Of a stretch of DNA of 64,000 bases, positions 1 to 64,000 are shown in pieces; position 1 is the stretch's first letter; each line of letters starts with the position of its first letter. The notes under the pieces were generated by a model. That model saw nothing but the letters and a program-made list of their open reading frames with translations, did no database searches and was not told the origin of the DNA. The stretch comes from Branchiostoma lanceolatum (Eukaryota > Chordata > Leptocardii > Amphioxiformes > Branchiostomatidae), in assembly GCF_035083965.1 (NCBI RefSeq), contig NC_089738.1, positions 9,512,734-9,576,733 of the forward strand. The letters run 5' to 3'. The position numbers were made by a program, and so were the translations under genes.

Positions 1-498
1 CTCTAGGCCAGACCAAATCCTTTGTTGGTTCTTGAGTGTTTTTCTCCTTGGTGCTGAAAACTGTGTTAAAAAGGATTACTGTAAATGCATTTAAGTTTGC
101 AGTGAATTAATTTCGTGGTAAGGAGAAAATGTGTTCGCAATGGTTTTGAGTTAGCAATAGCGCTATAGCAACATACTGCTGCAGTGGAAACACCAGCACG
201 TTAACAGACGGCCAGTCAAAAGCAACCTACTAACAACTCAGAAAGGGTGCTATAGACGAACAGTACAGTCTCTTCTTGTAGTGCTGGCATGCTGTCTCTG
301 ATCTATAAATATATGTACCAGAGGAATGAATTAAAGGCTTTGGCGTTGCTTGAAATTGTTGATAAATATTCAATGTTCAAAGATCTAGTATCACGTCGTG
401 TTCAAATGTGTCTTCAAGTTGTTAGTATTTTCACCATAACAGGTGCCTCCAACACATCATTACAATGTATAGTATGTAAATACATGGGGGTAGGTGAA

Positions 499-630
499 AT
501 CTCCAAGCAGATCTACACGGGGCGCGAAATTCGTATATGCTAGCCAGAGACAGTCAGCTTATCTGGCTGACTGGACCTTCTCTGGCTAGCATATACGATT
601 TTTGCGCCCCGTGTAGATCTGCTTGGAGAT
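499..630. repeat. 132-bp foldback (MITE-like palindrome)
   Basis: The two arms are near-perfect reverse complements. ATCTCCAAGCAGATCTACAC at the left is mirrored by its complement ending at 630, and a second palindrome (CAGTCAGC/GCTGACTG) sits at the centre. There is no coding capacity. A short TAGGT motif lies beside both ends and could be a target-site duplication, but this is not certain. Confidence 0.75.
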
Positions 631-689
631 TAGGTAGGTGGGCAGGAGACTGATCAAAATTTTTTTGTGGTGGTTTTGAGTTTGATAGT

Positions 690-900
690 AGTGCAATGTG
701 GCCTTGCTAGGGCTCCCGCATTAAGCCAAGAACTCTTTATGTCACCATCTGAAATGACAAGTGCAATCCCTCACAACAGCATGTCTGAGCTGGGCCTGAC
801 CTAGAATTGAACTCCTGCCCACGGATCCACGGAGTTTGATCCAGATGGCCAGGCAACCGGGTTGTGTTACTGCTTGCGTCACTGGGGATATGCCTGTATG
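690..900 (-). repeat. SINE-like interspersed repeat, family A
   Basis: On the minus strand this segment carries a box-B-like GAGTTCAATTC core followed by a CTCAGACATGCTGTTGTGAGGG-like stretch. It is clearly related to the plus-strand copy at about 21,465-21,640. Two diverged copies in one window support a dispersed, tRNA-derived SINE. The boundaries are approximate. Confidence 0.5.
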
Positions 901-1439
901 ACAACTGTCTGAATAAAGGTCACAAATATAACAAGCTTCAGAAGGCCTTTTGTTAGTAATGACGGATTATCCAACTGATGATTAACGTTGAGGTTAAAGG
1001 TCCCATCCGGGGCCACTAAGGCAATGAGTTTTATTTTACTGCAGGCTTTGAGCTAGGATTTATAAACAGGGCATTCGAAAATTGGGGAAGGGGGCAGACT
1101 TCCCCGATGGGCTCTATGGACTAACAATTACTCAGTAGCTTTGCATGTCAATCAATTTTCATGCTGTCCCAGTGTCTGGTATGAGGAAAAAACCAACAGT
1201 CGCAGTTTGTGTGTGTGGCGGGTGTATGTAATTTACAAGAGAAACGTGGTGTCCTCTGGGTGTCCCCTGTAAAAGGAGGGTATCTAATTTCTTTATTTTC
1301 TTAGACTAGGTCTTCCAGAAGACACCCTGCTAGCTAAGAGCCTGTATATATGTACATTCTGTATATCTATCTGCATGTAAATACACCTATCTTTGTATGA
1401 TATACATCTAAGTCTAGCGTCATGGAAAGTGTAGCCAAT

Positions 1440-1600
1440 CTTTCTCTTTCCTCCACCTTCCACCTATCCTAATCAAGTTAGAAAATTCCCAAGGGCACAT
1501 TATTGACTCCTGTTAGGACTTGAACCCAGGACCTTTAGATCCTCTGAGTCTCGCAGTCTAACCTTTAGTCCATCGATACCACTCGATTGTCAATAAAGGG
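1440..1600 (-). repeat. tRNA-derived SINE, family B
   Basis: The minus strand contains GGTTCAAGTCC, a perfect RNA polymerase III box B, preceded by a tRNA-like stretch and followed by a tail containing TGTGCCCTTGGGAA. Related tails occur in the copies near 1,800 (+) and 35,690 (-). This is not a functional tRNA gene because no cloverleaf with an acceptor stem is apparent. Confidence 0.5.
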
Positions 1601-1799
1601 CAGTAACTAGTCACAGACCAGTGACCTGGTAAATCTGATCAAATTGAAATGCAATAACTGCTATGCTTAGAAGATACTGCCATGTTATCTTTTTTCAAAT
1701 GCTTGAAAAATATACCTAAGGCATTTTGCAAGTATCGTAGCGGCTTTTACTCTTTAGGGCTTCCATATTTTTTTGTTGTTGTTGTTGCCAAATCTACTA

Positions 1800-1935
1800 C
1801 GATATAAACCCAATGGGCGTCGTGTTGGTGTAACAGTTAGAGTGTTGGGCCCAGAACCCAGATATTCTGGTTTTGAATCCCCTTATATGCCACAGATGTT
1901 GTGCCCTACAGCCTCAAGAAGGCTATGGGACTACT
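1800..1935 (+). repeat. tRNA-derived SINE, family B
   Basis: This copy is in plus orientation. It has a box-B-like GGTTTTGAATCCC and the shared tail with TGTTGTGCCC. It lies only about 200 bp from an opposite-orientation copy of the same family. Confidence 0.45.
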
Positions 1936-4315
1936 ATAATTATTTTTCACCTTTTGTCACAGTAAATTTGAATTGCATGAAAGCATATTGTGCAAAGTTG
2001 TAATACTCTCTTAGCAATTCCAGACTTTGAAGTCTAATAAATGGAATTAGCTTCAAAGGTAAAGTTCTTTAACATAAAACTGGAATATTTTCCCTTTAGA
2101 CTATTGGCATGTCAGCTTGTACAATGGAATCATGGAAAACAGTGATGAGTGTTTGTATTTCAGGCAAGTCTAAGCATTCTATGTGCCTAGTTACGCCATT
2201 TTTGTACAATTACTTGCCAAACTTTTGAATGCAAATGTAACAATTATTCTTCGACATTTGAAAGTGTTCATTTAAAAATCTATGCGCAAGCACTTCTATG
2301 CCTGGAAAAATTGGGAACTGGTGTCAAAACAGATAGTGAGCATGTGTTCTACCTGTAAGCAGTCTTATTTGACAGTCATTTATAACTTACACAGTAATCT
2401 TATATGTTATGATCTCAAAACTGTAACTGCTGTTCCAGTATCAAAGTTTCCTCAGAGATCTAATAAAGATTTTATTTTCGGATTTCCATAGCTTTAAAAC
2501 TGTTTGCCAACTCTGCAAGTAATCTGTCAGCTACATGTAGCAATAGAGCAATGGCACGGAAGAGGCTGTCTTTAAAAACTAATAAAACCAGAGTGACGTC
2601 TTAAGATCCGTATCTGTCAACCTTGTAAACGGATTTGTAGTGTGGGAAATGAAACTTTCAAGACATTTGTAAAGGCATATTGTCTGATCAAAATGAAGAT
2701 ATGTTATCAGGCATTCTTAAATGGATGTGTCAGCAACCACACGGCATATGATCTTATCTGCAATGTTGTAGATAAGCATATACAATGTATAACCTGAAGG
2801 CAAAGTCCCGTAAAACTTGCTTCCTTACAAATGTGCCATATATGGATTTTTCTTGGAGGCTCGTATCTCAATAGGCATGCACTTGGAAGTACTTTGTAAC
2901 ATTTATGTTTGTGTAGATTTTGTTATGGTGTCTTTGGTTTGTCAGAAACCATGCATGTGATTAGTTTTTATTGTCAAAGGACCAAACAGAGAAAGTAGTA
3001 AAAGCTGCATATTGTTGTAGCATTTAAGATAGACTGACTTAGGTACGTCTTAGAGCATTTAGTATGTAAAAGAAAAATTATTCAATGTTTCACATAGATC
3101 TAGTAGCGCCTTGGGCCACACTAATTTTTATTGTCTCTTTGCCATCTCGGTAAAAAGATACAATGTAGAGGCAAGATTGAAAAAGATAGAGGAAAATGTA
3201 AGAAAAATAACCACTTCATCACTCTCTGTGTGAAACTAGGCACAGACTTTCCTGTCTTACTCTGTTTTAATGTTGATATTCCTATTTCGAAACATGATTA
3301 TTTTACATATAAAAACCTCAAATTGATGTAATCTTGTGATAAGCAGCTAATGATAACAAGGCAGTACTGAAACATTTGTTACCTTTCAATACTGTGAATT
3401 TCTGTCTGGAATCATTTTTTTCCTTTTTTTTTTCTTTCTTTTTCCCTTTCCCCAATGTTCAAAATGGGCCAATCCTAGGCAGGCTCTAATGAATATAAAA
3501 TGGCATCTGAGGAAATTTGGATGACTGTGGAACTCAACATTATCTATTGAGTAAGAAGAAAGTCACTAACATTTGATGGTAATAATTTGATATTGTAACA
3601 TATTGGGAACATATGTTGCAAACTCTGATGGCCAATGCAATAAATTATTCATGGCATCATTCTTAGATGTAGCAGGCAACCTTGATCTAAGAAGGGCATG
3701 TGTAACTGAATTACATTTGAATTGCATTGAATGTGTGACACTATTGAGAAAGGGGGCAGTACATACTAAACAAACATTAGATTATTCTTTCTCCAGCTTT
3801 CAAATCATAGCCACAGCTGCTCTAAATTGATTTTTTTCTCTAGCTTTTCCAATTATAAACTAATTATAACAATTATGATGAAACAAGAAGGTGGTTTATA
3901 ACAAGTAGCAATAGTACTGCATATACATGACATTGTATATGGCAATTTCTATAATGTTTGTGTCCAGTCTAACCAGAAAAACAAAAAAATCAAAGATCTC
4001 ATACGTCCCTGAAATATTTTGTGATTTTGTGAGTTTCTTGTTTTTATCATTGTTGTGAATTTCTTGCTGATTCTAACTAATGCATTTTCTCACTGGCTTT
4101 TATGAGGCAACAGACATGCATTTAGGGAGAAATTGAAGACAGGAAATGATTCTGAGAACTACCTGAGACCTTTGACCTAACTTCCTGTCTGTGTCCCCAA
4201 CATGCCTAGCATGTGGAAACCAGCCACTCTACTAGTAGCTAACTAGTGCATTCAAATAACTGATACACAAGCAAACAAACATTTAGAACAAACAAAAATA
4301 CATTCAGAAACCAAA

Positions 4316-4610
4316 AATTTTGTAAGGGGACAAAAATAGAATCCATATCTGATATAATCATATCTATCCATCTATATCTATATCTCATTTCTATTACACT
4401 TATTCAGTGTGCATTCAACTTATTCAAGTGAGATGCAATGACTTCAATGCAGAAAACAAAAATTCTGTACAAGGGGGCAAAAATAGAATCCATATCTGAT
4501 ATAATCATATCTAGTATCAAAATCTATATCTTATATCTATTACTGTACCACTGATTCAGTGTGCATTTAACATATTCAAATGAGATGCACAGACTTCAAT
4601 GCACATTTCA
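4316..4610. repeat. Tandem duplication of a ~145-bp unit
   Basis: Two adjacent diverged copies (about 4,316-4,460 and 4,461-4,610) share AGAATCCATATCTGATATAA, a TATC-rich stretch, and a TTCAGTGTGCATT...GAGATGCA segment. The array ends less than 100 bp upstream of the NALF-like exon at 4,699. Confidence 0.7.
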
Positions 4611-4698
4611 CTTACTATGGAGCCACATGCCTGAAAGTATTTTTCTGTGTTGTGAACCAAGAAAATTTGAATGTTTTCTCCATTCATTTTTTGTGCAG

Positions 4699-6319
4699 AC
4701 TGCCTACAGGGACTGGTTTTGTGCAGAAAACCTTCCATTGTACCGGGAGGGAGTCCTGAAGAGGCCGTGTGGCAGTTTCTGTCTGGACATGGAGAGGTCG
4801 TGCCCGTACCTACTACCAGACTCACCCTACGCCGGCGAGTCGGGCTTCTCCTGCCCGGGTAAGTTTGATGCGTAACATAACCAAGTGAAACCCAGCACCA
4901 AGAGACCATGTCTAGTGATATAATAGACGTTAAGCAAGGACAACAACAACAAGTTTGGAAAATGTAGAAAATCATTTTGTTTATTCAGACCTTTGTAGTG
5001 CCTAGTGGCACATAGGACATGAAGTCTGAGTTATTTATTCTGTCGGAGAAGCAAGAAATTTACCTGTCCTTGGTGCTGAACTCCATGTGTTATTAACATT
5101 AAAAGCATGTTGTTGTAGTTAGTGAAACACAGGTTTCCTTGCTGTTTCAGTAGCAGGGTATATTTTTACAACGAGGGGTTGCTAGCCCTTCCCCTATAAC
5201 GTGCTTGAGGCACCTCCTCAAAGTTCAGGACAGGGCTATCATTGAGACTGACAGAAATTTCACCCCGTCATTCAAAATAATCTGAAAATCATGTCAAGAG
5301 AAACTGATGGAAAATGTATTTTCGTAAACTTGAAATAACAGATTTAACAATGAAAGCAAACAACATGGATCCCAAACAGTGGGATGGTAGAAAGTTTTAA
5401 GCTAGATACAGCCCTTTATCATGAGTACCTGTGAAAATTGAACACAAGAAACCTGTTCCTTGTGTTCATGTATCATCATACTGCAAGTAACAGATCTTTC
5501 TCTTACCATTCCTTGCCAGTGTTACATACCATGTCAATTAGACTAATTCAATTGGAAGAAAGCAACAAATTATGATAAATAGTTATCATTAAAGGTTGTT
5601 TTATCATTATACATCTTTTGTCTAGCTTGCTAAAGAATTACATACCTCATTTTCCCAAGTGTGTGATCAACTGTGTTGCGGGGGAGAGTAATTGTGAGGT
5701 ATTGTGGGGAGAGTAATTGTACTGTGAGGTATTGTTAGAAGATGAAGTACATTGTGCATGTATTTATCTACAGTGGGTTAAATGATATTTCAATTGCAAG
5801 CCTCCAATTGCCTTAAAGTTTGTTTCTTGCTATGCCTTCAATGCAATATAACAGTTGCACAAGCATGCAGCTGGATAGATTTGGAAATGGGCAAAGGTTT
5901 CAGATAGCATCCACTGTCTTTTGTCAGTAAAAACTTAATAATATGTGCTCAATGTTTTGTAATCCCAGATTTTTACCTTGATTGAATGGGCAGATGTTTA
6001 AGATAGCATCGACTGTCTTTTGTTAGTGAAAAGCAATACGGTTTGATGTTTCATAATCCCAGAGTTAACCTCAAGTCTATATATATACTTATTTTCAGGG
6101 CACGTCTACGGAGTCCAGGCCAAAAACATACCCAAGGACAATAATTGTTACACCAAGTGTGACCTTAAACGTGATGCCGATTCTGAAGAGTCATGTGACC
6201 AGGAATGGACCAATCCGGCGCCGACACAAAACAGGGCACTTCCATTTCTGCCTCATGTTCCAAGCGCTGCTACTTGGGTCGCTCTGTCGATTTCGCACAT
6301 ACTGTGGTACAACCGATGA
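4699..6319 (+). CDS. NALF/FAM155-like NALCN channel accessory factor, C-terminal two exons (partial)
   Basis: Exons are 4,699-4,858 (acceptor TTTTTGTGCAG, donor GTAAGT, phase 1) and 6,099-6,319 (acceptor TTATTTTCAG, stop TGA). The first exon has the spaced-cysteine pattern of the family: an aromatic-rich WFC, then RPCGSFCLDMERSCPYLLPD and a G-rich SGFSC. The second continues with NNCYTKCD and a hydrophobic tail ending in ISHILWYNR. From family knowledge, NALF1/2 (FAM155A/B; NLF-1 in worms, Mid1-like) are membrane proteins needed for folding and surface delivery of the sodium-leak channel NALCN. Upstream exons are not found and probably lie outside the window. A longer ORF in another frame overlaps the last exon (6,205-6,510), so the exact C-terminus is uncertain. 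Identity rests on the cysteine-rich block and on linkage with ENOX and UPF3. Confidence 0.55.
5125..5270 (-). repeat. SINE-like repeat, family C
   Basis: GTTTCCTTGCTGTTTCAGTA and the following AGCAGGGTATATTTT match the complement of 26,600-26,705. Two copies in opposite orientation indicate a dispersed element. Confidence 0.4.
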
Positions 6320-7215
6320 CTGTGGTAACGCCGAAGAGTGGAAATTTAGCACAGTGCCGTCAAGGGCATTCGACCCTCTTGAAACGACTGACTCAAGTGG
6401 CCCTCAGACTTTTATATGAGCTTCTACGGAGAACACAAGAGGAAGCAGAGACACTGACTAATGACCTGGGTCACTGCGGGTTAGCGCAAGTCTACAAGGT
6501 TGCACATTAATCTACATTCCAGTGAAGGATCCGACATCAGGGAATATTTCAAGAGAATTTTTTCCGACATTTTACAAATTTGCCGCTTGCAGTACAGATC
6601 TAGAAAATTTTAAAGATATGGTAGGGCAACTCAATTGTGATGCTCAAGTATGATTCTAATGTATTAAATGACAAAGTGGAAAAGATGCTGCAATATGTGG
6701 AAAATAATACATTGTATAAATTATCTATATGCGAAGTAAGGAAGCCTACAAGTTTTATATTTCTTCTGTGAGTTTTGTTCGATTATGAGTAATTGAATTT
6801 TGAGAGTTTAAACAATTCTATGTATTAGGTTAGGACAGTGTTAAATATAGTTGATGTGGGAAAAGCCAGAGAGTATATTATGACATCGTATGCAATACAT
6901 AGTGAAATTCTCCCACAAAAATCAGTTACTATTATTATATAATATCAAGTTAATATTAATCTGCCTCAATGGACATCTATCCATCCAGACACAGGGTACT
7001 TTTTGAAGTGTTGCAAAGTGTTGTGAGCATTAGAAATAGGAAATTATCATTTTGTGTCATTGAAATACATTACATAACCACAACTATCAAAGACTTATCG
7101 AATGGTTCTAAATCATCATTTTACATGTGATCATTTTGCTTTCAGTGCACATTTAAATGGATAAAAACCTTGGAATATGATTGGTCATGGCTTTTTCTTA
7201 CAGTTTGCTTAAAGA

Positions 7216-7304
7216 CATTCTCCTATAGACAGGGCTTTACATGCGGCCAAGACAAAGCCTACTAAAGCTTCATAGGGCACAGTAAAGCCCTGTGTAGGAG
7301 AATG
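7216..7304. repeat. Small foldback element
   Basis: CATTCTCCTATAGACAGGGC at the left pairs with GCCCTGTGTAGGAGAATG at the right, with a loop of about 50 bp. This is consistent with a short MITE remnant. Confidence 0.6.
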
Positions 7305-7394
7305 GGTAAAAATAGAAGAGATGGCTTACTAAGATATCTGCATACTAAATATCATGGAAATCCGTTGTTCCTTTGTTCAGTTATTCTCCTTAGA

Positions 7395-7750
7395 AGATTT
7401 TCACAAAAACGCCCCTGCAGTTCCAGAGGAAGCTGCTAGGGGGTCCAAACCTACAACACTTCTTAATTACATCACAAGCTATCTGCCACCCAAAAATCAA
7501 GACCATAGCACGTCCAGGTCAAAAGATACAAAAATTGAAGTTCTGCTGCAGTATCAAGGTCACATACCAGGGAGCCCAAAATCGACCTTAAATTTTGGCT
7601 TCACAACACCCGCCCACATACCGAATATCATTGTAATCCATCAAGAGGCTCTTGAGTTATGCTGACCCGAGTAGTCCGGAAACACAAACAGACAGACAAA
7701 CTGACAAACAGATCGATATACACACCCAAAACAATATCTCCATTTTTCAT
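7395..7750 (+). repeat. Dispersed repeat family with multiple copies in window
   Basis: The segment has ordered landmarks: ACGCCCCTGCAGTTC, GCTGCTAGGGGGTCC, AGCTATCTGCCA, CATAGCACGTCCAGGTC, then CACATACCGAATATCA and GAGTTATGCTG. The same order recurs near 50,575-50,900, 51,075-51,240 and 58,480-58,690, with a short 3' part at 14,535-14,640. No protein is encoded. Confidence 0.6.
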
Positions 7751-8924
7751 GGAGATAATTACTTACCTTGAATCTAATTCAGTTAACAAAGAGAAGGAAT
7801 CATTTGTTAGAGGTTTTTACAGTTTAAGTGAAAACGTTCACCTGTCAATAACTATACTTTTTGATTTCTTGTTGATATAACACAGTAAAGTTGTTGAAAT
7901 GACTTCTCTCTTCTCATCATTTGGCAAATAATGATTTTTTGAAGGCTATATATAAGCCGCACAAGAATACTTTTCTGGACACATTTAGGCCCGAAAATAT
8001 GGACTAATACTCAGCCAAAGGGTGTTTATACGTGATGTCACGGTCGCTTAGGTGTTGCTTAGGTGAAATTATCAGAACATTCAGAATTTGCATGTGCATT
8101 TAATGACAACGGTTATTCTGGCTGTAATGATGTTGATTAAAATTTACCTGGGAAATTTCAGTTTTACTATCAAGTTGGACATCAAAAATAGTTAGTAGTT
8201 TATTTAATTTAGTAATGCAATGTGTGAACATAATATATTTTCCATCTTATAAACAGCAACATCATACAACTGATACTTTTACAATGCATTCTGCCATTAT
8301 GTCATGATTATCATATGCATATGTGCAAACATGTATCAATATTAACTTTTCAAATATCATTCTTGAAGTTTCCGTTTTAAATGCAAGCCAGTTAGGTTAT
8401 ATTTCTGAAAACTTAGTCTACTTTCCAAACTGTTGTTCCAATACATGAAATGGTTACTTCACTACATTAAATATTACCAGTAACTATCAATAATATTACA
8501 AACTTACACAGTGGCAGAGTTGTCAAGTTCAATATGAAATCCACCAGACCATAACCTACATGTACAACCAACGTCATTCGATACCCTGCATTCGTTCTTC
8601 TGTTGAATTCTAAATTGCAAAACCCTGTGATTTTAATTTCCAGACATGAGTGAGATGTTTTGGGACTCCCAATTCCACTTTCGGCTTCTAAAACTGTCAT
8701 AGAAATAGATTTTTCCTCCATCTTTTAATCCAACTCTTTCCCGAAGTATAGAGGATTATGCGTTGTTTAAATTTAATCAATAAGGCTGACTCTGCTACTT
8801 GGGCATTTCATTTGGCTTATGTGCAAATTTGCTTGACATTTTTAGAGAGTAATATAATTCATAAAGGCAATTGTGCAAAATTCTTAAACATCCGTCATTT
8901 ACATGTAGTTTAAATTCTCTATCA

Positions 8925-9545
8925 CAGGATTTCTAGCAATGATCTTTTCACGGGATTAGCCATCACAGGATTTTTAGCAAGGATTTTTTTTGCTATCATA
9001 GGATTTTTAGCCATCACATGATTTTTAGTCATCATAGTATTTTTAGCCATTACAGGATTTCTAGCAAGGATCTTTATCTATCACAGGATTAGTAATCACT
9101 GGATTTTTAGCAAGGATTTTTGAGCTATCACAGGATTTCTAGCTTTTAGTAAGGATTTTTAGCTATCACAGGATTTTTAGCCATCATCGATCACAGGATT
9201 TTTTAGCCATCACAAAATTTCTAGCAAGAATTTTGTATCTAACACTGTTTTAATTTTTAGAAATCACAGGCCTTTCAAATGTGCTATCACATGATTTTTA
9301 GCCATCACAGGATTTTTAGCCATCACAGGATTTTTAGCCATCACAAGATTTTTAGCCATCACAGGATCTTAGCCATCACAGGATTTTTAGCCATCACAGG
9401 ATTTTTAGCCATCACAGGATTTTTAGCCATCACAGGATTTTTAGCAAGGATTTTTAACATCTATCACTGGATTTTTAGCCATCGGGGATTTCTAAATTTG
9501 CTATTACAGGATTTTTAGCTATCACAGGATTTTTAGCTATGACGG
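8925..9545. repeat. Minisatellite, ~18-bp unit (ATCACAGGATTTTTAGCC)
   Basis: The unit is repeated tens of times, with degenerate copies at both edges and near-identical copies from about 9,290 to 9,440. The period is a multiple of three, so the array stays open in some frames and yields artefactual SHHRIF-type peptides. I do not read it as coding. Confidence 0.9.
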
Positions 9546-10692
9546 AAATAACTATCAAGAAGGACCTACATGTATGGCAGCAATCCTCATCAAGCTGAAT
9601 TTTGTACCATACATCCAAGACTGAATCATAAAGGTACTCAAATTGCTGAGATAAACCAGAGTATATACGTATTTGTATGATGAATATGATAGAGCACTGA
9701 GGAAGCATTGTATCCATTACATTCTCAAACTCCAACTACACGTCAATCAATATCATCAACATCTCCTACATTTTGCAATGTCTCTCTGTACCAAATATAG
9801 GGACATCTTTCTCACTCATAAACCAATAAAATGTTTTACGATTACTACTTCACAGGAGTTTCCTGCATTGCGTTCATTATAATGTGCTATAGCCTACAGG
9901 GCATTGAACTACAGTCCGCTTGTTGCTCCGAATCCAACTTCAGCTCTCTTGCCAATTTAAAAGTAACGTCTACAGCATAAAATGATAAAGTAGGCAGCGG
10001 GTCCTTTTCAAAGAATCCAAGGTTAGCCTATTAGGCTTGCCCTGAGCAGAGGCATATGTGTAGGCTATGTCAGGTCCCAAGAACAGTGATTACTGGACAT
10101 TCTTAACCTTTTTCTTTTTCTATGCCTTGGGCTGTGACCTTTAGCAGCAGGTTCTTATCATTCTGTTGGCAAGTGTCACTAAGGTGGCAATTTACACAGG
10201 TTTTAAATCTACCTGCAACCTGCTAAGGAATGTACTGTGTGGTACCAATCTTGGTGTGTTCACTAGGTTAGTCAATACTCAGTCTGGTTCTATTACCTTT
10301 GCCCAGAAGGTCATACATAGGTTTTCTGGTATGCATAATATTATGCGTCTGTCAGCACATTACAACTTGAAAAGGCCTGGGTGAAATGTCTTAATAATTG
10401 GTTTGTAATAGGAAGGTCTTGATGAGAACTTGAAATGATTAGATTTTGGGACCCCTAGCGGCTTGTTCTGGTACTGCAGTGGAACTTCAAGTTTTGGCAT
10501 TAAGTGTTAAACACATGATAAGTCATGGTTTTAAAGATGTTTAGATGTTGGACATTTTCTAGCTAGATAAAGAAATATCACATGATGTTTTGATGTTCTC
10601 CCTAAACTCCTACTTCATACATTATGTACTTCAAATAAGAAAGCTTAAAACATCTTTTACTTTTAGAAAAGTGTATAAAAAATAGTCCTAGC

Positions 10693-10894
10693 TCATCCCC
10701 GGATGACTTTTTTCACCCCGGGAATCAGTCTGCATTTCTGCTTCAATGCTTCTTCTGAATTCCAAATAAGGCCGTCTCCCAGAGTATTGTTGTCGGGAGA
10801 ATTTAGAATAGTCTGTGCCGCTTCCTGTGGACCGTCTTGTGACATCTGAGGCACCGCTGCATTCCAATTATGTTCAGGTGTACAGAGCGGAATA
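10693..10894 (-). CDS. Probable terminal exon of an unidentified gene
   Basis: Read on the minus strand, an acceptor TTCTTTTTAG at 10,895 opens a 66-codon frame ending in TGA. The peptide contains EHNWNAAVPQMSQDG, LGDGLIWNSEEALKQKC and ends in PGVKKVIRG. It is hydrophilic with balanced composition and codon use unlike the AT-rich surroundings, which argues for a true exon. The preceding exon must end in phase 2, but I could not fix it. A short ORF with a hydrophobic N-terminus at 10,936-11,121 on the same strand is one possible donor. I do not recognise the family. The minus-strand gene would lie in 10.9-14 kb. Confidence 0.4.
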
Positions 10895-13800
10895 CTAAAA
10901 AGAAGACGCAGTGACTCGCATCTTGCAAAAATGTGTCAAGAAGTTGGGAGACTTTCCTTTGGTGTAGTGAAGCATGCTATTTTGGTTGAGATCACAGTTT
11001 CTGAGATTTGGTACAAAATGTTGCATATTGCATTATGAGAAGGTTGCGTGAGCAACATATGACAGATGATGTTAACAAGGAACAAAATACAAAGCCAAAG
11101 GAATTCAATTTGCTGGTTCATGGATTAAAAAATATTCAAACTAGAAGATCAACATGAAAACAGATTCTGATGAGGTTTTAAAAGTCTTCAATTCATGGTC
11201 CAGTACGCTAAATTGCACACAGTCACTTTTAGGGAGAGAATATAGTCAGATCATGTGTGTGATTTTTCTGCCTAGTCCTTTGTTTTCAGCTTAAAGCTAT
11301 AGACCTCTTGCTAACACGGATACTTCAATCCAAACACAACAACCACCTCAGGAACAAAGACTAAAACAAGACAATCCCATGATACTAATACAGTACTGCA
11401 ATTTTGGTCAACTCTGTGAATGAATAAATTCATGTAACTTCCAATAGCCTCTGTCAGTATATAGGCCCCATTTTTCTTAAAGTTGGTTTTCTAACATTAT
11501 AAAGTTAAGCTTTGGCAAGAGGAGAATTAGGATGAAACCAAATGTGGCTACCGGTATGACTATTATAATTATCAATCATAATATTTATAGTCTATATATT
11601 CACTGAAAATGTGTGCGTGTATCCCCTTACAGTCTGGATATACCAATCTAGCATTACGTTCATTATTCTTCGAACCATTACAAAATGAAAATGTGACATA
11701 TCTTGTGCGCTGAGAAAACAGTGACTGTTATTGTAACATACTGATGCTGGTCACAAGCCAGTTCACGCATAGCTCAAGTAATCTACCACAGTTGAGTGGG
11801 TCACTTTAGCCTGTACACGCACTGCATGTATGCTAGATCTGATCACACAGCAGTGTTTAGATGGTCATGCCAAATAGAATACTGCCAGTGCCAAATAAGT
11901 GCCCAGACACTGTTGGGGGGTTTCCAGTATACCAGAGAGAAGTTGTAAAACTCTTGGGGTGTGATAATTTTCAAGTAAAAGCCTGAGTGGATTTTGGAAC
12001 GAGAGGTCGCACAGTGGAGATTAACCCTAACCGGAATCCAACCCTAACCCTATATCAAATCCTAACCTTAACCCTAACGAAATATTCATCTGACCGTGAA
12101 GGTCTCACAGATGTTCATGACCCTTCTCCTCAAGCCCTCCCTATCCTCCATAGATTTGGGCAAGCTTTCCAGGGACTAGCACGAATCCTCACACAGTTGA
12201 TGTATTACAAAACCCTAATGCTAACCCCAACCTAACATGACCCTAACCCCAACCTAACCCTAACCCCAACCTAACCCTAACCCAACCCTTAAACCACAGA
12301 GGCACAGTACCACAGTGGCGCAACACTGGGAGGTTGTAATTGGTACTGTAGGTCACTCGAACTATATCTGAGGTAATCTGAGATAACATTGGTCTTGTAG
12401 TTCACTAGCTGGGAAAGTATGCATATCAAAAAGTGAGTTACTTCAATGGGCCACATTCCTGTTTTTTCTTCAAGTGAAAATTTATATAGTTATATATAAA
12501 TCTTCATATTTTCTTTTTCAATCCATGAAAAAAACTTTGTATAGTACATGAGCCAAATAATTGTTTACATGGTCCTTTTATTAAATTGATGGGTATTGAG
12601 GTATGGCTGTTATATTTTAAAAGCCACTTTCAAATCATTAGGCTAAGAACACTCACTATATGTGAACACTACCATTCATTCAACAGATCCATTTAAAAAC
12701 AATGAATGGACAAAATATCCAAAAATATTGTACTTCTTGTACAATGCCCAAAAATTAGTGAGAGCAAAAGTGTAAAAGTTTGTATGAGGATTAAATCTGA
12801 TATGATTATTCTGGATAACTTTGTTTCTTTAAATACAACACTGTCTTGATTCTTTAAAATCTAACAATGACACATCAATACAAAAACAGAAGTGAGCAAT
12901 TCTTAAAATCCGCTAGAGTCTATGGCACAGTACTGGCAACTGTCATCCCACAACCTACGAAATTCACAGAATAATATTAGACTTAGTCTGACACATGTTT
13001 TTTTTTCACATTGAATTAAGGCATGGCATATGATTCTTGGAAATTCTGGCAGAGTTCCGAGAACTCCAATCAATTTGTTCAATTATCAACAGGCTAGACT
13101 AAGCAGATGTCATGTAAAGTTAACTCACTTTTAGGGAATATGGAAATTTATTGCAGCTTGTCTTATGTATAAAGACTGTTAGAAATGTACTTCATTCAAT
13201 TCTGTGACACCTTCAGACATCTTTCTCAGTGATAACTGTTACAAGTTATTGCTTTCTAGCATGGTACTACACTATTAGCAGTACATACATGTAGCTATAC
13301 ATCTGACATACATGTACACAAATATATAGCACTTATATGATTCTCATGATAGTGTTTATTGAAAAGCCCCAGACCCTATATACGCTTAAAATGTATTGCT
13401 GGCTGCATGGCTTTACTTTTATAAGAGGCACTTACATATACGTTTAGATTTATGTCCTATTTATCAAAATTCACAGTGATTTTTCATGTATATACTACAT
13501 GTATGTTAATGTATTTCATAAATCTGACATTTCCAAAAATCAACAACCTTCACAAAAAATATTTCATCATTCATTATGCATCTTGGGTCTTTTTTTCATA
13601 ATTTATCATTACTTTGGCACAGGGGTCAACCCATCTTAGCAATAATATTTTTTTTCCAGTATGCAAAATCTGAGAGTTTTTTTGTCTCACCTGATAAATT
13701 TAATATGTTCCAAACCATAACCCCTCCTATGATCCCATAATCTAATACACATTAAAATATAAATTTCAACCAATGTTCATTCAAGCAGCTATCCCTACAT

Positions 13801-14070
13801 TATGACTTTCCACAAATTTCTTTTTGATATTGTAAAATAATTCACCGATGCATACATGTATAATAATTATACTTTTGTCTAGCACCTGTGACTTGTTCTG
13901 TCATTCAATGGAATCTAGTTGCCACTGATTCACCAAAATCATGGTCATTTTGGAGGAAATCCTGGATTGTATTTTGTTAGCAGTAGCATGCAGCAAATCA
14001 TGTTACGAGTCCTGTAATAGCTATGAGAAGGGTGGGTAGTTAAGTGCTGTGAATGGCACAACTGATTAAA
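10895..14070. other. No confident gene; telomere-like repeats and AT-rich DNA
   Basis: Apart from the telomere-like tract, this stretch is AT-rich with no convincing exon. It may hold introns of the minus-strand gene ending at 10,693, and the 3' UTR of MPI just below 14,071. Confidence 0.4.
11990..12290. repeat. Interstitial telomere-like (CCCTAA)n tract interrupted by a LINE-like fragment
   Basis: AACCCTAACC-type repeats occur at 12,010-12,080 and again at about 12,205-12,290, many as perfect or near CCCTAA units. The intervening 12,090-12,200 segment reads on the minus strand as SMEDREGLRRRVMNIC, with SPWKA in a neighbouring frame. This resembles the extreme C-terminus of a decayed non-LTR reverse transcriptase. 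Confidence 0.6.
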
Positions 14071-17000
14071 TCATTCTAGCGGACAAAAAGCTCGGAACAT
14101 GAGCATGCCTTTAGACCTACAGGCGATGTTGACGCTCTGGTTGGCGGAGACGAACACCACACTCCCGCGGGAGAACTTGACCTTGTGTTCGGCGACCGAT
14201 GGAGTGGTGCCCTCCCCCTCCCCTTCTACGGTCAGCACGATACTGGCACTGTCCACCGCTTCAAGGGTGTATGTACAGGGCTGGGCACAGTCAGAGGGAA
14301 TCTGGGAGAACAGCATGACAAAACATGGCAATCAGAGACAGCAGACTTCACCCTCTTAACCACTTTGCTTTGCAACCCTTCCAAGATATACTTTTAGGCT
14401 AGCCCGAGGTGTCGCCAAAAATAACAGCATTAGCAATGTACGACAACACAGCATTGAGTATTGGTAATCACACTAACACAAGTGTAAACAAGTTCCATTG
14501 CAGTACTGTAGGAAGCGGCTACGATGCCCATTCTCGAACTTGACCTTTGTCTCCCCTACACCTACGCACCTACCAAATATCACAAAAATTCATCCGGATC
14601 CACATCTTCTCGAGTTATGCTGCTTACATTTATGAAGATTAGACATTCAGGTAGTAAGATAAGCCAAAAATAGTTACTCAAGCAACTGGATAAAACGTCT
14701 GACTGTTTCAAAATCTTATCCAGTTGCCTAAGTGACTATTTTTGGCTTATGCAGTGCTTACACTCCGCCATAGCAAAACCGAAAAAATAATCTTCTGGTA
14801 AAGAAAAAAGTCAGACAAACACATATTACTGTAAATCTTGGAATCTTTGCGGTGGTTTTATTTTCACGTTTTTCGCAGAGACCTCTTCACCTTGAATTGA
14901 TGACTCCCTGAATATGTCTCCCAGCTGCATGACTATTGACAGTATATTGTACGACAAAATTGTTTTGAACACAAATTCTAAACACCTGGAAAACCTACTG
15001 CAAAAAAAGACATTGCAAAAGCACATGAATTTACAGTACCTGTATCTTAGCGACAGCAAAGTCAGGCACAGGTGGGTTGTATATGGAGACTGAGGAGTCT
15101 GTGGGGTGTTTCTGGCACTGGAAGATCTGCTGCAGTGGGCTGCTGGGGACGTACTCTAACATGTCGCACAGGGTGGAGACATCGATGTACTTCGGTGTGA
15201 GTCCCGCTCTCACCACGTTGTCTGAACATGCCATACATTCCATGCAATCTGAAAACACAACATAAAAGTTAAATCAAAAAGCAAGAGTTCTAAGAACAAT
15301 CCATTATGTGAGATTATTTTGAATATAACTTGAAATGAACAAAAAGCCATTTCTTTTAAATTCCTTCAAAACTCTAACCGACATCTTGCCGCATGTACAA
15401 GAGTTCAATTTTTGGATTTCTAAAATCTTTGACAGTTGTCATACCGTCATGGGCTACTAGGTGGCGCAACTGAAAAGGGAACAAGTCAAAGACAATGCAA
15501 CATTTAAAACATAATGTTCTTGTGTTTTAAAGAAAACAATTCTCCAGATATACCAACCCTTGTCAATGAATTTATCTGACTTCTCTTTGAAGCTGTAGTG
15601 CTATTGAAACCTGCTAGGTGGCACAACTGCAATGGACAACAACTAGTAGTCCTGCACATGTTCAGTTTTAACTCACCTCCTGACAGATATGCATGTGGCT
15701 TGTTTGGGCCCAGGAACATGGCTTCTCCGGGCTGCAGTCTCATGTGGTTGAGGAAGAAGATGACAAAACAGCCCACATCTCCAGGGAACTGGGAGTGGAG
15801 CCGCTGGAACAGCTCCTTACTACTGTCAGACATGGCAACATCACCTGCAGTAACATAGTACTAGTAGTATGAAGGACTCAGATATATATATTATGTATTA
15901 TCCTGACTAAATCACGCTTGTAGTGCTATAGGCCTTCAACAGATCAGGCCCCTAGCTAGAGAAGGCCTAATCAGGCCCTCACAGTGAGAGATTGAGTAAC
16001 ACAGGCAAAGATACATGTATGTAGTACAATGCTTAACACTAAGGTATATACACAGATCAAATTTTCAATGACTACTGTCGCCTTCTTCAGGGTCAGTAAT
16101 GACCAATCACTTCTGAACGTAAATTCGCAAGAGTTATAAACACATGACCTTATTGACATGTTCGGAAGTGATTAGTCATTACTGATCCTGAAGAAAGCAA
16201 CAGTATTTATTGATGAAAATGTATATCCAAGGACATTATATATTACTTGAAGAAAGTTTAGCATTGTAGGATGAAAACTACCAACATAGATGAGCTTCCA
16301 TGATACATGTTTGTATATGATTAATTCTCATCAAATATGGAATGTAAGGTCCTGATTTGCATGATTCATGATCATGACCATAACATTTAGTGGTCTCCTC
16401 TACCTGAATTACATACAATGTATATCATAACATAAGTATGAAAGATAGATCCTTTGACAGAAAATGATAATCTGATTCAGTGATTATGCAAATGAACATT
16501 AATTTGCATAAAGGCTGAAGAAAACCTTGATCCAGTGCTGTCTAACCTTGTTTGGCAAGCCTGTCTAGAAGTGAAGCCAGCTGTTTGGCTACTGTGTCCT
16601 TGTTGCAGGTCATGAGGGCAGTGAAACACCTCTGCATGGCCTGAGACACCTGGTCTGGCTGGCCGGAGGACTGGGCGGTCATCAGGACCTCTGCCGCCTC
16701 CAAACCTACAACAGCCTGGAACTCTGCAACACCTATAAGGAACAGTCACAATTATAGGTGGTTAGATATCAAGGTACTAAGTAATAAGACACGCAAGGTA
16801 ACAGTTACTCAAGCAACTGGATAGATTTGGAAACGGTCAGACGTTTCAGGTAGCATCCACTACATGATTATGTCATTGACAGGTCACGATCATTAGGTGT
16901 TTAAAAATTTGTTTTTTCCTACAAGTTGTAGGGTAGAACTTCACCAAGCATAGCCGAACCTGTACAAGTGATCACCTCTACATAAGGACACCTGGCCAAT

Positions 17001-19850
17001 GAACTATTATTTGGTGGTCGCTGACATAATTTTCCCCATTGATTTAAGTGTTAAGAATCGTGTCCACAAAGACCAGATCTTATAGGTGGACCTAAGAGGT
17101 CTTAGTGGTAGAAGAAACTTCATTGAATACACATACTGTGTAGCATTAAATAATGCTTAGAGTTAGATATACAAGGTTAGCAATTACAGAGCATTCAGTG
17201 TATTATAGTAGACTCTACCAGTCTCCACGGGTTGCTGGGAAAATAGTAGAAATTGGCCAAATAAAGTCAACTGCATGGTGGGAGTCGGCTATGGAGATAC
17301 ATGTAATGTTTGACCTTATCTCCATAGCCGACTCCCTTCATGCAGTTGACTTTATTTGGCCAATTTCTAGTATTTTCCCAGCGACCCGTGGAGACTGGTA
17401 GAGTCTAGCATTATAGCCAGACTTGTACATGTAACATTACATGTACAATGCCTTAGTACTAGTAGTAATAAAAAAGTAATGTTGGTACCTTTTAGGAATC
17501 CCACAATTTCTTCCAGTGGTCTGAACCCACAGAGACCTTCGAAGGGAGTGAGGGCAATGGCCATCTCAGGCTTGTGGTTAGGGTCGGGGTACTTGTCAGG
17601 ACGAGCCGCATGCAGTTCTTCAGCATGTTGCTAGGAGGAGTAGGAAAATGGGAAATTCAGAACAACAAATGCTGGAACAGAGACATCAAAGATGGCAAAC
17701 TTTAATTCATAGCTTTGTTCTTATTGCGCTGGGATCCTACGCTACTAGCAGTGCAACACAGAAATATAGCATTATCAGTGCTGCTGACAATGTATGGCAA
17801 TGCTGTTTTGTATATATTGTGAACCACACACACACACAAATGAACACATACATTAACACAAACAAACACAGACATAAACACACACAGACACTCAAACACA
17901 AACTCACTATACATTCAGACACACACACACACACACAAACTCACTCCACATTCAGACACACACACACACACACTTACACACATACATTATGATTAACACA
18001 AATACACACAGACATTAACACAAAAACACACAGACACTCACACACAAACTCACTCTACATTCACACACGCACACACACACAAAGACACACACAGACACAT
18101 ACACACACACACACACACATACAAATTAACACAGACACATTCACACACACACTAACCTTAGCTGGGTGGGCCTGTATAGACAATGATGAGTTGACTGACA
18201 GAACCTTGAACAGAAAGGGCAGCTGCTTATCAAACTTATGCAGCACCTTCTCCCCCAGTGCAGTAGGGTTGTCCTGTACCCACTGAGCCAGGGATGTGTC
18301 AGGCATGCCGGGGGACACTATGGTACTGGGACCCTTAGGGTGGGTCCCCATCCATAACTGCAAGATAAAAAGAACATTGAAGGATCATCTAAGATTCTTA
18401 TTCTAGAAAGTCACAGGAGGGTAACTAGAATCAGTTAGAATGCTTTTGCTGTGATGGTAGGGCTCATTAATGATTCAAAAGAATGAATATGGTCATCATA
18501 GTAAATTAGTATCATGTAGTAACAGAGAAGGTTGAAAATATAACTTAGATGACTTTATATACTTTTGCATTTTTACATCTTGGAAAGCAAGGTTTCAAAA
18601 GTTGACAAAAAGAAGAAAAGCAAGACTGAATTTTCTTTGTTCTTACTCCAACTTAGTAAAGTAGATTACTGTTAATCTTGAAATATCAATGGTATTACAG
18701 AGTTTCATTCTCCACTTTGAACTCATGATCTCTGATCTTGTCCTCAAACAGAAATCTGTATTTCCATTATGTTGCCACTATAAGCGCTTTCACACATTGG
18801 AGCACGCATGTGCACTGCAAATTCAGACAATGGTCGAGTTGATAGAACTGTTAACAAGCCAGGGGCCTTCACCTTTGACACTGCACATGAATACTTGAAT
18901 GTGTGAAAACGCTTATTGTTTCTGCGCTTATTGTAACTGAAATATACCATGAGCTCTTTACTTTTGCTGCATCACAAAATTCAGGGGGGGGGGGGAACTT
19001 TGAATGAATTTACACTGCAGATATGACTGACCTCTGCATATGTGGCGTTGTTGTTGACAACAAAGTTGGGGTCGCTGCTGGCACTCAACTTAGCCACCTC
19101 GCTGTCAGACCCCACCTTCCCCCAGGCATACTGCTGCACTGCACACTTCAATGGAAACACTAAGGGGGAGGGGGTATATCAGTATCATTCAAGGCAACCT
19201 GCTTGTTCAAGGTTAATGTTAGCATAGTGGTTATTACAAAAGTACCAGTAGTCCTGAGTCTTGCTTTCCTATAATAGTATATCAGTTCTTAGAAACATTT
19301 CACTGTACAAATATCTTTTCAAAATGATTGGGGAGCATGAAAATTATAAGAAAATAGCATTGTTTCTCCTTCCAACTGTAGAAAAGAGGGCTAAACACAA
19401 GATGGTTGGGATAGGTCCATAGACATAGTTATTGAGCTAAACAAAACTTTTTAAACTTTTAATTTTTATTTATGGAAAAGTCGTGAAAACGGACATCCAC
19501 CCAAACATTTTAAAACTTCAATCACATCGTATCCATATTTAACTTTTAGTTCAGCTCAAGAATCTAAACAGATCATCTTTAGCTGACCTTGAGCTTTGCT
19601 CGCTGACTACTTTCCAAAGGTCGAATCAATCAACACGACGTGCGAGTTTCCATGATGTCCACGCCCCCCTCCCCACAAGTGCTCCTAAACTTTGTAGATA
19701 TGGCTAGCTCTAGTCTATCGTAGGTCTTGTTTCTTTTGTCTGTTTAAAACTTTCATTCAGTTACGACATTCCCACTTTTACAATGACGTAGAAAATTGAG
19801 GAAGAGAAGTGCAGTAAGAGAAACAAAACCTCACCAAGAGCACTCGACAT
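14071..19850 (-). CDS. MPI: Mannose-6-phosphate isomerase (complete, 8 exons)
   Basis: Exons in transcript order: 19,850-19,835; 19,159-19,032; 18,357-18,157; 17,630-17,489; 16,732-16,547; 15,844-15,677; 15,248-15,040; 14,301-14,071. All have GT-AG borders and the joined frame is 426 codons plus stop, against 423 residues in human MPI from memory. The enzyme is a cytosolic zinc type I isomerase interconverting fructose-6-phosphate and mannose-6-phosphate, feeding GDP-mannose and N-glycan synthesis. Family motifs are present: [68 protein letters not shown] and [12 protein letters not shown]. Zinc ligands fall at Q110, H112, E137 and H275, and the catalytic Arg lies in VRAGLTPK. The first coding exon is only 16 nt (MSSAL). 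It is divergent from ENOX, with starts 482 bp apart. Confidence 0.97.
14654..14757. repeat. Foldback repeat in MPI intron 7
   Basis: AGCCAAAAATAGTTACTCAA with CAACTGGATAA is mirrored by TTATCCAGTTG...TATTTTTGGCTTAT. The word AGTTACTCAAGCAACTGGATA recurs at 16,805 and in diverged form near 5,860, so this is one member of a dispersed family. Confidence 0.65.
16074..16207. repeat. Foldback repeat in MPI intron 5
   Basis: The left arm (ACTGTCGCCTTCTTCAGGGT...GACCAATCACTTC) pairs with the right arm (GAAGTGATTAGTC...ATCCTGAAGAAAGCAACAGT). It lies between MPI exons 5 and 6, has no coding content and resembles a degraded MITE. Confidence 0.6.
17209..17407. repeat. 199-bp foldback with ~83-bp arms in MPI intron 4
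   Basis: TAGACTCTACCAGTCTCCAC at the left is matched by its complement GTGGAGACTGGTAGAGTCTA at the right, and the pairing continues with few mismatches for over 80 bp around a short loop. High arm identity suggests recent insertion. It sits between MPI exons 4 and 5. Confidence 0.8.
17825..18156. repeat. (CA)n-rich microsatellite abutting MPI exon 3 donor
   Basis: Imperfect CA repeats are interspersed with CACTCA, GACATT and TACA words. On the transcribed (minus) strand it becomes a UG-rich run that begins immediately after the exon 3 donor GTTAGTGTGTGTG. Confidence 0.9.
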
Positions 19851-20332
19851 TTTTTCTGTCCCGCCGTATTTTTGAACTTTGACCGGGTAAGTCTATTTTT
19901 ACAAAGGGGGCAGAAACTGTTGATTTAAAACCATTACCATACTCCGATAATACCAATGAAAATGGATGTAAAAGCTGTGGTATATTAATAATTTTTATAC
20001 TTTTTGTTGTATCTTTCTAGTAGAATCTTATAAATTTCAACGTTAATCAGCAAAATTATAATCCTCGTTGTCGACACCCTCGGTCAGAATATAACAACCC
20101 ATGTTCCCATTACGCCTTGCAAAAGTGGAACCATCGTGTGAAGACATCTCTTCTGTCGTTTGGCGACAAAGTTTGCGTTTATTTGAGCTCGTAAATCGCT
20201 ATGCAATGCTTTAACCGATAGATAAACTACGTACTGTACACTTTCTTACCAACATTCCGCTTTTCTGAGGAAAGTGAAGAGTTATTTCGCTGAGGAAAGT
20301 TGGGAAAGTGTCGTCTGATTTGTGAGAAGAAG
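19851..20332. promoter_or_regulatory. Shared (bidirectional) promoter of MPI and ENOX
   Basis: The two start codons are 482 bp apart on opposite strands, with no repeat or other gene between them. The ENOX start lies inside AAGATGGCGGC, which matches the YY1 core motif often found at housekeeping start sites. No TATA box is evident. Bidirectional activity is inferred from spacing only. Confidence 0.6.
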
Positions 20333-23300
20333 ATGGCGGCCCCTCCTCCCATGGCGCCGTTCAACATGAACCAGGTTCAGTTCAGACCGCCTATGGACAA
20401 CATGGGGAACGTACCCATCCAAAACGTAGGGATGGGGCCAGGTAATGACTTTTAGCTGTGTTATAGAAGGTTTCTTACTGGTGCATTTTCATTCTTTTGA
20501 TAGACACCGCAGGCTTGGAAAAATAATTATTTCAGCCTCTGGATCTCTTTGTTTGAACATGTTCCATACTGAACCAATTACTAGTATACTAGGTCATGCA
20601 TGGGTAGTATACATCAATCAATAACACCCTAGTACCATTGGGTTTCCTGCAAAAATAAGCAACTCTAATGGCTGCAAATTTAATAAAGAAACTTTCTGGA
20701 GATGATATGCAAAATCTATTGCAACCATACTTGTTCTTCATCATGATCAGTCCATAAAAAAATGTCCCCCAAAATTATCTGACAGGCAATTATAACAGCA
20801 AGGAGTTTTGAATTATCAGACTAAACAGCAACTATCCACAAGAAGCCCTTTTGCTCGGACGAGGAAACCATGCCTACCCTAGCCTATCAGTACAGTCTGT
20901 AATACATACACCTTTCACCTAGAAAAGAAACGTGGCTCAAGAGCAAATCCTTTTTGTATCAGGTCAGAATGATTAAAGGGAATTTATGGTCGACTGAAAT
21001 AAACGCATCTGGACCAAGTTTTACAAATTTGAATCAGACTCTTTTAGAGTGCACGTTTCGAGTAATTCTGGATGAAGACCTGTACAATGTACTCTGAAGG
21101 ACCATAAGTCCAAATGCTGTGAGAAATAAGAAGTGAAGTTTGCAACACCAGTTTCGGAATTTTACACCACAGTGTTTTACTTTTACAAATTACAGCACCT
21201 TTAAATATACTAATCTGGGTATGGATAATTATCAAGCCAGCAAAATTGCAGGTTTCTACCTTTTCCACCAGCAATTTTGGGTTGGTATTTGCATGTAAAT
21301 TATACTTGGAAGTATGTAATTTACACCCTGAGACATTTTGATTGAAAAAATATTATCCCGGTGACAGAACAAAATTTTTAACCTATGATGCAATCCATCA
21401 AGGGCTGAAAAATTGCTGAGATGATTTTTTGTGTAGATGAATGATGTATGTGACATACCCCAACCTCATGGCACAAGAGGTAATGCAACCCAGCTGCTTG
21501 GCCACCTTGATCAGATTCCATAGATCTGTGGGCTGGAGTTTGATCCTAGGTCAGCCCCAACTCAGACATGTTGTAAGGGATTACATTGATCATTTTGGAT
21601 AGTGATATGAATGAAGCCTGTGCCCATGTGTATGAAGGAACGCCAGTCATATCCCTCAAGCATCAAATCTCTGAGTCTTAACATCAAAGGACCCAACACA
21701 CTTATCAAGAAGAGTAGGGGCGACCCGGCAGGGTGCAAAATACTTTGACACTGACTTTTTGTGAGCTTCCAGGGCGCCTCTGATTGAGATCTTTGGCTCA
21801 AAATACAAGCTTGCACACAGCGCTACCTGGCTTTTGAATTAACTTGCGCCAACCGAAATATTGTTGCGCTGCGCAACGCGCAACCGGGTATTTTGCAGCC
21901 TTCCAGGTCTGGTGAGCTGTAGCAAAGCCTCATAGCTACTAGTAAGGAAAAAGCAACATGCTTCGTTCTCGTCTTTTTTTTTAATGTGTTATAGTACATG
22001 TACGTTTATACCTATCATATCACTCTCAACCAAAGCTATACATCTACTAGTACATGTAACGACATGTATATGTTGGTTACACACATGCAGAAGATCTGAA
22101 ACATGAGACATGAAGTGATCATGATGTACCTTTTGGTATCTCTGTTCTTTACTTAGATCCAGCCCACAACAATGAACCCCTACAATTCAACAGCAGCAAA
22201 GGTAAACCTCCCCAACCCTCCACCTCACCACCCATGGAGGATAGAGATCTCAGGCCACAGAAGAAAGGGAAGAAAGGCAATGGACAACTGGGAAACATGG
22301 TGCCAGTACAGGGGGGAGGTAGGTTAATTTTCCCCACTTTGTACAGGTTTTGTGAATAGTACTATGAAATGATAGAAGTTATCTGATTTATCAGCCCCAT
22401 GACATGTACATATATCACTAATCTCAGTTAGAGCGCTTTTCAGTTTAACTGTTACATGTATATTGTGATTTGTTTCTGCTACAAACTACAAAGATGGTGG
22501 AACTGCAATTGTATACATTACTAGTATACGTACATGGTATTCACACTGACATAGCCACTGTCACCAGTTGTATACATGTCCTAGTAGCTACATTTACATT
22601 TTACATACAGATTTTGATATTTTTGCAGTGGTTTGTTTTCGCGGTGACAGCGATTTTGTGTTTTTGATGTATTTCAACTGTGCTACACTATTATTTCAAC
22701 CGAGAAGTCAAAACAATGCAAAAAAAATCCTTTCCCCGCCTACCATGGAATTAATTCCCTGCAAAAATAAATGAATGTACAGTATCAAAGATTTTAAGCT
22801 ACATGTAACATACATTTGTAGATTTGCATCAAATCTGCATCTGACTCTCTTATGCATTTTTTTCTGGTACACAGAGATGATGGGAACAGTTGGCCAACTG
22901 GACCCAAACCAACTGAACATCAGTATGATGGGACAGGGCATGTTAGGAGACTGGAACCAGACTGCTTGGGGCATGGGCATGTTGTCTAGCCCTACATCAG
23001 GGGGACCTGGTGGGAACATGGGGCAGGCTGGCATGGACCCAAACATCATGACTGAGGTTTGTTTGCACTGATTTTAACCCACTATTTACTAAGGTTGCCT
23101 CCAGTAATTAAATTTGTATCAGTAAATAAACAGTAAGGAAAGGGTTATAAGTTTTTTGCAATATCTTGATGTTTTTACTTCATTACTACCGGTAGTACAA
23201 CATATCTAAAGTCCTAGCAACTATGTCGTGAAACTTGCAAATGCTTCTTCGTTTCATACTGGTTTTATCACAAATGGACCAGATACATGTACTCCAATAT

Positions 23301-26300
23301 AAATGTTTTTACTGAAAAATGTGCATGTAAATCAAGTTTATATTTCTTCAAGCACTAGTATATATGTTTGGGTGCATGAGTGAGTAAGTTGTTCTATATC
23401 TTGTACTTAAATTGTAGGCCAAAGTGTCCTTTTGACACTAGTACTGGTTGACAAGATAAGCTACTTATCCAATTTTTCTGTTTGCCTGTAGGGGATGAAC
23501 CAGTTTGGAATGATGGATCCTCAGTTTGCTGGCTTCATGGGGGGTATGATGCCCCCACCCCCACCTCCCGATCTACAGAGGGAGATTATCGAGCTCAAGA
23601 GTTGTACCTTATTCCCACCCATGCCAGGTAATACTAATAGGGCACTTAGCCCTATAGTATATGTACAGATACAATGTAGGTGTAGTCCATATATATATAT
23701 CTAGATGTCTTAAATGAGTGTGCCAGTCCCCTTATAACTTTTGTGAGTACTGTCAGTAGTTTTATTCCTTTCATTTAACACAGGAAATACTTGTAACCAG
23801 TACATTTTGAAATGCAGTAAAATCTAAGCTTGAAGAATATTCGTGTAACAGTAAAATCTAACTAATTAAACCAAAGTAGAGATGATTCTATCTACAACTT
23901 ACAAGCTTTGAAGAGATATTGTTAAGATATACATGGATGTATTTAATATGTAGAATTCTTATGACTACAGTCAAACCTGTACAAGTGACGACCTCAACAT
24001 AAGGACAACCAGAACAATGTGACCCCTTGGTCACTTTGATAATTTTTCCCTTTGACACAAGCATTCAGAATCCTATCTACATGTATACATGTAGCTGCAT
24101 TGCCACTTATCTACATACATGTAGACCAGGTTTTATTGGCATATTTTATAAGCAGTCTTCTTGCCAATGGGCAGTTTTGACTGTATCTATGTTGCTAATA
24201 TTTTTCATTTCTCAAAAGGCATGCCGCCACCGACGTGCCGGGAGCGCCCGCCAGGCTGTCGGACGGTGTTTGTCGGAGGCATGCCGGAGAGCATGACGGA
24301 GGACATCATCCAGGAGGTGTTTGAGCGCTGCGGCGGCATCATCAGTATCCGCATGAGCAAACGGAACTTTTGCCATATCCGATTTGATGACCAATCATGT
24401 GTGGACATGGCAATCGCTTTATCAGGTAATGTTATATTGTTGCTTATATTAATTCCATGTTATAGTTTTCCTTCTCTCATTCCTTCTTTCTCTACTTCCT
24501 TTGCCACTTTTTTGTAGGCAAAGAAATAGAATTACAAAGTATGACTGTGAGAGTCCTGTACAGCATATTTAACAATATTGATGTTATGGTGTTGCTTATC
24601 TTTTTTCAAATTCCATGTTATAATATTTTTCTTCTTTCATTCCTTCTTTCTCTAGTTCTTTGCCACATTCTCTCTCTTACAAAGTATGATTGTAAGGGGT
24701 GTGGTAGCTGGTCTCCATTCCAATGGTGTCCCTTACAACTTTCAAGAGTTTGTTAGGATAGCATCTGATGTTATTTGTACTCTCAAACCCAAGGAAAGAA
24801 ACAGGAGCCGAGCTACATTTGAGGATGCTTGTATTCTCTCTCTCTCCTCTCCTCTCTTTAAGACTGAGTACAAAAAAATATGCGAGCCATAGCGAAGCCG
24901 CATTGCACTACTCGCTAACAATAAAGCATCATGCTTCGTCCTCAGCTTGAGGTTCGACCACTTAACCTTATATATTACGTTCTAATCTACTATTTATAAT
25001 CCATTCTTTATCAGGTTATAGAATCCGGCTAGGCCAGAGCAGCGACCCAATGAACATGGGCCGTCTCCACGTGGACTACGCCCAGGCCCGTGACGACCAG
25101 TACGAGTGGGAGTGTATCCAGCGCCGCATGCAGCGGGAGGAGCGCCACAGACGCAGGGTGGAGGAGATGAGGATGAGGCCCCCCTCCCCTCCTCCCGTTA
25201 CGCACTTTTCAGACCACGAGTGCCAGATTCTTGCTGACAAGCTGAAAGGTAATATCTCTAAACGGTAAAAATTTACAAGGAGCCAGCCTGCTTATTATGT
25301 ATTGTGAGCCCAGACATTACAAAACAGGTCTCAAAATACTAGGTGCACACATGTAAGCACTTTGTGTACCCAAAATTGGAGCTGTTCACCTAGTTGTTGA
25401 CTGTGAATGTATACAAAAATGTAGATATTTGTGTAGGATATATACATTATATGTTACAAAAAATATCAAAATCTTTAAAGTTTGTTGTAAATATGTTGAT
25501 CAAGTTATCATGCAAAACATACAAGTATGACTAAAAAGACAACAAAACACGCAAATGTAAAAGATAATCAATGAAATTTCTTGAGTGCTCTATCAAATCT
25601 GCAGTGAGGTCGCCAACGTGCCATAGCTTCAGTGAGATACAAACTTACGGTGCACCTTTGCAACTATTCTCAATAATGAATTCCGAGCCCTGTAAAACAT
25701 GGTTTACTGTTCTACTTTCCAGCTGATGACACATTCTCGCCAGCAACCCAACAACTCATCACATGGCTGGAGCGAGGTGACTGCAACAAACGCACCGCCA
25801 ACAACTTCTACAGCATGATCCAGTCAGTCAACAGCCACGTACGCCGCCTGATGAACGAGCGCCAACAGTACGACGAAGAGTTCCAGAACGCCCACAGGGT
25901 CCACAAGGGGCGCCTCACGGGCCTCCTGCTACAATGTAAGTGCTCGCTACGTTGTTTTCGAAGGGCTCAAAGGACGGTGGTTTATCAGCTATGGACATAG
26001 CCTGCAACATCTGGTAACAGTTGAGATTTTTGCTTTGTGGTACATCTGTTCAGCCCGTAGGTTGTTGTGAAGTCAAGCCGACATCTCGTGAAATCTTGAG
26101 CTGTTTTGATGCACATATTGGCTTCAAAGAGGATGTTTCAGTTGGTAGAAGTGGTATGGTGGTACATGTATGTGAGTATGGCAGTGTGAGTGGGACAAAC
26201 TTGTCAGGTTGATATGTATTTATGTGATGAATATCAGTTGCTAGCCAACACAGACAGCAATGGTCAGTTCATTCTTAAACTCTGCTGCTGATTCTGTGCT

Positions 26301-29300
26301 AGCTTTGGGAAGACCATGGAGAGATACTGGACTTCCAATGCTGGAAGAGCTGTCTCACCAAGCAGGGAATTTACAGTAGTTACGGGAAGGATTGCTGAAA
26401 ATCACTGCTAGTGTACTTTGATTCATACACTGTACAAATGTACCTTACTTTATAAAGCTCGACAAAGAACGGAGAGAAAAAAAAGATTTGCGAAGAAAAA
26501 TGCTGTACATCCCTGTATTGGAGTACTAAATGCTCAAAGAATAATTTGAAAATACAAGACAAAATCTATGTGCTATGATATTCTCACAGAATATTAATTT
26601 TGTTAAGGATGTCCCTGCTGCTTAACTGGTTCAAATCCTGGGACAGTTTGGACTGCACCTTTCCTTGTGAAAATATACCCTGCTACTGAAACGGCAAGGA
26701 AACTTGCTGCCCTAGGTGTCTCTAGGCTCTAAAAGGTGAACATTGTACGGGTGTGAAACAAGGTACACTTCCTTAGCAGTGCCATCTTGTGGGAGCAGTG
26801 ACAACTGCAGACTGGGTTTGTAACTCATAAAGAGATCTTCCACACAGAAACTGACTGATGGGCACCCGAGGTCGCACATACACCAAGACTGGTAAACAAT
26901 CCCCCATTCTATGGCTGTCTCTGCCACACTTCTAAGTTCTAACTTAATGCCATTGATTTGGTAGAGCAGCGAAATCAGCTGGTGACATCGTGACGATATA
27001 CGAAGTACGTTTCAGGAGGTAAAAGAAAACCAATACTCTGGAAGCCTGTGCAACTCACATCTTCATTTCATCTTCCATCTGTAAGTCCTTTTTATTTTTG
27101 CGGGGATTATTTAATTCCTCAGTAGAAGACCTTTTTTTAGTGGAAAGAAGTTTTTTCAGTGTTGGAAGTTCACGATCAAAACAAAACCACACAACAAACA
27201 CCAAAAATTCACATTCATAGTGTCATAAATCGAAAAAATAAACCTCAAAAAAAAAAACTGGATATTTCAAGATTTAAAGGGATTTTTTGTTTAATGTACA
27301 TGTAAAGCTGTGATCATGATTCGAGGATGTGAATTGCCTAGCTTCTATGTCCAATGTGTGCATGTGTGTGTGTGTGAAAGTGGGACAGGCACAGAAAATT
27401 GTAAAGAAGCATTTTGTTGCAGCACCATGTGTAGGTATGTGCTCAGGTCTTTTCCAGACAACGGGAAGTCTTGATGCAGACTTCTTTGTTTTGGAGGTCA
27501 AGTCTTTTCAGAGGACTCAGGATCAGCAAAAGAGTGCATCCCACGCAGCTCCACTATAACCCTTTTCTTCTAATTCCTACTCAAGTTGATCAGATAGAGA
27601 AAGTGTTTGCTGCGTCCACTAAGCAGCGGGCTTGGGATCATTTCTCCAAGGCTCAGAGGAAGAACGTAGAGATGTGGAAGAAGCAAGCTGAGGTGAGTGG
27701 AGCAGGGTTGAATCTGTGCACTACCACAGCGTGATACAAGACTTGTTATCCCCCAATACACCTCTTTCTTTCCTCGCTTTCTTTTGAAGGTTTCATCTTA
27801 CAAATGAAAACGGGCCGCCTTTCGATAGAGGTCTTTGCTCGTCACAAAAACCTTCCGTTTATTTGGATCCTAACAGTTGAATTCTCTTCCAAAAAGGAAA
27901 GTCGTGTCAAATGTGGTAGTGCATTGGTGCAGAATTGTTATGTTTATTCCAAAATCAGAAAGGCTTCAATCAACAGTAAAATTCCTTGTTTAAGGTTCAC
28001 ACAAAACATTGAAGCCTTGTGGGGAATTTTTTCTTGATAATGGCAAAAGCTGCACTGTTGATGTAAATAGTCTAAAGAAAAAGGAATTTTACTGATGTAG
28101 CCATATAGAAAAGCTTTGGTTGAAATCTGATAATCTTACAATTACAAATAGTCAATGACATACAAATCTGGAAATATTTAGTGGTCTGTGATATTTGTCT
28201 TTATGCGTAAGTGTAGTTGCCATCAACAACATGCCCATACCATAGCATGTAGCGTTAGAAGAAGTCAACAAAAGGTAAGTGCCAGAAACTCTATCGTCGC
28301 AGAAGTGCAGGTAAGTTAAAAGCAAAGCAGATTCTCTACATTAAGTCATGGTCCTTTAGGAGTAAGGCAGGCCAAGCCCTGAAGATGCCATATTGCAGAT
28401 TAATGGCTGCTGATTTTCGCATCTGGTAACAAACTCTTTGGTTCCTTTAATATTTTATGAAGCATCGTGTCCATTTGTATCTCTCTGTTGCTTAAAGTTT
28501 AATTGTATGTGAAATGCCCAGTAGTCAAAGTAATTTTGTTTGGACAAACTTTGAAGGGCTCTGGCTCTTTTTTTAGGGAATATTCCTATCAATCTTATAT
28601 GGACTTTTTTTCTGGATTTCTAGATGCATTTGTTGTGTACAGCTATGACAGCTTAGCGTCTTTTACTATCATCACAGTTTCTTTCATGCCACTTTTGTCT
28701 GTTTTATCATTTAAAACCTTGATGAAAGTGGCAGGACATGCACTAACACAAGCAAGCTTCAAAAGCTGCTTGTTCAAATATCTTGGGGGACTGCACTTCT
28801 TTTGACAACTGCTAGGTGGCGCTTGCTGACATGAATGTGTGCTCTGTAGGAAATCCGCACCACCCAGCAGGAAGAGATGATGAGTGACAGGAAGGAGGAA
28901 GACATGGAGCTGTCTGACAACGAGGACGAGTCTGGCGGCATGATGATGAAACGGAGAAAGGTTGAGACCGGCACATGTAGGTATTCCTCATGAATTATTC
29001 CAGTGATATACATGTATGTTGAAAAACTTGGAAAGTCTGGATGAAACAGGCAACAATACAAATCCAGAAAGACACTCTAAATCCGGAAAACTTAAATTCT
29101 TTTCGGGAAGGCAATAACATCATCATTCTGATAGAAATCATGATGGAGAATACCAATTACCCAAACGGAAACATTATAATTATTGTAGACATTGATTTAT
29201 TTGGTCAATGTACTTACTATGTATGATTATAGAAAAAATTGACGTTTTCTGGATTTAAAGGGTTTTCTGTACTTGGAGTGTTCTATTATGAATTAATGTA

Positions 29301-29605
29301 AAAGTTCAATAATTTACATGCTGAAAGTTTTAGGTATTTTTCCCAGAGTCAGAAGTGCCAGAGGTTGAAGACTGTGGGCCCAAAGTCTGTTGGTTTGTTC
29401 AATCTCTCCTCATGTTGAATCCCTGCATTAGTCTTTTCCTATTTCCCACAAGCCCTGAAGGAAGAGAACGACAGTCTGAAGTGCCAGGTGGAGGCCTACA
29501 AGAACGAGCTGGAGGTGGTGAAGTCTGAGGCACAGTACAGTCTGTCGGAGAGGGACAAACAGATCCAACAGCTGCAGATGGCTCTACAGGGCATGCAACA
29601 GGTAC

Positions 29606-29655
<50 letters not shown>

Positions 29656-29930
29656 TGTGTGTGTGTGTGTGTGTGTGTGTCTGTATGTGTGTGTGTGTGT
29701 GTCTGTGTCTGTGTGTGTGTCTGTGTGTGTGTCTGTCTGTGTGCAGTCTGTCTGAGAGGGACAAACAGATTCAACAGCTACAGATGGCTCTACAGGGCAT
29801 ACAACAGGTACAGGGTGTGTGTGTGTGTGTGTGTGTGTGCGTGTGCGTGTGTGTGCTACAGATGGCTCTATAGGGCATGCAACAGGTACAGGGTGTGTGT
29901 GTGTGTGTGTCTGTGTGTGTGTGTGTGTGT

Positions 29931-29962
<32 letters not shown>

Positions 29963-32900
29963 CTGTGTGTGTGTGTGTGTCTGTGTGTGTGTGTGTGTGT
30001 GTCTGTGTGTGTGTGTGTGTGTGTGTGTCTCAGGGCTCTAGCCAGCGCCAGTTTTGCCGTAAATTTACGGAACTTTGCTGCGTGTTACGGAAAAAAATCA
30101 AGACCAATCCGTAAACCTTGACGGAAAAAATCGGGAGAAAAGATATAGACAGGGCTTGAACTTTTGCAAAGATCTCCAGAAAAGAAGCGGAAGTTTGAAG
30201 CGAGGTCGATTCAGGCCATTTCTATCTTCCGCCGGCGGCAGGTGACAACCCCAAGGTGGCTTTATAGGTAGGTGACAAACGGAGGCGCGGAGGTTGCCAG
30301 TGGTTCGTGGGCCGAGAGAAAATCAGCATCGTGTGCCCCCCTCCCCACTACTTGTGCCCCACTACAATTCTGGCCGGTCGCATCGGGCTGACGTTTTTCG
30401 GCTGTTTTCCCCGGTTCACCGCTAGTTATAGCCACACAAAAAATACTCCGGTAGTTACCAGGCTTTCTGTATTTTTTTGGTAAACATTGTTAAAGTTTAC
30501 GCCGAGTTACACGCACTCTTCCCGCGAAAACTGGTGTTGATAGTTTTAGACCTCAGAATCAGATATCATCTACCAATAACAGCGTTCGTTCACGCCGCGT
30601 CACGGAAAATCGACCAATGACATACAAGTCTCGCGGTTCACGAGAGGCGCGAATCCGCGAGGTTTTATCAGAAATTGATATTTGGTGCGAAGATGGGGCT
30701 TGAATCGACGAATTTTGATCAAATCAAGTGGAAGTTACCGGAGAAATCGACCATGGAAAACACGGAAGGAAAATATTGAACGTCTTTAGGGCGTTCTGTC
30801 CAAAGTAGGGTGTCTCATTTCCTACTATATTTAGTACAGGGCGCAAACGGGACCGGTACGACGCGTCGACCGGTGTTGAAAATGTTTTATTTCTGCCGAC
30901 TTGAATTCACGTGTATATTTGTCAAATAAATAAGAAAGTTTTGTGGTGCTAAATTTCATTTATTTGCCGATTGTATACAACGAAGGCCCAATTAATTTTT
31001 CACCCAAACTTGCCCCTCAAAATGCTGGAGATAGCGTTTCAGAGGGTCTAGATTTAAAAATTTCCCGGGGGGGAATACCCCCGGACCCCCCTAGAATTGT
31101 CGCGCCTACGGCGCTCGCTATGTTAGGTTTGTACAAAATTTTAGGGCTTACGGGATAAAATTTCAGGCTGGCTAGAGCCCTGGTGTGTCTGTGTCTGTGT
31201 GTGTGTCTGTGTGTGTGTCTGTCTGTGTGCAGTCTGTCTGAGAGGGACAAACAGATTCAACAGCTACAGATGGCTCTACAGGGCATACAACAGGTACAGG
31301 GTGTGTGTGTGTGTGTGTGTGTGTGCGTGTGCGTGTGTGTGCTACAGATGGCTCTATAGGGCATGCAACAGGTACAGGGTGTGGGGTGGTGGGATGACTG
31401 GCTGGGTGGATGAGTTAGAGAATGGATGAGTGGGTGATGGATGGGTGGGTTGGTTGCTGGGTGTGTTTGAGTGAGCAAGTGGGTGAGTGAGTGAGTGAGT
31501 GGGCGAGTGAATAAGAGTGAGTAAATGAGTCATTGAGTGAGCAAGGGAGTGAGTGAGTGCTTCAGTGGAATGGATGGATGGGTTTGTGTAAGGATGAATG
31601 AATGAATGAATGAATTATTAAGGGAATAAGCAAACAGGAAGAAGGAAGAAGTGAATGAATAAGTCAATAAAAAGATGAATGAAAAAGTACATGTATTGAA
31701 ATCAAAATATCCCCCATATAAAACACTGTGCAGCACATGATGAATCATTTACCACAGACATTTGAATCCTGAACTTTTCTGATGTCATATTTAATCTGAT
31801 GCTGCATATAGAATTTTTATCTTTCAAACTAATACTACCGAAATAAATGTAGATAGTAGACAGACCTGTTATATTGTAGGACAAATATTAGAGCCATTGT
31901 GTTACTTCAAAGTTAGTAGTTGGTCATAGTCAGTCATCATGGACAAAAAAGTATTTCCATGTAATATTGCCAGATTGTAACCGTTGACCTCTTTGGTTGC
32001 CTAGCAACTGATTGCTGCCAGGACAGAGATGCAAGTGAAGAGAGATGAAGAAGAGAAGAAGGAGGAGGAAGAAACTAAAGCTGAGGTTAGTATAGGGTTT
32101 TATTATACTGGGAGAAATTGTTGTTATCTTCAGAATAAGTTATTTGTTAACTGATTAATATTTATGCAGCACATGATGAATCATTACTGCAGACATTTGA
32201 ATCCTGAACTTTTCTGATGTCACATTATATCTGATGCTGCACTCATTTTGATATTCTTAACTCTTAGCTCTTGAATAATTAAAAATGGACTCATAAAGCA
32301 AACATCTTTGCCTATTGGGCTTTATAAGGTCAGGGTACTCTTAGTACCTTTTACTATTATAGTAGAAAAAGCCTTCTAAGTAAGAGTGGGGCATGTTTTA
32401 GGTTATACATGTAAACAGCAGATGGCTGCCAACACATTTAATTAACCTCTGTAGCTTTGATTGGTTGGTTGATTGATTGATTGGTTTAAAGGATGCACCT
32501 TTTTGTCCCTGCAGCCACCGAAACCGTCAGCTCTGATGCAGTGGCTGAAATCAGCCAATAAGGACAAGGCTTCCTTTGCCGGGGTCCCTGATCCTGACAA
32601 GTCTCCAAAGAAGGAGAAAGACTCCAAAGTCAAGAAACCTGCCGTGCTGGATCAGGAACAGGCACTGCTTGTTGGTGAGTTCTCATTTTGTTGCAGTTTA
32701 CTTTTGTCATTTGGTACATTGTGCAGCATGTGATGAATCATTTACTGCAGACATTTGAATCCTGAACTGTTCTGATGTCACTTTATATCTGATGCTGCGA
32801 AAAACACCCATCTATCTTTCCAACTAACGCAACAGGCATCATTGTGGGATAAAGACATACATGTACCAATTGTGATGTACCAGTAGTTTCAGAGTAATAT

Positions 32901-33524
32901 TTCAAACTTATAGTTGGCCTTGGTCATTATGGACAAAAGCTTTTCTTACGTAGAACACTTACTGTAGTCTCCTTGGTAGTCTCTTGAATACTCAAAAAGT
33001 AATGCAAGCTGCAAGTGGTTTCATAACAATTCCATTTTTTCATTGAAGGAGCTGAAATTTGGCACAAAGATAAAAGTACATATCCTCTTGAGACTGAAAT
33101 AGCTCAATTTGTTGTTCAAATTTTTATGAGTGGCTGAGTTGATTTCAAGATGACCACACCATTATATTTACTTTTTGACTTCCCCTCGTTCTTAATATCT
33201 GTTCTTAAGACTTGTTGGGATTATTTTATCATACCTTTTTCCTCTGTTTGTATCCTAGGAGTGCTGTCTTCATTCCTACATGTCCATCCGTTTGGAGCCT
33301 CCGTGGAGTACATGTGGTCGTACCTCCAGAGACTGGAGCTCACTGTCTCACCAGCTGAACTTGAGGAGCTGCTCATCTCTCTTCCACGGTGCTTCTGCCA
33401 GGAGCTCTTCGGAATCGGCGCCACGTTGGAAAAAAGATGGAAATTTACCGGCTTCGAGAAACGTCCGCCAACACCAAAAGTGGTGGAGGAAGAGGAAAAA
33501 AACACCCAAAAGGAAGCAGAGTGA
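20333..33524 (+). CDS. ENOX: Ecto-NOX disulfide-thiol exchanger (ENOX1/2 pro-orthologue; complete, 13 exons)
   Basis: Exons: 20,333-20,441; 22,157-22,318; 22,875-23,056; 23,492-23,627; 24,219-24,425; 25,015-25,248; 25,723-25,935; 27,586-27,692; 28,850-28,976; 29,453-29,601; 32,005-32,085; 32,515-32,674; 33,259-33,524. Phases agree throughout and give 710 codons plus stop, longer than the vertebrate 610-643 (from memory). The N-terminus is Met/Gly/Pro-rich. An RRM-like domain spans about 211-283 (RNP2 VFVGGM, RNP1 KRNFCHIRF). Next come [18 protein letters not shown], the [17 protein letters not shown] helix, [15 protein letters not shown], an acidic coiled coil (about 450-570), and the diagnostic C-terminus [12 protein letters not shown]...[20 protein letters not shown] proteins are cell-surface hydroquinone oxidases with disulfide-thiol exchange activity. 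I do not see the EMTE motif reported for human ENOX2. Exon 3 uses a weak donor, GTTTGT. Confidence 0.95.
21465..21640 (+). repeat. SINE-like repeat, family A (ENOX intron 1)
   Basis: GGCTGGAGTTTGATCCTAGG carries a box-B-like core and is followed by AACTCAGACATGTTGTAAGG. It aligns with the complement of 690-900. It lies in ENOX intron 1. Confidence 0.5.
23965..24080 (+). repeat. Dispersed repeat with a second copy at 16,925-17,090
   Basis: AACCTGTACAAGTGACGACCTC, AAGGACA and the TTTGATAATTTTTCCC tail match a diverged plus-strand copy at about 16,940-17,070 in MPI intron 4. No coding content. Confidence 0.5.
26585..26705 (+). repeat. SINE-like repeat, family C (ENOX intron 7)
   Basis: Contains GGTTCAAATCC, a good box B, then AATATACCCTGCTACTGAAAC matching the complement of 5,130-5,180. 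It is probably tRNA-derived and lies in ENOX intron 7. Confidence 0.5.
29602..30030. repeat. (GT)n microsatellite with partial copies of ENOX exon 10
   Basis: Starting at the exon 10 donor, a long GT tract contains an exon-like fragment at about 29,744-29,808 that copies the 3' end of exon 10 ([16 protein letters not shown]) with its AG and GTACAG borders. A shorter copy near 29,857-29,890 reads TAG inside. If spliced at the available AG the first copy is out of frame, so these are pseudo-exons. Confidence 0.85.
30031..31182. mobile_element. Non-autonomous hAT-type DNA transposon in ENOX intron 10
   Basis: The element begins CAGGGCTCTAGCCAGC and ends with the exact reverse complement, giving 16-bp terminal inverted repeats. 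The 8-bp flanks GTGTGTCT (30,023-30,030 and 31,183-31,190) are identical, as expected for a hAT target-site duplication. The 1,152-bp body has no transposase ORF. Intact TIRs and duplication indicate a fairly young insertion. Because the target is a GT-rich microsatellite, the matching flanks carry somewhat less weight than in complex sequence. Confidence 0.85.
31183..31385. repeat. Second copy of the GT/pseudo-exon segment
   Basis: About 190 bp from 31,187 is essentially identical to 29,701-29,893, including both exon 10 fragments and the two GTGCGTGTGCG interruptions. The offset is 1,486 bp. The hAT element lies between the two copies. Confidence 0.85.
31731..32985. repeat. Triplicated ~75-bp segment in successive ENOX introns
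   Basis: Copies at 31,731-31,808, 32,165-32,240 and 32,722-32,798 share GATGAATCATT, CAGACATTTGAATCCTGAAC and TCTGATGCTGC. The first and third also share about 150 bp further downstream (TTGGTCAT...ATGGACAAAA). They lie in introns 10, 11 and 12 and bracket exons 11 and 12. Confidence 0.75.
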
Positions 33525-35454
33525 CTTTGAAGCTCAACTGTCTGTTTTTGTGTTGTTAAGACTCCAAGAGTCTTGCATTTATTCCATGCATATACTGTAT
33601 GTAGACAATTTTGTTCAGCATTAATGTGATATAAAAAGAGGCAATAGATAAACCTGTGGAGCTTCTGCCAAGGTATACGTGTAGACATTCACTGCCAAGA
33701 TGTGTAAAGGACTTAGTTTTCAAGCAAAATGGAACGTTATGATTGTATATTATTATTAAGTCATGCTTTGAGTGTCGATGGGTGAAGGAATTCTAGAAAG
33801 GTTATCATTATGATAGGTTTTTCTCTGCAATTCGAACATGTACATAGAAAATCATTCACAAGGAAATTTAGATTATTAATTTTTTTGCAACAGCTTATGT
33901 ATGACTATATTAAACTGCATATCTTGCATCTATTGAAATTTGGTACGTACTTTATTGTATGGTGGTGATCGCAATATTATCAATGATAATTCTCTTCTTT
34001 CTTCATAGCAAAGTTAATACAATGTATTCCATTCATACTGTCAACAACTCAATTTGGATCCCTTTATTTCTGTACCACTTTAAAACTGGTAATCAACGTG
34101 TTTAATTTAAAACAAGTTGGACAGTTGGTTTGCATTATTTGAGTTCTTCAAGTGACAGCTTAAAGGAGTCCTAAACTCCTAATTTTCCACTAGATTATGT
34201 ATCAATGAATACATAATCAGCCAATTTTTTTACAGAATTTTGCTTCTGGTGAATTACACAAGGTGTGTTTTTTAAAACAATCTGATACTCTCTAAACCCT
34301 TGCAGACCCTTCCCATGTATTCCCTATTTGTTAACAAATATCTTTAATGGTGAGTATTTTTGGCATAGATGAGGGGGGCTAAGCACAATAAGAAGGCCAA
34401 TTGTTAATAAGATATAAAAGAACACAAAGCAAGACAAGTTTTTCTTCACCACCCTGACATTCTTTTTATAATCTAACTTTGGTCAGGCCTTGTCAGGCAC
34501 ATTGTAATAAGCCATAGGCTGAGGTTGTTTAATTCAATTAGAAAATAGAGGGTCACCTGGGGAATTCGGTAGAATAATTCGGTAGAATGCTTTTTGATGC
34601 GCATTGGACTAGTGGGTACTTTATCGTATACTGTAAAAATTATTCATTTTTACTACCTAATATTATAGTCTATTGGAAAATAACTCACCCCTCTGGACTT
34701 TAGGACTCCTTTAGGCCATCAAATCATTTGAAGAGAAGAGATGTTACATGTACATAATGTACATGTAAGTTGTTTTCTGAAAGCTGCAAGACTTCATTGA
34801 GTATTTGTTGGTGCCACGCCACATTGCTAACATGGAAATGTATTGGTTGGGTGTTAACAAAACTGTTAAATACTTTAAAGGTTGTTTCCCTCAATTTACT
34901 CAAAATTGACTTCCATTTCAGCATTTATTAGGGTCATTTGTTAGTGATTTAGAGGTGTTTTGCATTCCATACAGATAACTGGACACACTGAACAAATCTA
35001 AAATAAAACTATCATACACCGGAAATAAAGATAATCCAGTCACTCTTTGAGATGTAGCTTTATTACACATAAAGTTGTACAAATCATTGCACTTTCATTA
35101 TGATAGTTGGACAATCAAAGAGCAGATACATGTACAGTATGTAAAGCATAAATCAGAACAAACACGTTCATTTGCAACAGTAGAGTGAAATACTCTTGCA
35201 ATTTAGATCATGTCTCTTGGTGTTGTATCCTGCTTTACCTCTAACAAAGCTAGTAAAGACAGTGCCTTTTTCATAGTTATCCATTGAGCAATTTACATGA
35301 ATTTTATTAATATAATTTATACATCTCAGAAATCATTTTGGGTACGATGCGCTGAAATGCAAGTTAACGTAACATGAATACCCTCTGTAAACAACAGACT
35401 TGTACTCAGATGTTTAATTTATCAAACACTTAAACTATCAGGATGTTCGAATTT
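33525..35454. other. Convergent 3' ends of ENOX and UPF3
   Basis: No further exon is seen. Candidate ENOX poly(A) signals are ATTAAA at 33,909 and AATAAA at 35,002. On the minus strand AATAAA occupies 35,064-35,059, about 390 bp past the UPF3 stop and suited to it. The two 3' UTRs may meet or overlap near 35.0 kb. Confidence 0.5.
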
Positions 35455-38400
35455 CTATTCCTCCTGTTCTTCGTCCTCTTCCTTGTCCCTGGGGGACTCC
35501 TTGGAGGACTCCTCTGTGTTTTTACCCTTCCCGGTATCCTGACGCCGACGTGCCCCCGGCCGGTACAGCTGCATGGTGGGTCGATCCTAGAAAGAAAGAG
35601 TTACAGGTGTAAGTTAGGTAAAAGGTAGGTACGTAAAGGTAGCGTCTAGGACACCATTTTACTTACCTAACCAAAGCCAGGAGCCAAGTTTTACACCTGG
35701 TGGAGTTTGGAAAGTTGTGAAGTGCATTTCCCAAGGGCACAACATTAGTGGCATGTCAGAATTCGAGCCCAGGACCTCTGGGCCTAACTGCTACGCCAAT
35801 ACAATACCATTTGTAACATGCTGGAGGGGAAATCAAGTTTTCGCATATTTTGAAGATATATTTTGAGGTCTTGAATTGTACTCTGTCTCTTACATGCTAA
35901 GACCTGTTTTCTTATTGGTGCTAAATCTTGCATCGTTTGACTTGTTAAAAACTTCACCTTGTTTCTTAACCGCCTTCTCTCTGCTCTTGCTTCCTCCTTG
36001 GTGAGTTCTCTCTCAATATCATCTTCTCCACCTTTAGCCCCCCTCTCCTTGTCAGCGGCATCTGACTTCCTTGAAGTGTCGGACTCAGTTGATAGGTGGC
36101 GCTCCCGCACACCTTTGCTCTCAGCCTGTTCTTTACCATCTGTCTCAGTCTTCTCTTCAGCATCAGTCTTTTCAGAGTTTTTCTTCTTTTCTTTCTCACT
36201 TTCCTGCCTTTTCTTGCGTTCACGCTCCTCCCTTTCGCGGCGCTGTCTTTCTTGACGTTCACGTTCCCTTTGCCGCTGTCGCTCACGTTCTTTTTCCCGT
36301 TGTCGCTGACGCTCTTTCTCCCTTTCTTTGTCGTCTTTGGTTGTCTCCTAGAATTGAAAAAATAGCAAAATTCTAAGTAGCTTGATAGTAAACTAATAAG
36401 CTTTAGCACCCTATTCTGTATGGGTTACAGAGTTAGGCAGCAGGGAGAAGGTTAATCTTCCAGCTAACCAACATCTTTTGCACTGCAGTCAGCCCTCTAT
36501 AGGATAGTTTTGGTACAATCCATTTTCTTACACCAAAAACTATCAAAGTTCTGAAGAAAAGGCACACCACCTCAAACAATTGTTTCTTACCTTTCTGTCT
36601 CCACTGTCTTTCTTCACACTCTTTCCATAATCCCTATAATAATAAAAAAATTATAGTTTGATTACCTTAAAAGAATAATTTCATCAAATCAGAACATATA
36701 ATATGTGCTGATAAAATACAATCAAATTAAAGCAGAGAAATAAGTAGTACAAAATGGAGTTCAAAATGCTTTGATTTTGGTGGCTATAACTTGTTTCAGA
36801 GAACAAAAAATCAAGAGATCTTAAAAGCTAGAATGATGTACCTTTCTTCATCCCTGTCATCTCTGGAGTCCCTGTCCCTTCTGTCTCTCTCTTTGTCTCG
36901 GCGCTCCCTTCTCTCCCTATCTCTTCTCTCTCGTGCACTCTCTCGCCTGTCGTCCTTCCTTGGTGGGGTTCTGTCCCTCTTCTGATCTTTTGGCCTGTGT
37001 TTTTCTGTGTCTTTCTGTTCCCTTTCTGGGTTCTTCAGTAACTGGCAGGTGACAGATAAGATCTAGCTTAACCTTTAGCACATTGAGGTAGCCATTTGGC
37101 GCTCCATTCTCTATTGGTTACAGAGTTAGGTGTTAGAAGGTTAAAGCGGGCATCTCACTGGACTGCGCTATTTGGGCTAAGAAATTGCGCCAACATTGAG
37201 AATTTGTGCCAATTTCCCTTGCGGATACACTGACACTCACTCACATTTGCAAATGAAGCTCATATAAGCCAAACAAAATGACCGCTCCCAGAATCTCACT
37301 TTCGATTACAAGACAACATTTATCATTGAAAACCACTGAATTAAAAAACAATGTATAATTGATTAAAACTTCATTAAAAAAAAATTACAGTGATGAAATA
37401 ATTTTTTTGCCATTTTGCCAATTACATGTATAAACTTTTTACAATTTTTAAAAATTTTCAACTTCATTTAGCAAATTGGCACTGGTTTGCGCCACTTGCA
37501 GATGCCTTTCGCAATTTGGCACAGTCTAGGGAGATACCCGATTTAGCCCTTACAGCATACATACCTTTGCACTAAATAGATTTTATGAAAGAAATTGATT
37601 TGTTTGTGTGAAAGAAGAATAGACTTTTAGTACCTTTACAGATTTGACAGACTCTTCTTCCTTGCCATCGGATCCATCTTTGTCCTTTCCTTCCTTCTCC
37701 TTCTTAGCTCTCTCTGCTCGTTCCTTGTCTCTCTTCTTCCTTCTTTCCTCCTCGCGGCGTTTGCGCCTCTCTTCCTCCCGCCGTCGTCGTCTGTCCTCCT
37801 CTTTACGCCTCCGTTCCTCCCGCGCCTCTTCGCGTGCTCTCTGTACAAAGGGCGAAAATCTTATTTTTTATATCCTCTATCTCAACTGTTTTACCCTCAA
37901 TATCTTTCTCAACCCCCCTGCTTTGAACTTTGAAAATGAACCAGCCCTAACAAGGACAGGTGTATCACCTGCAACACCTGATACTTACAGCTGCAGCTGC
38001 ACGTCTGTTCTTGATGAAGTCCAGGAGGGGTGTGGTCATCTTTGTTTCTTTCAGATGCAAAATAAAGCAAAAACAGTATCAGAACCTATATCACAGTAAA
38101 ACCGAGAATCACAAAGAATATGTGAATCATAGATTGATAAAAATATAGCATCATTGTGGCCATAGCTTTTACAAGCGACATATAAACTAATCTTTCGGCT
38201 CTTAGTCTTGTTGATTATTTCTTTATTCATTCGTATCAAAGTTCTTGTACTTAGTACATATACCTTCTTTCTTCCTGTCTCGGGCCTCTATCTCCTCAAG
38301 TAATGACTCGATGTTGGCTGGAGGGGTGTCGCCAGCATTTTCATCCTTAAGGCTTTCCAGAAACTTAAGGTAGTCTGGGTCTACGGAAAGGGAACAATAA

Positions 38401-39749
38401 CAATAATACAAGTTTGAGACATAACAGAAATTACAATGAAACATATTTACATAATATATGTCTCAAAATTCGAAATAAATTGAAATATTAATATGCTCCA
38501 CAGGTTTCTAACAGTAGCAAACCTTGTTCTATAGTTGCACACTTGGTATCCTTCTTCTTGCTTCTTCCTTTGGGCACCTTCTGATATGGAGCAAACTCCA
38601 CAATGGCTGGATACTCCACTTCTAGAGGCAAGTACATGTACATATTTTCAGTGGACATTGCCTAAATATGTCTTTAATCTTCTACATGATACTGTACATG
38701 TGTGGGTTTTATTTTGCGGTAGGGAGAATAGAAAATAATATTCACGCGCTTTCAAGTTCGCGTTTGAAATAATACTAGTACTAGTTACAGTCATATGTGG
38801 GCAAAAAGTTTTGTCATGGTTTAAAGTTAGCGCTGAAAGTTCACCGCAAAAACCGCAAACATAAAACCGCCACGAAAATTTCTGCATTTACAGTACTACT
38901 AGAACTATGGCTACTTTTTTTCTCTGCTGTTTCAGTAGATTAGAAGTGCAACATTAAAGTAGATGCTAAAAACATGTATGAACTGTATAACGATGATACA
39001 TGCATACTTTTGCTTCTAATAGTATCAGTGAAGATGTATCCATCAAACTTATCCTTGAAGCTGATGATATCTTCAGGATTCTTGAAGTTGATGTAGGCTC
39101 GGCAAAAGGCATGAGGTACCAAGCTGGAGAGAAAACAAAGATGTTTGAATGGATTGAAGGTGACAAATGTCATCATGTTTTCTGGCAACAAGTATTTACC
39201 ACACATGTAGAAGAACAAATTCAAAATTTACATGTGTATGATATTGAATTATTTTACAATGTATACTTATGTGACTAGCATGATCATGACATGTTTGATG
39301 ATCAGATTTAACTTCCGGGTTTAACCATCCAACATGGCGGACATTGATTACGCCATGGTCACGTGAGTGCAAACACCTTACAGAAACTGTGACGTCATGT
39401 ACCTCATGTCTGCTGCCACGAACAGTAAGAAGTCATGATCGGGAAGAGGGCCCAACTCCTCAACAAGTGTTTCCTGGGTCAGCGTTGGAGGCAGCCGCCG
39501 AATTACCACCTACAGATGAAGAATACAACCGATTAAACGGTACCGACTCCAAATATCGTGTATGACTGTGAAAATATGATTATTATGAACTAAAAATTAT
39601 GGTCTATGTCAACTTCCCCCAACCCCAAAACGGCCAACCTTTGTGGGTATTCCGTCTTCTTTCTTCTTCTTAGCCGCTTCCTTTGACCTCAGCTCCTTCG
39701 CGTGAGTCTTCCCGGTCTTGTCTACCTCCTCCCCTCTGTCTTTAGTCAT
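35455..39749 (-). CDS. UPF3: UPF3, regulator of nonsense-mediated mRNA decay (complete, 11 exons)
   Basis: Exons in transcript order: 39,749-39,639; 39,509-39,403; 39,123-39,008; 38,621-38,523; 38,380-38,264; 38,047-37,989; 37,840-37,634; 37,041-36,842; 36,633-36,591; 36,347-35,958; 35,586-35,455. They join to 526 codons plus stop. The RRM-like UPF2-binding domain lies at about 38-150 (VVIRRLPPTLTQETLVEELG, AYINFKNPEDIISFKDKFDG, VEYPAIVEFAPYQKVPK). Then come DPDYLKFLESL, TTPLLDFIKNRR, about 280 residues of Arg/Glu/Lys-rich charged helix, and the exon-junction-complex binding motif DRPTMQLYRPGARRR near residue 484. UPF3 links the exon junction complex to UPF2-UPF1 in mRNA surveillance and shuttles between nucleus and cytoplasm. 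It is the pro-orthologue of UPF3A/UPF3B and closer to UPF3B in having an intact C-terminal motif. The donors GTTGGC (exon 1) and GTTTGC (exon 4) are weak. It is divergent from NDUFA1. Confidence 0.95.
35690..35810 (-). repeat. tRNA-derived SINE, family B (UPF3 intron)
   Basis: On the minus strand, GTCCTGGGCTCGAATTC is a box-B-like core followed by ATGTTGTGCCCTTGGGAAA, matching the tails of the copies near 1,440 and 1,800. It is located in the last UPF3 intron. Confidence 0.5.
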
Positions 39750-40184
39750 GTCTGCGCACCTTGTGCGTTGATTATTCTCTGACAAAAATGGTTTTACAAG
39801 ATTCTATTTTTCCATCTCCGCCATTTTGAATGTTATGATCTCGCCAAATCTCGTAGCTGGCAAGCTAGTCACGTGATCTAAAACCAAGCACATTTTCTTG
39901 TTATCCGGGTAAAGCGAGCATAAATTACGCTGAAATATTAATATTCAAATGATATTTATGTTAATAACACACCTAATGACAATATTTTTTGTGTTTTATT
40001 TAAGAAAATGATGTTTTTTGTGTGTCATTTTCAAAATCTCGTCTAAGGCGGGAAGTCATGCTGATGCATTGTGGGTAAAATCTAGTTGGGCAGCCATTTT
40101 GACCTCCAAAGACGGTATTTTTTGGAGGGTCTGGAAAAAATCAGGATTTCGTCGTGAAATACCTCAAAAAGAGCGGTCGACAAC
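39750..40184. promoter_or_regulatory. Shared promoter of UPF3 and NDUFA1
   Basis: Starts are 435 bp apart on opposite strands. The interval carries two GCCATTTT motifs (39,824 and 40,095; YY1-like AAAATGGC on the minus strand) and an E-box GTCACGTGAT near 39,868 of the USF/TFEB type. A second TCACGTGA and an ETS-like ACTTCCGG sit within UPF3 intron 2 near 39,310-39,365. Function is inferred from motif and spacing. Confidence 0.55.
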
Positions 40185-41307
40185 ATGTGGTATGAAATCC
40201 TGCCGGGCTTCGGCATCATCGTAGTCTGCCTGTGTGTTCCAGGGTTCGTCACCCCTCGAATTCAGAAGTTTCAGAACAATGGAAAGGTGAGCGATTTTCT
40301 TAATAGTTACTTGTCATATAAATTTTTATTAATATCAGGTGTATTTGCAGCCAGTGCCACAGGCAGGTACCCAATGTGTAGGGTAATGTTCATGAAGTTT
40401 CTACCTGCAAAACAAGTGTTGATGTTGTAATCTGTGTTTTAGACCGACCGTTTTAGACTACGTCATATTGTCCAGATACAAAATCTATCAAGGGTTTAGA
40501 CCCACAGAATTTGCTATTTGCGCACTAGCTTCGGAAAAATAAGTGATACTAGTAGTTTGTGCCTTTTTGGTGACGCCTTAGGGGCGTGTTCTTGTTGCTT
40601 TTTTGTTTATTGTATATTGTTTATTTGCACGTAAAATATAACATAAATGAACAGTAAATGAACATAAACAAAACAAATACATGCAGGGGAAACCAGAAAG
40701 GTTTATCTAGGGTTACATTAATTACATCATAATATCAATTTTATGTTGAAACTAATGAGGTGACATATTGTATTTCAGCTGAAGAGAGTTGCGAGAGACT
40801 GGAACGAGTGGTGGATGATGTGCAGAGACCACAGACTCACTGGTTCTCACTACATTGCAAGGGTAAGGAGAAGCAAATGATTTGGCAGATCTAGATTAAC
40901 CCCTCAGAACCGGATTTGGATCATTAATCACACCAGGATTCGCAAATCGGGATAAATACGGGGCCTTGGCAAATTCCTATTTGCAAATTCTGGTATAAAT
41001 CAGGTCATAGATTTCATTATTTTTTTCTGTTGTTGTTAAATCTAGTATCATTGCACCAAATTTTTTCATCAAGTTAAGTAAAGGTCTGTACTACACAAAA
41101 ATTTAAAGCGCATTTCCATGTATCAATGTTTTTATAATGTATGTCCAAGACGTCACTTGTATTTTCCTTGTACTTTATAAGGTATTGTACAGTATGTAAT
41201 GCAGTTTATAACTGTGATGTACCACTTGCTTGTTAACCATTTATTCACAATGACTTTTTTCACTCTAGGGCCTGGAAGCCATCCCTGACAAGCCTGCCAA
41301 GAAGTAA
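40185..41307 (+). CDS. NDUFA1: NADH dehydrogenase (complex I) 1 alpha subcomplex subunit 1 (complete, 3 exons)
   Basis: Exons 40,185-40,286, 40,779-40,862 and 41,269-41,307 encode 74 residues, against 70 in human (from memory). The N-terminus MWYEILPGFGIIVVCLCVPG matches the MWFEILPG start and single transmembrane segment of the family (about residues 5-25). It is followed by RIQKFQNNGK, the conserved KRVARDWNEWW block and IARGLEAIPDKPAKK. NDUFA1 (MWFE) is a supernumerary inner-membrane subunit required for assembly of respiratory complex I. The start is the first ATG after a YY1-containing promoter shared with UPF3. An AATAAA at 41,492 follows within 200 bp of the stop. Confidence 0.95.
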
Positions 41308-41491
41308 AAAAAAGAGAACAAAACCCAAGGTCAAGGACAACAACAGTGTGTCTCCCTCTTAACAGCAACCTGTGTGCTTGAGCAGTGAACCAATCACGTC
41401 ATGTCAACCATCAGTACACCTCATCCACCAACGTAATCTTGAAACAACTGTTGTTATTGGTCTTATTGTACATAGATGTCAGGTGTACTCC

Positions 41492-41497
41492 AATAAA
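41492..41497 (+). terminator. Poly(A) signal of NDUFA1
   Basis: AATAAA lies 185 bp beyond the NDUFA1 stop codon, followed by a T-rich stretch (TTTTGTCTTTATTCTTCTTTC) suited to cleavage and polyadenylation. Confidence 0.6.
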
Positions 41498-42717
41498 ACA
41501 CTTTCAAAGTCCAGTCATTTTGTCTTTATTCTTCTTTCTAGTAGCTTTGTTTTGAAGGCATGATTCTCATAAAAAAAGATTGTGGTTCTACATATGTATA
41601 TGCTGTTTTAACATAGTATAGATGAATATTGAGTGAGATTACTTTGTTCATCAGTTGCTCTTTTACACTGGCCAGTTTTACATTCAATAATATAGGTAGT
41701 GAATGCCTTACTAGTTACAGGAAAGGACAAGCAAATCCAACTAAGATGAGATCTGGGAGAAAAAAATATCTGACAGACTATGATGACTCCCTAAATCTGT
41801 TTGTACCATTATCAAGGCAGACTTTCCCCCACCGAAACTCCAGTTCACATTATCTAGTTTATGCTTTTAAATGAGACAAATGAAATTGGTTACGGATATG
41901 TCTGTTGAAAAAAGACTCGAGAACAACATGATTATGTCCGTATTCCTTTACTTTGACATTCCTGCAGCTGGTGATCCAGCCACTTGAATTCGTCATCAGT
42001 TTGTATCGGTAACTTCCTTTAATGACACTTCTCTGAAGACATTCATCGTCCAATGAGTTTACAGCAGCAAATTAAGCACATTTAACAATAGTTGTGGATC
42101 TATAGTACTAATTTCAACTGTCTTGTGCTAGAAAATGTCTTAGAGATCTTTATTGCTCGTTGGTTCTGTCGTAGTCTTGAAATGCTTGGAGTGCTCATGA
42201 CACCAAAATACAACATTTCATGATTATATCCAATAATGATAGTATTATTCAATAAACAAAGATTTTTGAACCAAATATGCACCCGTCTAATGTTATCGAA
42301 TCTCACAAATCCGATACATACTTCTATTTCTTTCTTTATGCCACCAGTTAATTTCCGCTCATGACGTCATAGTAAACATGTGAAAAAACGTTATTTTAAG
42401 AAGCAGGAAAGCAAACAAAAATCGAAACTTGCAACTGTATGTAAATTATTCGCACTATTGCCTATCAAAGACCATTTTTTGCAAGTCGCAGTACCTGGTT
42501 TCGCACCGCCTGCCGTGTTTACAATGACGTCATGAGCGGCAATTAAATTGATTACCTGGCGGCAGGACTCAAGAACTGGAAGTATGATTTGTAATATTCA
42601 ATAACATCAGAAGGGTGTATATTTGTAGAAACATTTTTTTCATTGAACAATACTTATGTTGGTTGCCTGTGATCAGGAACTATTATGTTGTATGTTAGTG
42701 ACATAAGTACTTCAGGT

Positions 42718-45700
42718 TTAGCAGGAGCAGTAACACTGGCAGATACTGCCCATCCAGCGTGTGAGAGCGATGAGCGGGAAATGCGGACCCCGGCACTTCA
42801 GGTAACAGCAGCGTGGGTTTTGGCCTACGAGATGGGACAAAGACACACAAAAACTGTTAGAAGTGTGAATAAAAACATTTGTCTTTCTGCATGCTTAGCC
42901 CCGTAGAAAAAATATTACTACCAGTTTGTGCATGTACAAGTGCTAGTTACAAAACATGTGGCCGGTATATGCGGATAAACAAAGGGAAAATTTGATTCAT
43001 ATGTTTTCATCCAGTAGATATCCATGAAAATACATCTAACTTTAAGAAAAGCATGGCACTTGTGTATGGTAGATGTGATAAACAGCGTTCAAACAAGACC
43101 ATTAAACGTAAAAAGGACTTTCATCTTTTTAACAGGATCCTAGGAGGTCTCAGCCTCCGGGGGAAACGGTAACGTTTGTAGTTTGATCAAAGCTTTCTTT
43201 CAAACTGATATCAATTGCTTGTTTCTTTGTGAGCAGATACAGCAGTAACCAGGGAACCAGACTCGAGCTCGGGCCTTTTAACCGGTTCCTTCTAGTCAAT
43301 TCCTTCGGCGGCCCAGAGCTGCAAGCCCGCCGATACGTTACCGTAATTAGCGCACCGGGGAAGTTCTAGACCGAGAATTGACCGGCCCCACCAGAAAGGT
43401 AAAGGGGCGCGGTCCACTCCCCTGGGCTACAACTCCCAGGAGCGTTGATTAAGATCGGGCGGGCTTACTGTCTTGGGCGGCCGAAGGAAATCGTTAGTAG
43501 CGGCCCTGTTCTACAGTCTGGGCTCCCAGGGTAATACAGTAGCTGTGCAGCAGTATATGCCTTAATTGTCCCTGAAGCTTTAATTGTGCCTCCGGTGATT
43601 GTCCTTATTGTTAACATTCATACATGTTTGCATGATTAAAATATAATTTTCCCTGTATAATGTTGATTAGGGCTGTGTATCTAAACGTTAACCCCGGACC
43701 TGTACCTGTAAAATTGTTTTGTTAGGTACAGGTACAGGTAAAGATAAAATTGTTTATATAGGTACAGGTCCGGACTTGAACATCAAGTGTACCGTACCTG
43801 AACAAAATAAAACGCTATGGGACACATAGACTTAAGTTAGGTAAATCCCATGTCAGAGATTACAATCTTGACAATCTTGCACTTGAGAATTAAGAAGACT
43901 TGTGAATACTTCTTTGGAGATGAAAATTTGTAAGCCTCCATTCAAAGACAACACTTAACCACTGAAACACAGTTGGCTACGTGTATAACCTTCAGATGAT
44001 TACACAAAATTATTCAAAGATAAGATTAGATGAATTTATTAGCAGATTGAAGAAGTACATTATTCAATGGTGTCTGAAATACCATGCTGACTTAAATTAC
44101 ATGCATACACTACGAAGTTATCCGTGAATGATTTCATCAGGTTGGTGAATAATTGAATAGCAAAGTTCTTCATTAACAAGAACGTATTTACATGAGCCAT
44201 CGTTTCGATGACCGTTTGTCATCTTCATCAGGGCAAAAATTATAATGACTGGTTTAGCAGTAGCACCTAGCCTCAGTGCACAGTGAAACCAGTCAGTATT
44301 GCCCTGATGAACATGACAGACGGTCATCGAAACGTTGGCTCATGTGGTTGTGAATTAAGAACTTGGCTATTCAACTACGAAGTTATCTTCCGACATTTAG
44401 GTCAGGTCCAGACTTGAACCTAAACCCCTGTACCTGTATCTGAAAGCTTTTCAGGTACACAGCGCTTAACGTTGATGTAAAAGACTCACCGCAGCTATCC
44501 CCTTCAGGGTTCCTATGATGACCCATGTATATCCAATCCCTCCGCAGGCGGGACCATTGGTCAGTCTCCTCCTCACCCGAAGACATGCCCCCATCATCCT
44601 TACTGTCCCAAACTGTCTCTGTTGGAACCTGGGGTAACATTAAGTTGAAAAAATAACATATGAAATATGAGGATAAACGCTCAAAGCTATTCACCTTTAT
44701 TTCCGCTTGTTCAAGCGAATTCAATGCGCTCCGTTCCGTTCATAGATTCAATTACATACTAGGAAGTTATAATCCTTACTGTGTACAAATAGGTATATAC
44801 ATCAAAGAATGTTTGGACATTAGAACAAGGAATGTATAAGTATACGACACGTTACATTTTAATATGTTGCTCTATCCCATATGATTGTATGTAAACAAAC
44901 ATTTTTGCATGCACGTTTTTGTTTGTTTGTATGTATGTACAGATGTAATAGACCTCACGAAAGTCGCTGTACTTTTGTTGTGTCATAAAGATTGTACATA
45001 ATAAGATATCAAGATATACGACGGTAAATAGAGGGGGCAGAAGAGAGATAATGATAGGGATAAACTACATTCTTGACTTTGACTTGAACACATAACAGTG
45101 CATCAGAAAATAGGTCGGTTGAAAGAGGGACAGAGAAAGAGAACGATAGAAAAACTGCATTTTTGATTTTGATTTAAATCTATAACTAATTGTAGATTGA
45201 CAGCTATTCTTCACGTGGTCTATACATTTAATAAACATGTATAATACATCATACATGAAAAGGTTGACGTAACAGAACAATCATACACAAGATACGAAAG
45301 ATGCATGTTTCAACTAGAATACAGAATCTAGAGAAATCATTCTGCTACTCCCATACAATCTGAGCTTATGCTTATCTGTGCACCATTAACCTTCTCCCTG
45401 CTGCCTAACTAGCCAATAGAGAATGGGCGCTAAAACGGCTACATCGGTGTGCCAACGGTTAAGAGAAAGATGTGACATTATTTTTGTACTGTACATGGAT
45501 ATCTTTCAAATTTAGCTCCAATCGATATTCTAAATCTGTAGTCCAGACAAGTTAAAATTGTGTAGTTGATTTTTGCGTTTTGGCTTGGGAAGCATGCATG
45601 GAACGCATTGACGATATCGATAGAATACAATCTTCTGCTGGGACCCTACCTCTTTTCCCTCCTCAAAAGTGCCCACCGTCACCTCAGCTCCGGAGTTTGG

Positions 45701-46077
45701 ACCACCAGACATCAGCTTGCGAGGCTTCGATGCTTATTGCAATGTACAGACATTTTAAATTGAGACTGTAAGTTGCATGTAACATACAAGAGTAGCAAAG
45801 CTAACTATCAAAATGGACGCAAGCGTAGGTGCATCCTCCTTCATTTTTTTCACAGACATCTTGGAGCGTCGGCGTTTATTTTTGCGAGAAGGTCGACATG
45901 CAATGGGATAGTGTTATTTAAACTTACAATGTATAAAAAAAGGGCTAGAAAATTGAATATGAAAATCTGACTTCCAACCGGTTCTAACATTTCTTTGGGC
46001 TCCTTTAAGATTTACTTACCGTAAGACAGAAGCATGAAGCCTGCCACCAAGACTGCCTTGAAGATGCGAAAAGCCAT
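42718..46077 (-). CDS. Small secreted cysteine-rich protein, novel or unassigned (4 exons)
   Basis: Exons in transcript order: 46,077-46,020; 45,732-45,650; 44,628-44,490; 42,824-42,718. They join to 128 codons plus stop with consistent phases (1, 0, 1). The N-terminus MAFRIFKAVLVAGFMLLSYA is a good signal peptide. The middle is polar and acidic (DSKDDGGMSSGEEETDQWS) and followed by RLRRDWIYMGHHRN. All eight cysteines lie in the last 36 residues with spacing C-x5-CC-x3-C-x17-C-x-C-x-C-x-C, ending QCYCSC at the stop. The CxCxC terminus recalls noggin and other cystine-knot ligand antagonists, but the rest does not align by eye and I do not assign the family. The acceptor of exon 2 (CAATAAG) is weak and is the least certain junction. 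Intron 3 contains two foldback elements. Confidence 0.55.
43249..43535. mobile_element. GC-rich foldback (MITE-like) element
   Basis: Nested complementary segments run the whole length. TTCCTTCGGCGGCCC near 43,300 pairs with GGGCGGCCGAAGGAA near 43,476, and AAGCCCGCC pairs with GGCGGGCTT. The outer ACCAGGGAACCAGAC pairs imperfectly with GTCTGGGCTCCCAGGGT. Possible ATACAG flanks are seen on both sides. Its GC content is far above that of its surroundings. No ORF. Confidence 0.6.
44155..44376. repeat. Foldback repeat, ~220 bp
   Basis: GAATAGCAAAGTTCTT at the left pairs with AAGAACTTGGCTATTC at the right, and CATCGTTTCGATGACCG with CGGTCATCGAAACG. TCATCAGGGCAA and TTGCCCTGATGA form a third pair. 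It sits in intron 3 of the secreted-peptide gene. Confidence 0.7.
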
Positions 46078-46848
46078 GTTTGCGCCCCGCTGAGATTCTA
46101 GTCATAGAAATAAAGTAAACGTTACATCTTTCCTCTCTAAACGGCCTACAAAATCACAACGTAAGCAAACAGCTCCAACCCAATTCATATTTCCCCAGTT
46201 TTGGTACAATATGAGATGGAAAACTTACCTTGTCCGTTTGAGAGCACAAATATGGACTGGTGGCAAAGATGCAAGGTCTTTCTGAAACCTGGTCTACAGA
46301 GACTTTCATTTACTAGAGAAAACCTCTGCTGGCAAAATTCAATAGGAGAGAGGGTGTGACGTCACACCTCAGAAACATCAAAGAAGACCGGTCTCCATCC
46401 TGCCTAAAGAGAGTAAAAGTAGGCCAATTAAATGGGTTGAAGATGATTGGGCGGCACACTTCAGATTGATTTAAAAGATAACTGGTATCAAATAAATCCA
46501 CCCACGTACTGACTGGAAGATAATGAAACAAAGACGCCACATGCTTTAGTAGATTAGTGTCTTTTTTGTTAACATAAAAGTATCAGCTTTCGGGCCTTAT
46601 TGCGTTTAGGCGATGAGAAATATATACATTGATATACATCTGTATTGTATACAGTCTTCTTTATGATGGCTTGCATTGCACTCGTTATGTTTACTTTCAC
46701 AGAAGTAAACATATTCTTAAGTGTCCCCATCGTCGGTATGAGTTTAACACTTGAAATACCACCAAGTCTGTGTCATGTTGACACGCCGCCTTCGAACACT
46801 CAATAACCAGCGGCGCCATTTTTTTTCTCTGGGTGCCTTGAGAAAAAA

Positions 46849-47052
46849 ATGGCGTCAATGCAGCCGATCGAATTGACAAAACACTCAACGAATTTCATCG
46901 ACAAAAGACGAATCCTTTTAAGATTTGTGTGTTTTGTTGTCTTTTTGGTCGTACTTTATATTCCCATTCTAACGTCAAGGGTAACACAAATCCAGTTTAG
47001 GACGCAGCGACGCCGCCAGCGTGCCCCGGGTCCAGTGAGAGGGGGGGCTTAA
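46849..47052 (+). CDS. Possible small single-pass membrane protein or first exon
   Basis: An ATG in good context (AAAAAAATGGCG) opens a 67-codon frame with a basic cytoplasmic-like stretch (FIDKRRILLR) followed by one strong hydrophobic segment (FVCFVVFLVVLYIPIL), then a basic tail. A possible donor (AAGG|GTAACA) follows the hydrophobic segment, so this could be exon 1 of a type II membrane protein. I find no downstream exon. The upstream GGCGCCATTTTTTTT forms an inverted repeat with the start region and includes a YY1-like motif. Low confidence. Confidence 0.3.
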   Translation: MASMQPIELTKHSTNFIDKRRILLRFVCFVVFLVVLYIPILTSRVTQIQFRTQRRRQRAPGPVRGGA

Positions 47053-48719
47053 CGAAAAAGTGTCATGCTTCGTCCTTAGTCTGAGGTTCGACCGCTTTAC
47101 CTTTTTGGTTTCAAATCGTCACTCATCTTCACTTGGACGATGAGACCTCCGAGGGCATGTTGTTCGGAGCGGTCTTGATAGCTTAACATATACTTACTAG
47201 CGCTCAGTTATCTTAAAGCTTTCTGGAATTCTTGGGCACACAGTCAGTTTAAATCAATCTCCAAGCGGATCGTCCAGGGCAGAATCGTTCTATAGATCAT
47301 TAAATGCATGTACATGTATGGACACTGTCTTGGCCTGCCTAATCATCTACTTTGAGATAAACCAAGATTGACAATGTGTCCGAGCATCCCAGAAATTTTT
47401 TACTCAGTACAAGTTGCAGATAACTTGAGTACACCGCCCCTTCTTCCTGTCAATTTTTTGTGTTCGATCTATCTTTTTATAAAAATGCATTTATTTGACA
47501 TTTATAGAATCTCGGACATAAACTGGCTGCAATATTGAATTCGGAGGATTCCACAAAAAGCGGAGTGACAAGCAAAAGTTGCCTTAGAGATTGAGAAGGA
47601 CTAATCAGAGGGCAGAATGAGGGGATGTGGCTGTTTTATTTTTATAAAGATTCAGATCCACTGTTTTTTTTTCTGTCATTTGTGCCAATTACCGTTTCTT
47701 CTGTCATACGTACCTTCACTAAAAGATGCACGCAGACACACACACGCGAACGCACAGACAATTAGAGATGCACCTACCAAATACCAATATGTGATCTTCA
47801 TCTAGCCTGGGTGCCATCCTATTTCTACCGGGGCTCCTACACTCGCTACCCTCAAAAAATATTTTTTTGAGGGTAGCGAGTGTTGGAGCCCCGGTAGAAA
47901 TAGGATGGCACCCAGGCTAATCTTCAACGTGCATTTTCCTAAATTTGAAGTTTCCTTAATATTATTATCAAGCATATTATGCAATAGTACAAACGTATTA
48001 CGCTATATCGGCATTGCATGCCAGGGAACTATTTTTGTCACCACTAGTAGTTGACTGGATTCTGTTACTTACAACTCTTGTCAGCTTCTGAGATTTCTAA
48101 AATTCCCCATTTCGAACACAGCTACGGCCTACAATAGCTACCTCGTGTACGAAATAATAGCTAGTTCGCTGCATTGTGACATAACATGTAACTTTCTGAC
48201 TTTTTCTTAACTCCTTTTCACCCTACCTGACCTCATATCCCTTCTCGTCTAATGCTCCCTCTCTACCCTATCTGTTGTTTTGTTTACTCTCCACTCTCCG
48301 TATAATTGTGGTAATTAAAAAAGTAGTATCATAATTTGCTAAATAATCCCACTACTACAATGTTGCTTCTGCACAGAATATATCACCTTGTTCCAATGGT
48401 ACTGGTTACATCTTCAACTAGTTACGAAACGTTTAGTCCATATTGCGCTCTTAGAAATATATAACCTTTCCGATATATAGAGCCTGAGCAACAGTGAGTT
48501 AAAAATGATACTTTGTTGAACATCCTTCGTCCAAATTTATGGTGTGCTTTTAAGGCATATATATATAACTGTTCCCCTCATGCACTGATTTATTCTTAGG
48601 CCATGTCGATTTCATTGTTTGGATGATATTCGCGCGCGCATCAATTTTCATCCGTTTCCAAAAATAAATAAACAGTCGACTATACTGTAAATCGAATAAG
48701 GCAGCTGCAAAATGATCGA

Positions 48720-48758
<39 letters not shown>

Positions 48759-49024
48759 AAGCGATACTAATGTCGTAGAATGCCAACATCAGTTGAAAGA
48801 AGAAGATGTGAAGAAGCTAAAATGAAGACTCTATTATTCGCTATACCATACTCTGTGTGTTTAGTCATTTTTTGAACCTTCCTGACCACGTAGGCTTCAT
48901 GATTAAGGCAGCTTTTGTTTTTTGCCAAACTTTTTTTATTCGTACGCTCGCATCAGTTTTGGGGTTCCCAGAGGATGTCATCCATATAATCAAATCAACA
49001 TGGCCTTACAAAAAAGTCGATCTC
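47053..49024. other. Intergenic, repeats only
   Basis: The stretch holds a perfect foldback (47,813-47,919), an (AT)n run (48,719-48,753) and AT-rich single-copy DNA. No exon is supported. It includes the presumptive 3' UTR of the polyketide synthase just below 49,025. Confidence 0.5.
47813..47919. repeat. Perfect foldback, ~50-bp arms
   Basis: TAGCCTGGGTGCCATCCTAT is mirrored exactly by ATAGGATGGCACCCAGGCTA around a short AAAAAATATTTTTTT loop. The arms differ at only one or two positions, so the insertion appears recent. Confidence 0.85.
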
Positions 49025-52000
49025 TCAAACATAAATTTTCTCAACTAGTGTGCTTGCAGGCATTCCACTTAGGATGTCAAATTGAGACACACTACGATTG
49101 AAGGTTTTGTTCATCCAGTTGACAATGTCTATGGCCATCAGCGAGTCCACACCATAGTTGGTCATCGGCTGGTCAACGTCGATCTGGTCTGGAGGCATGC
49201 CGAGGATCTGACCGAGATGATTCAGCAGCTGTCCGGACAGGTGCTCCGCACTCTGGATACTCTCAGCTGTTCGAGACGACAATGAATGAATGAAGACCTT
49301 TATTGCACATTTCTGCCACACTTGGCTAAGTACAGGTCGCAACAAAACAATATAACAAGTACAGTTAACGGATACAAAAGAATATGACTATCATTAGATA
49401 TAGTAGATATGTTATAGTAGATATAAATGAACAGACGTGTTTTTCAATGGAAGGTTTGTCTAGTCGCATTAGGAATATGAACAGTACAGTACTTAACAGT
49501 ACTTAAATGTGTGAAGTAAGGAAATAGGTTTTCTACAAGCTTATACAGTTCATTTCTTTCTTTGGTATATAATCCACATTCTACTACAAAATGACATTCG
49601 TCTTCTATTCTATTCAAAGTACAATATTTACATAATCGTTGTTCTAGGGGAGTGCGGGTACCGGTATGTCAATAACATGGTTGAAAAGACCAGATGTGAG
49701 TGTTCTGGTTCGGCTGATAATTTTTTTTTTCTGAATCCAAAAACGTAATTGTATTGGCAACACGACCACGAACCAGGACTAGGCAGGAGCTGCATTTTAC
49801 AGCATCAATATTCTGATAACCCCCTGAGTACCCTTCAGCCAGGTGTAACATGTTATATCGCGAACAACCATTGGACAAACTTCAACTTTGCGGCTCTTAA
49901 GAGACCTTGGGTTGAGCTTGAAAATTTCCTTTGTAATGTGTTTCTGAATACTTGTCACGTATAACCTTAGTAACTACATTTCCCACTTGCTTGTATTCAC
50001 AACGATGCGGTCTGTTAGAAACTAACACTCTTCCCTGGTCTTGTGTATCCCTTTAAAACAAGGCATAACAGATATCGCTATGCAAATAGCTTGAGTAAAG
50101 CACACTTCAGGTGGTATATATAAGAATATATTTGTGCTACTTTGTCTTACCTGACTTCACCTCTTCATGCACAAGATGGCGATATTTCATGGTAGTCGGA
50201 TATGAGAATTGCAGGGCCCTGCACCAGTCCTGCACACAAAAAAATCAATTAGAGAATATTATAAATTCTATACTGTCATGATGAAATCCACGAAGAAAGC
50301 GTATAGGTTACTTGTTAGAGTGGAAATACCTCTTCACTGTTTAAATGCAAATAAGGTCTTCATTTGCATAGTTGATATCTATCAATATTTCTCTCTTCCT
50401 CAGTTACATATGTCACATGTTTGAGAGTCCTATCGTGAATATCGGCGGATGCATGAACTTTCCTCATGAATTATGCAAATTAGATACAGATCTGCATAAT
50501 AAGTATCTAATTATGTAAATCATCACTCAAGCTATCTACATACCAAAAATCATGAGTTATTTCCTATCAAAGTCTGAAGCAAAGCCTGCTCCTGCAGTGC
50601 CAAAAAAGCCGCTAGGGGCCCAAACCTAAACCACATACTCTCTTCCCTAAAAGCTATCTACCACTAACAAATCGTGATCATAGCATGTCCAGAACACAAG
50701 ATATCAAACCCGGAAGTTACGCTGCATTACCGTAACAGGTCTCTAGGGGGCCCAAAATCTAATGATTTGGAGGTCTCATCAAGACCTACCCACATACCAA
50801 ATATCAAGACAATCCATCCAGGACTTCTCCAGTTATTCTGCTTTTCTACATACATACACACACACATACAAAGGCTACCGAAAACATAATCTTCTTGGCG
50901 ATGATAATTAGTATGAACTTACGGTCATCAGGCACAATTAAAAGATAAATGTTCCTCATTCATTATGCAAATCAAGTCCTAATTTGCATAACTAGCATAT
51001 ACATTGGTCCTCATCAAAGGTACCTACAGGTCAAAAATCATGAAAATGTATTCGTCCCTTCTCGACTAATCCTTTTTCAAAGTAAAACGCCCCTGAAGTT
51101 CAAAGAAAGCTGCTAGAGAGCCAAAACTTATGTCACTTCTTCAGAAGATCTGTCTACCATTTTAAACGATCGTGAACATAGCTTGTCCAGAGCACTCCAT
51201 ATCAAAACCGGAAGTTGTGACTTTTGTGACTTAATTTCTATTGATTGATCAATGAATCGATTCATCTTATGTCAAAGCTGCATAAAATCATATCAATCCC
51301 TGGCAGTGATATCGGCCATTCAACATCGCAGGCCTAACTATAAAAAATACGTATTCCATTTTAACGTATAACAAAATATATACCCCGCTATGATAGAAGT
51401 TCCAGCAATTACGGTACGTACCATGTTTCCAAGTGTGATGACAGCGACGTCTCGGGCCTTCAAGAGACGTGGCATCATCCGCAGAACTTCATTGATGTGA
51501 AGTGTCAGGGAACCCTTCCCTTTGATGATTTCGGTAGCTTTCTTCTTTCCCTCGAGGAAGCCGACCCCTCGGACTGCACCCAACTGCACGGAGAGGGCGG
51601 GGAGACCTTGTTGATGTCGGTGCTCTGCAAGGGCATCAAGGAAGCTGTTGGCAGCCACGTATCCGCACTGTTCTGGATTCCCCCACGTCGCGGCCACAGA
51701 TGACAACAAGAAGAAGATGTCCAGTTCATCCTCATGTGTCAGTTCATGAATGTTGAGTGCGCCCTGTGCTTTTGCCGCCATAACTATTTCCAACTGACTT
51801 TCGTCAGCGTCAAGGACATTTGAATCATCAATGACAGCTGCCAAATGGAAGATGCCCTTCAATGCTGGGACCAAGGGGTTCTCTCTGAGATGATTCAGCA
51901 TTTTTTCAAGGGATGTCTTCTTTGTTACGTCGACTGTTATTGCGTACACTTTAGCTCCTCTGCTTTCCATATAGTCAACTGTTCGCCTGTTCTCAGCAGT

Positions 52001-55000
52001 CTTGCATCCATTTCTTGACAGAAGAGCAATGTGCCTGGCGCCGTGTTCTACCACCCAACGGGCTAGGGCCTGCCCAATGCCACCGAACCCGCCGGTTATG
52101 AGGTAAGTGCCGTGCGCATCAAAAATCTGCATCGGTGGCTCCAACCTCTCTGGTCTAAACGCTGACGGTATCTCGAACACAACCTTTCCGACATGTTGAC
52201 CCGTTGACATCCATCGTAACGTCTCTTTGTAGTCGTCGATGCGTTTGGTTGTAGTCTTCACTGGAAGGATGTTACCGTCTTTCACAAGATTGCAGACTGT
52301 CTTCATTAACGTTTGGACCTGTGTTGGCTTTGTCTTCATCAATAGATCTAGTTGTACCGAGAGGAAGTTCTTGTTTTCCAGGAAAGGCCGTGTGTCCATT
52401 TTCACGTTCTCGAGCATTGATCGCTTGCCAATTTCGCAGAGAATGCCACCCGGGCTCAAAGCCTTCAAGGTTGCAGTCTGTAGGTCGCCGTATAAGGAGC
52501 TGAGGGCAACATCTACTCCTTCGCCATCCGTCCATTTTAAGATGTCATCGAAGAATCGTGTAGATCTTGAGTCAGAAACATGTGGTATTCCCAACTCTTG
52601 CCGGAGGAAGTTTCGTTTTTCCTCAGATCCAGCTGTGCAGAATATTCGCGCCCCGACCACACGTGCTATCTGGATTGCCGCTTGTCCTACCCCTCCACAT
52701 GCAGAGTGAATCAGCACCGACTGGCCCGGACGAAGACACGCCCTCTCAACCAACGCGTAGTAAGCAGTCATGAACACCATACTGAAGCCTGCAGCCTCCG
52801 TCCAGCTCACATTTGACGGCTTCTCTACAACAAAGCGCTTGTCACAGACAACATGGGACGCAAAACAGTGATCCCCAAAGGCAATGACTTCATCTCCCAT
52901 TTTGACATGTTCCACAGAACTGCCAACCTCCACCACCGTTCCCGAACACTCGAGCCCAAACTGGGTTTGTAGAGTGAGACCACCCAGGAGTCCAAGCGAC
53001 ATCATCACATCCTTGAAATTGAGGCCTGCCGCACGAACTTGAACCCTGACTTGATCGCTCGAAAGAGATGCAGCAGGCAGTTCGTAAAATCCAACGTCCT
53101 CCACTGTTCTGGTCTTATCTAGGGGGACATCAAGAACCCAGTGATGGCAATGAGCTGGGCGGATGCTCATTGCCATAGACGTTCTGTTCAGCCTTGGAGC
53201 TAGAACTTTGCCATTTCGGATCGCCAGCTCTCTTTCCGCTGGTGGTTCGGACAACAGTGTGGCCACAATACCAGCCAACTCCCCCAGTCCGGATGTACGT
53301 GTCGTTGAAGGCAAATCGACTGTGTAGATTGGCAGATCCTTCAGCTCATTGTTGACAACTCGGAAAAAGCCTGTCACAACAGATGACGCCGGTCTCGAAC
53401 ATTCTACGCTACCGCCTGCTGTAAACACCCACATGCTATGGACTCTTTCTGATGCACGACTGATGGATTTTGTCAAAGCTAATGCGTGCCTCAGGTATGT
53501 GTCGTTCTCTGGCCAGATGTAGACAACCTTAAGAGGTGGGCCCTGTGTCGGTATGTCTGTCCTGTCGCCAATATGACACATCAAGGTGTCTTTGGGTAAG
53601 ATTCCCCGCAGCGCGTTGACAAGTACTCCGTCTGGTTCACCAACAAGAATCCACTTGTCCTCGATGTTGGGCAGCGACATGGTTGCGATATGCGGTGCAG
53701 ATTCTTCTTTCTTGCCAACAATTGCGGAATGGAAAAATTCACTTGGAGACGACACGCCCACGACGTCACACATCCCTCCGTTTACGAAAAGGTTGCACCA
53801 CTCTTTCTGGGATAGCCAACATGAATCTTTTCTGTACTCGTCGTCATATGCCCAACACAGCTCCAGAGACCCAAAGATTACTTCTACCACGTGAAAAGCG
53901 TTAGTGGGCTCGATCATAACCAGCCATCCGCCAGGAGATAGGAGACTCTGCACGTTTTTCAGTCCGGCCATGGCGTCCACGGTTGTGTGGAGAGTGTTTG
54001 TACAGACAACAATGTCGAAGGTTCCAGGCACGAAGTTTTGCAACTCCACTGGCTTCTCAATATCAAGCTGTTTGTATTTGACATGTGGAAAATCCTGAAG
54101 GGCATGGCTTGCTTGGGCAAAGAAGTCGGTATTGATACCCGTGAAAACATACTCCAGGAAACCTTCTTCTGCGACATGTTTGACATGATTCAGAAGTATT
54201 TGTGCCAGTCCCCCAGACCGACCACCTATTTCAAGAATCCGGACAATCTGCTTGCAGGGTAGCGCAGCTTCAACGGCCTTCTCGATGGCCTCTGCACAAG
54301 CGTGGTAGTAGAGTTTGATACTCTGTGAGTACATGTAGTACTCCGCTAGGATACCTTCAGCAAACAGAATGGGCAGAGCTGCAGATGGATCACGCAGAGT
54401 GGTTGGCAGCAGGTCCCCGAGTCGCTGTAATGTGTTAAGATCGAACTCGAAAGCTGGAACATCACGCCTCATCTCATCTAACCGCTCGTGAATCTCATCT
54501 AGTGGCAGGCTGTCGATTTCCGACTCTTTAGTAATGATGTTTTGTAGTCTTTCGATGTACCGTGCATTCTTCGGGCTGACCTCGTGTTCTGGGACGGTGT
54601 CAAGAGCACGACGAATATACGACACTGTAACGCATTTCAGTCCGGGGATGATCTCTTCCACTGCCTGTGTGATCTCCATTTCATCCCTTAACTGCCCCCA
54701 AAGATGATTTGTGTCGAAGATATCGTAGAAAATATTTGTCTCTGGCAAAGAAGAATGGGTCGGCTGCCATTTGGTTTCGTACAAGCAGCTGTCTGACTCA
54801 ACATCGGTACTGGTGCTCTGAACGCCACGTGCCTCGTAACCTACAATACGGGTTAATACCTCCCCTTGGAGGGTGGCCATGGTTATGTCAGCTTTGAAAA
54901 ACATGCTGTCACGGTCGATGATGCTGGCATGAGCTACAAGCGGCTCCCCTAGCGGGAGGGAGGGGACGTACATGTTGAACTTGGCGATGCCAGTTGGAAC

Positions 55001-58000
55001 GAACAGAGTGGAGCAAGGGCCAATGGCAGCAATAGCAACCTGAAAGCAGCCGTCTAACAGTGCTATCTGTACCCGTTGCTGCGTGTCGTTTGCTGGCCTT
55101 AGATATCCTACTGCTTCCCAGTCACCTATGTCAGCCTTTTCCACAATTTGGAAGGCGGGGCCATACTGAAGACCCAGGTCACTCAGTCGTTGGTAGAATG
55201 TTATGCTAGTCACTGTCTCCAATATCTTCGACAACTTGATGTCGGACACGCTCGCAGAAGATCCCTTTTCCTGTTTGGCGACGCAACCTTCCGCGTGTAC
55301 TGTGTTAGTTGTGGCAATCTCCGCTTTCTTCCCGCTCCTGTTAAGTGCAAGCTGCAGCGTGGCCTTGGCCTTGTCGACACCACTTATCTCTGGCCAGACT
55401 AGGACTTGTTTAAAGCAAACATTCTCTAAGGATGGATTCTCTAAAGCACCAAATGTCGACTGAGTGATGTACTCGACGTACGCAGCGCCTGGGAACACTA
55501 CCCTGTCATTAATCACATGATCTGCTAGGAAAGAGAACATCTCAAGGGTGATGTTCCCGTTTTGACCCTTGAAAGTGCGATCCTCAAGACCGAGTCTCTT
55601 CTTGCGTGTTGATTCAGCCTCTTGCCAATGTCGCTGGTGCTGCCATGCGTACGTCGGAATCGGTGTCCAGACGGCAGCGTCTGGAGTTACGTTTGACCAG
55701 TTGATGTCCACCCCGTGAACGTATAGTGTGCCCAAGGCCCGTAGAAGGCATCTCCGATCATTTTGATGTCGCTGTCCACACGGCACTGTCACTTTCGCAG
55801 GGTGGTCTTCATGCTTCAGTGTTTGAGCAACAGAAGACAAGAGTGTGGCTGAAGCACCAAGTTCGATGTAGATATCGGGACTGTGATCTTCGATGACCGA
55901 CCTAGTTGCAGACGTAAACTTGACGTTTTCCCTGATGTTATTCCACCAATAGCAGGCGTCGAACTTCCCAGTGTAGCGTTGCCCTGTCACGGTAGAGTAG
56001 AACGGCACACAGACTTCTCCATCTCTTTCTGGCTCAAATGAGGACATGGCTCTAAGGAAGGAATCCCTAATAGGATCCATGTGGTCCGTGTGAAACGCAC
56101 AACTTACACGTAATACTTTCGTCGTTGTTGGGTTTCCGTCGTGTAGCGCCTCAACAGCTTCAGTTGCCCCTGCTACCGCTACAGAAGTCGGGGAGTTGTC
56201 ACAAGCTACGCAGACACCTGGGAATTTAGCGACAAGCTCTCTAGCCTCTTCCATCGATGCACGTACGGCCGCCATCCTCCCTGTTCCTTCCAGCTTTTCT
56301 TGTTCCATGCTTCTATTGTAGATGACTCGGATGGCTTCTGCCAAAGTCAAACCACCACATGCGTGGGCTGCAGCAATTTCTCCTAAACTGTGACCAAGGA
56401 TGACATCTGGCTGGACACCCCATTCCTTTAGTAAGGCAAGGAGGCCAACCTGTATGAACAATATAGCCGGCTGAGAGACTCTGAACTTGTCGAGTGTAAA
56501 CTCTGGGTCGGCTTCAACAAATAATCCGGACTTCTTCAGGAGAGACCAGCCACTGATGCCCTCGAAGATGATGTCGCAGGCATTGACAGCTTCCCTGAAG
56601 ATCGGCTCCATCTGATACAGCACTCTACCCATATCATTCCATTGCTGGCCTTGACCAGGAAAGACAAAGCAAACCTTGGGGCGGGATGTTTGCACTTCTC
56701 CGGTGACGATGTCGAAAGTGGCCGTCTTGTTGATGAACGATTTTAGAGACTCTCTCGTCCGAGTCCCCGAATTGGTGATGACAGCAAGCCTGGCTGGGTG
56801 ATGGCTCCGTCGTGTTGAGGCCCATGAAGCGACTGACACTGAGTCCTTCTCGTTCTTGAACTCGACCCACTTTCTAGCAAGGTCGATTAGTGAGTTTTGT
56901 GTCTTGGCACTGAGTGGGAGAATGACGTATTTCCCTTCCTCATCATCTAGGCCAAACTGCCATCCACTCCCGGGGAGGGAAGAATGTTGTTCTGTTAGTA
57001 CATCGCTGTGTTCTTCCATGATGACATGGGCGAGGGCTCCTCCAAATCCAAAACTGTTCACTCCGGCGGTCATCTTCTGATTTGTTACAAATGGCTCCAA
57101 ATTCGTTTGCACTGCCAACTGCAATGTTTCAAAGTCAACCTCAGGATGAGGAGATGTATAGTTGATTGATGGACACAGAGTACGTCTGTCCATCATCAGA
57201 GCTGTCTTGATTACACCCACTATGCCTGAGGCACACTCCATGTGGCCAAAATTACTTTTGTTCGACCCGATCTTCAGTGGTGACAGGCGATGAGCACCGA
57301 AGGTGTTGCCGATTGCTCGAGCTTCTATGGGATCTCCCACTGGCGTGCTCGTCCCATGAGCTTCAACGTACGACACACTTGCTTAGGGAACACCGAAGCG
57401 AGCGTACGTGCTCTTCATCAGCCTCTCCTGCGCACTGGATGAGGGCATTGTAATACTTTGACTAAAGCCATTGCCAGCTATGCCGCTTCCCCGGATGACA
57501 CTGTATACATGATCACCATCGCTTACAGCATCTTTCAGTGGCTTGAGTAGAATGGTGCCAAATCCTTCGCTGCGAACGTAACCATTAACCGATGCGTCAA
57601 ATGGACAGCTGTGCCCATCTGGCGACAACACTCCCATTGCGCTAAAAGCCACCGTTACTTCTGGTGACAACGTGTTGCACCCACCAACCAGAGCTATACC
57701 ACATTCCTTATTCCACAAAGACGAACAGGCCAGGTGTATGGCTGTTATGGACGATGCACACGCAGTGTCCACACTGAGACTAGGTCCCTTCAAGTTAAAA
57801 GCAAAGGAGATTCTGTTCGCAGCCAAGCTATGCTCAAAACCTGTGTTGGCATAAGAGTTGAACAGATGCCTGTCAGGTGCGATTCCTATAAGATAATCGA
57901 ACATGCCGATACCAACAAACACACCACATGACTCAGACACGCTCTCGGGCACGATACCTGCATCTTCAAACGCCTCGTATGTCACTTCTAGGAGATGGCG

Positions 58001-58937
58001 CTGCTGGGGGTCCATCATGGCGGCCTCTCGTGGTGATATCTTGAAGAAGGTGTGGTCGAACATGTCGATGCCGTCCACAAACCCAGCCCTGCGCGTGACG
58101 TGTGTGCCTGACTTGTGCGGATCTCTGCTGTGGTAGACATCTAGTGACCATCTTTCCGGTGGAATTTCGGTGATGACGTTTTTTCCCTCACTGATGACGT
58201 CCCAGAACTTCGACGGACTAGTAGTTCCACCGGGCATCCGACAACCTACACATATGTAGAGAATCGGTAGGTTTGTTTGTACCTCATAGGTCCATCGATG
58301 TACATTTGCATAATACATAGTTCTTAAAATGATCCTCTCATTCTACGCAGCATATACTACATGTTTAAAACTCCTATCATGGAACAGAGCGGAATTCCAA
58401 AATGTCCTTCATTATTATATGTTTAAGGCCGTGACAAGCATATAAAACATCAGTTTAAGAGTGGGGATTCTAACCAACGTGACTATAGCTCAAGAGCTAT
58501 CTGCCAACGAAACATCATGACCATAACATATCCAGAACACGAGACATCAAAATCGAAAGTTCTTTGCAGTACATTAGAAAGTCGCCCGGGCACCCATCAT
58601 CAAACTTGTCCTTCGGTTTGCCAACATATACCAACAAACCATATTCTTAAGTTATGCTGTCCACAAAAAATATAAACAAAAATGAAACAATCGTTAAACC
58701 CACATGCAAACAAATCCAACCGCAAACGGGACCAAAACAAACTTTAAGGTAACATCATTTTGAAATCTCACCTATCCCAACTATGGCGATGGGGAAGTAG
58801 TTTGGGTGTTGTTGGTCCCGCTGGACATTTGGTTCATTCTTCGCTCTATCCCCGTCCATGACTAGTGGTGTGTTGGGTGCATTCTGATGACCACCGAAAA
58901 TAGCACCGGTATGGGCCCGCTCATGTCTTATTTCAAC
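49025..58937 (-). CDS. Type I polyketide synthase KS-AT-DH-cMT-ER-KR-ACP, with in-frame stop
   Basis: Exons in transcript order: 58,937-58,772 (ATG at 58,859-58,857), 58,245-51,422, 50,229-50,151 and 49,266-49,025. They join in frame to 2,410 codons plus stop, with one TAA at codon 317 (57,385-57,383). KS: DTACASS Cys192, EAHGTS His326, NFGHM His364. AT: GHSLGE Ser649, CAFH His748 (malonyl-type). DH: His939 and LDGCFQ Asp1094. cMT: about 1,300-1,490. ER: SACGGVGQAAIQ near 1,877. KR: TGGFGGIG near 2,080 and Tyr2225 in GYVAAN. ACP: GVDSL Ser2372. It would build and reduce an acyl chain from malonyl units in the cytosol. There is no thioesterase after the ACP, which separates it from FASN. Domain order resembles animal FAS-like PKSs and fungal reducing PKSs. 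The product is unknown. The ATG choice is provisional because the first exon is open further upstream to a good acceptor. Confidence 0.9.
49280..49665 (-). mobile_element. Truncated non-LTR retrotransposon 3' end in PKS intron 3
   Basis: On the minus strand the sequence encodes an interrupted RRC..C...RIEDECHFVVEC-type zinc-knuckle stretch typical of the C-terminus of non-LTR reverse transcriptases. It ends in a CATTCATTCATT-like 3' tail with AATAAAGG. It is related to the copy at 58,960-59,575. It lies just upstream of the ACP exon acceptor. Confidence 0.65.
50575..50900 (+). repeat. Dispersed repeat (same family as 7,395-7,750), PKS intron 2
   Basis: Shared landmarks are GCTAGGGGCCC, AAGCTATCTACCA, CATAGCATGTCCAGA and CCACATACCAAATATCA. 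A further partial copy follows at about 51,075-51,240 (ACGCCCCTGAAGTTC, GCTGCTAGAGAGCC). Confidence 0.55.
57383..57385 (-). pseudogene. In-frame TAA inside the PKS ketosynthase domain
   Basis: The codon falls between ARFGVP and ASVSYVEAHGTS, immediately before the first catalytic His of KS. The frame is identical on both sides and no splice pair removes it without losing conserved residues. It could be a sequencing error, a null allele, a young pseudogene or a read-through site. Downstream, more than 2,000 codons remain open. Confidence 0.85.
58480..58690 (+). repeat. Dispersed repeat (same family), PKS intron 1
   Basis: AGAGCTATCTGCCA, CATAACATATCCAGAACACG, a CCAACATATACC segment and AAGTTATGCTGTCCA match the landmarks of 7,395-7,750 and 50,575-50,900 in the same order. 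Confidence 0.5.
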
Positions 58938-58959
58938 CTGGTCAGAAAGATAGTAGCAT

Positions 58960-59575
58960 TAATGAATGAAAGACCTTTATTGTGCATTCATGCCCCGAGG
59001 GGCTAGGTACAGGTCGTCTAACTTAACACATGGAACATACAATGACATAAATACAACAATACAAGCTGTAACATAGAGAGTAGACAAACGTGTTATTAAA
59101 CTAAGCTAGTCCAGTAGTGTCGACTTCTTCTCGCTTCTTTATACATGTGTAAATGTAGTTTAGGGGAGACCCCCGAAAAGCCTTATAGGCTTCTGGCCTC
59201 CCCTGCATGTATTCTTTGCTCTATTTATCTTTGTTTTATATTGTACACATGAAAATAAACAATAAAATAAAACAATAAAAAATAATTGTATGAACAGACA
59301 ATATTTCTTATACAAGGATTATCCAGGCGTAATAAAAATATGAATTTGTCTGTTGCATTAAGATGTTCGAAATATGGGAATTTTTCTTTGATAAAGTTAA
59401 AAAGTACACTTCTTTCGCTATCGTAAAATTTACAATCTAGGACGAAATGTTGCTCATCTTCTACTCGATTTAAATTACAATGTTGACAAAGTCTATATAA
59501 AGAGGTGCCAACACCAAGACATTTCATTAGTGTTCCCAACATTCCGATCCGGTTTTTCATCATATACGCGGTCTT
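58960..59575 (-). mobile_element. Truncated non-LTR retrotransposon (LINE) C-terminus
   Basis: A minus-strand ORF (59,563-59,225) encodes MMKNRIGMLGT, LCQHCNLNRVEDEQHFVLDC and FPYFEHLNATDKFIFLL, the CCHC-type end of a CR1/Jockey-group reverse transcriptase. The 3' UTR runs to about 58,960, ending with a TGCACAATAAAGG-type tail and a CATTCATTAATG run. It is 5'-truncated, as usual for LINEs, and lies directly upstream of the first recognised PKS exon on the same strand. Confidence 0.75.
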
Positions 59576-60339
59576 ACCTCTCCAACATAAAGTGCTTTCC
59601 TCTGTCGTTCATAATCATATTTTAAGTGAATGATAGATGAAACTTCACATCACTGGTAATGAATTACTAAAAGAAAGATAATACATTATAGTAGTCTTTC
59701 TGTACGTTGAATTATATATTTTGACTAGATTTACGCGCACAATGAAAAGCTGGTAGAAATACACGTACCTCTTTCAATAATTTCCCTGTCGAGAATTCTA
59801 GAAACAACATCTTAACCATATCAGACCCCTGTGGGACCTTTCTCAATTCTAAAGTGCAAAAACCGTTACCATGATGCTTCAAGTTTACTACTTTTCATGA
59901 GTCTCTGACAGGTATGTCGACCGGTCGGGTGCAATGTCAATCACATTTCGTTGCCAACTTTTATTCTTTTACAATAAATAATTCAACTGAGAGTAAATAA
60001 AACGTTGACTCCATTCCCATAGCGCTTTAGCTGTGTCTTTATATTAATCATTATTTATTATTAAAGACGGTTTTATTTTAAGTTGAGAAACACTATTGAT
60101 ATTCGGACTGGGTAGTATAATTTGCTAAAATTAGTATATATCTGAGGACATGCCAGCGTTATAAACAACATGTTGGTGGTCTTTTTCGTACCATCGAGAA
60201 ACTACCTTTAAGCCTTGTCTAACCTGCTGTGTGTCAGACAGTGCAAAAGATCCGTACGTTTGCCCGTCAAGAATCGAACTAGAATACCTATATTTGACGC
60301 ATATTACGGGTATCCCAATAAGCAAAAAGGAACTCGATT

Positions 60340-60682
60340 ATCAGTGCCGAATCCTCCTCTTCCAGGCAGGAACAAACAAGGGTTATACGTTACGCTGTGC
60401 TGCCAAACTGTCCATAATGCATATAATTAGTGCCGAATCCTCCTCTTCAAGGCAGGAAATAGACAAGGGTCATAAATTACTCTATGCTGCCAAACTGTCC
60501 ATAATGCATATAATTAGTGCCGAATCCTCCTCTTCAAGGCAGGAAATAGACAAGGGTCATAAATTACTCTATGCTGCCAAACTGTCCATAATGCATATAA
60601 TTAGTGGCAAATCCTCCTCTTCAAGGCAGGAAATAGACAAGGGTCATACATTACTCTATGCTGCCAAACTATCCATAATGCT
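60340..60682. repeat. Minisatellite, four copies of an 87-bp unit
   Basis: The word GTGCCGAATCCTCCTCTTC recurs at 60,342, 60,429 and 60,516, with a GTGGCAAATCC variant at 60,603, exactly 87 bp apart. Copies 2 and 3 are almost identical. Because 87 is 29 codons, a plus-strand ORF (60,231-60,686) stays open across the array and would encode a 29-residue repeat with SAESSSSRQEIDKG. Translation is unsupported. Confidence 0.9.
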
Positions 60683-61613
60683 ATGAAACCATGACCGATG
60701 TAAGTTGGACTGCTACAAACCGAGCTAAGCAGAACAAAGATACACATAAAATGTCTGACCACGGCATCGATGACGTCCACTCCAAACCCTTCGATTACTA
60801 GTTACTGTAGTAGTTTCGCTATTTGTTCTTTCACTGTTGAGAGAGCGCTCATTATGGAATTTTAGCCTCAAAAAGTTTTCTCGTGCAGCACCATAAATTT
60901 TGGAGTTCGCTTGGGGGTTCCAGGTTTAACTCTTCTGTATATTTGTCCATTTATATCTGATACGTATTGCCCCATTGGCAGACTTCTGCCGTACTGTTCG
61001 AGCCGACCTACGTGTTCCTGAGGAACTAAAAATTCGCAGTTGTTGTATAGAAAATAATACGATCGAAATGCCAACGATTGTTCCATATATGATAACCGGA
61101 GCTAATGATAGCTGGAGCTACTATTATGGCCCATATGGATGAATAAAACCTAAATTTTCCCATTTTCAGATGAAATGTACCACTACGGTAACCATCTTTC
61201 GTTTTAAAACGTGGGAATCGATTGGTCAATGGCAACTTTTATAGAAAGTAGCTAAAACGTTTCGGTAGTTTCTTTCAAGATCCTAAGCGTAAATACCTGG
61301 CCTACTATGAGGGCCGTCCTTCTACTTATGTCATGCCTGGGCCTGATACGGGTGTTCCGGACCGTGTGATAACTATCCGGATCACATAGGGTTCGGGAGG
61401 GTTATCACACAGGCTTCCATAGAATATTTCGAACGCATTTCGAACGCGTCGGTTGCGCGGCCGTCGGAAATTCGAATACCGGATTCGGAGATTGGAATCA
61501 ATGTTGCTACAGTTTCTTGTTCGAGGACACAAAACTCCCTCAACTTCTGGCGCATTCCGCATTGAAATGCGTGTTTTCTCGGGTGGGTATGGCCAAGGTA
61601 TGACATAAATAAA

Positions 61614-61752
61614 ATACAACACGTTGTATTCCGCATCACCCTCGGTCCCAGCCCTCCCGCGGGTCGGATCGCCCTCCGGCCTACGGCCGTCGGGCGATCC
61701 GACCCGCGGTCGGGCTGGAACCTCGGGTGATACGGAATACCCCGTGTTGTAT
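61614..61752. repeat. GC-rich 139-bp foldback
   Basis: ATACAACACGTTGTATTCCG pairs with CGGAATACCCCGTGTTGTAT at the far end, and GGGTCGGATCGCCCTCCGGCC with GGCCGTCGGGCGATCCGACCC at the centre. The core is very GC-rich in an AT-rich setting. Related words (GTTGTATTCCGC, CAAATACACTG) recur near 62,940-63,090. Confidence 0.8.
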
Positions 61753-62259
61753 TCTATATTTATAAAATGCCCTGCTTCTAGAGAGAACAACGCAGCTAGA
61801 GGGAAAAAAAACTTGAAACATTTCAAGCAGAATCTTAATTTGAATCAGTCAGGTGGTATAACAGCCATTCGGCATAACACACCAGGACTGAAAATGGTAG
61901 AAATTGTCCAAAAAAGGGGGCATATTTCAACAGAGCATGTGGAAAGCCATTGTAGTACAGCTTTGGTTACAAATGACAAATCTGTTCTACCTTTGGAAAA
62001 TTATTCAACCTATCTTTTAGCAACTTACGGAATCGAGAATAGACAACCAATCTTCCGCATCAAACCTTTGAAAAACTTTCCATTCTGTCCTTCGCCGATT
62101 AACGAAAGACCAAAAAAAAAGATCTTAGAACCTACTTCTATTCCTGCTTGTTGGAGACGAACAGCAATTGTAGACACGGCCGGACCTCAGGATGTTACAG
62201 CAGCGTTCTGGTCTTTAGGGTTATCAGGGTTAATAGCGGAGGGGAATTGGATTGATTAG
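61624..62259 (+). CDS. Unassigned 211-codon ORF partly overlapping a foldback
   Basis: The frame begins inside the GC-rich foldback, where translation is an artefact of the palindrome (SVPALPRVGSPSG), but continues for about 165 codons beyond it into ordinary sequence to a TAG. The later part includes GLKMVEIVQKRGHIS, STYLLATYGIENRQPIFRIK, KNFPFCPSPINERPKKK and TAGPQDVTAAFWSLGLSGL. I do not recognise the family. A mobile-element or viral relic is possible. No splice sites or promoter are evident. Confidence 0.3.
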   Translation: MYSASPSVPALPRVGSPSGLRPSGDPTRGRAGTSGDTEYPVLYSIFIKCPASRENNAARGKKNLKHFKQNLNLNQSGGITAIRHNTPGLKMVEIVQKRGHISTEHVESHCSTALVTNDKSVLPLENYSTYLLATYGIENRQPIFRIKPLKNFPFCPSPINERPKKKILEPTSIPACWRRTAIVDTAGPQDVTAAFWSLGLSGLIAEGNWID

Positions 62260-62929
62260 CAGAATTAACATAATTGTTGCCTGATTAACTACATTGTAGT
62301 ACACAACATACGGCAGTACAGTCCAGATGTTAATAAAGTTTAACTTTCAGTCGAAGGAGATTAACTGACCGTATCTTCGTTGGTAACACGCATCTACAGG
62401 GACAGTTAATCCACCTTTTAAAGAAATGTATATCAGTCGGGGCACTGATTAACAAACAGATGAAAACTCGATTCACATGGTGGGACCAGGGTTGACCGAT
62501 ACATGCCCCCCCCCCCCCAACACAAAGACTGTATTCGACTCGAGTAGACAACTACTTCAGATAAAATTCCTTTACATATAATCACCCATCCATGTAATTG
62601 CAGGTCGCAGTCAGGTATCTTCTTGTGCCCCTCCCCGACTTATACCCCCTCCCCATTATATATGATAGCAGATAGTTACCTGCAGACCAACAATGTAGCA
62701 ACAAGCAGAAAAAGATGGCAGCAGATTTTTTGCCTCTCACATAAATTGAGTTTCTTTTGAATACATGTACGGCAAAATATAGAAGTGATAAGGATAGTTT
62801 ATGATGATGAAGGATAGTTTTATAATTCTAGTTGTTTACTATTGCAGGTAGTGCCATCATCATCAGGCTCAAATCCTTTGCTCTTGGAGAGGCCCCCAAT
62901 GTGTCTCCTTGCCATACCGGATTGGGTTA

Positions 62930-63090
62930 AATACGTTGTACTGCGTATTGCTAGGTTGTATTCCGCAAATACACTGTATTTCGCTAATACACTGTATTTG
63001 GGTGAAACCCATTGTATTAGCGAAATACACTGGATTTGGCTTTCAAATACAGTGTATTTCGCCCAAATAGAATGTATTTCGCTTTTGACT
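62930..63090. repeat. Cluster of short palindromes around AAATACACTGTATTT
   Basis: CAAATACACTGTATTTCGC, CTAATACACTGTATTTGGG, GCGAAATACACTGGATTTGG and CAAATACAGTGTATTTCGCC occur within about 130 bp in both orientations, so the segment can fold in several registers. It looks like a degraded MITE or satellite fragment. Confidence 0.6.
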
Positions 63091-63589
63091 GGTATGAACT
63101 GCCATATATCATGTAAACAAACGTGCGAGAGTATCCACTACCGCCAAAACTTAAGCTGAGAGATTATAACCCTCGGAAAAAATGGACAGTTGGGCGTATT
63201 GCACCTTTTAACCTGGGTGAATCTTCTATATGTCAGACATGATGCAAATAATCAAACGTTTGTTTATCAAGGTTGAAAATTGCTGGTGTCAACAGATAAC
63301 TGGTGTCAATCCTCCTCTGTATGTCATGAAATGGATAACCTTCAAATAAGTCTCCTTTGTCAAAATATACGGGTTATAAAGCCACATCGATATTAATTGG
63401 ACTGCAAGAAGACACAACAGCGAAATAAACAACCCAGAAATGTCTGACCGGTATCAAGGTGGTCTGCTCCAAAACGTTCGATTTGCCTACCCTAAAAGAC
63501 TGTGTTTCGTTGCAGAACAATAGTTAGCAAAAGAACCCACCACATCTTTCGAAAAAGAGTAGGGGCATGCCCCGGTGTGAGTGGCTCAA

Positions 63590-63815
63590 AACGTTCCGGT
63601 CTAAATGGGGTAGGGAATTTCCCGAGCAGCCTTCGTAACCCCTGCTTCTCCTAATGGGTCAGTGAAGTCATGCTTGTCTTGAGCATTGATGTTTCTGACC
63701 TAGGGCGAAGAGATGCTGCTTCAGTAAGAATTAGTTCAGTGCTTCGATGAGTGGCCCCCTACCGGCCTTGCACTGAGCGAGTTCGTTAAAAAACAAACAA
63801 ACAAAAAACAACGTT
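63590..63815 (+). repeat. Possible SINE with A/C-rich tail
   Basis: The segment ends GGCCCCCTACCGGCCTTGC, GAGCGAGTTCGTT, then an AAAAAACAAACAAACAAA tail, a 3' end typical of short retroposons. The 5' boundary is not defined. Confidence 0.3.
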
Positions 63816-64000
63816 CCTCCCATTTATTTGCACTCCAACCATATGGGTACATCATAGTGTTGAGGATGTTTGTCCATCAACACACGCGAGACCCAGACTC
63901 AACGCCAGACTACATTACATACCAAAAGCATCTAGAAAGACACTGATAGCAAACATGTTCCAATATTGCCACAAATCCAAGTGTGCTTGCCCACAATAAC

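Follow-up and report, generated by a model that had tools for sequence, protein, structure and literature searches.

A minus-strand polyketide synthase gene and its surroundings

At this locus lies a polyketide synthase (PKS) gene on the minus strand of the window, by which we mean the whole stretch of DNA that was analysed (64,000 nucleotides). Read from stop to stop, the strand holds a 2014-residue frame at 51338-57382 with small exons on both sides; directly before it, and in the same frame, sits a 319-residue frame (57383-58342), with a single codon, TAA, between the two. The gene model, for which splice sites were chosen by eye with the help of homologous proteins, has four exons, GT-AG introns, 2410 codons and a terminal TGA right after the ACP. 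Its parts and motif residues are:

58772..58859, minus strand: exon 1, with the start codon and the first KS residues (..FPIAIVGIG) and the donor gtgag
51422..58245, minus strand: exon 2 (6824 nt), with the remaining KS, AT, DH, C-methyltransferase (cMT), ER and KR
57758..57760, minus strand: KS Cys192 (DTACASS), by motif search
57383..57385, minus strand: codon 317, an in-frame TAA, with the KS Cys before it and both KS His behind; overlooked in the original prediction
KS His326 and His364, by motif search
56387..56389, minus strand: AT Ser649 (GHSLGE), by motif search
56090..56092, minus strand: His748 of the AT CAFH motif, by motif search
DH His939 and Asp1094, by motif search
53603..54505, minus strand: cMT region with SAM motif, His1449 and Glu1475, by motif search and PDB matches
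ER and KR cofactor motifs, by motif search
KR Lys2188, Ser2212 and Asn2229, by motif search
51659..51661, minus strand: KR Tyr2225, by motif search
50151..50229, minus strand: exon 3, the KR-ACP linker
49025..49266, minus strand: exon 4, with the ACP and the terminal TGA; no release domain further in frame
ACP Ser2372 (exon 4), by motif search

On the minus strand, the Pfam families follow one another as ketoacyl-synt, Acyl_transf_1 (E-value 2.5e-66), PS-DH, methyltransferase, ADH (the ER), KR (1.3e-60) and PP-binding. This is the KS-AT-DH-cMT-ER-KR-ACP order that the original prediction had read from the DNA. It had also noted catalytic residues in KS, AT, DH, ER, KR and ACP; each of the 18 motif positions sought in the modelled protein is present once, and the TGA of the model agrees with its reading of a stop soon after the ACP without a release domain. 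We assign catalytic roles to these residues by their families, with the exception of the KR Tyr, which is reported to be essential and to be absent in SpPks1 and CrPKS (PMC11414698).

The gene has few introns, two of the three near its 3' end, and mollusc PKS genes are likewise described as having few (PMC10764717). Its 6.8-kb exon (51422-58245) has a GC content of about 50%, against roughly 40% around it. No second PKS copy was found in the window outside the gene (tblastn, E<=1). Rfam gave no match at gathering scores, and no NCBIfam model reached its cut-off among the best 25 of 124, all 19 of 19 and both of 2 families listed.

Ordinary eukaryotic genes surround the PKS gene, and the chordate origin named in the original prediction is plausible. 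A type I mannose-6-phosphate isomerase gene has exons on the minus strand at 15507-15860 and 18064-18384 (Pfam PMI_typeI), and an RNA-recognition-motif exon, presumably ENOX-like, lies on the plus strand at 24152-24514 (RRM_1, 7.9e-10). A likely piece of a gene for UPF3, a nonsense-mediated decay factor, is found at 35787-36347 on the minus strand; Smg4_UPF3 matched two of 63 ORFs (best 2.7e-10) and was placed there by text match. A plus-strand exon at 40158-40427, reading MWYEILPGFG, is probably the first one of NDUFA1, which encodes the MWFE subunit of complex I; here the single match to the MWFE family among 60 ORFs (8.6e-12) was also placed by text match. Two minus-strand frames, at 49444-49668 in intron 3 and at 59225-59608 upstream of the PKS gene, look like the C-terminal end of a reverse transcriptase; Pfam gave no match to either at E<=0.01. 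A tandem array at 60343-60681 (87-base unit, 3.9 copies, 94% matches) runs within a plus-strand open frame.

An in-frame TAA in the ketosynthase

The locus had been called complete, a description that does not survive the TAA at codon 317. Instead of the uninterrupted reading frame of a functional gene, we find a stop within the KS; the allele shown is therefore interrupted. This copy would yield only a KS fragment of 316 residues. Two modelled exon junctions follow far downstream of the TAA, so that nonsense-mediated decay of the mRNA would be expected. Apart from the TAA, the 7.2-kb frame shows no damage: the 2410 codons contain this one stop and are free of frameshifts. The GC values by codon position are similar before and after the TAA.

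Could the TAA sit in a hidden intron? In a set of 23 KS rows, the window's included, a motif just after the TAA was found in 18 of the 22 others; the four rows without a match include the CurL half, which ends before the TAA. LovB and psoA have a longer loop than the window KS at the position of the TAA. Since 16 of the 18 synthases that carry the motif share the window's spacing, a hidden intron is very unlikely. Inspected by eye, the GT..AG pairs across the TAA are as short as about 12 nt, and the longer ones would remove conserved KS residues.

How long could such a copy have drifted? With the gene's own codons and an assumed transition weight, about 3.1% of neutral point changes are modelled to create a stop. 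With an assumed 0.12 frameshift indels per substitution, one stop without a frameshift would then fit a neutral divergence of no more than about 0.5%, while in the same kind of model the stops alone would tolerate up to about 2% (P 0.06 at 2%). The estimated neutral divergence is thus small, and the copy would therefore be only recently dead, polymorphic or misread.

We give about even odds to a true recent pseudogene or a segregating null allele. The TAA removes everything from the C-terminal part of the KS through the ACP, which together with the small divergence speaks for such a loss, and the many PKS models reported in one lancelet genome (PMC4604110) could permit it, if the window is from a lancelet; the lesion is, however, a single one in 2410 codons. 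That an error of sequencing or assembly put the TAA into an intact gene for a working reducing PKS is a serious contender that we would rate somewhat short of an even chance. The otherwise undamaged frame and the like GC by codon position on both sides of the TAA are what such an error would leave, but nothing points to one, and a segregating null fits equally well. Recoding of the TAA, with the gene working as it stands, has next to nothing in its favour beyond the intact frame that continues behind the codon: we see no evidence of it, and TAA followed by G is not known as a leaky or a selenocysteine context.

Kinship of the ketosynthase, methylation and chain release

The original prediction of a reducing type I PKS apart from FASN and without a thioesterase is supported by domains, scores and the KS tree. 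In the PDB, the N-terminal piece of the KS scores 409 bits with 7zma (two KSs summed), 285 with CurL, 258 with MAS, 213 with LovB and 167 with human FASN. By BLASTP, the whole KS is 48% identical to the CurL half, 42% to MAS, 39% to a 7zma KS, 38% to LovB and 37% to human FASN; nine plasmid loci supplied 15 bacterial KSs, with which it shares 38-46% identity. In a tree of the 23 rows, its neighbours are Deinococcus and Persicobacter/Aureibacter, at modest support (85/81); inner support is weak, with six of 20 inner branches starred. The bacterial rows of this tree come from plasmids only (nine loci picked by eye for spread from 30 listed), and it was drawn without animal PKSs, EcPKS1 and EcPKS2 among them, without L001, a weak relative, and without later-found plasmid KSs of up to 49.8% identity. 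A clade of the window KS with FASN, the placement against which the original prediction was to be checked, was rejected by the AU test (p 0.0284; 23 rows, two FASNs). The tree does not group the window KS with the fungal LovB and psoA, but such a clade is not rejected by the AU test (p 0.286).

The large ORF matched 2726 plasmid records, eight of them covered to at least 80%, with identities of about 27-34% in the 30 rows listed, while a plasmid search with the KS piece gave up to 49.8% (Planktothrix). GTDB contigs yielded one weak relative, L001, at 34% identity, in whose genome PS-DH found no match, and two scans of viral contigs found no relative.

These scores, identities and tree tests lead us to regard the KS as PKS-type, not FASN-type, by its sequence, in keeping with a report in which animal PKSs stand near those of microbes and separate from FASN (PMC4604110). 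Membership in the FASN-type or FAS-like (AFPK) group is accordingly very improbable. It could appeal to the large ORF, which matches pig FASN with 425 and EcPKS1 with 319 bits, best in ER-KR; the same ORF scores higher with MAS (508 bits, its best PDB match), and for the KS, human FASN has the lowest of the identities given above, below MAS, the CurL half and the bacterial range. The AU test counts against it too, as does the cMT region described below. Nor is the window KS FASN-like in the way of an AFPK: it reaches 263 bits with human FASN by BLASTP, against 442 bits for EcPKS1 with the human FASN KS, the latter from another program (phmmer). The kinship with FAS-like animal PKSs at which the original prediction had hinted finds no backing here, EcPKS1 and EcPKS2 being absent among the best 60 of the 94 matches that the KS piece has in the PDB.

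The cMT region (53603-54505) has nine PDB matches at E<=0.01, none of them a FASN chain. The best is the CurJ methyltransferase (103 bits); AprA, psoF, LovB (78 bits), a putative methyltransferase, DisA and the citrinin PKS also match, and juvenile hormone acid methyltransferase and Dictyostelium PKS16 do so weakly. The pseudo-methyltransferase region of pig FASN gave 3.7 bits against the large ORF, which is without significance. The NxLH and E residues of CurJ and LovB, whose His and Glu we take to be the catalytic pair of the methyltransferase, are conserved in alignments with the window protein. Judged by these comparisons, the domain resembles those of bacterial and fungal PKSs. In the window gene, KR and cMT both look intact, though this does not prove that they are active. 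In echinoderms, the cMT is described as a pseudo-domain and the KR as likely inactive (PMC11414698), and active methyltransferases are so far only predicted, in the mollusc PKS clade mo-clade 5, according to PMC10764717.

The C-terminal thioesterase that marks FASN is missing from the gene, and the surroundings offered no replacement. Thioesterase, condensation and reductase families of Pfam had no match at E<=0.01 in 63 of 67 ORFs of a first scan (minus strand 29.0-49.0 kb, at least 65 residues; both strands 58.9-64 kb, at least 70 residues), and release-domain families had none at E<=0.01 in 60 of 63 further ORFs of at least 80 residues (minus strand 1-28.8 kb, plus strand 1-49.0 kb). The seven ORFs outside both counts lie in a GT/CA repeat stretch, frames of very few residue types being excluded as well; the scans cover neither the plus strand over the gene nor exons below about 65-80 residues. 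There is animal precedent for the lack of a thioesterase in echinoderm PKSs (PMC11414698) and in AFPK mo-clades 1-3, and EcPKS1 may release its product by pyrone formation (PMC10764717). Among the bacterial relatives, three of the nine loci gave a mixed picture by Pfam: the Aureibacter locus (L009) has a thioesterase, the Deinococcus locus (L005) has none and is adjoined by a condensation-domain protein, and the Caballeronia locus (L002) has none and carries a methyltransferase. It is a fair inference that the product is released by a separate enzyme, or spontaneously.

A probable animal-type synthase of a known kind, in an interrupted copy

Taken together, we read the gene, with a probability of roughly 0.8, as encoding a highly reducing type I PKS of animal type that works iteratively and has no thioesterase, in a copy interrupted by a premature TAA in its KS. 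The copy shown is either a recent or segregating null, or carries a sequencing or assembly error. In an intact allele or paralogue, the AT would load malonyl units, the CAFH-type motif being one that we take to signal malonyl specificity. The chain would be elongated repeatedly, with optional methylation from SAM and full or partial reduction, and would leave without help from a thioesterase of the synthase, taken over by a partner enzyme or freed by closing into a ring. Against this reading we count the weak inner support of the KS tree with its hand-picked plasmid rows, the clade with LovB and psoA that the AU test leaves standing, and the DH motif, which has, in the alignment, an Asp where FASN has a Gly.

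Both anatomy and kind are already known, because the same core order occurs in lancelet models and in sea urchin PKS1 (PMC4604110); the contribution of this locus is its interrupted frame. For Branchiostoma floridae, 13 PKS models are reported, of which five have the core KS-AT-DH-MT-ADH-KR-ACP: three have exactly this order, while a fourth also contains an AMP domain and a fifth an extra element marked alpha (PMC4604110). As far as their listed domain order goes, these models (e.g. XP_002605916) share the core of the window gene, with no thioesterase listed and several per genome, though two of the five carry an added element; sea urchin PKS1 is given there the same core order with an altered KR. 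The passages on Branchiostoma in PMC10531068 concern NRPS.

SpPks1 and CrPKS have the order of the window gene and likewise no thioesterase, but they are reported to combine a KR that is inactive for lack of its Tyr with a pseudo-cMT and to make aromatic products (PMC11414698), whereas the window gene has the KR Tyr, together with the Lys, Ser and Asn motifs, and the cMT His and Glu. EcPKS1 and EcPKS2 are also animal and thioesterase-less, yet differ in their FASN-like KS, methylmalonate-preferring AT and inactive ER (PMC7280274).

Among the microbial systems, MAS, a reducing type I PKS, is not known to have a release domain of its own or a cMT; its AT shows ASH in the alignment where the window AT has AFH, a difference that bears on substrate choice. 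LovB, a fungal highly reducing PKS, has a similar domain order and a matching cMT, although the KS identity is low (38%), and its own ER is inactive, unlike the window gene, in which the ER motifs are present.

The order of the domains does not tell which product is made, because SpPks1, with the same order, makes an aromatic compound (PMC11414698). It is a tentative idea, which we hold to be possible but rather unlikely, that the product of this gene family, in an animal, is a reduced chain with methyl branches, set by the family's own working SAM-dependent cMT and not derived from methylmalonate. Animal polyketide chemistry is little explored, with only one vertebrate PKS characterised according to PMC10764717, and a synthase from an animal in which the motifs of KR, ER and C-methyltransferase are all in place would be a promising source of a product that is both reduced and methylated. 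The lancelet architecture has been in print since 2015 (PMC4604110); the value of the locus would lie in the choice of an intact copy for chemistry and in showing whether null alleles segregate.
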